Positions 1 through 64,000 of a stretch of 64,000 nucleotides of DNA are shown here, piece by piece. The DNA is taken from contig NC_089281.1 of the NCBI RefSeq assembly GCF_963678975.1, forward strand, positions 27,136,765 through 27,200,764, written 5' to 3'. Each line of letters starts with the position of its first letter. Positions within the stretch are counted from its first letter, which is position 1. Made by a program: the position numbers and the translations under genes. The notes below the pieces were generated by a model, which had not been told where the DNA came from, made no database searches, and was given only the letters and a program-made list of their open reading frames with translations. Source of the stretch: Dysidea avara. Lineage: Eukaryota; Porifera; Demospongiae; Dictyoceratida; Dysideidae.

Positions 1-180
1 ACGGAAAATAAACGGCGTAGATTACAGCACTTCCATATATGTTCGTGTCATCGACCATGTCACGGAAAAATAAACGGCGTAGACTACGGCACTTCCATAT
101 ATGCTCGTGTCATCGACCATGTCACGGAAAAATAAGCGGCGTAGATTACAGCACTGCTCATCTCGTCTACCACGTCGCGG
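1..180. repeat. 61-62 bp tandem repeat, about three copies
   Basis: Units begin at about 1, 62 and 124 with the shared start ACGGAAAATAAACGGCGTAG and contain TTCCATATATG and GTGTCATCGACCATGT. The third copy diverges after about 35 bases. The array probably continues to the left of the window. The 67-codon open frame across it is an artefact of the repeat. Confidence 0.85.
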
Positions 181-213
181 CACGTGTTGTCGACCATGAA
201 ATAAACTTGGTTG

Positions 214-1415
214 TCCATGATGGACAGGGAAGAACGCCTTAGAGAAGAGAGCAGTAGCTATAGATTGAGAAGAGATCGAGAAACTTCACAGGTAGCAGAA
301 GAAAGACGAAGGAGAGACTGAGAATATCAGAGAAGACGTGCTCAATTTACACAAGAGTAAAGGGACACAGAGAAGGCAGAATTAGTACGTTTGTTATATA
401 TAAATTTGCAAGACTCACAAAATATTTGAGTATAATAGATTAGTAATTGCTGTTCATAAAATATTAAACTGAATCCTATCAGTACAACTGATAAAAAAAT
501 AGAACTGATTATGGTCTAAATTCACTACCACATTCTTGTAGATGGTTTATATTTGCATATCATACTAACAACTATTGTGACTCATTTTCATGATGTGTTT
601 ATATTGATAGTGCTTCAAATGTTGGTGTAGTAGCAAATACTGATGTGAATGTGGACCAATCACAACATGTCCAACGTCATGTGCCAATTGACATTAGTGA
701 CCCTGCAGTCATTGCCAAGATTACAGAATTTCATGCTGAATTGACACTGTTCAATATGTCTTGAAAAATTCCCAAGCATTTCAATAATTGACAAAAGTAC
801 CCCTGTAGGCGTTGTCACAATGATAGCCATGTCCCAAAGCTATTTTCTGCTGCTAATAATATAGATCCTGGTCCAGAACTTATTGTAAGTTATGTTCCTC
901 ACACACATGATGTCTAATAACCATTTAACACTTCCTTTTGTAGGGATTGTCAAAAGTAGAACAAATGTTAATTTCACCCGTTATATGTGTGCGACGATCA
1001 AAGATACTGACTGCCTTGCAGTGGTTGATAGCAAATAATGTATACTTCAGTAATATTACAATCAATCATGATAATATATCAGCTTTACCTGAAAATGATC
1101 ATCTTACAAATGTACCTACAGTATCCGTGCCATCTGACCTACACATGTAAAGCAACCTGATTCACCTACAAACATAACAGAAGATCACAACAACCCAGAT
1201 ATACGTATGTAGAACTTTTGTTCCAACGATTCCTCAGACCATGACCGAGGTGCAAAATATCAGACATTCATTGCAATCAACTACAGTAACATGACCAGCC
1301 AGAGGAGAAAATCCCTTAAATGAATTCCAATGTGAACGGTACATTACCTGTGCTTTTCCTGTCCTTTTTCCTACTGGTGCTCAAACCACATTTCAATCCC
1401 ATACTTTTATATAAT
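214..1415 (+). pseudogene. Decayed Helitron Rep/helicase N-terminal region
   Basis: Pieces of a Helitron replication protein lie in order on the plus strand. An arginine-rich stretch (about 218-360) is followed by CSICLEKFPSISI (about 747-785), then CRRCHNDSHVPKLF and NNIDPGPELI (about 808-884). After a probable intron (885-943, gtaagt to tttgtag) come GLSKVEQMLIS and VRRSKILTALQWL (944-1147), then EFQCERYITCAFPVLFPTG (about 1320-1380). These match the cysteine-rich and DUF6570-like N-terminal regions and the start of the Helitron-like N domain known from animal Helitrons. The segment between the MLIS motif and VRRS is much shorter than usual, stops interrupt the frame, and no helicase motifs are seen, so this is a dead, truncated copy. 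The AC-rich left end or CTRR-type 3' end was not found. Confidence 0.75.
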
Positions 1416-1762
1416 GTGCATATCTTCCATTAGCATGAATGGCTAGATAATAAGACCAACATTCAATTATGACCTATACTACTATAAAACACTTATTCCA
1501 TTCAGGCTCGTCCCACGATGCTGCTAGCATCTGCCTAGTTTAAGTTAACCGGGTAAATACCTGTGTCACATGTTACGGGTTTAGTCGTAATTAAGTCACA
1601 GTACGTACGTGGGTACCGAATAAAAGGCACTATGCTAGATCAGTCTGGGTTGGGGATGATTATCCAGTCGAGGGTGATATACAGTACCAGGGAAGTTTGA
1701 TGTACACCTTTAGCCATTAGCAGGGAAGAGACTCAGCCTGTCAGCACAGAACCTAGTAGATA
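1416..1762. other. Non-coding spacer between Helitron and LINE
   Basis: No gene is seen. The stretch CAGAACCTAGTAGATAGATT near 1747 recurs inside the LINE ORF near 3039, so a rearranged LINE piece probably sits at the 5' edge of the next element. Confidence 0.5.
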
Positions 1763-3448
1763 GATTTCACTCAGCCTGTTCAGCCTGTAGATGATATTAA
1801 TGAATTTTTTCGTAATGTTGCTATTACCATCAATCATCAACCAGCAAGTAGTTTTACTCCAAATATTAACACTAATGCTACTAGTAATAAATTTTGTTTT
1901 GATACTGTTGATCCATCTATCGTTATGTCCTTGCTTAAAAAGCTTGATGTAAGAAAGTCAGTTGGCCCTGATGGTTTTTCAGCTTCTTTTCTTAAACAAA
2001 TAGCACCAGAAATCATTTTCACATTAACTTTACTATACAATAAATCATTGTCATCTGGTACCATTCCCTTAGAGTGGAAAAAATGTAATGTAACCCCAAT
2101 CCATAAATCTGGTTCTTTTGAAGACCCTGGAAATTTTAGACCAATCTCTGTAGTTCCCATAATTGCAAAGCTTCTTGAAAAGATTGTGGCTTACCAACTT
2201 AATTCATATTTTGAAAAGAATGGTTTACTGTTTGATTATCAAGGAGCTTATAGAAGAGGGAGATCTACAGAGCAACTATTACTAACTGCAATTGACACTA
2301 TTATACATGCAATTGATAACAAGGCTATTGCTTGTGTTGCTTTCCTTGACCTAAGGAAAGCTTTTGACTCTCTTGACCATGTTATTTTGCTTCAGAGGCT
2401 TAACTCTCTTGGTGTATGTGATGTTGAACTAGCATGGTTCACAGATTATTTAAGTGATCGTTTTCAACGTGTCAAGTTTAATGGAAAATATTCTGATTGG
2501 GGATTAGTTAAAGGTGGTATACCTCAAGGAAGTGCCTTAGGGCCTCTTTTGTTTTTAGTGTATATGAATGAAATGTCCTTATATGTTAAACATAGTATTC
2601 TCCTGCAATTTGCTGATGATGTAGCTGTAATTTGTTCTGGTATCAATTATTCAGATGTTCAAAGGCAAATGTGTGAGAATTTGCAGTTAATATCATGTTT
2701 TATTTCAGAAAGCAAGATGAAGTTAAATGTGAAGAAATGTAATGTAATATGGTTCAAGCCAAAATCTGTTAGTGATGATGAATCACCTCCAGTGTTTTCT
2801 ATTGACGATGATATTTTAAAAGAAGTTAGCAATCAGAAATATCTAGGAATTGTGTTTGATAGCAAGCTAAATTGGAGAGATCAGATATCTCAAGTATGCA
2901 AAAAAATGTCTTATTACCTATTCTGGATTAACTCTAATAGAAAATCACTTTCAACTACCATCATTAAAATGCTTATTAACTCGCTTGTAATATCACATCT
3001 AGATTATGCACTCCCAGTGTGGGGACCACCACTCTCACAGAACCTAGTAGATAGATTACAATGTCTGCAGAACTGGGGCATACGTATAGTTTACTCTTTA
3101 CGTAAGTATGATCATGTATCTAAGTATCGTAACAACTTATCATGGCTACCAATTAAAAATCATATTCGTTATCGTTGTCTCTGTGCTATGCACCATTATC
3201 ACTATTCTCAGGACAATGTTATTCCTCTAGATCCTCCTATTTTATTTGGTTCACTTCATAATCACAACACACGGCACCCCACAACTTATGCAAACACTGA
3301 AAGATGTCATATATCAAGTACACAACGATATTTTAAAATACAAATAATTAAATGGTGGAATCAATTACCTAACTATTTATATATCAATAACTATCAAGAA
3401 TTTACTTCCACTTTACATCACCATTTACTTACTGATTTTAAAACTTAA
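1763..3448 (+). CDS. Non-LTR retrotransposon reverse transcriptase, 5'-truncated
   Basis: An open frame of about 560 codons encodes a LINE reverse transcriptase; the first ATG is at 1925 but homologous sequence starts about 1790. Motifs in order: KSVGPDGFSASFLK (fingers), GNFRPISVVPIIAKLLEKIV, the catalytic A motif FLDLRKAFDSLDH, GGIPQGSALGPLLFLVY, and the catalytic C motif LLQFADDVAVI, then YLGIVFDSKLNW and the thumb region YALPVWG. No apurinic endonuclease domain or ORF1 precedes it, so the copy is 5'-truncated. The RT frame itself has no stop. It belongs to the Jockey/CR1/I-type group by overall motif style; the exact clade is not resolvable by eye. It ends 44 bp before a fold-back element. 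Confidence 0.9.
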   Translation, partial: DFTQPVQPVDDINEFFRNVAITINHQPASSFTPNINTNATSNKFCFDTVDPSIVMSLLKKLDVRKSVGPDGFSASFLKQIAPEIIFTLTLLYNKSLSSGTIPLEWKKCNVTPIHKSGSFEDPGNFRPISVVPIIAKLLEKIVAYQLNSYFEKNGLLFDYQGAYRRGRSTEQLLLTAIDTIIHAIDNKAIACVAFLDLRKAFDSLDHVILLQRLNSLGVCDVELAWFTDYLSDRFQRVKFNGKYSDWGLVKGGIPQGSALGPLLFLVYMNEMSLYVKHSILLQFADDVAVICSGINYSDVQRQMCENLQLISCFISESKMKLNVKKCNVIWFKPKSVSDDESPPVFSIDDDILKEVSNQKYLGIVFDSKLNWRDQISQVCKKMSYYLFWINSNRKSLSTTIIKMLINSLVISHLDYALPVWGPPLSQNLVDRLQCLQNWGIRIVYSLRKYDHVSKYRNNLSWLPIKNHIRYRCLCAMHHYHYSQDNVIPLDPPILFGSLHNHNTRHPTTYANTERCHISSTQRYFKIQIIKWWNQLPNYLYINNYQEFTSTLHHHLLTDFKT

Positions 3449-3491
3449 GTTTGCATCTCTTTTTTTTGTAATAATTATTATGTAACATATT

Positions 3492-3779
3492 TACTAGAAT
3501 TTAAAAATTGTTAATTTAGAAATGGAAGTAGGGATCAAGCGATAAAAACTACTGAAACAAGTGATTTGAATGATGGCAACTATTACAACATAGCTTTGTG
3601 GGGAAATCCTTGCATTGGCATCTCACCACGTCACCATATATGTTCAATGCCAAAGTAGGGATTTCCCCACAAAACTATGTTGTAATAGTTGCCATCATTC
3701 AAATCACTTGTTTCAGTAGTTTTTATCGCTTGATCCCTACTTCCATTTCTAAATTAACAATTTTTAAATTCTCTAGTTT
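3492..3779. mobile_element. Fold-back (MITE-like) inverted repeat
   Basis: Two arms of about 120 bp (about 3492-3612 and 3660-3779) are near-perfect reverse complements around a loop of about 45 bp. Shared arm sequence includes GAAATGGAAGTAGGGATCAA, ACTACTGAAACAAGTGATTT and GCTTTGTGGGGAAAT. The ends read ACTAGA...TCTCTAGT. No clear target duplication was found. RNA from it would fold into a long hairpin. Confidence 0.85.
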
Positions 3780-4598
3780 GTTAACTTTTTTTGGTATAGG
3801 TATATAGCTATTATTGATCTTTGGCACTGACTGCTCTATTAGAGTATCTCAATCTTGCTGCTTGCTTTATGCAAGCTGCTCAATTACTAAATTGAAAGGC
3901 ATGCAGGGTTTCTATCTCCTGTTTTCTACAATTAGTTACAGCTGGACCATTAATAATGGGCGTGGTCCACTGATCGTTAAGTACGAGCGCGCGCTCTGAT
4001 TGATAAGGGCATGGCAGTGTGTTCTTACTTCACTAGGCTGTTAAATCGCTTTGCAAGTGTTGCTATACAGGCATCTACTTGCCCTTACAGTACGGAATCC
4101 ATTATTAGTTTTGTGGCGTCCGAATACGGCTGCTCTAAGGAAAGTGTCGATACGAATTATTAACGCCTCCGTGACTGGAAAAGAAGAAGACGATCCGTAA
4201 TTGAAGATAAAAGGAAAGGCAAAGCGCAGAAGGCAGACACTCGTCGGAACCCGAAAAGGCACATCCCAGCAGCGAGTTAAATATTGTGGCAAAGAATGGT
4301 GATCCTTCGCTGCTTCGTTTGGCCTGTAGCCTTGCGAATGTGGTCAGGCAGGCTGGCAGGCAGGCTGGCAGGGAGACGAAAATTTCTGTTTTAGCGATTT
4401 TTTAGAAATAAAATTCCAGCACTTTTCTAGTCGTTTCCTGATATGTTATGCTAGAAATAAAGTTAGAAACTTGAAGACTCTTTAGTAAAAGGTTTATTTG
4501 CTGTGTGAGATATTTCTAGGATGATTTTTGAGGGATCGAAATTTGAGGCGCGCGCCAAATCCACCCCAATCCCTACTTAAACAGTACTATCGTACTGT
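3780..4598. other. Non-coding region with one dispersed motif
   Basis: No supported gene. A copy of the dispersed motif TGACTGCTCTATTAGAGTAT lies at 3828-3847. Around 3980-4300 the base composition is richer in G+C than the surroundings, and AGGCTGGC is repeated near 4347-4370; I cannot assign a function. Confidence 0.5.
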
Positions 4599-4603
4599 TT
4601 GAT

Positions 4604-4709
4604 ACATGTATGTATGTATGTATGTATGTATGTATGTATGTATGTATGTATGTATGTATGTATGTATGTATGTATGTATGTATGTATGTATGTATGTATG
4701 TATGTATGT
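4604..4709. repeat. (TATG)n microsatellite
   Basis: About 26 uninterrupted copies of the tetranucleotide TATG, followed by an imperfect TATG-rich tail to about 4756. Frames through it read MYVC repeats and are not genes. Confidence 0.97.
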
Positions 4710-4756
4710 ATACGTAAGTGCTGCGTATGTATATTATGTATATGTATGTATATACT

Positions 4757-5447
4757 GTGTATACTCCTCCTATATGGAAGAACGGCTATGCCGAATATAG
4801 GAGTTTAAAACCAAATTCAATTCAATTCAATTCAGCAGATGAAACTGACTACGAGGAGACTTTTTATAAAGGTATAGTCCTTAACTGTCAAACGCCCGTA
4901 TGTACGTAGTACACTTCAGTGTCACCCATAGCTTGGCAGGGCCGGGAATTATGTTTTTTTTTCTTGTTTCTTTTATTCATGAGATTACCAGCCGTGACCA
5001 GTTTCCACCACCGGCTCTAACACTGAGATGGCCTGTCAGGAGATGAAATCGACTACAGGAGAGATGTAAAGTAATCATTGAGTGATCAAGTATTGCTGTA
5101 CGTAGTTTGCAGGGAGGAAACTCCTATCAAATAGCTATTCGTTTGTATTACACCTGTAGTAAGTACCAGGGGACATGGCATAGAAGGGACCATTACTATA
5201 CAAGTCATACCGTAGGTGATCATTAGGCCATTGGATTACAGTCGTTCATGTAGATTAACTAGTAAATCAAGTTGTGATGCATAGCAGCTAAGTAGCCTAA
5301 AGTATAAGTATAGGCAAGGCATGGTGTAAAGGGATCTATGGGCAAGGCAAGATTATAATCCTTCCATGAATACAATCACAGTTACAATAATAGAATAATT
5401 GTTGTCAACTACCATACGTACTGTACATGCCAGTCGTAGCTATGCAG
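4757..5447. other. Non-coding region
   Basis: No gene seen. AATTC is repeated near 4815-4834. The rest shows nothing I can name. Confidence 0.5.
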
Positions 5448-5543
5448 TAGTCTCGTCCTCGCAAACCCATTCTCCGGGGTGGCACTTATCGATTAGAGAT
5501 TATAAGCGCCACCCCGGAGAATGGGTCTGCGAGGACGAGACTA
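5448..5543. mobile_element. Mutator-like (MULE) MITE, 96 bp
   Basis: Almost the whole element is a hairpin: it starts TAGTCTCGTCCTCGCAAACC and ends with the reverse complement, around a centre CTTATCGATT...ATTATAAGCG. The 9 bases GCTATGCAG flank it on both sides (5439-5447 and 5544-5552). A 9-bp target duplication is characteristic of Mutator-like transposons. Relatives with the same terminus are at 26484-26626 and 60562-61182. Confidence 0.88.
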
Positions 5544-5552
5544 GCTATGCAG

Positions 5553-5947
5553 TGGCATAATGCATGCTTTTTGTGTTTATGTGATCTCTCCATTTCTATC
5601 TGGTGGTAAAAATGATAACAGCGTGGGTGTGTAGAATGTGATCAGGAGGTGTGGTTTAAAGTGGATATTGTTTATGGTCACTTTGACCATTATGACTTAT
5701 TGATCCATGATATAGGACTAGTGCAGTGGATTGCTTTCCTATGACGCTTGTGAAGGAAGCTGGTGTCACAGCAGTATACATAGCATCTGGCCATTGGATA
5801 GCATGTCACTTAGTTGAGTTAGATGTCTGGTGGTAGCTGCCTCCAGGGTGACTCATTTAGAGAGCCGTATGACTATTGGCAGCGTTGGCATGATTATGAT
5901 TATATTATATTGGAAAGACTGATATACATCCAATAATATAAATTGAC
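5553..5947. other. Non-coding region
   Basis: No gene, RNA or clear repeat recognised. Confidence 0.4.
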
Positions 5948-6609
5948 TTATAAATGTTGGTCCAGGAGTTTGTCATAACTCATTCCATTCTTTAGTAGTT
6001 CTGTAAAAAAAGCATTCTTGATAATGTTGGGTGTGTTATGGTGGTAATATAAAATGTAGTTGGTGGAATTGTCTGGTGGTGGAGGTCTGTGGCAAAAAGG
6101 ATTGTGGCATTTGTATGGCTGGCTCTTGATGGTGAACAATTCTAGATAAGAGTGTCAATCTGCTGACTTTCCGTCTTTCTTCAAGTGTAGACCAATTAAG
6201 ATCTTTCAACATGGATGAAACACTACTATGGAAATCATAGTTGAAAAAAACCTACCTTGCTGCTCGTCTCTGTATCATTTCAATTTTGTAAATTAAAGAT
6301 TTCTGGTATGGGTCCAAACTTGGGTGGCATATTCCAGCATTGGACGGACAAGTGATGTATAAGCTTTGGATTTAACCTTGTTGGTACATTTTCCTAGGTT
6401 TCTTTTGATGAAATTTAGCATTCTAGTGGCTCGGTTGGTGATATTTGTTATGTGAGCATTCCATGAAAGTGTACTGTTGAGTAGAACTCTGAGGTACTTA
6501 TATGTGTCACTTAACTGAATTGTTTCATTGTTTAGAATATATGTACTTGTAAACAGTGAATGATTCCTTGTAACTCTTAGTAACACACACTTGCTAACAT
6601 TGTACAAGT
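5948..6609 (-). pseudogene. LINE reverse transcriptase C-terminal fragment
   Basis: Read on the minus strand, 6607-6293 encodes the thumb and connection part of a LINE reverse transcriptase (YKYLRVLLNSTLSWNAHI, NLGKCTNKVKSKAYTSLVRP, MLEYATQVW). A further piece down to about 5948 (SQPYKCHNPFCHRPPPP, FFTELLKNGMSYDKL) looks like the frame-shifted C-terminal tail of the same protein. The fingers, palm and FADD motif are missing. The 5' junction at about 6609/6610 falls inside a kelch coding sequence, so this is probably a truncated insertion into the kelch copy next to it. Confidence 0.75.
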
Positions 6610-6915
6610 GGATGGTAAATGTTTACTGTGAATGGATCATCATCATCATCATCCTGATTAGCTTTATTAACACCACCTCCCACATAGATTGCTCCATTAT
6701 GCAACACTGCAGTATGACCTGCTCTATCCACTGGAGCTGAGACTCCCTCCTTCCACTGGATATTAACTGGTCCACTAAACAAGTCGGGTATGGCGGATTC
6801 TTTTAAGGCCAGTTGTTGCTACATCAATAAACAATATTACATCTACACTAACACATAACTCAAACCTTTAACTGTACATGTGGTGACAATTTGATCTCAG
6901 CCAACCATGACAGCG
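6610..6915 (-). pseudogene. Kelch-protein gene fragment (paralogue of 11257-13202)
   Basis: On the minus strand, about 6915-6870 encodes LSWLAEIKLSP, followed by an intron-like gap and then GPVNIQWKEGVSAPVDRAGH and AVLHNGAIYVGGG, the first kelch blade, which is cut off at NIYHP by the LINE at 5948-6609. The sequence is closely similar to 12000-12290 in the kinase-kelch pseudogene, including the intron between the two pieces. Here the first blade lacks the frameshift found in the other copy. No kinase part lies upstream, so this is a partial duplicate. Confidence 0.75.
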
Positions 6916-8123
6916 ATGGAGCAACTGCTGTCACCCCAGTAGTATTCTTACTAACTAAAGTTACTGAAATCATTGCAAATGCTTCAGAAGTTGATGCAGT
7001 GTTTTGGGTACCTCTTGACGTATTCTTAAATGAAAACACCAAGAAGAACTGACCAAAGTCATTTACTTATGAAGGGAAAATCAAGTTTTCTACTGTTGCA
7101 TTTGACTTCTTTGATATAGAGACACAGAGAACATTTCTGATATGGGGCTTTACTGCTCGGCTATGTGTAATGTGTGCTACAGTTGCACTTGATACAAGCC
7201 CTCATTTTCCATTTACTGCATTATCCATCACCTGGTCCCCATCAGATGGTAAAGTGTTCTTATCTGAAGTCATTTTGAGAACTAGTGATGTCAGTGCTTT
7301 GAAAAGTAAAATATAACGTCAATTATTTGAATGTCAGTTTGTAACAATTTTATATGATAATTTCATTTCTGACTTGATAGCTACTGTTGGGTAATTCTGA
7401 TTGTTTTGAGGGTATTATATTTTTGGGCTTATATGAGGTTCCCAAGTAGTAGGTGAATATTTCAAGTTCTTGAAGGACTCAATACTTGTAACAATCAAGC
7501 ACTTAAGTCTATCGCTGACCTGATTAGAACTTTCCATGCATTGCTTTAGCTTGTTCTGAATCTCTAAACTTGTTATACCTAATAATTTAGCATGTAAATT
7601 TGTAATAGTAATATAGAGTAACTATGTTGAGCTAACATTGGATGTTCTTGTTGGTGTCTCCGAAGAATTCATGTAAAAGTTTGCAAAGTAAAATGAAGGC
7701 AATAAATGTATACAGTCAAGTGTTATTGCTATCAGACAATGTCAATGTTCTAATAGAACAATCAGTTCATTGTCTGCCATGCTTTCATTTAGACTAATGA
7801 ACAAATTGAATATTATCTTCAATTTGGCAGCACTAATAATGCAACAGGTGTGCACAAAATTGTTTTTGTCTCATTCATACTCTTGTAGGAGCACACTTTG
7901 TAACGAGATACTCCAGCCACTCTATAGCTAATAGAATAATCACATTTTTAAAACCAGACAATCTTTTTCATAATTAGCATCAGACTCTTTGGTTTGTACT
8001 CCAATACAGAGCTGCAGCATTGGATATTGGAAGAGAGTTACTGTATGTGGGTATTACTTGTCATACTTGATGTGGCATTGAGAACACATAGTCCAGTCGG
8101 TGGTCTCATAGACTCAATACATT
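6916..8123. other. Non-coding region
   Basis: No supported gene. One weak copy of the dispersed motif (TTCTAATAGAACAATCAG) lies near 7748. The open frame 7042-6860 on the minus strand only runs into the kelch fragment. Confidence 0.45.
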
Positions 8124-8240
8124 AACCTAGTAATCTCAAGTACTATGAAGTTTTTTTACAGATTTGTGTTCCCAGGTGGTTCTAGAACAAATTCAGCTTG
8201 GTTGCCCAAGTGGCAACTTTGGGCAACTCTGGAAAATTGT
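8124..8240. repeat. Left terminal inverted repeat of the 8124-11009 transposon
   Basis: It pairs with 10894-11009. The inner border is at CTCTGGAAAATTG against CAATTTTCTAGAG on the right. Confidence 0.88.
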
Positions 8241-8564
8241 GAAAATTTAAAATGGCCTATATGACTATGACCGGCTCCAACAGAAAAACTTTTTTTGTGT
8301 AATATGTCTAATATAGGGTTATTGGGGGTGCAGAATTCATTTCTGGTGTTAACTTTTGAATCTGAGGTGTAGAACATAGTGAAAATTTAAAATGGCCACC
8401 GCAGAAACAATTCACTACAAAAATTAATGCACGATGCTTTTAGCATACGGTTAGCTATGGTTTTTGTAGATATTTTCTCATGTCATTTTTTCCACCATAG
8501 CATTATATACAAAAATTTAGAATGATTGGTTGAGATTACTATACTATAAAACAAAGCTAAGTAG

Positions 8565-9923
8565 CTAGAGCATGTCTAATTCAAAATCCTCTTCAGCAAT
8601 TATGCAGTTTTCATCATGAACATCACCAGACTCTCCTTCCTCTTCATCTTCGATCGCAGTGTCACTTTCAAAATAGTCATCATCTGCCTCATTTTCATCT
8701 TCTTCACTGCTTGTTCCAGGTCTCACAGAGTGTGGATTACAGCAGTCTTCTCCACCAGAGCAATTGCAATAGGAAGTGCATGGTACATGCTTTTTGTGAC
8801 AGCTGCAAGCTTCAGAACTGCATCGCTTGCCTTGTGCCTTGCAGCTACACTTTATTAAGTCAATTAGTTCAGGTGGAGCTGGAGCACCTGGAGCAATTGC
8901 AGGAATCGGAATATCATTTTGGATAATCCATCCAAAGTGGGTAATGTCTGATGACTGGTCAGGTGGTGCCTGCTGGTCTGCTGCTTTCCATAGCATTACC
9001 TGTAGATGTGCCCGCAAAACATGCAGCAAGAGGTTGGCAGATGTTGGAGGTAAAGCCATGATTTTTGTGGCTTTCTTCTTCTTAGTAAATAGTTTGAAAC
9101 GAGCATTTTCCATTGAGGTCCCGCTAGGCTGACGATAAAGAGCACAGAAAAATTGTTGAGCCGCTTCCATCAAATCAGTGTGGGTGGCGTCTACCTCACC
9201 AAGTTCATGGGCTAAACCTGGGAAGTTTCCAGTAAGCAGGGTGTTAAGTGCACTGATTTTACCCTTGCCATATGGGTACGATACTGTGTCACATCCACTT
9301 AGGGCATGCATACCAAGGAGCTGAAAGCATTTTTCGCCCAAGTCAGCACAAGTAGCATTAATGTCCAGCACTGTCCCATCCCATCTTTCCATCTGTACCT
9401 TACATTGCAGTCCAGCTCGATGCACCCAATAGACCAATAAAACAAAGACATCAGTGTCATCACTAAGAACACGAATCACACTCTTGCCATGGCTAGCAGC
9501 CTGTATGACATACGAAACCATTGTGACATCAGCTTCATCATGACTAAAGGCACCATCATCCCTAGTTTCCATTGTCACATTGTTATCCATGCTGAAGGTG
9601 CACAACACACTTGCCAACCGTCGCTTGTTGTTCTTGCTTTTGAGAATTGCATCTCTTTTGGGAAGGGGACTAGTGATGGAGAGCTCGTAGTCAACTACCA
9701 CCTCCCCAGCACGCCGCATTCTCTCATGATCTTTGGCAGAAGTGTCATTGTATTTGTCAAATACAATGATTTTCTCAGTAGCATCTGGATAACGACTAAT
9801 CTTACTTTGAATGCAAGCAATCAAATTAGACAGATTACCACCATGTGGCCACACAGTGTGATAAAATAGCTGCGAAACATCCACTACAACAGTTTCAGGA
9901 GTTACTGGTAAGACATCAAGCAC
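8565..9923 (-). CDS. Transposon protein with XPG/PIN-like nuclease motifs and CXC domain
   Basis: The 452-residue frame has an acidic-residue pattern typical of XPG/FEN-type nucleases: VVVDVSQLFYH near residues 13-23, SHDEADVTMVSYVIQAA (about 127-143), RVLSDDTDVFVLLVYW (about 151-166) and LLGMHALSGCDT (about 203-214). Residues about 365-405 form a cysteine array (CSCKAQGKRC, CSCHKKHVPC, CNCSGGEDCC), a Tesmin/TSO1-type CXC motif that usually binds DNA. The tail is very acidic. The frame stays open upstream of the ATG to about 10038, so the true protein was longer. Within the transposon this is the probable C-terminal half of the transposase. The catalytic assignment rests on motif spacing only. 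Confidence 0.75.
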   Translation of the reverse strand: MLDVLPVTPETVVVDVSQLFYHTVWPHGGNLSNLIACIQSKISRYPDATEKIIVFDKYNDTSAKDHERMRRAGEVVVDYELSITSPLPKRDAILKSKNNKRRLASVLCTFSMDNNVTMETRDDGAFSHDEADVTMVSYVIQAASHGKSVIRVLSDDTDVFVLLVYWVHRAGLQCKVQMERWDGTVLDINATCADLGEKCFQLLGMHALSGCDTVSYPYGKGKISALNTLLTGNFPGLAHELGEVDATHTDLMEAAQQFFCALYRQPSGTSMENARFKLFTKKKKATKIMALPPTSANLLLHVLRAHLQVMLWKAADQQAPPDQSSDITHFGWIIQNDIPIPAIAPGAPAPPELIDLIKCSCKAQGKRCSSEACSCHKKHVPCTSYCNCSGGEDCCNPHSVRPGTSSEEDENEADDDYFESDTAIEDEEEGESGDVHDENCIIAEEDFELDML

Positions 9924-10026
9924 TCCAAGACGTTTAACTAGAGCAGACTTGTTGGCTTTGCGGAGACAACTGTGTTCATCTAGAAGTGATGAAGGAACTG
10001 AACATAGCTCATATGTAAAAAGGTGC

Positions 10027-10446
10027 TCAAGCTTTATCTTTCTCCCACCTATCAGGATGCTTAGGGTTTATAGGTTCACACACTTTAGCACAAAATAAAC
10101 AGTGATTTTTGAACTGAAAATCACCTACTTGTGATCTTCTAACCCTAGCTGTTGGAGCCTCTGTGATGTCAGCTTCCGAAGCCTTCCTCTTCCTTGACAC
10201 AAGTTTCTTTATATGATCCTTTGATGTATACGAACAATAACAGTTCTTATGGAGTTCAACTGATGCTTGTTCTCCATGAGAATTTAGAATGCTCTGCAAT
10301 TTGTTATGAAGCTCCTGGTCACCACGCTCCACTGCACACTCTATCAGCTTCTTCACTGCTTTTTGTTTGAAAGTGCTAAATTGCCCAGACTTACTACAGA
10401 TTGGAAGAAAGCACTTTTGATCACCCAATGTAGCCATCGGAAGCAA
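10027..10446 (-). CDS. Transposon protein, cysteine-rich N-terminal part
   Basis: A 139-codon frame with paired cysteines: CFLPIC near the start, CYCSYTSKDHIKKLVSRKRK (about residues 67-86) and CLFCAKVCEPINPKHPDRW (about 115-133). The spacing suggests one or more zinc-binding modules followed by a basic patch. It ends in a stop exactly where the next frame (minus strand, continuing into 9923-8565) opens, so a deletion or frameshift separates them. It is read in the same direction and lies inside the same inverted repeats. Confidence 0.65.
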   Translation of the reverse strand: MLPMATLGDQKCFLPICSKSGQFSTFKQKAVKKLIECAVERGDQELHNKLQSILNSHGEQASVELHKNCYCSYTSKDHIKKLVSRKRKASEADITEAPTARVRRSQVGDFQFKNHCLFCAKVCEPINPKHPDRWEKDKA

Positions 10447-10893
10447 AAGAAATGTGAAAATTGTTGCAGAAATATGTATTGCAGGATGTCAAACACCTAA
10501 AAAACAATTTTTTTAAAGTTGAAAGTAAAGTTTACAAAAATGAAACAGAAAAACGTACTGCATTAATTAGAAAACCAGCCAAATGCATCAAATCTACACT
10601 TACTCTACTCCTGATCCAATATCAAACCTTGTAGATTATCATACAACCAAAACTTAAGTCTGAAAACGAGTGGTAGCTACTCTTCTGCTCCCTTTTAAAA
10701 ATTAATATAGAACGTCCGTTACCATGGCAACCAATTACGTAATTTGTTTTTTGACCTCAAATTAGTATCATCTTGTGCAGAAAAATGTGCTGAATTCAAT
10801 GGTGCCAAAATTACTTTGATTGTATAAAATCCCGAAGAGTTATGAACACTAGCTCATATGTAAATTTATGACTTCCTGCATATAAATTTTCGC

Positions 10894-11009
10894 CAATTTT
10901 CTAGAGTTGCCCAAAGTTGCCACTTGGGCAACCAAGCTGAATCTGTTCTAGAACCACCTTGGAACATAAATCAGAAAAAAAACTTCATAGTTCTTGAGAT
11001 TACTAGGTT
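10894..11009. repeat. Right terminal inverted repeat of the 8124-11009 transposon
   Basis: Reverse complement of 8124-8240. The outer end is CTTGAGATTACTAGGTT. Confidence 0.88.
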
Positions 11010-11256
11010 CACAAAATTTCGACTAGACTAACACCACCATGAAACATTTCAGCCACATGTTCATCAACTATCTGAAAATTTCTCATTTTCTTTTATGGTC
11101 ACATGCAGAACTTCTACTGTATACGTTGTGCATAATATTTGTAATACTCAATTTAATAAGTAGTACAACTCAATACATTATAATTATTTTAGTGTTTAGG
11201 AAATTATAGCTAATAGTCTCAGAGTACAAATAAACAAGAAGCTACATGAAAACATT
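11010..11256. other. Non-coding region
   Basis: Spacer between the transposon and the kelch pseudogene; nothing recognised. Confidence 0.4.
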
Positions 11257-13202
11257 TTATTGTTGGAATGACCCGATATGTACTTTGTTAATAATGCTAC
11301 CATCTCCTTTCATGCCTCCAATCACTATTAGCCTGGAATTGTTATCACACACCACAGCTGAGAATGCTACCTCCAATGAGATAGTTGTAGTGAGTGTCCA
11401 AGTAGTAGCTGTAGAGTTGAGGGTGAAAACTTCATTAGTAGGTACTATATTTTGATTAGTTTCCTTGACTCCTCCTACTGCTAACAAATATTTGTTCTTC
11501 AGACTAACAGCAGCTAGACCACCCCATGGAGTATCTACAAGACGTTGCCGCTTTAGTTGGTGACAAGACAAATTATTAAGAGGAGCAGCATACACTGCTG
11601 TAGAGAAAATGCCGTCTTCATTCTGTCCATCTAACACATACAGCATGTCACCTACTATGACTGTTTGTGAAAAAGGAAGTGGCTGAGGAAGATCATCACA
11701 TTTGAACCATTGACCAGAAGTTCAGTGGTACTGAGTGTGTTATCACCATCATCATTACCACCCATCACTATCATCATTGATTGGTGGCTAACAGCAGTGA
11801 CCAGACCTCTTGCTGTAGGCATTTCTGTGTAGTCTTTCCATTGGCCACTATCCTGCACAAGTACCTTGTTAGTAACCTTACTACTCCTATAACTCCACCA
11901 ACAATAAGCAATTTATCTATTAGTACAGTCATGGCAAAAGCTGCATGTGGAGAGTCAATAGTGTCCCATTTGTTAGTGTCTGGATGGTAAATGTTTACTG
12001 TGAAAAAACCATCATCATCATCATTATTAAAACCACTTCCCACATAGATTGCTCCATTATACAATACAACAGCATGCAATGCTCTACCCACTGGAGCTGA
12101 GGCTCACTCTTCCACTGGATATTAACTGGTCCACCAAACAAGTCGAGTATGGTGGATTCTTTTAAGGCCAGTTGTTGCTACATGCAATAAACAATATTAC
12201 ATCTACACTAACACACTGAACTTTGTAAACAAACCTTTAACTGTGGTGACAGTTTGATCTCAGCCAACCATGACAAGGGATCCATCCCATATCACGAGTG
12301 GTCTTCTTGCTGTACTCTTCCTTCATCATCTTGATCCTCTCAGACATGTCTGCTGCTGGAGGACGTAATCTTGCAATGTCCTCTAAACATGACATAGCTA
12401 ATGGCTTCAAATCTGCATCACTTCCAGTCATCATGTCTATGTACTGTTGACGTCGCTCTACTTCTGAAGATAGAATTACACGTTTCTCTGTCTTGGGATC
12501 AAACTCTGACCATGACTTTGGAGAAGGCCATTGCCGGCTAGCGATGTGGAGGATCACTCCACCAAAAGAGAACACATCTAATGGTGGTCCATAAACTGGC
12601 TTATCATCTAATGCCTTGGGGGGTATAAACACAGAATTTCCTGGAGTTTTAGTCATCGTCCTTCTATTCCCTGTCATCATCATCTTTGCCACACCAAGAT
12701 CTGTGATCTTTGCTTCAAGATGAGGGGTCACCAGGATGTTATTAGGGGTCAAGTCTCTATGGACAATTGGGGGATTGTGACCATGAAGATATCTCAGTCC
12801 TAGAGACACATCATGTAGTATTGACAGTTTCACCAGTTATGGAATATTATCATGCTTCTCTACCAGTGACGTCACACTCTCCTGCATCTTCTCCATCACC
12901 ATAACGGGCAGTCCCGACTCGTCACTGAAAGGATAATATACTCCAAGGAATGACACGATGTTTGGGTGACGTATCGTACTCCAGAGATGGCATTCTTGTA
13001 AGTCATCCTTTATTTTAGCTGCTTCTGTTGGGCTAGCTAGCTGGAGTAGTACTGAGTGAATTTCTTCACCAGCACACAACTTTCCATTGTATTCCACTTC
13101 AGACACTTTCCCATAGGCTCCATTACCTAGTGTCACTCCTGTGAACTTCACACGAGATCTAGGAATGGTGAGGTGATGTGAAGCTGCCAATATTGAAACC
13201 AT
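11257..13202 (-). pseudogene. Protein kinase-kelch fusion pseudogene
   Basis: Read leftwards, 13202-12237 encodes a TKL-type protein kinase: glycine loop LGNGAYGKV, HRDLTPNNIL catalytic loop, TDLGVAK in place of DFG, and YGPPLDVFSFGGV. After an intron-like gap (about 12240-12180), 12180-11257 encodes kelch repeats (LHAVVLYNGAIYVGSG, LLIVGGV, MMIVMGGNDDG, YLLAVGGVKE, LIVIGGMKGDG). Damage is heavy. An in-frame TAA at 12839-12837 follows KHDNIP in the kinase hinge region. The beta-3 lysine is glutamate (CAGEEIH), and the APE-type glutamate is lysine (PPKALDD). Frames break near 12290 (after RDMGW), near 12100, near 11880 and near 11710. The intact ancestor was probably a receptor-independent kinase with a C-terminal kelch propeller. 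A partial paralogue lies at 6610-6915. Confidence 0.85.
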
Positions 13203-13644
13203 TGAAAATATTAGTTTGTAGCTTTCAAGCTATACACATTTGTGCACAAAAAACCGTTTTCTCAAATAAGGGAGTTGTATAATTATAGTAACTCAACTCA
13301 TGATCACAGAGCTGATGAGACACAGGTAATTATAATGTGATATGTGTGTGAGTACACACCCTTTGTAGTTCTATATAAGAGGCCCATATCCAACTATGTA
13401 ATGCTTAATTGGTCAAGAAGCCTAATTGATCACAAGCTTGTAACATTTCTTACACCTGTAGCTATGATTCTGGCACCCACATCTGATGTGAAATGTTGGA
13501 TAATTATGCTGAGAGTCCCATCCACCATACGTGACAAAAACATCAGTAATCTCAAATGTGTAAATAAACCAGTTACATCTATTAGATATACAAGGCAATT
13601 AATGCATAAATAAATCTCAAGTCACTATTAGAATATAACTATCA
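13203..13644. other. Intergenic spacer
   Basis: Between the 5' end of the kinase pseudogene and the 3' end of the downstream SOD-repeat gene, both on the minus strand. It must hold the 3' untranslated region of the SOD gene. No AATAAA signal was recognised on the minus strand. Confidence 0.5.
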
Positions 13645-16600
13645 CTAAATAATGTTAGCTAAAGCAAACACCACCATTGCAAATGCTGCAGTAAGAAAGA
13701 AGAATGGTTTCATCACAGAGGCACCACCCGAACAGGCACCGAGACGATATTGTTGTGGTAATCTGTTCTGATTGAGTCCCCTCACCAACCTGGCTGTAGA
13801 ATCTGGATCACCACCACCTGTAGTATAGTAATATGTAGTGAACAGACCCAAACCCATACACAACACACACAGAGGGTTGAAACCAGATCAATGTTGCTAA
13901 TGTATCAATCCTGACATTTTATGTGGGATACTCTCTCCCAGAAAAGGCAGATTCTCCCCCTCTCAAAAAATAAAACCTTCATTCTTAAGTCGTACCTTTT
14001 ACATTTCTATATCACCACATACTGCACACCAGAGATTGTTGGTCTTGTAAACAAGACCCTATTCATACTGGGTGGCACTTTTCAATTATAAATGTATGTC
14101 CCCTCTAAAATGGTTTGGTAAACTACTTGAAAAATTAGACACATTTCTTCATTTGTGGCAAGTGATACACTGAAACATTTGCAAACTGTGAACCATGAAC
14201 ATGTTTTAGCAGTGGTTATTGCCTATTAAAATCAACAACATCAACTGTTGCCAGTCGATAAGCACAACCACAGCATTTCTGAGGGTTTCAGTTGTGATTA
14301 GTGTCATTGTTCATGACATCATTGACCACAACACATTATACAGTTGTCATAGATATCACATCTAGTGAACTGCTAAATGATGTGGCCAACTGTCCTACTC
14401 ACAACTTGTTCTTCTCTATTCCTGAAGAATCTGCTATGGGTTCAGCTAAGGCAGAATATCAATGGTAGATATTATGCCCCAAAATTGTTCTAGCACAATT
14501 GACACACATACACCTAATACTGCTAGAATGTTGCAGGCATAATCAACCTTTCATATAACTTGAACAGAGCCATGGACAATTCAGATAGTATTAGATGTAG
14601 GGGCCGTACAAAGTTTTGATAACAATTAAATAAAATTGAGAGCCTGAAGCATCACTAGATTACACCCACTATGTGAGACAAGGTCATTGTTAGGCATCAT
14701 TTGTTCTTTCCCAGTTAGGTAGGACTAAAGTTTAATACTTACGTACACAATCTACAGGTACGACAAACTGTAAATTATGCTAGAATTTACTTGTTTAGAG
14801 TGCTGTTTTAATGAAGAAAAGTAGTGATATATAATTTGACATGTATTGCTCCTATCTGACATTTCAACACTACATATTCACTTAGTTGTCAAATTGTCGT
14901 AACACCCAAACCAAATATGAAACTATCAAGGAACAAACATACCAAAGAAAAAGAACTAGAAGTTTTAATATGAATACATGTAAGCTAGTATATGATTGTG
15001 ATTAGTGTTGATATTATTCTCGACTACTACATTAGAGCATTTGATCATAAGCTTGTTCACGATTTTTGTGAATTTACAGCTATTTACAACACAATTTTGC
15101 ATTCTTGGAATTCCTGTTTATTAAATACTTATTCTGGAAAAATTTCAGCCTCATACACCAATAATTTTGGGAGTCACAGCCCTACAAAAGTAGCAACAAC
15201 AGACTGATTTGTACAGCAAGAAAATTACAGGCGCTTACTAAAACCATTGTAACCTACAAATAAAAAGTTAAATTTGCACCATCGTGTTTGCCATAATAGG
15301 GATAGTGACCTGTGGTCTCATCAGTAGTATACTACATTTCGGCGAAGCCAAAAACAAATAGGGACCTGCTGATTATACTCATTATTTTACCTATTATGCT
15401 CAAATTATGCTCAATATTTGTGACTGGGCCTGCGAAATAGGACATGTGGGCACATAAAAATTGCCTACTATTTAAAAGTTTGATGCGTCATAACTTTGTA
15501 TTCCATTATTGTTTGGCCATGAAATTTTCAGCACTTATTAACAATTTAGTTGGCTTTAACATAAAAGTTACAGAATAAACATATCCTATATCAGCATTGA
15601 GATACAAGATGTTATGTGACAAGGTGTAGTTAGTGCCCACATGCCCTATTTTCGCAGGCCTGGTCACATTTATACTTCAGTTCCCATGCTTTTCTAATAA
15701 CTTTGTACTTTATGAGAGAACAGTAAGTGGCTGTTCAGAGACTGTAAATCTTTGCTTGTCAAAATGCATGTCACAGAAAAGATCAATATACTCTAATAGA
15801 ACAGTCAGCTACCTGATTGTTATTGACTGTTCTATTAGAGTATATCAATCTTTTTTGTGTGATATGTATTTTGATAAGCAAGTATTGCACAGGTGTTCTA
15901 TCTATTATGCTAGTATTATGGTCAATGCTTTCAGGCACCTATTATGTTCATTATTATGCCAGCATAATTGGTGGGTCCCTAAAAACAAAATGTCCTTACT
16001 GTTAGCAAGAGTTCATAATATTTGTATGGTGCGCATACAAATGTTATGAACTCTTGCTGTTAGCTTACTTTCTGGACAAGACAGGCATCAATAGCGTTCA
16101 GATAGTCTAGGCATTCATTTAATAGACCAATGTCCAGCACGGTGTGGCACTGACACAACAAACTCGAAGGATAAATCTTGATGCTAGCACTTACAATTTG
16201 CTTCTCAAGTTAATAGCTTACATTCTGGACAAGACAAGCGTCTTTTTAGCTTGGCATAGTAACTACTTGATATTGGCACTAGTTACACAACAGTTATGAA
16301 TGTCACACCGGTGCAGTGGCACTGACATGATCAACTCGACTAAAGGATAAATCCCAATGCTAGCATGCAGTTTGCTGGTTTAGCGGCCCCGGTAATTAAG
16401 TTTGTTGGGGTTAGCCTTGCCCACATCTTCCTTGAGTCTCTAATAGCATAGAAACCAAGAGAAAGTGGCTATACAACAAAATATGCTAGTAATATAACTT
16501 GAGTTGCTTTACTTACAAGTGTAACGCGTTACCAAAGTAATGAAGTTACTGTAATGAATCTTATTATTATTATTTTATTACTACAAGTAACAAAGTTACT

Positions 16601-19600
16601 TATCTTGTTAGTAATCTAACATCCAGCCACAACAAAGTAACAAAGTCCACCTCAAAATGAAATTAATGAATGAAGCTTACTGACCGTTTTCTTCTCTTGA
16701 ACACAAATATAACCAAGATTCCAACAACGTAATCATGTCACGTGATAAGGCGTTAGTTGCACACGTGACAGCTTAAGGCTGTGGACACAAAATAATAATA
16801 TTATGATAGTTACTTTAATTTATGGGTAATATGTAACTGTAACCAAATAGTTTTAGTTAGGGCTGAGCGATTTTGCCATTTTGCTACTTTCCCGATTGTA
16901 GGGTGCAACATAAATTATCTGGAAGAAGACATTGACCTAAAACTAACAGGTACAGTTATAAGGGTATAAAATCTATTCTCTAACGCCAGGTTAGTAATTT
17001 TTCAGCTGGTTTTCAAAGTTTAGAAGAAATACTATTGTTTCTTTGCTGTAATAACCGAACCTGGTAGTTTCGCCTCGATATCTTGTTTGTTAGCCTCTAT
17101 ATCAATCTTCAAAATCTCGATCGCCGTTGGTAATAATACTCGAAAGTACAAGAGTCCCCCAAATAGAAAATTTGTGTGATGTCGTTTGGAATACGGTCTA
17201 TAGTCTTTTGAAACCTCATAATTCACTTTTTCTTGCCCTATCAAAGCACTTTTTTTTTGATAAACAGTTCTGGCATTCACAGCACTATGAAGTGCTTGAA
17301 CACAAACCAATATAGCATATCATTACCTAGAGCTGATGTGAGTACGCATTAGACTGAGACAAGTATGTATGACTGTATTATTAGGAAATCTGCTGTCTCA
17401 GTCATGACAGACCATTTTACAGTGTAAATTCCCTTTCACCTCTCTCAGCAAATTTGGATCTATATGAGTGGTCTGGGGCATTAATGGAGCTCTGGCCAGC
17501 CTGGGGGTGGTATGTGTATAGCTCCATGGTGTGGAATAAAGACCTGTGTTGTTAATTTTAGCCAGTTTTGAGACTTATATATTGGTGTAAATTCATCCCT
17601 GATCTTCAGTGTTGGGGCAATTACTTTTTAAAAGTAACTCATTACATATTGGATTGAATAGTGATTTGAAACTTTTAAGCCCCATTAGAACTTTCACTCG
17701 AAATTGTTAGAATGCCCCAAATAGCCGCTGCCATTTTATTTTGTGACATCATTTGGAATATGGTCTATTCAGTCATGCAATGGTGTTTACAACTTGAAAA
17801 CATGCAAACATGTTTACAACATGAAAACATGCTTGTTCCAGTACAAAACCATTAGGAGTGAACACATGTTCACCTCTTTGATATGACTATATTTTGGTGG
17901 GGGCTCAGGTGACTTGGCCATAGTATAAACAATATGATTTTGCATAAATGCGTTGAATAAATATTTCAAAGGGAATATTTCCACAAATGTGATAGATCTG
18001 CGAAACCCTGACACAATCACGCAAGCCAAAATGTGTAGTGTAAAGCTGAATGCTTTGTTCTTAGTGAAGAAAGGGTCTAACAATAAATACCTGGATATCA
18101 TCTTATTAGCCTACTCAAGAGGAGCTTTGTTTCACTGCAGTAGACCCAAGGATATGCAAGTTATTTACATCATGTCGAAATGGTAGTACACAATCGATCT
18201 TTCTTCACTGATTTCACTTTTGTATGTAGTGAAGAAAGGTGATGTACAAGGAAAACCCAATAATTGATTACTATTTAGTATAACCCCGCCAAAGGCTTCT
18301 ATAACCTCAGACATCAAAGAAAATATTACATAAAATTTTCTAACAACTCCCCTCCACCCTCATTAGAACTTGCGTTATACAGTCTAGAATGGCAGGAAAC
18401 TTAGTGGATAATCTGGAGGTAAGGATCAGTATGAAAACTTGGTACACATAGCCAGAGGGGATTATAACTCTTAAAGACTGCAAGGACATTCGTCCTAACA
18501 AACTGTTAGTCAGAGCCTAAGATGGTCGGACATTGCAAGGAATGGAAATTCTCCCAGGGAAATCTTGGTTAGATGCTTAGATAGACAAATACGATTATCT
18601 AAATTACATTTAAATGCGTTGATGTTTTTTACTTCAAATAGGTGTACAAGCTGAAGTAGCACATGAGCAGAGGACTGAGAGAAGTGAAGACACTGCTATA
18701 GAGCTCATGATACACCATAATTATTGTCCCTTCCGAATAAGCATAATATGACAACCATCCAACCAACTAGAAAAATAAAGCAATGATTAGATAATTAATC
18801 CTGATATAGGCATACAGCCTAGCTAGCCCTGGCAATGTGATTTTTCCAGCCCATAAAATAACAACAACATGTAACTTCCGTCATCCTTGAAGCTATGGGT
18901 GTAGCATTCCAAAGCTCTGCAGCTGAGTCACTGTCTTATAAATATGCTTTGTAAACTTTTTATCTTTGTCAAAGTAGTTAGTTAATAATTAGTTAAGTCT
19001 GTTTTGAAAATTGCGGCATTACTTCAGTTGCTAATCGTGACAATAAAATTGTTCGACTGCTCTATTAGAGTATTTCGATCTTTTTGTGGTTTAATCCAGC
19101 AACACTACAATTCAAACAGTGCAAAGAATGATATTTTGGTGACATTATCTCATTTAGTTATATAATGAACTTTTATTAGCCATTTTCTATTGGTCACTTC
19201 CTTCCGTTCCCATCCATACATGCTTCAGTCTTGAGAATTCAGCAGTGTATTATATATACTATAGTTAACTACAATGGCTAGATAACTCGCTAGGTATATA
19301 TTATTGCTACTGCTGTAGCTAGGTTGGTTTATAACTTATACTGTATATATATAGGAGTGTGAGGTAAGTTGTCATGTGATCGGACAATCATTGTCTGACT
19401 TAATATGTATGCTAGGACACATGCCTTGTATGCTTGGTAAATGTCCGTTGACCGACCGTTATAATTCCCTCTACACGTAGCTTTGACCATTGTCAAACTA
19501 CAACACATTAAATACTTAAAACTGACATTTTTTTGATAGGCAATAAGATTGGTTTTCCCAGAGACAGTCACAAATGTCAGAGAAAACTCAGAGGTGATCT

Positions 19601-19683
19601 AATTTGGTTTCAATTCTGTTGTACGCGAACTACATATACACCACACATTATATGCATACACTACACACATGTGCATGTGTGTG

Positions 19684-19742
<59 letters not shown>

Positions 19743-22569
19743 ACAGAGTATTTTACTTACTACTGAACTCAGTAAAACGTAAAGTCACAACAGTGCAGTT
19801 AACATTTCTACCGCTCACAGCACTGACATCAACATCATACACTAACACTTCACCATACATCAAGTTAATGTTATTCAATGTGTCTACTATGGCAACAGGA
19901 AGTTCCACCCTGCAGAGAAAGAGGAGCCAGTTAACTTCATTCACTACAAGATCAAGTCTCACTTGAGATCCATCGCATCAGCAGGAAGGTCAGGGAAAGT
20001 TAACTGTCTATCAATATTAGAGAGAACTGCTGGTTCAATATTGGAACAAGCCAAATATGGTCCTTCTGGAGTATGCACAGCAATTGATCGGCCCAGAACT
20101 ACAATCAACCATTACAGTAATACATCACTGACTATATACACTTGTAGTAGTTACTTGTATAGGGTCCAACCAGTGGCAAGTTTGGATCATAGTATACTAA
20201 GGTTCTTTCTTCAGTTCCTGTAGCTCTGATGCTCAATCTTCCATGTTTTCCACTCAGATCACCAACTTCACACCTAACAACATAAAAATATGATCCTAGT
20301 TAACATGATCACCTACCACTAACCTCAGAGGGTAGTAGTTGGTATCACTAGAATTACACACTTCAGGATAGTTACTAGCCAGGTCCACATCATATGGATT
20401 ATAGTGGCCCAGGATAGCAGTACATGTTGGGGTTGGCCCATCCACTCCAGTACGATCTCTATGGACATGCCAGTTGTGACCATCAGTCTGTGAGAGATTG
20501 TCACCTGATCACACAATAATTGATAATACATGAATAACTCACTTGTGCCATCCCATTTGTAGCATAAGCAAAACGATAGTTGACTAGGGTAGGTCCTGTT
20601 GCATATGAGCCATCATCTTGCATAGTTAAAATTTGACGCTGTGTAGTGGTAAACAATAGAATAGTCTAGTATGTCATAACATAGTCCACTTACAAAAGTG
20701 ATCCATCCGTTCATCATGGAACTGGTAAAGTTGACCCAAGCTTGTACCACACTAACAGAACTACCATATGGGTTGAGGGTACCACATGTGTCAGCATCCA
20801 CCATAATGTTGTGTCCCAGGGTGGAGTAGCGATTGAACAGTGGGAACAAGTAACTGCTAAATGTCATACCATCAGCCATACTCGCTATATACTTTCCAGT
20901 GATATTCCCAACATCATAGGAGTCCTCAGTTGACACAGTGTCTAACAAATCAAAAGGACTGTACACCATATTGCTGTAACATGTGTTACTGCTAGATTCC
21001 CTGATGTTACCATCTCTGTTGATCTGATATGAGTTATCAGCAAGATCAACTGTTGAAGTGACCTTAGTTTCATCATACGGAGACCACTGGCCAACAGTGA
21101 ACAGTGAATTATCGGGTGGTCTGTAGGCATTGGCTCGTATTGGGGCAAGTGGTACAAGTGGGGCACAAGCAATTATTGGCTGTCCTCTCTCTTCCATATG
21201 AATAGCAACTGTACGACCAACTATGTCATACATGTGAAGGTTGCCGTCTGTCCATGCATGTTGGGTGACACTACTAGGATCAGAAGCAATTTCCAACAAG
21301 CCCAATTTGTTTGACAAATCTCCAACTCCACAGTTGTTGATGTTAGCTGGATTACAATTAGTTGTGTAGTCATCGGCCATCATATCAATGTTCTCAGGGT
21401 TATAGTGTGGTCCAGCTAAACTGCAGTTACCCATCACATATCTAAATCCAGGCTACATGTAGTACAAACACAGTAATTATCAAGTCAATAAAACATTCCA
21501 CAGTTTGGTAACAAACTTACATTGTTGACATGAATGTGCCACTCGTGGTTTCTGGTTGATGTTGACTGACCATTGACATAATACAGACCAGAGGAGTACA
21601 CAAAGGTCCCTACACTTGGTGTGCTGGTGGACTGTCTGAAATATACTGAACCAGCTATTGGGGAAACAAATGTGACCATGTAAACGTTTGGGAAATCATC
21701 AATCACAATGTTGCCACAAGCAAGACGGCTTCCATCAGGGTTATGTATTACAATTGAGCGACCAATGATTCCATACCGACCCTGCAGCTGGAGCTCATCA
21801 TCAGTGCTCACATATGAAGCATTTCCAGTTGTCATAAGACTGCCAAATTTTCCTGACAGGTCACCGGCCTCACAACCCAAAGGAGTGTCTACAGTACAAT
21901 CAGCTGAATAATTAGAAGATGATCCGAATCTGTTAGATGGGTCGTAATGGCCACCGGTACCATAACATCTTGCAGCTGGATCAGTGGTGAAGTCCACAGG
22001 GAAATCATGTACATGCCATCCTCCCAATGACTGCTCACTGCTAATACCAGTATAAATTACAATGGAACCATTCATCAGTTGATCAAAGACAATCCATCCA
22101 GTAACACCTCCCTGGTTAAACAGTACTCTGGCTTCTGTAAATCACAAGGCACTAATGAATATCTAATTGTATAATCAAATGACAGGGTAGTAGCGTATAA
22201 TTAAAGTTTAACACCTCACCAAGGTGTCAATTGAGTCTGCGGTATGGCGTTCACCTTATATATAGTGGATAAGATATTCATGGCATTGAAGCATGCTTGT
22301 TTACCACAGCTGTATATCACTCAGCGGTACATACAATGTAACCTTCCTAAACACTTAAAGAAATCGCTATAATGTTAGGGTGCCTTGAGCTGGTGTGTGC
22401 ATAATCAAAATACGTGTTAAGACACGATAAGACTTTACAACAGACACGCAAAACACATTCACAACACTTCCATGCTAGATTAACTGAAACACAGTATCGG
22501 TGATAACAACGTACGTTGACTGCTCGCGCCGGCGAACAAGCAAAGAAGAGCGATCAATGCAACCACCAT
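13645..22569 (-). CDS. Cu-only SOD-repeat protein (CSRP-B), secreted, GPI-anchored
   Basis: Nine exons (minus): 22569-22515, 22134-21521, 21452-20694, 20638-20543, 20487-20324, 20273-20155, 20098-19963, 19909-19761, 13817-13645. They join in frame to 754 residues with intron phases 1,0,0,0,2,1,2,1. The product starts with a signal peptide (MVVALIALLCLFAGASSQ) and ends in a hydrophobic stretch (FFFLTAAFAMVVFALANII) after small residues, a GPI-anchor pattern. Four SOD-like repeats are visible. Repeat 1 has GWHVHDF, GGHYDPSN, CEAGDLSGKFG and GRSIVIH; repeat 2 has WHIHVNN, GPHYNPEN and GRTVAIH; repeat 3 is degenerate (LGHNIMV, no ligands); repeat 4 has WHVHRDR, GHYNPYD, CEVGDLSGKHG and GRSIAVH. 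Copper histidines are kept, the two extra zinc histidines and the electrostatic loop are missing, as in Cu-only SODs. Expected role: superoxide dismutation outside the cell. The last intron is 5.9 kb and full of repeats. Confidence 0.93.
14998..15300. repeat. Internal fragment of a GTGACC-type element
   Basis: This stretch shares TTGGAATTCCTGTTTATTAA-like sequence, TTTCAGCCTCATAC, TACAGGCGCTTACTAAAA and CACCATCGTG with the full elements at 34028-34650 and 62992-63591. It lacks their termini. It lies in the last intron of CSRP-B. Confidence 0.7.
15420..15667. mobile_element. MITE, 248 bp, GTGAC termini
   Basis: Terminal inverted repeats of about 34 bp: left GTGACTGGGCCTGCGAAATA followed by GGACATGTGGGCAC, right its reverse complement ending GCAGGCCTGGTCAC. 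The terminus resembles that of the larger elements at 30259-30894, 34028-34650 and 62992-63591 (GTGACC...CTGCAAAAACCC). Confidence 0.8.
15788..15843. repeat. Hairpin made of two copies of the dispersed 20-bp motif
   Basis: ATACTCTAATAGAACAGTCA at 15788-15807 is the exact reverse complement of TGACTGTTCTATTAGAGTAT at 15824-15843, 16 bp apart. Pairing extends outward by AAAAGATCAAT and its complement. Confidence 0.9.
16000..16057. repeat. Short hairpin with AGCAAGAGTTCATAATA arms
   Basis: Arms of about 26 bp (AGCAAGAGTTCATAATATTT and GTATG, then the complement) close a loop of 4-6 bp. The terminus AGCAAGAGTTCATAATA also ends the MITE at 55389-55654. The bases GTT flank both sides. Confidence 0.8.
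16059..16376. repeat. Two-copy direct repeat, about 150 bp unit
   Basis: Copy 1 at 16059-16205 and copy 2 at 16212-16376 share TAGCTTAC-TTCTGGACAAGAC, GTGGCACTGACA, AACTCGA-AAGGATAAATC and AATGCTAGCA-type stretches with indels. No coding potential seen. Confidence 0.7.
16510..16640. repeat. GTAAC-rich transposon remnant
   Basis: It contains GTGTAACGCGTTACCAAAGT and repeated AAGTTAC/GTAAC blocks. A comparable piece starting CAGTGTTGGGGCAATTACTT lies at about 17607-17690. Such CAGTGTTGGG and GTAAC-rich sequences are common in hAT-type MITEs of many animals; the class is tentative. Confidence 0.45.
17607..17690. repeat. hAT-type MITE remnant
   Basis: Begins CAGTGTTGGGGCAATTACTT and continues TTTAAAAGTAACTCATTACA, a palindrome-rich terminus. 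The other end was not located. Confidence 0.45.
17991..18260 (-). repeat. GTGACC-type element fragment, reverse orientation
   Basis: AGATCTGCGAAACCCTGACA, CAATCACGCAAGCC and the following sequence match the reverse complement of the right end of 34028-34650. It also shares CTACTCAAGAGGAG- and TGCAGTAGACCCAAGGA-like segments. It is truncated on one side. Confidence 0.7.
19054..19073. repeat. Single copy of the dispersed 20-bp motif
   Basis: CGACTGCTCTATTAGAGTAT, one base different from the copy at 3828-3847; both are followed within a few bases by T-C-rATC and then T-rich sequence. Confidence 0.75.
19686..19745. repeat. (CA)n microsatellite
   Basis: About 28 CA units directly next to the donor site of exon 8 of CSRP-B (exon ends 19761). 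Frames through it read HTHT and are not genes. Confidence 0.95.
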
Positions 22570-22776
22570 CTTTAACAGCCACTCCCCAATTGTAGTATAC
22601 GGAAATGAACACGGAGCGATACGTAGAGCCCGCGTAGTTATACTAACATTCTCGGAGGAATACGCGCCCACGTTTTACTTTGATTTGTGATCAGACAACT
22701 ATAGCTACCGAAAAATGGTCAAGAAAACAAGTAAACATTTCTAAATGACTTACTGAGTAATTTACATATGCAAATT
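22570..22776 (-). promoter_or_regulatory. 207-bp gap between CSRP-A stop and CSRP-B start
   Basis: This short stretch must contain the 3' untranslated end of CSRP-A and the 5' untranslated start, and perhaps the whole promoter, of CSRP-B. It includes a G+C-rich patch near 22620-22680. No AATAAA signal is seen on the minus strand. The two genes might be transcribed together; the sequence alone does not decide this. Confidence 0.6.
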
Positions 22777-25700
22777 TTAATGAAATACAACCATGACAAT
22801 TAGTAAGAAGATGGTAAGGAGAATAGTTTGTTGTTGATCGAAGTGACTCTTCCCACTGTTACTTGTTCCCAAATCTAACAATGGGCAAGCTCCATTCTGG
22901 TACACAGACGGCAGACTGTTTTGATTCAGTGCCCGAACACGAGTTGCTAAGGCTTCAGGATTGCCTCCTACACGAGTAACAAGAAGAATTAACACTGACA
23001 TCAAAGACAGACAAACATGGCAACATGACTATATACTATATAGTATTACATAGTACACACACAAATCACTGACGTTATACCTTTAAAGTCAGTAAATCTC
23101 AGTGTAACAATGTTGCACTCAACGAAACTAAAACGTACACTTCGAGTATCCAGCTCATAAACCAACACCTCTCCATATTCTACATCAGTAGTGTTCAGTA
23201 CATCAACTATTGCAACTGGTAGTAACACACTGTGAGACAACATGTGTAATTAAAAAAAAGTTTTTCTAATTCTCACCCTGAACCTACCGAATATCAATAC
23301 TAGTATCAGGTACTTCAAATGCCATCCGCAATGTTGTTCTGGATAAGATGTCTGGTTCAATGTTAGCACAAGCAATGATCTCAGCACTGTCTATGTGTGA
23401 GTGTATGGCAATAGAACGTCCAAGAACTACAGTATAACAATAGATATTATATTAGTGGGAAGTGTGGACATATGTTACCTGTGTAAGGTCCAACCAGTGG
23501 TAGATTAGAATCAGTGGCAACTGAAGTGAACTGGTTATCTGTGGCCATAATGGATAAGCCACCATGTTTACCACTAAGATCACCCAGCTCACACCTGCAA
23601 AGATCAACTATGCATGAATCATTTCTAACAATTGTCAAACCTGAGTTGATAACGTGAACCAGTTGACTCATTACAAACTTGTCTCTCCACATCGTCACCG
23701 ACTGATACTGTGAAAGGATTAAAATGTCCACCAACAACACCATTGCATGTGGTAGAGGGACTTGTATCATTGGTACGGTAGACATGTACATGCCAATTAT
23801 GACCAGTAGTTGTCTAATATGTACATCAATAATAAGTACATTGCTGCACTGTGTTAGTCATACCATACCTCCTGTGTGTCATCGTTGTACCTGATGTTCC
23901 AGTAAACAAGAGTCGGTCCAGGTATGTACATACCATTAGACAGTGTCCGCACTTGAATCTACAAAAAGTATATTCTAACCTCTAAACAGCATATGGTATA
24001 GTGAGCACTCACCAAGTCAACAGACCCTGTCATCGTGGAGCTGTCAAAGACAGCAGATGCCCGTACAGTTGTGATGCTTCCATTGGTATAGAAATTAAGT
24101 GTACCACAAGTATCAGCTGTGTTTACAACGAAATTGTGTCCGAGAACAGAATATCTATTGGACAGTGGAAGGATTGTGTCTTGTGTAAAGCTTTCCTCTG
24201 CAATATCACGTTTTGCCGGTAAGTCGCCAACACTTGCAGTATCTAAAGTGTCTGTAGGATTAACGCCAATTTGAAATGGTTGAAATGGAGTAAATATGTT
24301 AGGACTATAGCAAGTGGTATCTCTTGGTACCCTGATGTTACCGTCATCATTAATTGTACCAACATCACCTGACAATACAGTGGAGTCAAAAGGAGATTGC
24401 TGGCTTAGTGTGAACTGGCTAATCAGCGATATACGTCCACTTTGGAGACGACCTGAAAGCTCACCAGAAGCACGATCTCCTATTAATTCAACTATTGGGG
24501 CACAGGCCAGTAGTGTTGTTCCACCACCTCTTTCATGCAAGCCAACATTTAAACCTCTAATATCATAATTGAAAAGATTGCCATCAGTCCAAGCATTGAT
24601 TCCATTGCTGACTGGATTACTGCTAACTTCAATGGTACCCAGTTTGCTAGAAAGATCTCCCACAGCACAGAATGAAATGTTTGATGGGCTACAATTTGGT
24701 GAACCAGTCTTGTTGGTAGGATCAAACATAGGACCAATATTGCCACAATCCCCTTGAGTGTAGTTCACAGCACTCTGTTATGAGATACATAGCATTACAA
24801 TTGCATTGTGAGATATGTCACCTTAACAATACATATCATATCAGGATGCTAAAATATACTAAGCTTTAGATTTGTAACTCACACTAGAATCTAGACTCAG
24901 GTGCTTCACCTCTGTCACAATTGAATTTCAAACTTCTAAAAGTTACATCCTTTTTATATGGTCACTTTGAACCACATTGAACCTGAGCTCCTTAACCCTT
25001 TAACCTGGGTTGACCCTCAAAGTCATAATAAAGTAAAAGTGAGTTGTAGTTTTTGGTGAATACTTAAAGTGTTTGTGAACAAAATACTGGGTTACTACAA
25101 GTTGCTTTTGGGTGTCCATGTGAGAACATAGTACTCTTACTATAATAGCCACTCTGAGAAAATTTTGGGGATAAATAGACAAGTCGTAGCACACATTTCA
25201 GGCTTCGGCTGGAAGATATTATGTGGTTAATGTATCCAAATTAATTGTGGATGACCCAGCACACTTATAAAATTGTTACTACGGCCTAGTTATTAGGAAT
25301 TTTAAGCCATATAGTAAAGTATGGACTTTTTAGGAAAGCATCCTTAGTACATGTACATTTGTGTACTACATAGTAACTTACAAGGGAATTAGTGTGAATA
25401 CCCCACAAGTGACCTTCTGTTGAAACAGTAACTGCATTAGTGTAAAATAGGTGAGCAAATATGAAAGTTCCAATGTTAGGCTCCTCATCCGACTGTCTGA
25501 AATATATATTACCAGCAACAGGACCAACAAATGTGGCAACAAAAATTCTTGGAGAAGAGTTCTCTTGTAGAATGATGTTACCACAGGCAATGCGAGCACC
25601 ACCTGGAGCATGTACAACTACAGAACGTCCTATCACACCAAACCGACCACGTAGTTCTAATTCAGGGTCAGCGTCAACAAATGAGAAGTCTCCAATTTGC

Positions 25701-26163
25701 AGTGGACCAAATTTACCAGCTAAATCACCAGCCTCACAGTTAAGACGATCAGATGGGTTGCAGTCAAAAGAATAATTTGTAGCTTGACCAAACCTGTTAG
25801 ACGGGTCATAGTGGGGGCCAGCACCAGCAAAGTCAGTCCCACATCTTGTGGCTGGATCGTCTGTGTAGTCCACTGGAAACTCGTGCACGTGCCAGCCAGA
25901 AGCGTTGCCCGAGCTGAACGAGGTGTCTATCCTTATCAAGCCATTGCTCAACTCAGTGAAGACGATTTGTCCAACTACGCCTCCTTGGTTAAAGTTGACT
26001 ACAGCACAAAGTGAACCTAAAACAACAAAGCAACATGCTCACCGCAATAATATATATGTAATGTGCTTAGCGCCCCCAAAATTATCAGGAAATTATTACC
26101 TCCTTGAGAAGCGAATACAAACGTGAATAAAGAACAGAACGCTATGATCTGACAGAAATCCAT
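22777..26163 (-). CDS. Cu-only SOD-repeat protein (CSRP-A), secreted, GPI-anchored
   Basis: Nine exons (minus): 26163-26100, 26016-25382, 24774-24013, 23958-23869, 23813-23641, 23594-23479, 23426-23288, 23229-23081, 22967-22777. They give 772 residues with intron phases 1,0,0,0,2,1,2,1, identical to CSRP-B. A signal peptide (MDFCQIIAFCSLFTFVFASQ) starts it, and TILLTIFLLIVMVVFH ends it, a GPI-anchor pattern. Repeat 1 keeps all copper ligands (GWHVHEF, GPHYDPSN, GRSVVVH), the disulfide cysteines and ARIACG, with no zinc histidines and no electrostatic loop. Repeat 2 has lost two ligands (LWGIH, GPMFDP) but keeps GLNVGLH. Repeat 3 is degenerate (LGHNFVV). Repeat 4 is complete (WHVHVYR, GHFNPF, CELGDLSGKHG, GRSIAIH). 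Family knowledge: Cu-only SOD-repeat proteins of animals are extracellular. It is head to head with the CCDC149-like gene. Confidence 0.93.
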
Positions 26164-26308
26164 CCTTGGAGATAAGCTGAAGTGTTAAAGAAGAGCTAGA
26201 GGAGGTGGTATATATAGCTAAGGGTGCTTCGGTCGAATTTGTTGTGCACGTGATGATTTCGTGGCCATATAAGAAAAGAGAATCGTGATTTATGTCACGT
26301 CCCTGTTT
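26164..26308. promoter_or_regulatory. 145-bp bidirectional promoter region
   Basis: The start codon of CSRP-A (26163, minus) and the proposed start codon of the CCDC149-like gene (26309, plus) are 145 bp apart, so both probably share one promoter. GCACGTGATG near 26245 contains a CACGTG E-box. Confidence 0.6.
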
Positions 26309-29300
26309 ATGGACCAGGAAGCCCTAGCGACTGAGGTTCGTTTTGTTATAACTTCCTTGTAAAGGAGTGTATATACACCTTTATATGTGATATAGTACCT
26401 TAAGAGTCTTTCCCCCTAAATGGACATGTCAAATTAATTTGTGACCCTGGTTTTAATAGTGCGATGTAAACCCACTATTTCCCTAGTCTCGCGTAGCCAG
26501 ACCACTTTTTCCTTTGTGTGCGGGTGGGGAAAAAAGGTGGGTGACAGTACTTTTGTGTGGGTGGGTGACAGTACTTTTTTCCCCACCCACACACAAAGGA
26601 AAAAGTAGTCTGGCTATGCGAGACTACTATTTCCCTGGAGTGACTTTGTATGGTGAAGCTCATGCAAATTTAATGTAAACATAGACTAGTGTTAATTACA
26701 TAATTAATGACTTCTATGTGGCACTGCCTGGCACTGTAGTTGAGTGTATGCAAGAGAAAACTACAGAGTAAGGAAGAAGCGTTGAGGATTCTCAAATCAG
26801 AGTTGGACAACGAACGAGAACAGAAGGAACACTACAAACATGTGATATCAATAATGGTATTAAGTGTGTGCGTGTATGTATGTATGTACGTTGGGATAAA
26901 TCTGGTGCACGTGTATGTACACGCACGCATGCAATCGTTTAAGCATTTGTTTCAACAGGTTGGTGGTGGTAAAAATGGGGCTACCCAACTTGAAGAATTA
27001 TCAATGGAGGTGATACATCATCAATAACATGTTGTATATTTTCAGTAATGGCTTGCAGGATATTACAGTGATTTTGTCAGAGAAAGATGATAAAATAAAA
27101 TTGCTGGAAGAGAAAATGAAGGAGTTAAAGGTAAACATTTAATTGCCACTGGCGGTTGTGTTATTAAATAGTATTATGTGTAGTCATTGCAGGAGAAGAA
27201 TGTGTCAGGAGAGTACAGTGTTTCCTTGCTACAAGAGCTGCTCAGCCAGCGTACACATTGGAATGAGGAAAAACAAGAGCTAATTCACCAGTTAGAAATC
27301 TCTACACAGCAGGTAAATCATTATGACGTATTCAGCAATCACTACAAATGGGGTGTTTTTTTTTTATAATTGGTATGAGGTGTTCATTATTAAAGGAAAC
27401 CACTCACTAAAAATTCTTTAGTAGCTATGAGATATCTCAGTAATGCAAGCACCAAACAGGCACAGATTTAAATAATATTTAAGTTCACAATAAGCCAATA
27501 GTGCACTTTACAGGGAGAGCAACTGAATCATAAAAAGTAAAATTGAGGAGTGTAACTAGTCCTAGTAACCATCTGTAAAGAACGGTCACTTCCAACCAGC
27601 TAAATTACAATAAGAGCACAAGTTTAATTGCTGAACACTTGTATCTATATGCCATCATGTCCATGCAATTATTTTGTTGTGGTTATTTCTTTGTGTTTTG
27701 CAGTAACTTACTGTGCTGTAATTACAAATTTATCATTGAGTCTCTATTGTACCGGTAAAAGTTTGGACCCCAAAATGGTACAAGAATTGTGATGGTTACT
27801 GTTATATATTAGCACAACATCACCTTGTCAAGCAATTGGACAGATAATCAGACATAGTCTGCATACAACCAATTGGGGTTTAATTCGGTAATTCCCCATC
27901 CAGGATATCGAATTTGAGTTAGTCCTTGATTACACTACTGCTTAATACGCACTTAAAATCCAAGTACAATCCCAGTGGGTGCTTCATTTGAACGTCAGTG
28001 GAACAAAAATGTGGATGTCTACCAAAAGCTTAACACATCTTGTGATACGTTGTAGATTATGTTGTGGAATAGTTGTGGAATAGTTGTGGAGTGTAGAAAA
28101 TACAGCTGTGTGATTGTTAGGTTGGGTTGACCAGTCCTGAACGTATTCACATTGTATCCTATATATCCCAGCCAACCTTTGTCAGCCCAAATTCCCTTGA
28201 TCAATTCACATTACACTTTATTCCAAGTCATTCCACACTGTGCCCAGGTGAGGTGAGTAGTATCAAGCCTCTCCACTATTAACTCTTGCTAGAATGAATT
28301 TGGCCATTAGAGGTAGTGGCTATGATTCAATAGTTTGGTGTGTTCAATTGTTTGTTTTTCATGTCATACTGTCCATGGTCATGTGTGCTTGTGTTAAATG
28401 GTGCACCACAATATTATGGTACACAGTACATGTCTGTAGGTGTAAAAAAACTATTGTTACTTTAGCTAACAAGTTGACGTAACTGCTATAATACTTGCTA
28501 TCTAATTTATATCCTGTCATTCTACCTGTTTTGTATTACACAGCTTGTGTAATACCAACTATGGACATATTTGTGCTGAAAGTCTTCCTTAGAAACCATT
28601 TAGCTTATAAACCCAACAAAGGTACATTACTATGTGCATGATCATGGTGATGTACATGTTCTATTCAGGTACTCTTTGCTGGTATGTAACTTGATATCCT
28701 ACACATTTTACTACATGTCTATTTAATTTTTCATTGTTCTTGTTGGCTAACAAGTACATACAACTATTAGGGCTGGGATGAATATTGAAATTTACCTTTG
28801 AACGTTCGCTAATAAAATGTTGTAATATTCGAAGCTTCGGTGTTAGCTTTCAAGTTACAGGTTTTCTTGTATTTATGCACATCCTTCTTAAGTTTTATCT
28901 TTCTAATTCTATTTGATAGCATTTGGAAAATGAATAGCAGCAGTACTGAATGGCATGATCGATCGACTGCAAATGGGCATGTCCGCTATACTGCAATCAT
29001 GCATAGGTAAACACCAACTAATGGCTAAAAGGACATTTCCATGAATTATTTATCATTTTATTAGGTGTTTTAAGGCTACAACTATGGTAGCAAGCTACAC
29101 TGCGACAGTTTAAAAGTAGGCATGGCACATGAAGATCGATAGCAAAAAGACGAACATCGATCATGCAAGATCTGCAATAAAAATAACGATGTTTATTTGT
29201 AATTCTTTCGTAGACTATGGATACATTATGAAGCTTCGAAGGATACTTTTATAATTCGAAATTTACTTAACCTTTGAACCCACGAAACATTTGAAGCTTT

Positions 29301-32300
29301 GTCCCAGCCCTAGTAACTATGGCAGTGTGGTGAGACTAAAGGTTGGCAGATTGGCATGTCAAGTAGTTTGGTGACCAAACTATATTTTTGAACGATATAC
29401 ATACGGCAACTGATTAGCCAATGAAATTCTGTCAAACGAGTTTCTTTTGATTTGCCAAACTTCAATTGCTCCAAGAAATTTTCGTTATATATGTGACTGG
29501 ACGTCTTTAGATATAAAATCTTTAAACAGCTTGTAGGATCAGGTGTCCACAGACCTTCCACTTGAGCTGTAAAGCCTTTAAAATATTTTCTGTCACTTGT
29601 TGGAAGCCATGATTAATACTTGAGAACGTAAATTGATGCTAATGGAGTTTGGTCATACATCACAACTCTTGTACTTGTGATGTAGTGGTATGTGTGTACT
29701 ACCTGGTGACTGAATCATACTTTGACTGGATTTGTCAAAATCTTAGAACTTGTATGTATCCTGTTGGTTAGCTAATGGAAACATGCAAGTATTCTGGGAA
29801 CCAAATTACATGGATATAGCAGTTTCATGCATTGCAATATACTTGGTATTGATATTGAGTTGTTGAATAGGCCTTTTTGTTTATTATGGCAGTGGAAACT
29901 ATGGAATATTGTGTGATGACATAATTAGTTGTGAAGTGGCTTTCAGAGTGTGATGTTGCTTTCAATGACTATTAAATTACCATTGATACTGGCAGTGTTT
30001 ATGTCAGTACAACTGCCATATATATTGCTAATAATTTCATATGAATAGGTAAGCATTGGTGAGTGGCGGATTGTTGCTATTTCACAAGTAGTTAGTGAGA
30101 CTATCAAGTTTAAGCCATCTCAACTTTGTTGCCATGCTAGACGAATGCCAATCCTGTATCTTTCAAGACTGAATGAAAGGAGAGTACTGTATACAGATAG
30201 CCCAGTGATGTAGCCTAGATCACCAGTATGGCAATCACGAGCTGTCCAAGGGCTATATGTGACCATCTCAGCAAAAACCCATCTAGTTTGCACAACTTCC
30301 GAATTTCTTTTTATTCTCTCAGCATTATCTGCATAGTCCAAGGAATGGTTCACCAAAATTTTGGTCGATTATGGTTAGTAGTTTTGTAATTACAGTGCTA
30401 GAAAGTAGGAACAGCATGGAAATCGATTTGTACAGTGACCATACTAAAAATAAACTACAGGTGCTTACATTAGCAGCCATAAATTTTGTTTGGATTTGTC
30501 TAAAAAGTTGGAATTTGGTTTACAGTGTTCACCATGAATTGGCAGATCAGCAAAGGTATAGTTTTAGCCCTGCAGTCCCTTGTGCATAGTCGTATGAAGG
30601 CAGTTTTATCGAAGATTTTGTTTATGTCTACCGCATCGTAAACAAACGCACGTAACATGCAAACCATTTGAGCTACAGAAATGAAACAAAGATTTTCGAA
30701 CTCCTAATGAGTAGGCGAATAAGATGGTATATAGGTTTAATTGATTCAGCACTTCCTTTCCTGAGTTATGGCTCGATTAAAACTTGCATAAAATGTTCTT
30801 TGTAAGACGCATAATGTCACCAATTCTTTTAAATTTCGTTTTTCTCAATATGAATGCTTGTGCGAACTAGACGGGTTTTCGCTGAGATGGTCACGTATAG
30901 CGTCAAATAGATTCCTAGTAGCATCACTGCCAGCTAGTATTAGTCTCTATCATATGCTGACTCCTCACTGCCATCACAGTTTGGGAATAGTGTAGTTGTC
31001 AAATGGCACCTTTATCATTGCTCCTGGTATTCCATTTACTGTAAGAAGTACTATTTTCTGTTGTCACATGGTCACATGGATTGGAATGGCTACTAGTGGC
31101 AAGAATGGTGAACTATTATTGTTAGCACTAAATATCACCAGCAGTTTTGTACTAGACAATGAGATTCAGTACTTTAATACAACTTCTATAACTCATCGTT
31201 GAAATGCAATGAGACAAAGCTTTTCCTAAGAGGAAGATTACATCTAACATCTAAAGAAACTTGGGATGCATGTGTGGTAGTACAAAGAAGTGTCACTTTT
31301 TGGAATAAATATTTTTTGTACAGGAGTCAGTGGAGAGCATGACTTGTGGTTAGCGAAAGCAATATTCCTAAGTAAAGAAAGTAATTAATGCTAATGACAT
31401 ATTTTGGCTAGTTAAGGCCATGATTTGGACTGTTGGTCATGTACATGCAAAAGATTTTCCCAAAACACTGCAAGTAAATTACATGTGAAATACCTGACTC
31501 AACAGCAAAAGCTAGTGAGAAGCACCAATATTTAAAATCACATCCTTGTTGGCTTGATATCAAAATATTCTAATAAAGCAGTCACCTAATACAACAGCCG
31601 TATACAGTATTCTAATATAATAGTCACACTTACAATATACCCCCAATAAGTAACACTGTACATTTCGCTTTTTGTGTAATAAGTATAGAGTAGATTGAAT
31701 AAAATATATACCAACTTGATAAGCATGAGGGAACGTAAAAGTCCTCCATTTAGTTCAAACACTTACCTCCCTTCAGTGATGTAACTACAAATAGTGCCCC
31801 ATCTTCATCTTGAATATTACTATTCAAAGACTGGCAAAGAAAGCATGGGACAAGTAGTTGTGGGAAAACCTAGGAAAACTGATAATGACCTTCATTGAGT
31901 ATATTAGAGTACCTGGCTACACGTAGTGGCCACCAAAAAGCGCTTTCAATGGTGCCATGGAACTCCTTTTATCCAAGGCCAATTTTTTTTAAGTTGTTAG
32001 GTAAGCTAACAGTAGCCAATCTTCTGACAATATGTAGGCAATGTGTAGCTATTACAATTGGAGCTGCTACAATGTCTGCTACAACTGGCATTCAGGGTGT
32101 TACTATTCAAGTTGTATAACTTTGCAGCTCTATAGCTGTTCGTATTTAAATCACATTCTGCTTATCTTAAAGCTTCTACAGGTAGCTATCACACTTTTGG
32201 CAGGGGTGGATTTGTGGGGGGGGGACATCTTTCCAAGGCATTATCAGTGGATTTATGCTAAAGGTTATGCAACAAGGACCCAGATCAGCATTGGAGGTGT

Positions 32301-35300
32301 ACAAGATCAAGATACTCTAATAGAACAGTCACCTAACTACTCTAATAGAACATTCAGTGTTAGGATAGAAGTATGGAATTTTTCCAAATCTGCCTGTGCC
32401 TATACCTACAATGAAGTGCATTGGTCTGTTTATAAGGTTTGATTCATCTATTTGTGTAGTTATTACCGGTACAGGTATACTTAATTCAGGTACACAATTT
32501 CCATTGAAAATGCTCTCAGATTCAATCTAGCATCATTCAAATTTCAAAATTTTCCAGTTTCAACATTATTATTCTATCATGCATGCAACTGTGAGAGGGT
32601 GCATCATGTGCTTGGTTGTCTGAACCTACCCAAACCTTTCCATTAGCAAATGTTGCGGAGAGCCACACCTATAATCTAAAGGCAATATATAAAATATTTA
32701 CAGACAGAAATATGCATTTTATGCGGAAATGTCTCCAAATTGCAGTATTTTAGTGTCTGACCCCCCTTCGCACACCTCCACCCAAGAGATTATTACCTTG
32801 AGTTACCCCCCACACACACATTTTATAAATCCTTCCCCGTCATGGCAAAATGAGATCAAATGTTATTGGAAAATACAGTATATGGCATCACCTATTTGGA
32901 CAAGGATTCCCTGCCTACCTTCATATCTCCTTACATTTCCAAGGGCAGAATGATAGGGTGGTGGGCTTTCCTCTCTTTATACACCCTCTAAGAACCTGCT
33001 GGTGGCAGGGCATTTTGTCAATAGCGGGATCACTGTCCTGATGTGCTATCTGAAGTCATCCCTTGTATCTCATTGTAGTGTGTACCAGACCCTGTACATG
33101 TTGACCTAGACACACTGAAGTAGCACAGAATCTTCCTTGAAGTGGGTAGGATATTCAGAACTTCATGTAGCTACGTTCTGCTGTTCAATGTAGTTTGTGC
33201 TGTAAAATATTTATGTACAATTTAATCCAGCTTCTACTAGTGTTCTTGGACGGAAGAGACAAGTAATCACTGACAAGAGACATGTCACAGGGGATGCCCC
33301 TTTAGTTCAACCCAAACACTGGGGCATTCTGAAGAGCCACATTGTACCAGTGGTAACTAATCTTCAGAGCTGGGTAACACAGTTCTAAATTTTATTATGT
33401 AATTACCCCTTAGAATTCTGCAGCTACAGTAGCTACCCATCTTCCAATCAACCACTTAACGATTTTTTTCATACTGTTTTTCACACAGCTGCCACTGTCT
33501 CTAGCAGAACTTCCATTCCACCCAGTTTAGACTGAGGGGCCCACCAGTGATGGTGCATTACTAATGATGGTGCATTAGTGTCACCTTCCCTAATGAAGGC
33601 CCACATGGCAGTTGCAGCTGTGCTGCTTGTGAACAAATAACTGTTCAACCACTCCAGTTGCATCCAAAGGTAGTTACCACCAGTTTGCATCTTCTTCCCT
33701 GCGACTAGGAGAGGGTAGACTGAAACCAGTTGGATTGTGAATATACTCCACAACTACATGACCCATAAAATATATGAGTACATCTTGAAATGCAAACTAA
33801 TTTTCCGTAACAGCAAGATTCCATTCTACCACAAACTCACTTTTCTTTGGCAGGCATAGCTGTGAGAAGACAGTATCTACCTCTAACCCCAAGAATGTCA
33901 AATGGTTGCTGGACCTTTAAATTTAGAACCATCAAAAAGATATTTGTGTTTTGTGATACTGCAACCTGTTGATTTGTTGCTATCAGATAAGCTAGCTATG
34001 GCTTGAAAAGCTGCCAATCTTAATTTTGTGACCGGATCTGCAAAAACCCGACACAATCATGCATTTTTCAAATTCCTGTTTATTACAATTTATAAGTGTA
34101 TCCTCTGACAAAGTTTCAGCTTCATATGCCAATAACTTTTGGAGTTACAGTCCTACAAGTAACAACAACAGAAAATTTGATTTGTATAGCAAGTATTGGG
34201 AAAGTAAACTACAGGCACCTACTAAAACAGTTGTAACTTACGAACAGAATGATGTACTGAGTTGAAATTTACACCATCGTGTTCGCCATGAATAGGGAAT
34301 TGATTACTGGGTATGTTTTTCTATTTATCACATTTCTTCATTGCATACAAAAGTGAAATTTGTGAAGAAAGATTGATTGTGTATGATCACTTTGGTGTGA
34401 CAAAAACAAACGCCCACAATTTTTTTGTCCTTGGGTCTACTGCAACAAAACGAAGATTTTCTAACTCTTCTTGAGTAGGCGAATAAGATGATATCCAGGT
34501 TTTTATTGTTAGTCCTTCACTAAGAAAGACTTTTTTTTAAATTTCAGAATTTTTTCAATAATACGCAAATATTTCACCCATTGTATTCAATGCTTTATAC
34601 TGTAAAGTTAGGCTTGCACGATTGTGTCGAGTTTTTGCAGATCTGGTTACTTATAATAGAATAATAGAAATGGACTGTCTGTATGTATATGCCTGAGTGG
34701 AGGATAGAAACAGAGAACTTTATTTGGAATTCTGGGATGACATGTTCTTTCAATTGACACCTCCTTACTGAGATACTCTGGAATGTTGTCATATTGGTTG
34801 GATGTAGCTGGTAGGAGCTGGTGCCTCATACACTGCTTTATTTATGCTGGCTTGTCACCAACTGGTGATTGAGCTTATTAATAAAGGCCTTTGTTGTGGG
34901 AGAATCATCTAGGTATATTAAATTGTCATATTCATATCCCCATTTCTTGACATTCCTTGCAGCCACCCATTCACAGAAGTGTTGTACCTGAACCATATAT
35001 AGCCTTTTCACATGGATAGCAGCCCAATACCACTTATTCTTGTGATGTGGCTTCTAGCACTACTAGATACTTACTGTAGAACATGTGTTATGATAATGGT
35101 GGGGGCCAGGGTCACCACAGAAGAACATTCTTGCACTTTTGATTATCCATAACGACTTTTGACAAATACTGTAACTGCTGAATCATCTTGGTTGGGAATG
35201 GGAGGATCGTTTTTGTTACTACTACTAATAGTGGGAGATGGTCTGAGAATGATCCCAGTGAATGTGCTGGGAGGGGGAGGCACCATGAGGACTGTGAATG

Positions 35301-38300
35301 CAACAGCTGAGTTTCAATCGGCTTGTCACTTCTAATAGTGCAGGCTATCCTGCTATCCGTACAGGAGTGTCCAACTAGATATTTGTCATACAACAGGGCT
35401 CAACCCAGAATATAAACCTAGAGGGGGCGAAGTAAGTCACTTCGGATTCTAGGGGGGTCTGGGGGCATGCTCCCCCAGGAAAATTTTGAAAATTTAGGTG
35501 TAAATATACTCAATTTTGGTGAAATTTTACTGTGATGCCATTGAATATTGACCATTGGATTAAACAACTTTGGGATCAATTAAACCTTTCCATTTCTCAA
35601 GGCTTTAGGTATAAACCTAGGGGGGGCAATAGCTAACCCAGAGGGGGCCTGTGCCCCCCCCCGCCCCCCCCTAGATTAACCCCTGTACAACATATTAAAG
35701 AGGAGCTTGGTAGCTGCTGTTCCTCTGCAACTGGATCCATGGTGACCAATAGCTACTCTGGTCACTGACAAAGTTAACAATAGTCTTGAAATTGTAAAAC
35801 TCCCCTACACCTCTAGAACAATTTAATTATTTGTACTTATCCTTGTATATTTGTTTATCACTGAGTATGATACATACCACAGATTTTTTGTATAAAATTT
35901 GTGCTTAGGAAGTATATTCATAATATTGATGTAATTACCAGCACTTTAAAATATTTCTTAATCTAAACACACCTAATATTACCACATGTGATGAGTTAGA
36001 TGTGATAGTGTATCGATGGCTGTGATATGTACAATAAGACCCTTCACTTAGTGGCCATACACCTTAACCACCTCATTGTAGTGGCCATCCCAATCATAAT
36101 AATAATGTCTATGTACTTCATGACCTCATAGTGAGGCCATGTTTTTTGGTGGTCACTGATGAAGTTTCATTGTACGCTCTAGTGCTCTTGTTAAACCAAG
36201 TGGCATTCATGCGTAGCTCGTACACAGCCTCAGACAACCACACTGGGGACGTTTGTAATAATGTAAACATTTACATGTACTCATGCAAAGCTCAATATGT
36301 AGCTCATATATTAGCTCTTCCTGCAGTGGTAGTACTTGTTAATAGCTATATAATTGACTGTACATGAGTGACCCAGTTATCAATAAAGAATTAAAGTAGA
36401 AGTAACTACTGCACTAGACAAATCAAGCTACAATCAGGATGTAGCTAGCTAGTGGAAATAGCTAAATGAATTATTTACATTAATTTAACAAATTATTTAG
36501 CGGTATGCATTAAGGGTTACTTCTATTACAGTGATCCTTTTGTATGGAGTTCTTATGGTTATAGAATTTGAATAAGGTCTGCCTGGCTGCATTATTAGAG
36601 TAATTTCCATGTGAGCTAAACGCTAGCAGTAAAACTGTTATCAAATTTTCATTGTACTCTGACTTCAGTGTCTACAATGAAGCTTACTGTAAAGTTTGAC
36701 AGGTTTGTGTACATAACACAAGGAGATCATAAACACTGAGACTCATGCCTTCAGCACTTGTATGCTCAAGAGATGTATTTGTGTGGTAGGAGTCTCACGT
36801 TGTTAATGCCTTATCTTGAAAAGTACATTAACCATATTTCTGATGAGATTGTTAGCATGAAGTTTGAAATCAAATGTGTCCTGTAAAATGCTGTGAAAAT
36901 TTAATGATCAATAGTTTTTGCATTGCCAGACTACTGCTTTTCTTTTGTGTGGTTCCCATTGGAAAAGCACACAATGTGATGTGTTAACATGAGACTATAT
37001 GAGCTGAGCACACAATGATGGATCAGAATTCAATTTTAAGGCTCTAGATATTCAGTGTTTCAATTTGGTGTGGTGGTTATAGACTCAGTCTCACCTGTCT
37101 GACCTGGTTACCTATTAGAATTACAAAGAAAACATACACATCGACTGCTTCACACAAAAATTAGGACCACACATAGGTAACCAGCTATATGGTATAGAAG
37201 TGTGGGCTTTTGTAGAAATGTGGTAACTTTTGTTTGCCTTTTTGCATACTGACTTCCCATTTGTTTCAGTTTGATTAACTTCTTTTACACAGTCAGTAGG
37301 AAATGATTCAGTAAGAAATGATTCACTCTTAGTGCTAACCAACGATGTTTATTGAGCTATTTGTAGAACAGGGTTGAAATAAACATCAGGATTTGGAGAA
37401 TATCTGTCATAAAGTTTCTAAACATTAATCACTATGGTATATTTTTCTGCATGTCAACCATATCCACCTCGCTAAAATGTTACAGACTGTCTAGTGTGTG
37501 CATGCATGTACGTGTGTGTAGCGTGTGTTTGTGTGTGGTGTTAAGTGATCTTAAATTCTATAAAGGAGTTACATCATTTGTAATTTGAAACTTTACACTG
37601 ATACATGTGTTTCTGTTTCCTTAATACCAAACAATAATAGTTTGTGTTTTTATATTGCTTGCTTAGTCTAAATGAAGTAAAAAGATTGTATGGCTCTTAC
37701 AAATAAAAAAAGACATTGAGTACTGAAACTGACTACATGTAGATTTATAGGTCAATGTTTCAGCTTTAGGCAATGAAACGATGTGTAGTTGAATTGTTTT
37801 TAACATTATTCTGTTTGTGCGTGCGTGCGTGCGTGCGTGCATCTAGTGAGGTTGATGATTTTTTTTTTTTTTGTGAGATTCATGTTATCTGTTTACTACT
37901 GTTCCCTGCTCTAATAAGACATTTATTATTCATAGGTTTCCAAACTAGAGACACAAGTACACACATTAGAGGATGATAAGGAAGAGCTGGTAGCTGAGGT
38001 GAGTCTGGAGATCTATGGTATGTGTTGACTGTGCTATATATGTGCATTGAGCTTCTGTATAATGGACTTGAAGTAGAGAGGATTTTCCTCTTCAGAGGAA
38101 AAGCACATGTAGACAGATCTATTAGAACTGAAACCTTGTGAGCTTTCTTGGGTTATTATTTTAGAGGGTCCTTTTAGAGGGACATCTTGTGATGTTGTGT
38201 ATTTCCTAGAAAACTTTCGTCACAACTCAGTGCAGTAAGCTGACGGCAGAACTTGAGTGTATTAATAGTGCGAAACAAAGTGTGGTAGAGTCATCTGATG

Positions 38301-38920
38301 TTGCTGGAAAATTATTAGCAGAGAACAGGTCAGCCTTTGAACTCTTGACTCCATCATGAGCCATCTTACATCATCAGACAGTTGAAAATACAACTAACTG
38401 ATGCAGAATTGGAAAGGGATAAAGCATTGTCGAAAATTGAGCGATACAAAGTAAGCAAACCTGTTTAACAAGTGACATTAATGTCCTTTATCTAGAGAGC
38501 TGTAGAGAGAAGAAAACAGCAAGAATCACAAGGGGTTCAGTTTAAGATGCTTGACAAAAAAGGAGAGACACTTCACAGAGTACAAGAATTGGAATCACTA
38601 GCAAATGCTCTCAGTGAAACTGTCAAAGAGAAGAACATTGCCTTGGATCTTCAGCGGAAGGCAAACAGGTGTCAAAAATATTTGAAATAGTACAATAATT
38701 ACAAGTGTATTTCTCTTGTAGGGCTTTGGCTGGAAAGATCAGTGAATTAGAACACAAAATTTATTTGATGGAATTAGTTCACGTTACCGACTCCATTAAG
38801 AAAGACTGTCACACCAAAGACATTACTGCCAGTGAAGCCCTGCCAATTGATAGGGAGGCAGATCAAGTTCTTGATAACTTACAAGTACTCAACCACAACG
38901 ATACCACTGAAGTAGTTTAG
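26309..38920 (+). CDS. CCDC149: CCDC149-like coiled-coil protein
   Basis: Ten exons: 26309-26335 (start exon, least certain), 26740-26856, 26959-27009, 27059-27130, 27193-27312, 37936-37998, 38210-38328, 38378-38450, 38496-38668, 38722-38920. They join in frame to 337 residues, stop TAG 38918. Nearly the whole protein is coiled coil. Recognisable CCDC149 stretches are VCKRKLQSKEEALRILKSEL near the N-terminus, LLAENRQLKIQL followed by IERYKRAVERRK, and LESLANALSETVKEKNIAL with KISELEHKI near the C-terminus; the C-terminal tail is short and acidic. The start exon gives MDQEALATE and uses a weak donor (GTTCGT); exon 2 itself has no in-frame ATG before its end and is preceded by an in-frame TAG, so an upstream start exon is required. 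CCDC149 has no established biochemical role. Intron 5 is 10.6 kb and carries many repeats; intron 3 is only 49 nt. Confidence 0.82.
26484..26626. mobile_element. Mutator-like (MULE) MITE, 143 bp
   Basis: Starts TAGTCTCGCGTAGCCAGACC and ends with the reverse complement; the arms are about 60 bp and run into CCCACCC-rich centres. The 9 bases CTATTTCCC flank both sides (26475-26483 and 26627-26635), an exact target duplication. It sits in intron 1 of the CCDC149-like gene, about 110 bp before exon 2. Confidence 0.9.
28768..29312. mobile_element. hAT-type non-autonomous element, 545 bp
   Basis: Ends TAGGGCTGGG and CCCAGCCCTA, followed inward by GAATATT and CTTTGAACG / CCTTTGAACC-like sequence. 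The flanks ACAACTAT and GTAACTAT agree at the last six of eight bases, consistent with the 8-bp duplication of hAT transposons. It lies in intron 5 of the CCDC149-like gene. No ORF. Confidence 0.7.
30259..30894. mobile_element. Non-autonomous element with GTGACC termini, 636 bp
   Basis: Left terminus GTGACCATCTCAGCAAAAAC, right terminus GTTTTCGCTGAGATGGTCAC, with complementarity over about 37 bp. Internal pieces (AAACTACAGGTGCTTAC, GAGTAGGCGAATAAGAT) match 34028-34650. TATA lies one base outside each end and may be the target duplication. No protein-coding capacity seen. Confidence 0.78.
32216..32331. repeat. Poly-G tract and a copy of the dispersed 20-bp motif
   Basis: A run of ten or more G is at about 32215-32224. 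ATACTCTAATAGAACAGTCA is at 32312-32331 and is followed at 32339 by a second partial copy (ACTCTAATAGAACATTCA). Both lie in intron 5 of the CCDC149-like gene. Confidence 0.7.
34028..34650. mobile_element. Non-autonomous element with GTGACC termini, 623 bp
   Basis: Left terminus GTGACCGGATCTGCAAAAAC then CCGACACAATCATGC; right terminus reads the complement (GCACGATTGTGTCGAG, TTTTTGCAGATCTGGTTAC). The whole length is similar to 62992-63591 and, more distantly, to 30259-30894. No ORF. Confidence 0.85.
35394..35690. repeat. G/C-tract-rich dispersed repeat
   Basis: Starts near GGGCTCAACCCAGAATATAA and contains CTAGGGGGGTCTGGGGGCAT, GCTCCCCCAGGAAAATTTTG and, near the end, a 9-C and a 7-C run followed by CTAGATTAACCCCTG. 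The outer parts (CTCAACCCAGA / TTAACCCCTG and the CCTAGAGGGGG boxes) look like an inverted pair. It resembles a class of repeats with TCTGGGGGCATGCTCCCCCAG known from many invertebrate genomes; I do not assign a name. Confidence 0.5.
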
Positions 38921-39653
38921 TTGTTCTGTGTACAATCCCAACATACCACAATACATGACTTCTTTGGCTGTATTTCTAACTTGTTTATTCACACTGTAAT
39001 TGAATTCATTGATGATTCTGTGACAGTTATTTCAAATATTATATTTGACACTTTATTACTATGGGTTGTCACCTTCTTTATCGCCTCGCGGTTGGAAATT
39101 GTGTAAATTGTCACCCACAAATGTTTCGTGCAATCAAAAGTGACTGTACAACTACACTCAGATCACGTGTACTTAATGTTTACAAGGAAGTGGGCGGACC
39201 TTAGGTAGGAGGGTAGCGATTACGTCGAATTAGCGTACCTCAGCACTTTAGTATCACTTATAGTCAAGCGATCTGTGTGGTGCATAAGAATACTACGAAG
39301 AGACATTGTGAACACAGGACAGCAAAGATTGACCGACCGTACGTTGACACGTGGTCTAACCCACCACCTAGCCCGCTAAAACATTTTGCCGCTTAGACAA
39401 GTTCCCGCCAGAGCAAGTAAACTTATCTTTAGTTTGTGCAAATGCTTTGGAGTATTATTTTAAGTGTTGTTGCTTGTAAGTTGAGTTTTCCATATAAATG
39501 CATTCGTCATATTGTTTACAGCCACGTGGTTAGAGTCTCGTGCCTTCCGAATTTAGCGATAGTTGCGAATTGTTGGTGTTGTTATGTGGATCGTATCTCT
39601 ACCCAGATTGAACACAAGAAGGAGATAGCGCTCTGAAGAGGGTATTGCTGAAG
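38921..39653 (+). promoter_or_regulatory. Upstream region of the MXD gene with three E-boxes
   Basis: CACGTG occurs at 39164-39169, 39348-39353 and 39523-39528. CACGTG is the canonical site for Myc/Max and Mxd/Max dimers. The first 100-200 bp must also hold the 3' untranslated region of the CCDC149-like gene. No TATA box was assigned. Confidence 0.6.
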
Positions 39654-40908
39654 ATGGAGACAGATGGTTTAGTGGCGCAAGTTGTTTCTCAAGCGACCGA
39701 AGAACCTGACATGATTGCTGTTGACAATACCCATGAAGCGATGAGCACTAGTGTAGAGGCACTACTTAAAGCGGCACAGTTTCTCGAAGAAAACTCTTGT
39801 AAGTTGTTTGGTGTAATTTATTATGTGTCTGTGCCACCATGTCGTGAACACGCTATTTCTCTTAGGATAAAGTGTTATTATCTCGTAATTTCTTACAGTC
39901 AGAGACAGAACCCCGAGAAGACGTAACCGTTACAAGAGACCAGCTAACTACAGGTAATAAGCTTGGGGGGCAGATATCAAGTGTTGTATACACGTATTTA
40001 TGTCACCTTGTACTAACATCAGCTGTTAAAATTGTTACATGGAAACTGTACTGTGTATGGCTTCATACTAATAGGACACTATTGTCTATTCAGTGAAGCA
40101 TTAATTATTCTCATAAAATGTTTCTGACATAAAAACAAAGTCCTGCTTCACTCGTTGGGCAGACTTTTTCTTGCCTGCTGCTTAAGTAAACTTTTTGGTC
40201 TGATGGTCTACATAATTTTGGTTGATGTGCGGTTTGTGTGTGTGTCCCATTAAATTCCCCTTTTTGTTTTCTTACCATAGTCGCTTAACCCACAACTTGC
40301 TGGAGAAACACAGGTGAGGAAATGCTGTGCGGTTAGAATATTGCATCATCAGATATTTGTTCCCAGGAGAGCCCAGTTACGGGACTGCCTGGAGATTCTC
40401 CGGTCACAGGTACCATTCACTGACAAGCTAACAACACTCTCATTGCTGCAGAGTGCTAGAAAATACATTGAAGTAAGTGATGCATGTGTGTGCAATAATA
40501 CTTTTATCAACCACCTCCATCCTCTGGGCGGAGACCCATTAACTAGTAATGACTTGGGCGACCCTTAACAGATGCTGCGTGACTGGGCTTGAATTTACTT
40601 GTAACAAGGAAGTTTACATAACTCTGTATTACCCGTAGATTCTCCGTACCCAAGAACATGAACAAGTTACTAAAAAAACTGAATTAAGGCTGCAAAATGA
40701 ACGCTTGGCTAAACAGCTAATGGAACTTGGTGCTCAACCAATGTTGATTCAACCTCAAGCTAAAAAACATCGTGAAGAAGAAGTGATTGTTGATGTTGAT
40801 GAGTCAGATTCAGAGAGTGCTTCTGGCACAAGCGATGGCGGCACTTCACACACAACTACTAAAACAGTCAGTGCTGACAAACCTTCCGCGGCAGCTGCAG
40901 CCAACTGA
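39654..40908 (+). CDS. MXD: MXD/MAD-family bHLH-zipper repressor
   Basis: Five exons: 39654-39798, 39899-39953, 40281-40313, 40367-40472, 40639-40908; intron phases 1,2,2,0; 202 residues. Residues about 31-47 (STSVEALLKAAQFLEEN) form a Sin3-interaction helix like that at the N-terminus of vertebrate MAD proteins. A basic stretch (RDRTPRRRNRYKRP) leads into the bHLH (SRLTHNLLEKHRRAQLRDCL, then PFTDKLTTLSLLQSARKYIE), followed by a leucine zipper (about 115-150). The tail is acidic and ends in serine, threonine and alanine. By family knowledge it should pair with Max, bind CACGTG and recruit Sin3/HDAC to repress Myc targets. The basic region keeps H, E and R positions for E-box contact (H-N-L-L-E-K-H-R-R). 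MXD is favoured over MNT by the small size; the member cannot be fixed. Confidence 0.9.
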
Positions 40909-41399
40909 ATCACCAAGTGTGTCAAAGATCAACCAGAGTAACAGAGTTGCCTTTATACTGTTTTAGAGTTTTAACAGCAACTGTACATAGATTATACTGG
41001 ACTATTGATACACCACATACAATGCCAAATATTTCTACTGGATTGTTCACTGTGTGGCTTGACTGTGTGTGTTTGCGTGTGTCTGTGTTTTAAATGTTTG
41101 TAGATTAATAACACATATGAGGTGTTTTAAAACAATAATTTCTTTTTAAAAATGTCACAAGTCGTTTGCGGTTTGTTTATACGGAGGAAGTGTCTGGATA
41201 GTATACGGCGTTGGAGTTGTCTTGAAAATGGCGAGATCAAGGGCGCTAGTCGTCCGTAGCGTTTAGCTCGTGTGAGTAAGTGAGGTGTTACTGTATAGAC
41301 TAGTCAATAGCTACTGCGATAAACTTTGAATTAGAGGAGACGACGGTGTGATTATCGACACGGAATCGTTGACTCGCTCGTGTTGTCCGCCCATGCAAC
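40909..41399 (+). promoter_or_regulatory. MXD 3' end and DOCK promoter/5' UTR
   Basis: The 3' untranslated region of MXD probably ends near 41100-41150 (T- and A-rich). A G+C-richer stretch (about 41190-41399) directly before the DOCK start codon likely holds its promoter and leader. No specific element can be defended. Confidence 0.5.
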
Positions 41400-43633
41400 A
41401 TGACTTGGCAGCCTACAGTTAACGCAAAACTCGGAGTGGGTATGTTACTTTGTAACTAAAATCCAGAGAACACTACCAGGCACCTACAAATGCGTTTTCC
41501 TTCCCTTAGTCGTGCACACCTACGATGGGCCAAAGTCATACCCTTTTGTTTCTCTCAACTTTGGAGACACTGTTCAAATCCTGGAGGAATGCGGAGGTTA
41601 GTTATGTTGAAGAATTAACTGCTTTTTGTTCACACAACACTACACAGTATGGCAACATTCTGATTATCTGTGTAGTGAATTTTTATATTCAACCAAAGAC
41701 AGACTGTATTAATTTAACACACTGGAATGGAAATTTGTTCTAATATTGTATACTTGCTTCACCCACCAGGCTGGTACAGAGGTTATCCTTTGAAACGAAA
41801 GAATAAGACGGTACGCATATTTTATTTTTGTAAAAATGATCTGTGTATGTGGGCATGATTTGTGTTTCTTATTGCACAATTCAATGTATCGTATTGTTAC
41901 ACAGGGGATCTTCCCTGCATCGCATGTACACCTGAAGGAGTGCACAGTGACTAACCCAGGGTGAGTGTCACGTGTGTCTGTATGCGTGATTTAATTTTTA
42001 TGGCGTTCGAGTACACTGTCATTCAAAACGTATATACCTGCATGGTGTATGTATGTGTACTCGTGTGTGTATGCTATTTTAATGAAGGGTAGGTATAAAT
42101 GTGTATGACATGGCCTATGTAGATCAGATTTATTTGTGTTCAATAAAGAAGCACGTCCCACTAGATCAAGTAGATTTGTCAGTTAGGCTTCTGTTGACCA
42201 AGCTGTTCTGTTTCAGCAGGCTTGCTCACTTTGTGACAAGTCAAGTAGTTTACATGAAGTTAACTTATAACAATAGATTATGTTTATTATGTATTGCAGC
42301 TCTGTGATAGGTCTATATGCATGACTGTGCTGCTAGACAGTATTGAAACTGGTCAACTGATCTACTTTGTCATTATCTTGATTTACTTGTTGATGTTTAA
42401 GCTTGGAAACTAGGAAAAGCTTTGCCTTGGTGGCGCAGTGGCCACTAAGGAAATAGCATGCAGTATCTAGGTTTAGTATGTTTGTCAGTAAGCCACTTTC
42501 TGTCATAGAGCAAATAATGAAATAGGTCACCTTCCCTATTTTTAAGTGTCAGTAGTTATGTACATGGTGACCTTCCTAATGTAGTCACCTGTTTAGTAAG
42601 GTCAGCCAAGGGTGTAGACCAGGGTTCAAAATATAGGTTATAACACGGAGTGTAAGACTTACCAAATGTTTTGCTGTTAGTCCCTCAGAGAAAGTTGTGC
42701 CAAAAGAAGACCCAATTATTAAAGAGATGACTGATGTGCTCAGAATGTGGGGAGAGATATGGAAGAAGGTGTATGTGGTATGTGGGTGTGGCCATGCAGA
42801 AAAGGGGTGGGGCATTAGCTGCTGTTGCTCATAGGAGGGAAGCATCCAACAGTATCAAGACCTCACCAAACTAATGAGAGACATCTTGGACTGGCGGAGA
42901 CAAATTTTATCACAGACGCTACCCAGAGTGAGTATCATCTACATATTTAGTTTTAAATGCTAAGTGAATATTTAGTGTGCATCTTGAGTACTGTCACAGT
43001 ATGTGTTTTTGTACCTCTAGGATGAATTAAAGGAGCTCAAGTTACGAGTTGCTAACAAGATAGACTTTGGTAACAAGTATGTACCATTCAAATATAATAG
43101 CACCATTGTCTAGTACTAGTTTTCTCTATTGGATACACCTGTAGTTCAATAATAATCAAAGTTTGCCCTAGCCAATTGACTACACAGTTTGCCACCATTT
43201 TAGATCTTCAATTCAACTTGTTGTTTTGTGGGACCTATGTTTTGGACCTACTTGACATGGTTACTATGACAAGGTGGTCTTATTTATCAAATCATAAAGT
43301 TCACCTTGGTGTACTAACTAAAGATTAGTGTAAGGTTTATATGTAGACCTTGCTTTAAAAGGCCCTTGTACAGTAGACCAGTTGATAATGCTTGATTATG
43401 TTATTGCCAGGTTAATGGGGTTGGATGTTATACCTCGTGATGAGGCAACCGGAGAAGTGTTAGACCCTCGGAGTACCAGCGTCATTCACCTGTATCGTGT
43501 GGTGAGTGTTACCATATGTGTAATGTGTGATGGTGGATGTTGTGATGGTAGATAAGGAAGCAGTCTAGTCTTGGCATTGTGGAAAGTGTAAGTGTATTGT
43601 CACTGTTGTGTTTGTGTGTGTGTGTGTGTCTGT

Positions 43634-43684
<51 letters not shown>

Positions 43685-46600
43685 TGTGTGTATTATGTAA
43701 TATAGGCTTTAGTCAGTTCATTTGTCTGATGATTAAAGGTTGAACGCTTGATCTTTAGTAGTTGTTATTATGCATGTTTCAGTTTTACAGGGTACTTTAC
43801 TGTCAGTGTATATAAGAAGTCTGTGTGCTTGTGTGTGTAGTAAGTGTGATGTACAAAATACATAGAGCATCGTGAAAATCAAAACCGACAATTGATCCCA
43901 ATTGTTTTACAATCCTTGTGTTATCCCTGGTAGTCTGGAACAATCAACACCACTCGTACATCGACAATCTTCAGCTCGTTTAAGGAGCCCACACAGTTTC
44001 ACCTCTTCATGAAGTTGGAGGCACTTGTGCTTGCAGTGAGACAAGAGACAGAGCTGCTCTTCTCCATTTATGATGCCAAGAAGGGCGAAGTCGTGAGGCA
44101 AGCAATGAGCACTGCAATACACTACATGCACAGATACACTAAACCTAGTAGCAATGTAAATTGCTATCCTAAATCCATATATTATTTCTCATTGCTACAT
44201 CCTTAACTTATGTTGTATTGTGAGCACAAGCGTAGTATATTTTTGATATAAATGTTTTTGTGACTTAACTATTCACCATTTTTTTACATTTTACTGTTTT
44301 GTAAATAAATGGATGGCAGTGGGTTTAACATTTTGTTTGTGATCTGTGTGCAGTATTTGTGTGGTGTTTAGGTGTGTTTGTAACTTTGTAAATTGTGTAG
44401 CAAGGAGACTTAAATATGTGTGTATTTAATGTTCTTAAATAGAACTGGTCCAAAGAACATTAATCCACAGATATCCAATAGGTTTTTTTAATGTTCACAA
44501 TAGCACTGAATGAGGTGACCTATAGCTGTGTGGCATAAACAACTTTCAATGCCAGTCTTGCTATTGACTGGGTTTATTGTTTAGTCAATAACATACTTCA
44601 GTTGTCTACGTTTTGTGTTTATTTATTTATTTATTTTTTCTGTTGAAGAGTTAGATTAAAATTATTTATGAATAGACTGCCAAATTGAAATACCAGGATT
44701 CTTGTTTGTAGCTAAACAAAATGTAAGCCTTAATGCTCTGCTAAGTGTGAGGAAAGTGTATTAAAACTCTTGCTGATAAAGTGTTGTAACAAGTGATCTT
44801 GAGTGTGTAGTATAAACATGTATCATTGCTGGTGCTGCCTTATAAGAAGAAGATAAAGTGACAGTAAATATTGACACAAGCCGTGAGTGTTTATCTCGTG
44901 AGTGTTTATCTGACAATTTGTTTGGCAGCTATAAACACTGCTAGCTTCTCTCTACCCACCTTATTGCAACCTTAAAATGTGTTAAGGAAATATTTAATGG
45001 AAAACTTAAATTGGGAGTGAAAAGTCAAATAGGGATTTATAGTTAATATTGCCAACCACAGTCCTGTCTTTGTGATCCCTATCCTCCATTTTAAAATTTT
45101 ATCTAGGCTACTACTATGTTGTGTAACAGTATAAGTTTCTGCTGTACCCTGCTTAAGAGATCGGCAAATCGCAAGAGCCTAAACAGAGATTTAAGAATTA
45201 TGTTCTCGCAACTGTAGGCTACTGCCTGGCCTGTCTGTTTTGAACACCTTGGGATTGTCCTTATTAGTAATACATACAGGGGGTGTGTATGTTCTGATTT
45301 CAGGAGGCAAGCACATTAAAACAAATGGGACCACAGACAAGTGTCCTGATTACGAAGGTGTCCTTAGAGAGTGTTCTGCACCAATGTGTTGGCTTATCAA
45401 GGTGTCTTGTTCCACTGTGCATGAAACTGTCTTCGTGTTTCATTGTGTAATATATAAATTGTTACTGCCTTATCCTTTGATATTTTGTTACATTGTCAAC
45501 AAATGCACACACGTGAACATGTTTAGGACATATTAGGAATGAGTGGTTTGTGTATGGTACCCTTATTTGTACAATGTTCTACATAAGAAAATATCACTTG
45601 GTGTATTGTGTTACTAATTGTAGGGCTTTATAATCTGTGTGTGTGTGTGGTGGTGGTGGGGGGTATTTATTACACTGTACCACTGTGGTTTATTGCACTT
45701 TAAATTGTTCAATAATGTGTATGTGTTGATTGCCGTACTATAGTGAGAAGTACATTGTGGCTCTGCAGCAGATGGGCCTACCCAAGGAGAATGAGAAGAT
45801 TAATCAAACTTTTGTGACCTTCACAGTACGTGTGGTGTGTGTGTGTGTGTGGTGTGTGCATGAGGTAGCATACCCAAGTGAGTAGAGCATCAGCTTGATA
45901 ATCAAAGGTTTGAGTTCCAGGTTCGATGCCCGGTTTGGTGTTGTTGTTTTCCTTGAACAAGAAACTTTACTCGCGTTGCTCCAGTCTATCCAGCTGCATA
46001 ATGGGGGCCTGGTGGCCTGGTGTCAACTAGGGAAGCAGCCCACCCAGTTATAACATCAATGGGTACCTGGACAAGCAAGTTCTTGTCTCACTTAGTGGTG
46101 TTGGGGTGGTTGTGGAATTTTGGGTTCTCCGTGAGATCTGGACAATCCTCCTGTGAGTTACTAGCCCTGGATTTGCCTGCACAAGGCTCAAGCACCTGAG
46201 TGGTGCACAAGCATTTGCTGGGTGGCAATAACTTGCTGCCATAGGCTTTGCTTTGTGTATAGTGTGCACATGTTCATTCTGTCCTCTCTCCTGTTAGGAT
46301 TTTGATAATCAAGACTTACACAACAAGGAGTTGTATCTTTTCTGTGAAGTGATCAGAATATGTGAGCTGCAATTATTCCAAATACAAGCACATTTTAATG
46401 CAAGGTTCACTTTTCAGCGTCATATTTTGAGGGCAAGAAGGTTGCCACTCCTGTCAGAATTCCTCTTGGAATAGCAGGTGAGCATGTAACACCACCCAAT
46501 TGTAATATGTGAAGCCTGATATGTACTTGAGCGTACATTTTCCTTTATTATTCAATTTCAGTACAAATCTGGATGTGCATCATGTATGGGATTTCATTAT

Positions 46601-49600
46601 ACTAATACATTTTGGCGGTCTCTGTGGATAGTTCACTACCAACATTGTAATTAGATGACAGTCTATTGCAAGTTTTTTTAAAGGTGGCAGATACAGCAGA
46701 AATTTGTTAATTACTTCCTCACCAACCCAGCATGTGTGCGTACTTCTTTTTTTTTTGGTGTCCCAGATTAAAGCATTTAGTTAGAGTAGAGTGAATTCAA
46801 ATTTTAACTGTTGCCATGTAAACTCACTGTGTCTTGAAGATTACTAGAACAGTGTATTATTAAGCCAGTAAGTTGGTCACTTTTTACTGTGCAGTATCGT
46901 AGTCAGAAGCAAAAAAGAAAAGAAAATTTTGATGCAGTTTAACCCTTAAAACTGCGTAATCCAGAAAGCTGGATTTAAACTTAATAAATATACGCATGCC
47001 TTGCACAAAGTGCTTTAACTTTCAAAGCATCTGTGTTATGGCTATGCAATTTACATTATTCTACTCATAATGTAAACAAGGATTAAGATGATACCTAGGG
47101 TTTTACCCTAACGCTAAACGGTGAGGACAAAACTAGTTGTGTAAGTAACTTTTCGGTAAGGAAACACACAAACCCTGTACATACCTTTATAAAATGATCC
47201 ATAACTCAATGGTGGTTGCTCCTATCACCTTGCAGCAAGTTCAAGTCGAATGGCTGTTAACTTTCCATCAGGCCATATAAGACTCATGTGAGTAAACCCA
47301 CAATCAAAACCAAACACATGGCTAGAATTTTGAAACAGAGACGCGACTTGCTATTGTTCATCACTTCATAACAAGTAAGCCGCTGTAGTTACAGTGTTCA
47401 TTTAACCTTCTCCTAGTATTGCAGTGAACAGACTTCAAATCAATGTGTAGTTGTAGGCTATAAGAATTAAGTTACCCCACCTAGTGTCGCCATGCATGCC
47501 CACAATTTTCACTTACTGTAGATAGGAGGACACGTGTACATTATAAATGTATATATGCACTTTTAAGTTGGCCAGTGACCTTCCTGATTAGAGCAAGTCT
47601 CACTGTAAAAAATGATGTGTTTTGTCACCATGTTGTGTGTTCCCTTCCTAGTCCACCCCATACATGAACACTTGTCTGGGAAATTTAATGAAGTGGAAGA
47701 GAAACAAGTCCAAATGGAAATTGTACTGTGAGTTGTTGTGTTGTTGTGTTGTTGTGTTGTTGTGTTGTTGTGTTGCCGGTAACAACTGTATTGAGGGGCC
47801 ATTGATCAACTGTCTATGGGTCCGTATATAGTAGTTAGTGTGCACATATTTAGGCCCTTGAATTATGATGCGAGTGTGAATAGTTTCACAGCACCATAAT
47901 AGCAGTGCTGGACTTACTACGTATCTGGTAATGTGATATCGTTCATGCAATCCAGCTCAGATTATCAAGGTATTGAAATGTTAGTGATGGGATAACTGAA
48001 TAGCTAAACAAAACAGTTTTTGATGTCAAAATGAGTTTTGTCTGTGTCGAATTTTGCAAGCGTGTAGTTTTGGGATTTTGAAAACGTTTGTAATTAGTGG
48101 TATAATTTTGTCACACCCGTAAATGGTTATCAATTTTAAGACAACAGAGCAGTGTGTAAAGAATTGTGCCTTGTGTATATACCAAATGTACTTCCTGTAC
48201 CTCCACAGCCCAACTACATAATAAACCTTGATACTTGCTAAATACATGTAAATAATATTGGTTGATAATGTGAAGTACTGCTGTGATGTTCACATGTTAT
48301 CATTTCCAGTTCCACAGCATACAACTGTTCGGATTATGCCAAGTTACCAGAGTACGCCGTCCAAGGCTTGAAGAGTAATTACACTGTTGCTGATAAAGGC
48401 ACTGGTAAGCCTTCATGACTGTACACAATAAGTTATCCCTAGGGGATGCATCAGAATGGATCAATACTCTAATATTCTAGTAAAGTTTTTTTCTTACCTA
48501 CTGTGGAACCTTTTTATAATGGAGTAGCTAATTTGATGAAATTTTACTGCTATAAGGGAGGGTGTCCTTTTTTCAGAGGTACAATTGTATTGGTAGAGAG
48601 CTCAGAAAGTGTCCTTTATAGAGAGGTTAAATGTACAGTAAGTGGCTTTTACTCAGAAATTTTGTAGGATGGAAATTATGAGTTTTGTGTAACATTTTTG
48701 CAAAACGTGTTCAAGGATGCATGAACGGATTCTTTCATTCCTTTAGGAACACAAACAGATATAGTCAATTCAATTATGGGGTCGTGCTCCATGGCCACTG
48801 TTCTGATTTGTTTTCAAACCGTATAAGGCACTTCTATGATAGTTACTCTATCTGTACAAGTACACAAAAAATTTGGAATTTCAACTAGAGTAGAGACCAT
48901 AGCACATCAATAATGAGTACTGAAACAAGCTGGAGTAGTGCACGATATTAAATCACAGTAAAACAATAAGAAGTGTTATATCCCTACTGTGCTCAAGATG
49001 CCATAATGGAAAGCACAGTAGGGATATAGCACTTCTTTTTGTTTCACTGTGATTTAATATCATGCACTACTCCAACTTATTTCAGTACTTTTTATCAATG
49101 TGCTATGGTCCCTACTCTAGTTGAAAATTCCAAAAAATTTTGTGTACTTGTTTGTAAACTTTTTTGTAAATAATTATTATGACTTGGGAACCCACGCATA
49201 CCGCATCTGAAATGGCGCCGCGTGCCCCAGCTATATCAATTATTGTCTGAAAAGTGAAGTATCCTTTACAGTTCGTTGTCAGCTATGTTCAACCCGTTAC
49301 GCAGCATTTCAAATCAAGAACTGTTCAAAAAGCACCTCTGCAATCCACACATACCGGAAGAAAGAAATGATGCCACACATCCCAGTTAATCAATTATCAT
49401 GAAGCATGCATTATGCTTCGTTGTCGGCTATGTTCAACCTGTTACACAGCAGTATGAATCAAGAACTGTTCGAAAAGCACCTCTATAATTAAAATAGCCA
49501 CTATGAAAATACGGACGATTCCCATTCTGAAGGGAAGCCATCACGTGCTATCACCAAATCGACACAGCAAAGATGAATGGGACATAAAGGAGGACACTGG

Positions 49601-52600
49601 TAAGTCCATGAATGATGCACTGTACGTACTGCGGTATGCCAAAAGGCACCTCTCGGGCCAAAGCGACATCATACAGTGAAAAAATCAAGCCTGCAGCCTT
49701 AGCCGTTATCAAGTTATGTTTGTCTGAAGGCATCAGTGAATCAGTCAGTCAGTCAGTCAGTAGAAAAATCCGTTAAATAATATTTTTTAAATTCCGTAGC
49801 AACTTTCTGAAAACGTTTCGGGCCGATCTAAAAGCTTGTTTGGGCTTAGTTTTACCTAACCAATACTGCCTCATCATCGTCAGGGGAAAGTGAGGCTAGT
49901 TTTTGTCTGATTTTATTTTGTGGGCCACGCTTACTCCTTTGTGGTCTCTACTATACAGTACTGTATGATAGTGATTCTTATTCCTTACAGAAGTTTACCA
50001 CATCACCTAAAATTTCTCTATCTGCAATTTTTTTACCCTTTTTTTCTCAAAAAGTTTACTTCCTCATAATTTTTATAGTAAGTGGCAGTCTACTGTATGC
50101 ATACTCTAGACTGTAGTGATACTAGTTATGTGTTCATAGGAGTGTTTGTGGCATTGAGGATGTTATACGGATCATTGAACAAGGTGAAGGAGGAGAACCC
50201 TTTGCTGTTCAAGAAGTTTACTTGTGTCTGCCGGAAAATGAAGTTCCCTGAAGTGATTAGGCCAGGTGAGTGATGCTGGTGATTCAGTAAAGCTGAGTTA
50301 GTTGTAGGCCATGATCCCTATGACATACAACCATGGCCTGGGTATATATGCTTGTTTATTAGCTAAGAATGTAATGTGTTGTGTTGTGTCTCCAGAAGCT
50401 TGTATGTAAGTACTCCAGGGTGCACATGGCATGCCATTATATGATGCACATGCATTTTCATTTGTTATGTCAATGTTGAACTAGTTCAACATTTCTTTTG
50501 AGGGATAATCTTGAGTGATCAATTGGAGTTGTTACTTCATGAAACTAGCGTGCTGGTAGGGTCAGTGAGCCTGACCTTGCCTACCAATCACTGCTGACTA
50601 GTATCCACTACAGCATCAGCTGCTGTACCGTACCTGTGAAATTGCCGATTGTTAACTGTGAAACACAAGAAAACCTGTAAATTGTTAAAACATGTATATA
50701 TAGACATGAATCCAGGCACCCAGACCACTCAACAACATGCAGTCTACCGTATAGTAAAAAAACTTTAGTGGTAAAAAAGTTTGGCGAAACCAACTATTGC
50801 AAAATTGCCGGGGGGGGGGGAAACTTTGGTGAATGGGGCTTCAAGTGAATTTTTTTTTAGCTGCGACATACTGTACCGCACGACATCGCTACACGCAAGT
50901 ACAAGTGATTACACAACTTGCCAATTAAGGGGCGTGGTAGCCATTTTGATTGCGAGTCTTTATCCTTCGCATTGAGAGATGTCAACTCACAATGGAAAAG
51001 GCTGTCACACCCCTTAATTAGCAAATCTTTTAATCGCTTGCACTGTTGCATAGCGACGTTGCATTGGAGTGGTAGCTACCGTACAAGTGTAAGCATTGCT
51101 CGCTGGTTCTTGTAATGTAGAGAACAATGTTTGGATTTTCGTGAACTCTTGTGGGACAATGAACCTCACGACATGCATGAATTAGATCCAGGGACACTAC
51201 AATGTGGTACACTAATAAAATGTATATGCAATATGTATGTACGTATGCTAAATTGTTCTGGACAGATTAGTAGCTTGCAAGTCACATATTTAAGCGGTTA
51301 CTGTACTACTGTACACATTCCTGTATACTGCAACATTGCTATTGTTCCTGAAATGTGTTGTCAGTTCTTGTTGGTGCTTCTACAGCTGTGCCACATCGTT
51401 CTGTGTAGTAAGCTTGCTTAAAGTGGGTGTACTATAGAGATTTTTGTCTGAGCAGTGCATTTATCCTAACTGCTGATATTATTTTATTGCACCAGCCACT
51501 TAACTTCATACCAACACAATCATTTATATACAGATGAGCACTCAGCTGATAGCCAGCTGATGGGCACACATGCTAGTAATAATTGTTACAAACTATGTGA
51601 CAGGATGCCAGTCTAGTCCAGACATGAGAGTATCGTTGTTGGAATTTAAATATGTTTAAAAGTGTGCATAATGGCAATAAAATTGTTAATTGTTCCCATG
51701 CAATGTAACAGCTGTTCTTTCTGCTATTAAATTATGCTTTCTAGTGGTGTAACTTGTACAAATTGATGATTTATATTTTATCTTTTTCCCTGCCCTGCAG
51801 GCGACAAAAGACATGACATTTATTTACAACTTGTTGGCGGCTATTTCTACAAGGGAACTAAGAAATCGGACAAAAACGTTGAGATCACTTTTAACATTGT
51901 GGATGCCGAAGGAAAACCCATACCAGTGTGTTGTGCAGCAATTAGAGAAATATTTAACCATCCGTTTTTAGGACTGTATATCAGCAGGTGAAGGCGAAGG
52001 TCGCTGCTCATCATACAAGTCACTGGTGTTCTATCACACGGCAACCTGCCAATTTAATGAGTACATCAAGGTAGAAAATAAATGAATTGTGTAGTGCTAA
52101 CACTGGTGTGTATTTCTTGTAATAAATCCACCAGCATTACATACCACTGCATTGTACCAAGTGAAACTTGTTTACTAAATGTACTTATTAAAAACTTTGT
52201 CATCTTTCTAATAATTTTTACCACCAAATTTTAATACCACCCATTGTTTTCCCACCTCCTGGCCACCAAATTGAATCCCTACCTTTTGTAGTTCCACATT
52301 TTTAATGCCAGTATATTTATGCTCTGGTGTCTGATTCTGTAGATCTCCATTCCAAAGGAGATGATGCCTCATGCTCATGCTAATTTTGTGTTTGCCCACC
52401 ACTCGGCTGGTAAGGCTCGGAGGGATCAGTTTGGGTGTGCTCATCTCCGACTGATGAACGAGGACCATACTGCAATTAACGATGGATCACATGACATGGT
52501 GCTCTATAATGTGAGTAGTTTGTGAAGCAGTCAATGGAATGTAGCAGCGGCTAGTATGCATACAGTACACACATACACGCACGTAAGCATGCACATGCGC

Positions 52601-55600
52601 ACGTGTGTGCACACACACAGAAATGCACATACATATGTACACACATCAGATCACATACAGTCCGTTTCTATTGTTACAGTACAAAGAACTAGGCTCAAAT
52701 ATGAAGTATCTTCAGTTGCCATGTGAAATGGGAGAAAAGGGAGAACCAGAGTTGGACCAACACTTAAGAAACTTCAGGGACAACTTCTCCATCAAGACAA
52801 CAGTCTGCTCCACCCAGCTAACACAAGATGGTAAGTTGCAAATGTTAAGCAACAGCAAAATATGAAGGGGGAAAGGTGCTTCAAATTTTTTAGCAGTTAG
52901 CCAAATTGATCTTTAGTGGATGGAAAGGTTTTTGGTTTCCCTTGCCACAATAGAACCATTAGAGCTGGTTTTTACTGAGAATATTTTCAACAGGTCTTTA
53001 TTGTGATATGTACTGAAGTTAGATTTGTTAGCAATTCCATGAGAGATTAATAACCTAGAAACAAATAAACTGTGATGAAGTCTTTTCTTCAACAAGGGCC
53101 CAAAACATTTTCCTTTGTATAAAAGTGTATAGTGTGATCAGATGCGGTATTGTATGTACAGTGGTTTTGGAGGGACAGGAATTATTGGACACACATGTAA
53201 TGCAGTACAAATATACAGCACCTGTAAAATATGTGAAAACAAACCATTCAACCATCAACTATGGTTAACCCTGTGAGCTTGATTACTTCAGCCAGACTTA
53301 CTATCCTTTTCCTTCTTTGTGTCCCGTTTCTTTCTCCACTACAAGCTTTATTCGTTACGTTTTATTTGTATGATCCAAATTTTAGATTCCTATAAAAAAT
53401 TTCCTTGTATTTGAACATTTACTTTTTTGCAACCATCATTTATGACAGGTAAACTCACGCAAAACCACACCAGATTTATCATGTATGTATAAGTGACCTC
53501 CCTGATTTGTGAGTATCACATCAATGGTTTCTTGTGTTGACTATAACAGGAATTATTTCATAATGAGGCTGGATTGACTGCAGTGATGCTTTTCATAGCG
53601 TTCTTCGTAATGTGCTGGGCATAGTTGAAAACAGAGCCACTTCACAGTAATCAATAGTCGGGGTGTGTGCATTCACACTTTTAGATGCAGAATTAATTTT
53701 AACCACTGTATACATATTAGTGGACATTACTTCACAAGCTATATGACTGAAGTAGTTTGATGTCCACTAGTATAGTGCTGCACATGTAGCAACCTCCCTT
53801 GTTTCATTACGTTTTATTTTTATAAGTACTTGTTTGTTATTGGTGTACAGCAGTTGAGGTCCTGAAATATCATGTCCTTGTATAAACAGTGTTTATGATG
53901 TTTCAGTTAACCTATTGAAGTTATTACATTGGAAAGAGAACAAGAGAAATCTTCTTGACATCTTATCACGAGTAAAGGACATTAATGGAGATGAGATCAC
54001 CAAGGTGATGTATTGTAGCACATGCAATTTCTGTGAAGGTTTGATTGTGGGTTGTAGTTCTTGCAAGATACATTTGATGCATTGTTTGCTATCCTGGAGT
54101 CACGTGAGGCTGATGATTTTGGACATGTGGTGTTTGAAGTTTTGGTAAGTGTGTTGTGTGCGTGCGTGCGTGCTTGCACATGTGTGTGTATGCACGTGGT
54201 GATACCTAGTTGCTGCATGAAACTTTACTCGCATTGCTCCAGTCTACCCAGCCATAAATGGGGACCTGGTGTTAAATATGTAAGTGTGCTTGTATTTATG
54301 CCTCTGGCAGTGAAGAACAGCTTTTGCTGACTGTCTAGAGTTTCAATCATAAATCGCTAGCATAGTAGCTGAAAGTTTTGCTATTTGTTTTGTGTCGTGT
54401 GTAGTATTGTGTGTGTGTGTATGTGTGTGCAAGAACAATTGCTAATTGTCTTCCAGTTAATCACAATATTCCTCTTATTCTAGTCCTACAGTATAGCCCT
54501 ACTATCAGAGAGGAAGTATACTCACTTCAGAGCAGTGTTGGACACATACAGTTCAGACATGTTTAAGGCTGCTACTGTCCATGAGTAAGCGTATGATGTA
54601 TCAAGGGGAATACCCCCACCTGTTTATATGCATTCAAATAGACAGACAAACATGTGTAGTTGTATGACTTTCTGTTTCCTGTTATGGTTTGCAATGAGCC
54701 TTTGTCGTCCATGTGTGTGAGGGTATCATGTGATTGGACTGTGTTGCTGGCTGAGAAGTGTCTGTCTAAGATTTGATTCCTGAGCTGTGTCAGCATCATC
54801 TGCTAGTAACTTCCTAAAGCTTCCCAAATCATTGAGGCAGAGTTCCCTCCTGGTAAACTCACTTTCGTCCCAGTATATTTTCATAGGGTTAATGGTTTTT
54901 TATTTATGTAGTATTTAGGAAATATTGCTATGCAGTAATCAATGAAATACCAATTACACCCGCAGCAAACTGATGGACAAGTTACGTTATGTATTTCAAC
55001 AAGTCATGGTTACTGATGGCACCCGACAACTCGCTGACGCCTCCATTGGCAAAACCTTCAGGGTATGTTGTCATGGTGACCTCCATTTTGATCATTGACA
55101 GTGTTTGATCCGTTGATATAGGCTGCCGAGTACTTGATCAAGTTTATCATCCAGTCAAGATTGTTATATGACAGGTTAGCAAGTGAAATAGCAAAGGTAT
55201 ATCCTACATAACCCCTCATTACAAAAATCACTTAATTATTGAGACCAAAACCATATAGTTACAGAGGTTTACCTCAACCCATATAAATACTGTACTCAAA
55301 GTTATGTCAGCAAATTGTGTACTTAATATACACTTTATTATTTAGTCTACAATTTTATTACTGTAATAAATTTTGACTATCTGCTCCAAGCAAGAGTTCA
55401 TAATACAAAAAAAGGAGAGAGTATCCAACTGGAATACAGTCAGCAAACACACTGTGTCAAGAGTTATATCTCAAGCCTGTTCACAGAATAAAGGCTTGAC
55501 CTTATCAACACCAATAAGCTCCAATCAACAGTTCTGTATCACAAATGGAAGTGTTAGTTTGATCAAAGTTGAACATGACAGAACTTGACACAGTAACTTT

Positions 55601-58600
55601 AAATGGAAGTTGGACACTCTCTCCTTCTTTTATATTATAAACTCTTGCTTCAAGGGATTGAAATATTTGTTTGCAACATTCAGGATGTTTTGTGTTACAC
55701 ACACACAGGTTGAAGGGTTGTCTGTATAAAAAGAAGTTATGTTGTTACAATTAACTCTGGTAGTTTATTTGTCCCAGTTTGGGCTGGTCCCTAAATATTA
55801 TGTCAAGTTTGATGTAGAAATATTGTTTTGATGGACTAATAAGGATATTAGTGATTTGTATTAATGTGTACTTCTTGTTGGGCTAATAGGATTAACAGGT
55901 TTGGCTTCTCTACATGAGAAAGTATCATTTTATGATAATATTTTAATGATGCCACACAGTCCTGTAGTCCAGTAACATTATGGACCATATGTGTCTGTGT
56001 GTGTGTGTGTGTGTGCTTTCACTTGTGTGGTAATATTAGTGTAGTGTGCTACTGCACACTGCACACACATTCACTACAATGTATGTACAAGTGTGACGCA
56101 CACACACACACACACCAAAGTTAATTGTTCAATGAGAGATATTATTCAAACAATGAAATGTGAGTACTGTGTTACTCCTATTCCAAACAGTTTAAATAAT
56201 ACAAGGAAGTTTAATGTACAACACTTTGATCAGCTTAGTTCAGCAGAACTTGCCAAACTTTCCTTGTTCAAACTTGTGCCTTAACTAATGACAACACATC
56301 ACTTTCACCTCTCCTACAGAGCCATGAGAGGAAAGAACAAGGCGGCATTCCTCAACAAACTGAAGGGGGTCATCACGACATTTTGCGACATGATCAAACA
56401 TGAATGTCCTGAAGGTGAACTGGTGGCACCAAAATATGTGAGTTGTTTGTCTGTACATCATGTGTGTGTCCTGACTAGATGTACCCTCCTCTCACAGCAA
56501 GCCATGGGACTACAATTCTTCCACTCCACCTTCCCCGACTTCCTCAGTGTGATGAACAAGAAATCCTTTAGGTAAGAACTACCCTGCATGTTCTAGCGGT
56601 TGAAAATTGGCACAACTAGACACAACCTGGCTATGTAACAGCTTTATACTTTCCCGTCATAGTTACTATGTGTCAACATGTTACAGTGTTTATTGTTATG
56701 CTGTGCCCACTACAGTGAGATCCTAGCTGATTTCCTGATGAACATGAGAGAGACAAAGTTGAGAGGTTACAAGTCAGCCTTCATGTTGAGTGTGGTCAAC
56801 AACGAGCTGTTCAAGGATAAAGGTGTGTTCTATATAATGCCCATGATAGTTACCAGTTGCTCACCTGGTATGTAAGCATTTTTATGGTTTGTGTGGCTTC
56901 TGTTGTTACTATATTAGGAATTGTAGTCGTAAGGTTTACCAGGAATGTGTGAATTTGTGATTGAACACTGTTAGTTTGTTCCAGCAATAGTTCTGTGGTG
57001 TAACTGAAAGGTTCTCTTTGTTGTGCAAATTCCTTTCATTGTTTATTTTGTGTTGAATGGTATGATTTTCTGAGTAAAAAAAGTTGAAGGGTGGATATAT
57101 ATCCATCATAGTCTTTTGATTTGTGGGTCGTTCCTGTTCTTCATGTCTTTTGTGACCCTCACTGTATGTACATGTATCACTTATGTCAGGTTGTGTGTCA
57201 TACTGTGTAATTGTCATGTTATATCTCATACTAATGTCACATTGTATCATATGCTGTGTAATTGTCACAATCCATGTTGTGTCATTACAGAGTCCAGAGT
57301 CATTTTATTGCCAGCCATCGTGAAGCAGCTCAGTCACCTGTTCTTCATGCAGGATGATATGGCCAATCAGATTCTAGGAGACATCTTGTTGCAGTTGCAT
57401 GCTGAGGAGAAGGTGTGGCTAGTTGTGCATGCATGGTTGGGGAAGAGAGAGACAACAGCTGTGTGTGCTGAATCTTGTGTGACTCATTTAGACTTAATTC
57501 ACAGCCTCAAATTTATCATAAAATAATTTAGCTCTAGATGGAACATAAAAAACTTACCTGTAGTAGTTGCAGCTAATTATTCAACATAAATTGGTTGTCT
57601 AGGTTTGGGCTTCTGTTTTGGTCCAGGCATCTTTTAGATAAGTTTGCCATCCATTTCTTTACAGACTTCAGTACAGCAGGAAGTACAGATGCTACTAGAT
57701 ACAATGATGGGTCTACTATTTAACGTGTTCATTGAAATTGAAGAGAAGCATGACTGGGAAGCTTTTGTCGGCCGACCATCCATTGCCATGGTGAGCTACT
57801 ACTTGTATTAGTCCATCTCCGTACCAGTGTGATTGATGTCACTGCAGGTACAAACTGGTGTGTGTATACTTGGTATGATGCAACTCGTTGATGAAACACA
57901 TTATGCTAAACTGAAGCAGACATTCCAGTTGGCACGACAACTTGAGGTCAGTGAATAATGTTGCTAGGTAGGTGATTGTTTTATTAGAGTATTTGAGTGT
58001 TTATTACCTGATTCTGTTAAAATACTCTAATAGAACACACACTTGTTTCCAACAAATAAACAGCTGCTTTAATGTCCAGAGCAGGTAACTTTTCAAACAG
58101 GTGGTTTGAAGATGCAAGATACTCTGTTTATCTGTTCTAGTAGAATACGCTTTTATTTTTATTCTAATAGTATACATATAACTTGTACTTGAAATACTCT
58201 AATTGAGCGGTCACTTACAATAAGGTAACAAAAGGTACAAACCAAAATCACAAACCCCCCCCCCCACCTGTCAATAAGGTACTCTGTACTCCACATTGTT
58301 GTTCAGGAAATTCAAAAACATTTTGTGCTGATATAGCAGGTTTTTTGACAGGTGGGGGGGGGGGGTGTGATTTTCACTGAGTGGCAACTATCCACAAAAT
58401 TTGTTCACCTCAAAATATTGTTTGAGTATTATTAACTTATAAAAGATCCTGAACAAGCTAAATGAAATTTTGGATGGCACAAAAAGATTGCTCCCTCTAA
58501 AAATTCCACGTATTTATTGTTATTGTATGTGGTCACATTACAGGAGTTTGTCCTCAACATTCTGTACATATCACAAGTACTGGCAGACCATAACATGTAT

Positions 58601-59551
58601 CCCCCTGACTGGGGTATCTTCCTATTAGTACAGAGCCAGTGAGTCACCTCTGTCATATCATGTCATGTCACCAATATGTCATATCACATCATGATATATT
58701 GCCATTGTGTCATTTTGTGTCATTTGTTACATCATCAGGGTAATACTGAGACTATGTGAACACATGTCACAAATACTCACTCAAGACTTCTTGGATGCTG
58801 AACAAGGAGTGACATTCAGTTACGCTGTAAGTGGCATGACTTTTGGTCCCTTGTTGTGCGTGCGTGTGTGTGCTATGAATGCTGACCTGTGTACCCCTCC
58901 CTGCAGGGCTGGAAGATGTTCTTTGAGTTATGTGTGTCTTTCTGTGTTCAACCCTGCCTACAATTGGAAATAGTTGGAAAATCTTCTCCACATCGGAAAG
59001 CCAAGATCATTGACAAGTATGCAAGCTAGAGTGTTGTCCTAAATGTGTGGATTATTTGTATTTCCAATAGTTATGGTGATATGCGTATTACCATGAACAC
59101 ATTGATGCTTGTCAAGTGGAAAATATTGTCACATGTTCATTCTCAGTTTGTGCCTGACATTGTGGGGCCATTCCTTAAAGTTAGTCTCATAACTGAACCT
59201 GGTGAGTATGTGGTTGTTATATTAGAGTGTTTTGTGTTGTGTGCACAAGTGTGTGTCATAAGCATATGTGCAATATGCTGCCTCACACAAATACGCACGC
59301 ACGCGCACACACACACACACACACACACAAAGAGTAATCATTTATTACTTCTGTCTCTTTACTCTAGTAATAAAAAGGAGCACCCTTTTGGTCTTCTTTG
59401 ACTTGATGGTGTCTCAGCTACAAACTCGAGGCAACCTCCTAACCTTAGAGACAGAGATGATTGATAAACTGGACACTCTTATCAGTGAAGGAATGGGTGA
59501 TTCTAGCTACCGGCAGATGTTTTATCGGATGTAAGATGTGTTTATGCATGT

Positions 59552-59584
<33 letters not shown>

Positions 59585-62500
59585 TTGTGAGGCAGCATAG
59601 CCAAGCTAGAGCATTGGCCTGGTAATCAAAAGTTCCAGGTTTAATGCCCAGTTATACTAAATTAGTGTTGTTGTTGTTTCCTGAGCAAGAAAGTTTACTT
59701 GCACTGTTCCAGTCTACCCAGCTCTTAAATGGTGACCTGGTGTCAACTGGGGAAGTAGCCTATCCAGCTGTAACATCAATGGGTACCTGGTGTAAATGTT
59801 TCCTTGAGCAAGAAACTTCTCACATTGCTCCAGTCTACCCAGCTGGGAACCTGGTGACCTGGAGAAGCATATGCCAACTGTCCAGGTAAAGGTCCAGGTG
59901 GGTCTTTGGGTGCCGAAATCTTCACCTGTGAAACATGGCAAAGCTTTTTGCGGGTTACTAGTCCTGCGCCAGGAGGATTTGCCTGCACTGGCTCGTAGCA
60001 CCCAAGTAGTATACAGGTGTCCCAGTGCTGGTTCACTGGGTAGGTGTGACTGTGCCAGTGGCAGCTGAAGGCTTTTTGCTTTTGTGTGTGTAGTGTGTAT
60101 GCATGCATGTGTCACAGACGAACTATCTTTGTGTCCTCATGTTATCCCCACAGATTAACAGAAAGATGTCGTACTCATCCTGATGTGTCCCAACAAGGGG
60201 GTCAGGTGTTTATCGACTCTTTAACTGAACTACTAGGAAGACTGCTGGACTACAGGTAGGTGTTCCAACCAATTTCATTTTTCATATTGCATTCCTCGTC
60301 TGTTGTAGGAGCGTCGAGGAGGGAGCTGAGCACAAGACACTCAGGATGTTTGTGATGTTTAACTTGCTGGTCAGTGTAGACTGAGACCTACAGCAGGTCA
60401 CTGTGTAATGAGGTCACCTGTCATAATGAAAATTCCCAAATGTGTCATTTGTGTGCAAAGTGACCCTCATAATGTCAGAATGTGGCCATAATGTAGCATA
60501 ACCACATGAGGTGCTTTGTGTCCTAATATGAAGATGTTTGTGTCCTTAATATGGCAGTGTGTAGTCTTGCATGGCCAGACCGCTTTTTCTCCGCATGGCG
60601 CTTATCGATTGGAAATTATAAGCGCCTGCTCCGAAAAAGGGTCTGGAACGGTTAGCATAGGCAACTCGTTTCTAACACCCCCAACCACTATGGAGGGTGT
60701 TAATGAATTCCAACAAGCTTTTGCCCACATCTCATCCCAAAAGCATTCAATATTTGAATTCTAAATCTTTTTGGCACTTGCCAGTTGATGAATCGTGCGC
60801 CATTCGAGGCATGGATGATGGATTTGGTGACAAAAGCGACAGACACTATGCCGGCTAACAGGTAAACATATTTCGTGTTTTAAGCCGCACCACTTTCTTT
60901 TTTACAGTACTTGCCAGTGAAGCAGGCTCTACAGTCACAGCATGGGCCTCACGGTTTGATGTCTTGCTGTTGAAAAGGCATAGAACCGAATATTGAATGT
61001 TTGTGGGTCGAGATGTGGGAAAAAGCTTGTTAGAATTCATTAACACCCTCCATAGTGGTTGGGGGTGTTAGAAACAAATTGCCTATGCTAACCATTCCAG
61101 ACCCTTTTTTGGAGCAGGCGTTTATAATTTCAAAATTGATAAGCGCCGTGCAGAGAAAAAGCGGTCTGGCCACGCGAGACTAGGCAGTGTGTACGTCTTT
61201 AGTATGTGTTTTATGTCCTTAGTATGGAAGTGTTTATGTCCCTAATATGCAAATGTTTTTAATATATAGAGGTAGGTGTTTGCATCCTTACTATGGAGGT
61301 GTTTGTGTCCTTAATATGGAGGAGTTTGTGCTGTGTTAATTATTTATTTTACATTAAGGAGACGTTCCTCTGTTTTTATTTTTTGCCAGAATTTCTACAA
61401 AGAAGTTGGTAGAGAAGAAATGTACATCAGGTAAGTAAGGGTGGCAGTTGTTTGTGTTTGTTATCTGTCTGTATGTTTGTGTGACTGTCCTGTTCAATAC
61501 ATGTCTTACACAGATACATCTACAAGTTGGCTGATCTACATAAGGAACAGAACAGTTATGTTGAGGCAGCATACACACTATTGCTGCATGCTGAACTGCT
61601 GCAGGTTAGACTGACTGCTCTGTTAGAGTGATTTATTGTTTATGTGGTATGCACACTTATACTACACACATACACACATACACACATGTAATGCACACAC
61701 ACACTACACACCTGTTGGCGGAATCATTATTTGTAGTGGCTATTCATATGGGCTATTTGTATGGTACTGCTGTACAAACATTTTTTCTATTCATATGGCA
61801 ATCATCCATCGTAAGCTAGGGCTGGCATGGCAAAGTCAAGGCAGCCCTAGCTCACTTCAAGCTCACCAAAAATTAACCTTCATACAGGCAGTGAAAGACA
61901 TTGTTATACTTAACAGGCAACCTATATATGGCAGGTTGGGTTCAGCATTGGGTTGTTCTTCACCCTGGTGTATGTACATAGCTAGCTAGGTTCTTATTGG
62001 TTCACATTTATGAGAAACAAATTAAGGGAGGTGGCTAGCTAGTAGCGATGTATCATAGTGGTAGATCTATAGCCTGGTGTATGGAGGTAAAGTGTTAGAC
62101 TCTTTTTTATTTTAAAAATTTTTTTTGGACCATAAGGCCACATAAATTTAATGATTAGATTCTCATCACCGCCCACACCAAGTTTTGTGAGACAAATAAA
62201 TTATTTTTAAGCAGTAAATCTCACGTGTTGCTCACGTGCATAAATATTTTTTTTGTTCAATGGTATTGGTTGTTGTACTTATAAGATCTGGCAGCCGTGT
62301 TTTGAAAAGATGGTTTGGCTGTCAGGTGGCAGAACAAGGTACTTTGCTGGATTTGTTCTGCTGGAAAGATCGATAATTCCTTTCCGCTTTCTGACACATT
62401 TTCAACTGCATCGATTGAGTGTGAAATCGGCCGCGATAAGAGAGTAACAGAATTTGTGCGCATTTCCTTAGATGTTTCAGTGGGGGGAAGCAGTGTCTAC

Positions 62501-63903
62501 TCTCGGCAATTATATTGAATACAATGTTCGCGCTCAAGAAGATTTATCGCCTTCGCTTCCAGTATCTGTTTTACCGAATGCGTTTACAATACTTATGCAA
62601 GGAGCAAGAAACAGAACTGTCCTCCCAGACAAGTGGAACAATACCAATGCCAAGTCTGTGACTGTTATCCTATGTGTAATCAGTACATAGCCTGTAAAAG
62701 ACCTCCTGTATTGAAGAGGAAACGAGCAGTATCTGCAGGTGGTCCCAGTGGTTCTGGTGGTCCAAGTAGTAAAAGGCACAAAAGTTAACAGTCTTATAGA
62801 ACCTTGTATGTGTTATTCTTCATAAAAATGTATTTGGATTAAATTAAACACTAATTAGTCTGACAAAAAAATTTAATTTTGTAAAAAAAAATTTTTTTAA
62901 ATAAATTATAAATTGTAAATACCCGCCTGCTGCATTAAGAACAGGAAGTTTGGTTGATGATAATCTAATAAATAATTTTATGTGGCCCAATGTGACTGGA
63001 TTTGTGAAAATCACAGTCGTACATTTTTCAAATTCCTGTTTATTAAATATTTATAATCTATTTTGCCAAGTATATCCTCTGACACAGTTTCAGCCTCACA
63101 TGCCAAGAACTTTCAGAGTTACAGCCCTACAAAGTAGCAACAACAAATTTGTTACAGCAAGTTGTATTGGGAAAATAAATTACAGGCGCTTACTAAAATG
63201 GTTGTAACTTAGGAACGGAATGACATATGGAGTTGCAATTTGCACTGTTGTGTTCGGCATGAATAGATGAATCCATTACTGGGTAAATTTTTTTCCTTTT
63301 AGCACCTTTCTTTGTGGCGAAATTTGTGAAGAAAGATCAATCACTTACGACTGCTTCAACATGACGTAAACAAATGCCCATAACTTTGTGTCCTTGGGTC
63401 TACTGCAATGAACAATGATTAGGCAAATAAGATAATATCCAGGTTTTTATTGTTAGTCCCTTCCTTTACTAAGAAAAAAAAACTTACAAAATTTTTTTGA
63501 TAACACAAATATTCACCCATTGTATTCAAATGCTTTTATACTGTAAATTTAGGCTTGCATGACCATGTCGGGTTTTCACAGATCCAGTCACATATTTTGT
63601 CTAAGTTTCATTTTTGATTTCATGGCTGCCATACCGAATAACAACAAAAATTTGACCATAGAAACATTAAAAGTGTCAGGTAACCTTAAGAGACTTGATC
63701 AAAAATAAAACTAAAATGCAATTTATTAATAAGGTGGTAGTTTCAACACTATAACTTGCCATGGTTACCATAACTTAATATGGCTGCCTATTCAGTGGAC
63801 CAGTGAGGAGATGAAGAAGGAAGGACCATACCGCAAGCAGACAAGTGCAGAAAGGAAAGAAGCTCTTTACAATGACATCATTGACTACTTCAGTAGAGGA
63901 AAA
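41400..63903 (+). CDS. DOCK1: DOCK-A type Rac guanine exchange factor (DOCK1/2/5-like), 3' part beyond window
   Basis: Forty exons join in one frame (about 1,278 codons): 41400-41439, 41510-41596, 41770-41810, 41905-41960, 42681-42768, 42835-42927, 43021-43076, 43411-43501, 43934-44097, 45744-45825, 46298-46361, 46418-46477, 47652-47727, 48310-48404, 50140-50265, 51801-51925, 51972-52070, 52343-52510, 52680-52830, 53907-54004, 54058-54144, 54484-54584, 54966-55062, 55122-55174, 56320-56437, 56498-56571, 56716-56822, 57291-57412, 57665-57790, 57848-57946, 58544-58638, 58739-58826, 58907-59016, 59071-59201, 59368-59530, 60154-60255, 60309-60369, 61390-61430, 61514-61604, 63796-63903. Residues about 12-72 are an SH3 domain (GDTVQILEECGGWYRGY, GIFPASHV), the ELMO-binding module. 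Residues about 406-585 are the DHR-1/C2 domain (RHDIYLQLVGGYFYKGTKKS), which binds phosphoinositides. A long helical region follows, and lobe A of DHR-2 begins with NFYKEVGREEMYIR and YVEAAYTLLLHAELLQ. The catalytic DHR-2 lobes and proline-rich tail lie outside. The DHR-1 is nearer to DOCK1/2/5 than DOCK3/4. With ELMO such proteins activate Rac in migration and engulfment. Confidence 0.94.
42061..42680. other. DOCK intron 4 content
   Basis: No gene. The 42530-42610 part (GTGACCTTCCTAATGTAGTC, ACCTGTTTAGTAAGGTCA) resembles a simple dispersed sequence also seen near 36030-36160, 48490-48650 and 60400-60440. Confidence 0.4.
43611..43690. repeat. (TG)n microsatellite
   Basis: A slightly interrupted TG run in DOCK intron 8. 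Confidence 0.95.
45861..46262 (+). mobile_element. tRNA-derived SINE, full-length copy
   Basis: The head (GAGGTAGCATACCCAAGTGA, GTAGAGCATCAG, then GAGTTCCAGGTTCGATGCCC) has A-box and B-box like internal promoter elements of a tRNA. The body contains TTCCTTGAACAAGAAACTTT, TTGCTCCAGTCTATCCAGCT and GGGTACCTGG. The same body occurs at 59587-60083 and, in part, at 54212-54275. It lies in DOCK intron 10 directly after a TG-rich tract, in the same direction as the gene. It is not a functional tRNA: the stems do not close properly. Confidence 0.85.
47732..47776. repeat. (GTTGT)n microsatellite
   Basis: About nine copies of GTTGT starting at the donor end of DOCK exon 13 (exon ends 47727). Confidence 0.9.
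48856..49151. mobile_element. Fold-back (MITE-like) element, 296 bp
   Basis: Two arms of about 140 bp are reverse complements: outer ACAAGTACACAAAA, then TTCAACTAGAGTAGAGACCA, TAGCACAT, GGAGTAGTGCA, ATTAAATCACAGT and TATCCCTACTGTGCT near the centre. The loop is about 12-16 bp. It lies in DOCK intron 14. No target duplication identified. Confidence 0.85.
49181..49790. repeat. Repeat with internal 75-bp direct duplication and (CAGT)n
   Basis: Two copies of about 75 bp (49272-49348 and 49417-49490) share CGTTGTCAGCTATGTTCAAC, GTTACGCAGCA and AATCAAGAACTGTTC, AAAAGCACCTCT. A short (CAGT)n run lies at 49740-49762. It is richer in G+C than the surrounding intron. The type of element is unknown. 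Confidence 0.6.
50888..51055. mobile_element. Imperfect inverted repeat, possible MITE
   Basis: CGCAAGTACAAGTGATTACA and GCCAATTAAGGGGCGTGG (50888-50938) pair imperfectly with CACACCCCTTAATTAGCAAA and TTTTAATCGCTTGCA (51005-51055). A poly-G run lies just upstream (about 50810-50820). In DOCK intron 15. Confidence 0.6.
54212..54275 (+). repeat. SINE body fragment
   Basis: ATGAAACTTTACTCGCATTG, CTCCAGTCTACCCAGC and GGGGACCTGGTGT match the SINE at 45861-46262. The tRNA head is missing. It follows a GTGC/TG-rich tract in DOCK intron 21. Confidence 0.8.
55389..55654. mobile_element. MITE, 266 bp, AGCAAGAG termini
   Basis: Terminal inverted repeats of about 43 bp: left AGCAAGAGTTCATAATACAA followed by AAAAGGAGAGAGTATCCAACT, right its complement (AGTTGGACACTCTCTCCTTC ... 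TATTATAAACTCTTGCT). The terminus is shared with the hairpin at 16000-16057. In DOCK intron 24. Confidence 0.85.
57978..58038. repeat. Inverted pair of the dispersed 20-bp motif
   Basis: GTTTTATTAGAGTATTTGAG and, 21 bases on, AAAATACTCTAATAGAACAC form a hairpin as at 15788-15843. More diverged copies follow at about 58135-58210. In DOCK intron 30. Confidence 0.75.
58244..58374. repeat. Poly-C / poly-G inverted repeat
   Basis: AAATCACAAA plus 13 C plus ACCTGTCAA (58244-58274) is matched by TTGACAGGT plus 11 G plus TGTGATTT (58345-58374). The arms are about 30 bp with a 70-bp loop. In DOCK intron 30. Confidence 0.85.
59587..60083 (+). mobile_element. tRNA-derived SINE, second copy
   Basis: The head (GAGGCAGCATAGCCAAGCTA, GAGCATTGGCCTGGTAATCA) is followed by the same body as 45861-46262; the TTCCTTGAGCAAGAAACTTC block is present twice, as if the body was partly duplicated. 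It follows a (GT)n tract, in DOCK intron 35, same direction as the gene. Confidence 0.8.
60562..61182. mobile_element. Mutator-like element, 621 bp, with exon-like cargo (Pack-MULE-like)
   Basis: Terminal inverted repeats of about 200 bp (about 60562-60763 and 60982-61182) are roughly 90 percent identical and begin TAGTCTCGCGTGGCCAGACC. The 9 bases GGCAGTGTG flank both ends (60553-60561 and 61183-61191). The terminus and the block GCTTATCGATT...ATTATAAGCGC are shared with the small elements at 5448 and 26484. The non-repeat core (about 60764-60981) has an acceptor-like TTGCCAG, a 77-nt open stretch (60785-60861, LMNRAPFEAWMMDLVTKATD), a GTAAAC donor, then TTTTTTACAG and a second open stretch (LASEAGSTVTAWASRFDVLL). 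This looks like a piece of a host gene with its intron, captured by the element. The source gene is not recognised. The element lies in DOCK intron 37. Confidence 0.85.
61192..61345. repeat. Degenerate minisatellite
   Basis: Units of about 24 bp of the type GTGTTTGTGTCCTTAATATG GA-G recur here and also just before the Mutator-like element (60520-60560), so the element was inserted into this array. Confidence 0.7.
62253..62790 (+). pseudogene. Unrecognised coding-like remnant in DOCK intron 39
   Basis: Three overlapping open stretches in different frames look protein-like: QNKVLCWICSAGKIDNSF and ECEIGRDKRVTEFVRISL (about 62323-62480), FQWGEAVSTLGNYIEYNV then LPNAFTILMQGAR (62474-62612), and, after a frame change, EQYQCQVCDCYPMCNQYIAC ending in a lysine/arginine- and glycine/serine-rich tail with a stop near 62787. 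The paired cysteines suggest zinc binding. I do not recognise the family. Frame breaks suggest a pseudogene or a TE-derived coding fragment; an intron ending at TTCCTTAG before 62472 is also possible. Confidence 0.4.
62992..63591. mobile_element. Non-autonomous element with GTGACC termini, 600 bp
   Basis: Left GTGACTGGATTTGTGAAAAT, right GGGTTTTCACAGATCCAGTCAC. It matches 34028-34650 along the whole length, in the same direction (CATTTTTCAAATTCCTGTTT, GTGTCCTTGGGTCTACTGCA, ATCCAGGTTTTTATTGTTAG). Located in DOCK intron 39. Confidence 0.85.
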
Positions 63904-64000
63904 GTGAGCAAGCAGATCACTGCCAACTTATGAAATAATTTTGGATACAATTCTCTAGCTATGGGAGTGTGGTATTGAACAGTGTAAAGACTTGTGCAAG
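63904..64000 (+). other. DOCK intron 40, start
   Basis: Donor GTGAGCAAG follows exon 40 (ending FSRGK). The next exon lies outside the window. Confidence 0.85.

Follow-up and report, generated by a model that had tools for sequence, protein, structure and literature searches.

Three miniature elements in the window

Three non-autonomous elements, all read on the plus strand, lie in the window, the 64,000-nucleotide stretch of Dysidea avara DNA analysed here. The 96-bp element (5448..5543) is one long hairpin, ends in TAGTCTCGTCCTCGCARACC, a terminus type common to the DUF6589- and helicase-encoding element L072, and is flanked on the left (5439..5447) and on the right (5544..5552) by the 9-bp target duplication GCTATGCAG. 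Its interior holds a foldback core, GCTTATCGATTNNNNATTATAAGC, with one mismatch (5484..5507, plus strand). Similarly, the 143-bp element (26484..26626) is one long hairpin; its left terminus, TAGTCTCGCGTAGCCAGACC, recurs in L062 and L069, its 9-bp duplication is CTATTTCCC (26475..26483 on the left and 26627..26635 on the right), and no foldback core of the GCTTATCGATTNNNNATTATAAGC type occurs within it. The 621-bp element (60562..61182) sits between two copies of the 9-bp duplication GGCAGTGTG (60553..60561 and 61183..61191) and contains an exact match to the foldback core (60600..60623, plus strand). On the right it ends in TAGTCTCGCGTGGCCAGACCGCTTTTTCTC, the terminus of the autonomous family formed by L009, L059 and L061; the left terminus differs from this one at two of the first 20 bases. 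When folded as single-stranded DNA and compared with shuffles, the 96-bp element has a z of −14.6 and the 143-bp element a z of −14.2.

Inverted termini and an exact, private 9-bp direct repeat are present at all three elements, as an earlier note on this DNA had described. The same note gave the three elements a single 20-bp terminus, with variants, which holds for the 143-bp and 621-bp elements and fails for the 96-bp element, whose TAGTCTCGTCCTCGCARACC is a sister terminus, related to and yet different from that of the other two. With up to three mismatches allowed, the 20-bp terminus has four matches in the window, all of them ends of the 143-bp and 621-bp elements, and none in dinucleotide shuffles of the window. 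Elsewhere in the window, a 507-aa open frame (1925-3448) reads by eye as a non-LTR-type reverse transcriptase.

Termini and target duplications across the genome

A search of the whole genome (550.8 Mb, 108 contigs) finds the 20-bp terminus exactly at 663 forward and 642 reverse places, with none for the reversed control, and with up to three mismatches at 2985 forward and 2990 reverse places, against 1 and 2 for the reversed control. The 5448-type terminus TAGTCTCGTCCTCGCARACC occurs exactly 95 + 96 times (reversed control 0). Target duplications were tabulated for 34 bounded elements: besides the three window elements, these are 20 pairs of exact termini from contig C1 and 11 additional full-length copies. 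The 20 pairs are convergent, less than 6 kb apart and drawn from 100 listed places of the 20-bp terminus, all on C1 and including further pairs beyond those taken; 19 lie up to 39 Mb and one lies later. Left out of the count were L060, whose right end is beyond the stretch, L064, with another type of inverted repeat, L070, one end of which is poor, and L073, which is of a different kind.

An exact target duplication flanks 33 of the 34 bounded elements, 9 bp long in 30 and 10 bp long in three, and is absent only at L062, where both ends are present. In the same flanks, 9-mers compared at unequal offsets match in 10 of 29,580 cases; six of these matches come from the 10-bp duplications, shifted by one base, and four from a single local repeat next to L068. 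With equal non-zero offsets, none of 986 comparisons matches. The earlier claim of transposition with 9-bp duplications is borne out by these counts. The 30 duplications of 9 bp have G or C at positions 1 and 9 in 22 cases each and T at positions 2, 3 and 4 in 12, 13 and 12 cases, and G+C over all 33 duplications is 0.49, versus 0.385 in the window. This composition possibly reflects a weak target preference.

Full-length copies encode a DUF6589 protein and a helicase

The first long pair of termini, L009, spans 5538 bp between 10-bp duplications and encodes two proteins on opposite strands, a helicase and a DUF6589 protein. The genome holds at least 111 matches to DUF6589, some of which are pieces of one gene, and a helicase is also present at 29 of the 30 best-scoring DUF6589 loci, which include several near-identical copies; at L042 no helicase match is found within the 4-kb stretch, even at E 1. 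Among 16 large stretches, namely L009 and 15 longer ones (L059-L073), 12 are full-length copies of 5.2-6.4 kb in which TAGTCT-type inverted repeats bound the DUF6589 gene. In all 12 bounded copies DUF6589 lies on one strand and a RecQ-type helicase on the other, and 11 of these copies have a 9- or 10-bp duplication. As for the other four stretches, L060 runs off its stretch, L064 has other repeats, only one end of L070 is good, the other being poor, and L073 belongs to another kind. L064 also encodes DUF6589 and a helicase on opposite strands; its inverted repeats begin (T)CAGACTAGTCAGTAAAG, not TAGTCT, no exact duplication was found, and it is perhaps a diverged family.

The termini connect these copies to the window. 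L072 has the terminus type of the 96-bp element, and L009, L059 and L061 have that of the right end of the 621-bp element. The 143-bp element is tied to no single autonomous family, a point against the reading that follows. We nonetheless regard the three window elements as very probably miniature, non-coding (MITE-like) relatives of the AcademH-type DNA transposons described below.

Two other long pairs, which have these termini and duplications of 9 bp, were considered as autonomous candidates and set aside. Frames of at least 80 aa reach only 90 aa in L010 (3769 bp) and only 100 aa in L011 (2322 bp), and searches with the helicase and DUF6589 queries find no match in either pair.

The DUF6589 protein is a candidate DDD/E transposase

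Pfam matches to DUF6589 have E-values of 1.8e-28 in L009 and 6e-30 in L062. The gene has several exons, and its protein carries three motifs in a fixed order, DN(I/V/L)(D/N), GDQ(L/M/V)T and D..xEHLN. The EHLN motif is present in every row aligned for its exon. The DN motif fails in L037 and L064, which are one genomic copy, and reads DNIN in L049/L069; L066, L067 and several short loci lie outside the alignment at this first motif (DNxD). The GDQ motif fails in L058 and in L057/L070, a single copy that contains a stop. These rows are not independent counts, since several are overlapping stretches of one locus. Across 11 copies the last large exon has 34-61% identity to the first row, with the Asp and Glu of the third motif invariant. 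The motifs and their order suggest that DUF6589 is a DDD/E transposase in which the motif acids would be catalytic. A profile search of the PDB with the DUF6589 alignment returned nothing credible, its one designed protein (E 0.26) being taken as chance; in an N-terminal stretch, L063 matches a zinc-finger model below threshold (zf-AD, E 0.0023); and among viral contigs 35 stretches fit a pattern for DUF6589 relatives, none of which was confirmed. No relevant paper on DUF6589 (PF20231) was found among open-licence PMC papers, and its identity as the likely Academ transposase is possibly new.

The helicase of L009 matches the Pfam models DEAD (3.8e-9) and Helicase_C (2.5e-15). Among NCBIfam models, the RecQ family scores best with the helicase of L063, at E 1e-36 and below the curated whole-protein cut-off of that model. 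In the PDB, the top matches are likewise RecQ helicases (E 2.5e-21). Judged by these matches, the helicase of the full-length copies is of RecQ type. A helicase-bearing Kolobok family is one rival. The available part of a paper listing 20 superfamilies describes KolobokH as encoding a RecQ helicase and one rhodophyte Kolobok as carrying such a helicase on its complementary strand (PMC9587614). The same part gives Kolobok duplications as TTAA and reports KolobokH from fungi only (PMC9587614), and the elements here have duplications of 9-10 bp that follow no TTAA rule, so that no TTAA-specific 4-bp duplication is seen. Kolobok was rejected on this ground, and a family of the KolobokH sort is extremely improbable.

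MULE matches lie outside the elements examined

The earlier note had considered movement by a Mutator-like enzyme very likely and proposed looking for an autonomous copy with a MULE transposase. Duplications of 4-10 bp are given for IS256/MuDR in the available part of one source (PMC10045372), and the 9-bp duplications and long inverted repeats found here fit that description. MULE transposases are, moreover, abundant in this genome, with at least 150 matches, many of them in long open frames, and true Mutator-like elements are probably present as well. Because MULEs are so common, their absence from the elements studied here is informative. The frames of L009, L062 and L063 match neither a MULE domain nor any other named transposase family (Pfam, E ≤0.1 or ≤1).

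A positional comparison, made with the 5448-type terminus, points the same way. Among 100 listed places this terminus forms 30 convergent pairs less than 12 kb apart, 25 of them 96-1510 bp long, including two of exactly 96 bp, and five longer than 3 kb. Four of the five long pairs enclose a DUF6589 match, and the fifth (7977 bp) encloses no listed DUF6589; like L010 and L011, it may be a long non-autonomous copy. No MULE match lies inside any of the five long pairs, and none of the 72 MULE matches listed on C1-C6 lies inside any pair. A single MULE match, at C3:35664807, is less than 4 kb from a 5448-type terminus, which might be held in favour of Mutator; it falls outside the pair, and the pair itself encloses a DUF6589 gene. 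Only four of the 49 DUF6589 places entered fall within 5448-type pairs, which is what one would expect were the terminus types of other families different.

As such, Mutator was rejected: full-length copies with these termini carry DUF6589 and a helicase in 12 of 12 bounded cases, and the listed MULE matches lie outside the 5448-type pairs. Movement of these elements by a MULE transposase is highly improbable, and the Mutator reading is already largely refuted. The earlier note had itself named an autonomous partner from another superfamily as the finding that would speak against it, and DUF6589 with a RecQ-type helicase is what the autonomous copies encode.

Assignment to AcademH and an AcademX-like element

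The AcademH lineage of the Academ superfamily was reportedly introduced by Kojima (2020, Mob DNA 11:15). In the available part of a later paper that cites this work, AcademH has target duplications of 9 or 10 bp, a length related to its helicase, and AcademX has duplications of 3 or 4 bp and a nuclease where AcademH has the helicase (PMC10045372). A RecQ helicase is also mentioned for Academ in the accessible part of a second paper (PMC3627910). Termini, duplications, gene content and their co-occurrence in the same copies are seen directly in this genome. The helicase is found in all 12 bounded copies and at 29 of the 30 best DUF6589 loci, and the duplications are of 9 bp (30 of 34) or 10 bp (3 of 34), with one element lacking any. 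We therefore assign the full-length elements to the AcademH type, not to Mutator, with a probability of about 0.9, AcademH being matched by description. This correction is an ordinary but well-supported one.

The stretch L073 holds a related arrangement. Between inverted repeats of about 290 bp lies an intact frame of 1745 aa (L073:1952-7186) with an N-terminus that is Cys-rich by eye, a DUF6589 domain (Pfam E 4.6e-14) and a C-terminus that we take, by eye, to be XPG/PIN-nuclease-like. Searches gave no match to the helicase queries in the 9-kb stretch and no Pfam or PDB nuclease match for the C-terminus, and no exact 3-4 bp repeat was read by eye in the flanks of the inverted repeats. The DUF6589 profile of the helicase-bearing copies aligns weakly with L073 (hhalign probability 3.8%, E 0.011) and pairwise searches between their proteins give no match, so that the two are joined by the Pfam model only. 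The AcademX-like arrangement of L073 supports the Academ assignment even though direct comparison is weak or empty. DUF6589, with its ordered D, D and E motifs and its presence as the same Pfam domain in the AcademX-like frame, may be an Academ-type transposase, Academ being known here by description.

A separate element of about 2.9 kb lies in the window at 8124-11009, where 131-nt inverted repeats (90%) surround an open frame on the minus strand (8565-9923). Over 359 aa, the product of this frame and the nuclease-like C-terminus of L073 share 23% identity. The element shows no clear target duplication, and the predicted structure of the product (mean pLDDT 37) was set aside.

The elements might instead represent a separate, unnamed DUF6589 superfamily that resembles AcademH only in gene content and duplication length. 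The likeness to AcademH rests on description and not on sequence, and no paper naming DUF6589 was found among open-licence PMC papers, both of which leave room for such a superfamily. Against it, a helicase together with 9- or 10-bp duplications is the combination given for AcademH in the available part of PMC10045372, and the same Pfam domain occurs in a frame whose C-terminus is by eye nuclease-like, as in AcademX. We consider a separate superfamily very unlikely and retain the AcademH assignment.

Foldback ends and a tentative mechanism

When the first 90 nt are folded as single strands, nine of 11 full-length copies reach z ≤ −2.8 against shuffles, and L066 (z −0.94) and L068 (z −2.24) fold more weakly. 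The foldback core GCTTATCGATTNNNNATTATAAGC lies 35-39 nt from the element end. Its 22-nt inner form is found near both ends in seven of 11 copies searched for it (L059, L061, L062, L063, L065, L071 and L072) and the core occurs in L009 as well; it is absent from L066, L067, L068 and L069, the last of which has a version one base shorter. By our own grouping, in which L009, L059 and L061 are one family, about six of 10 families have the core. It is present on both strands in seven of the 20 C1 pairs, on one strand in three and on neither in 10, and occurs 581 + 605 times genome-wide (reversed control 0). Such a core, 35-39 nt in from the ends of about six of 10 families, is possibly new. It has been kept in these families though the last large DUF6589 exon has drifted to about 40-61% identity, and the smallest copies predicted to be mobile consist of a single hairpin, with an end on either side.

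In the proposed mechanism, the DUF6589 protein would bind the ends, cut the element out and join it to the staggered strands of the target, 9 or at times 10 bases apart, and gap repair by the host would turn the stagger into the duplication. The helicase would have an assisting role, which might be to open the foldback ends; miniature copies would borrow both proteins in order to move. The ends and the helicase could then form one working unit, in which the RecQ-type helicase opens or extrudes the foldback for the DUF6589 transposase, and DUF6589 could be the common Academ transposase with helicase and nuclease as alternative partners. This unified proposal is tentative and, on balance, unlikely; a role of the foldback together with the helicase is speculation.

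Identical copies on different contigs

L059 (C2) and L061 (C10) are 100% identical over 5551 bp and have different private duplications, L060 (C6) is 100% identical to both over the 5152 bp examined, and L009 is 98.8% identical. Identical copies on different contigs point to recent transposition. Segmental copying could also place identical sequence on several contigs and is less likely; that L059 and L061 have private duplications of different sequence speaks for transposition. The near-identical arms that the earlier note read as a sign of recent activity are indeed found in the window elements, and recent activity is better backed by L059, L061 and L060. These copies suggest a system that has moved recently and is open to testing.

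Comparison with known systems

Judged by 9-bp duplications alone, thousands of this genome's termini would have been misfiled as Mutator. Pfam's unnamed DUF6589 gains a probable identity, that of the Academ transposase, and orphan genes with this domain would be re-annotated accordingly. Mutator-like (MuDR/MULE) elements resemble those described here in the range of duplication length and in their inverted repeats, and differ in that no MULE transposase is found in the elements scanned. KolobokH shares the RecQ helicase and is unlike them in its TTAA duplications and in being reported from fungi only, as given in the available part of PMC9587614. AcademX finds its likeness in L073, where DUF6589 (Pfam) is joined to a C-terminus that is nuclease-like by eye. 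AcademH, likened by description and not by sequence, is in the available part of its account a helicase-encoding lineage with duplications of 9 or 10 bp, and both features are found in the elements of this genome.
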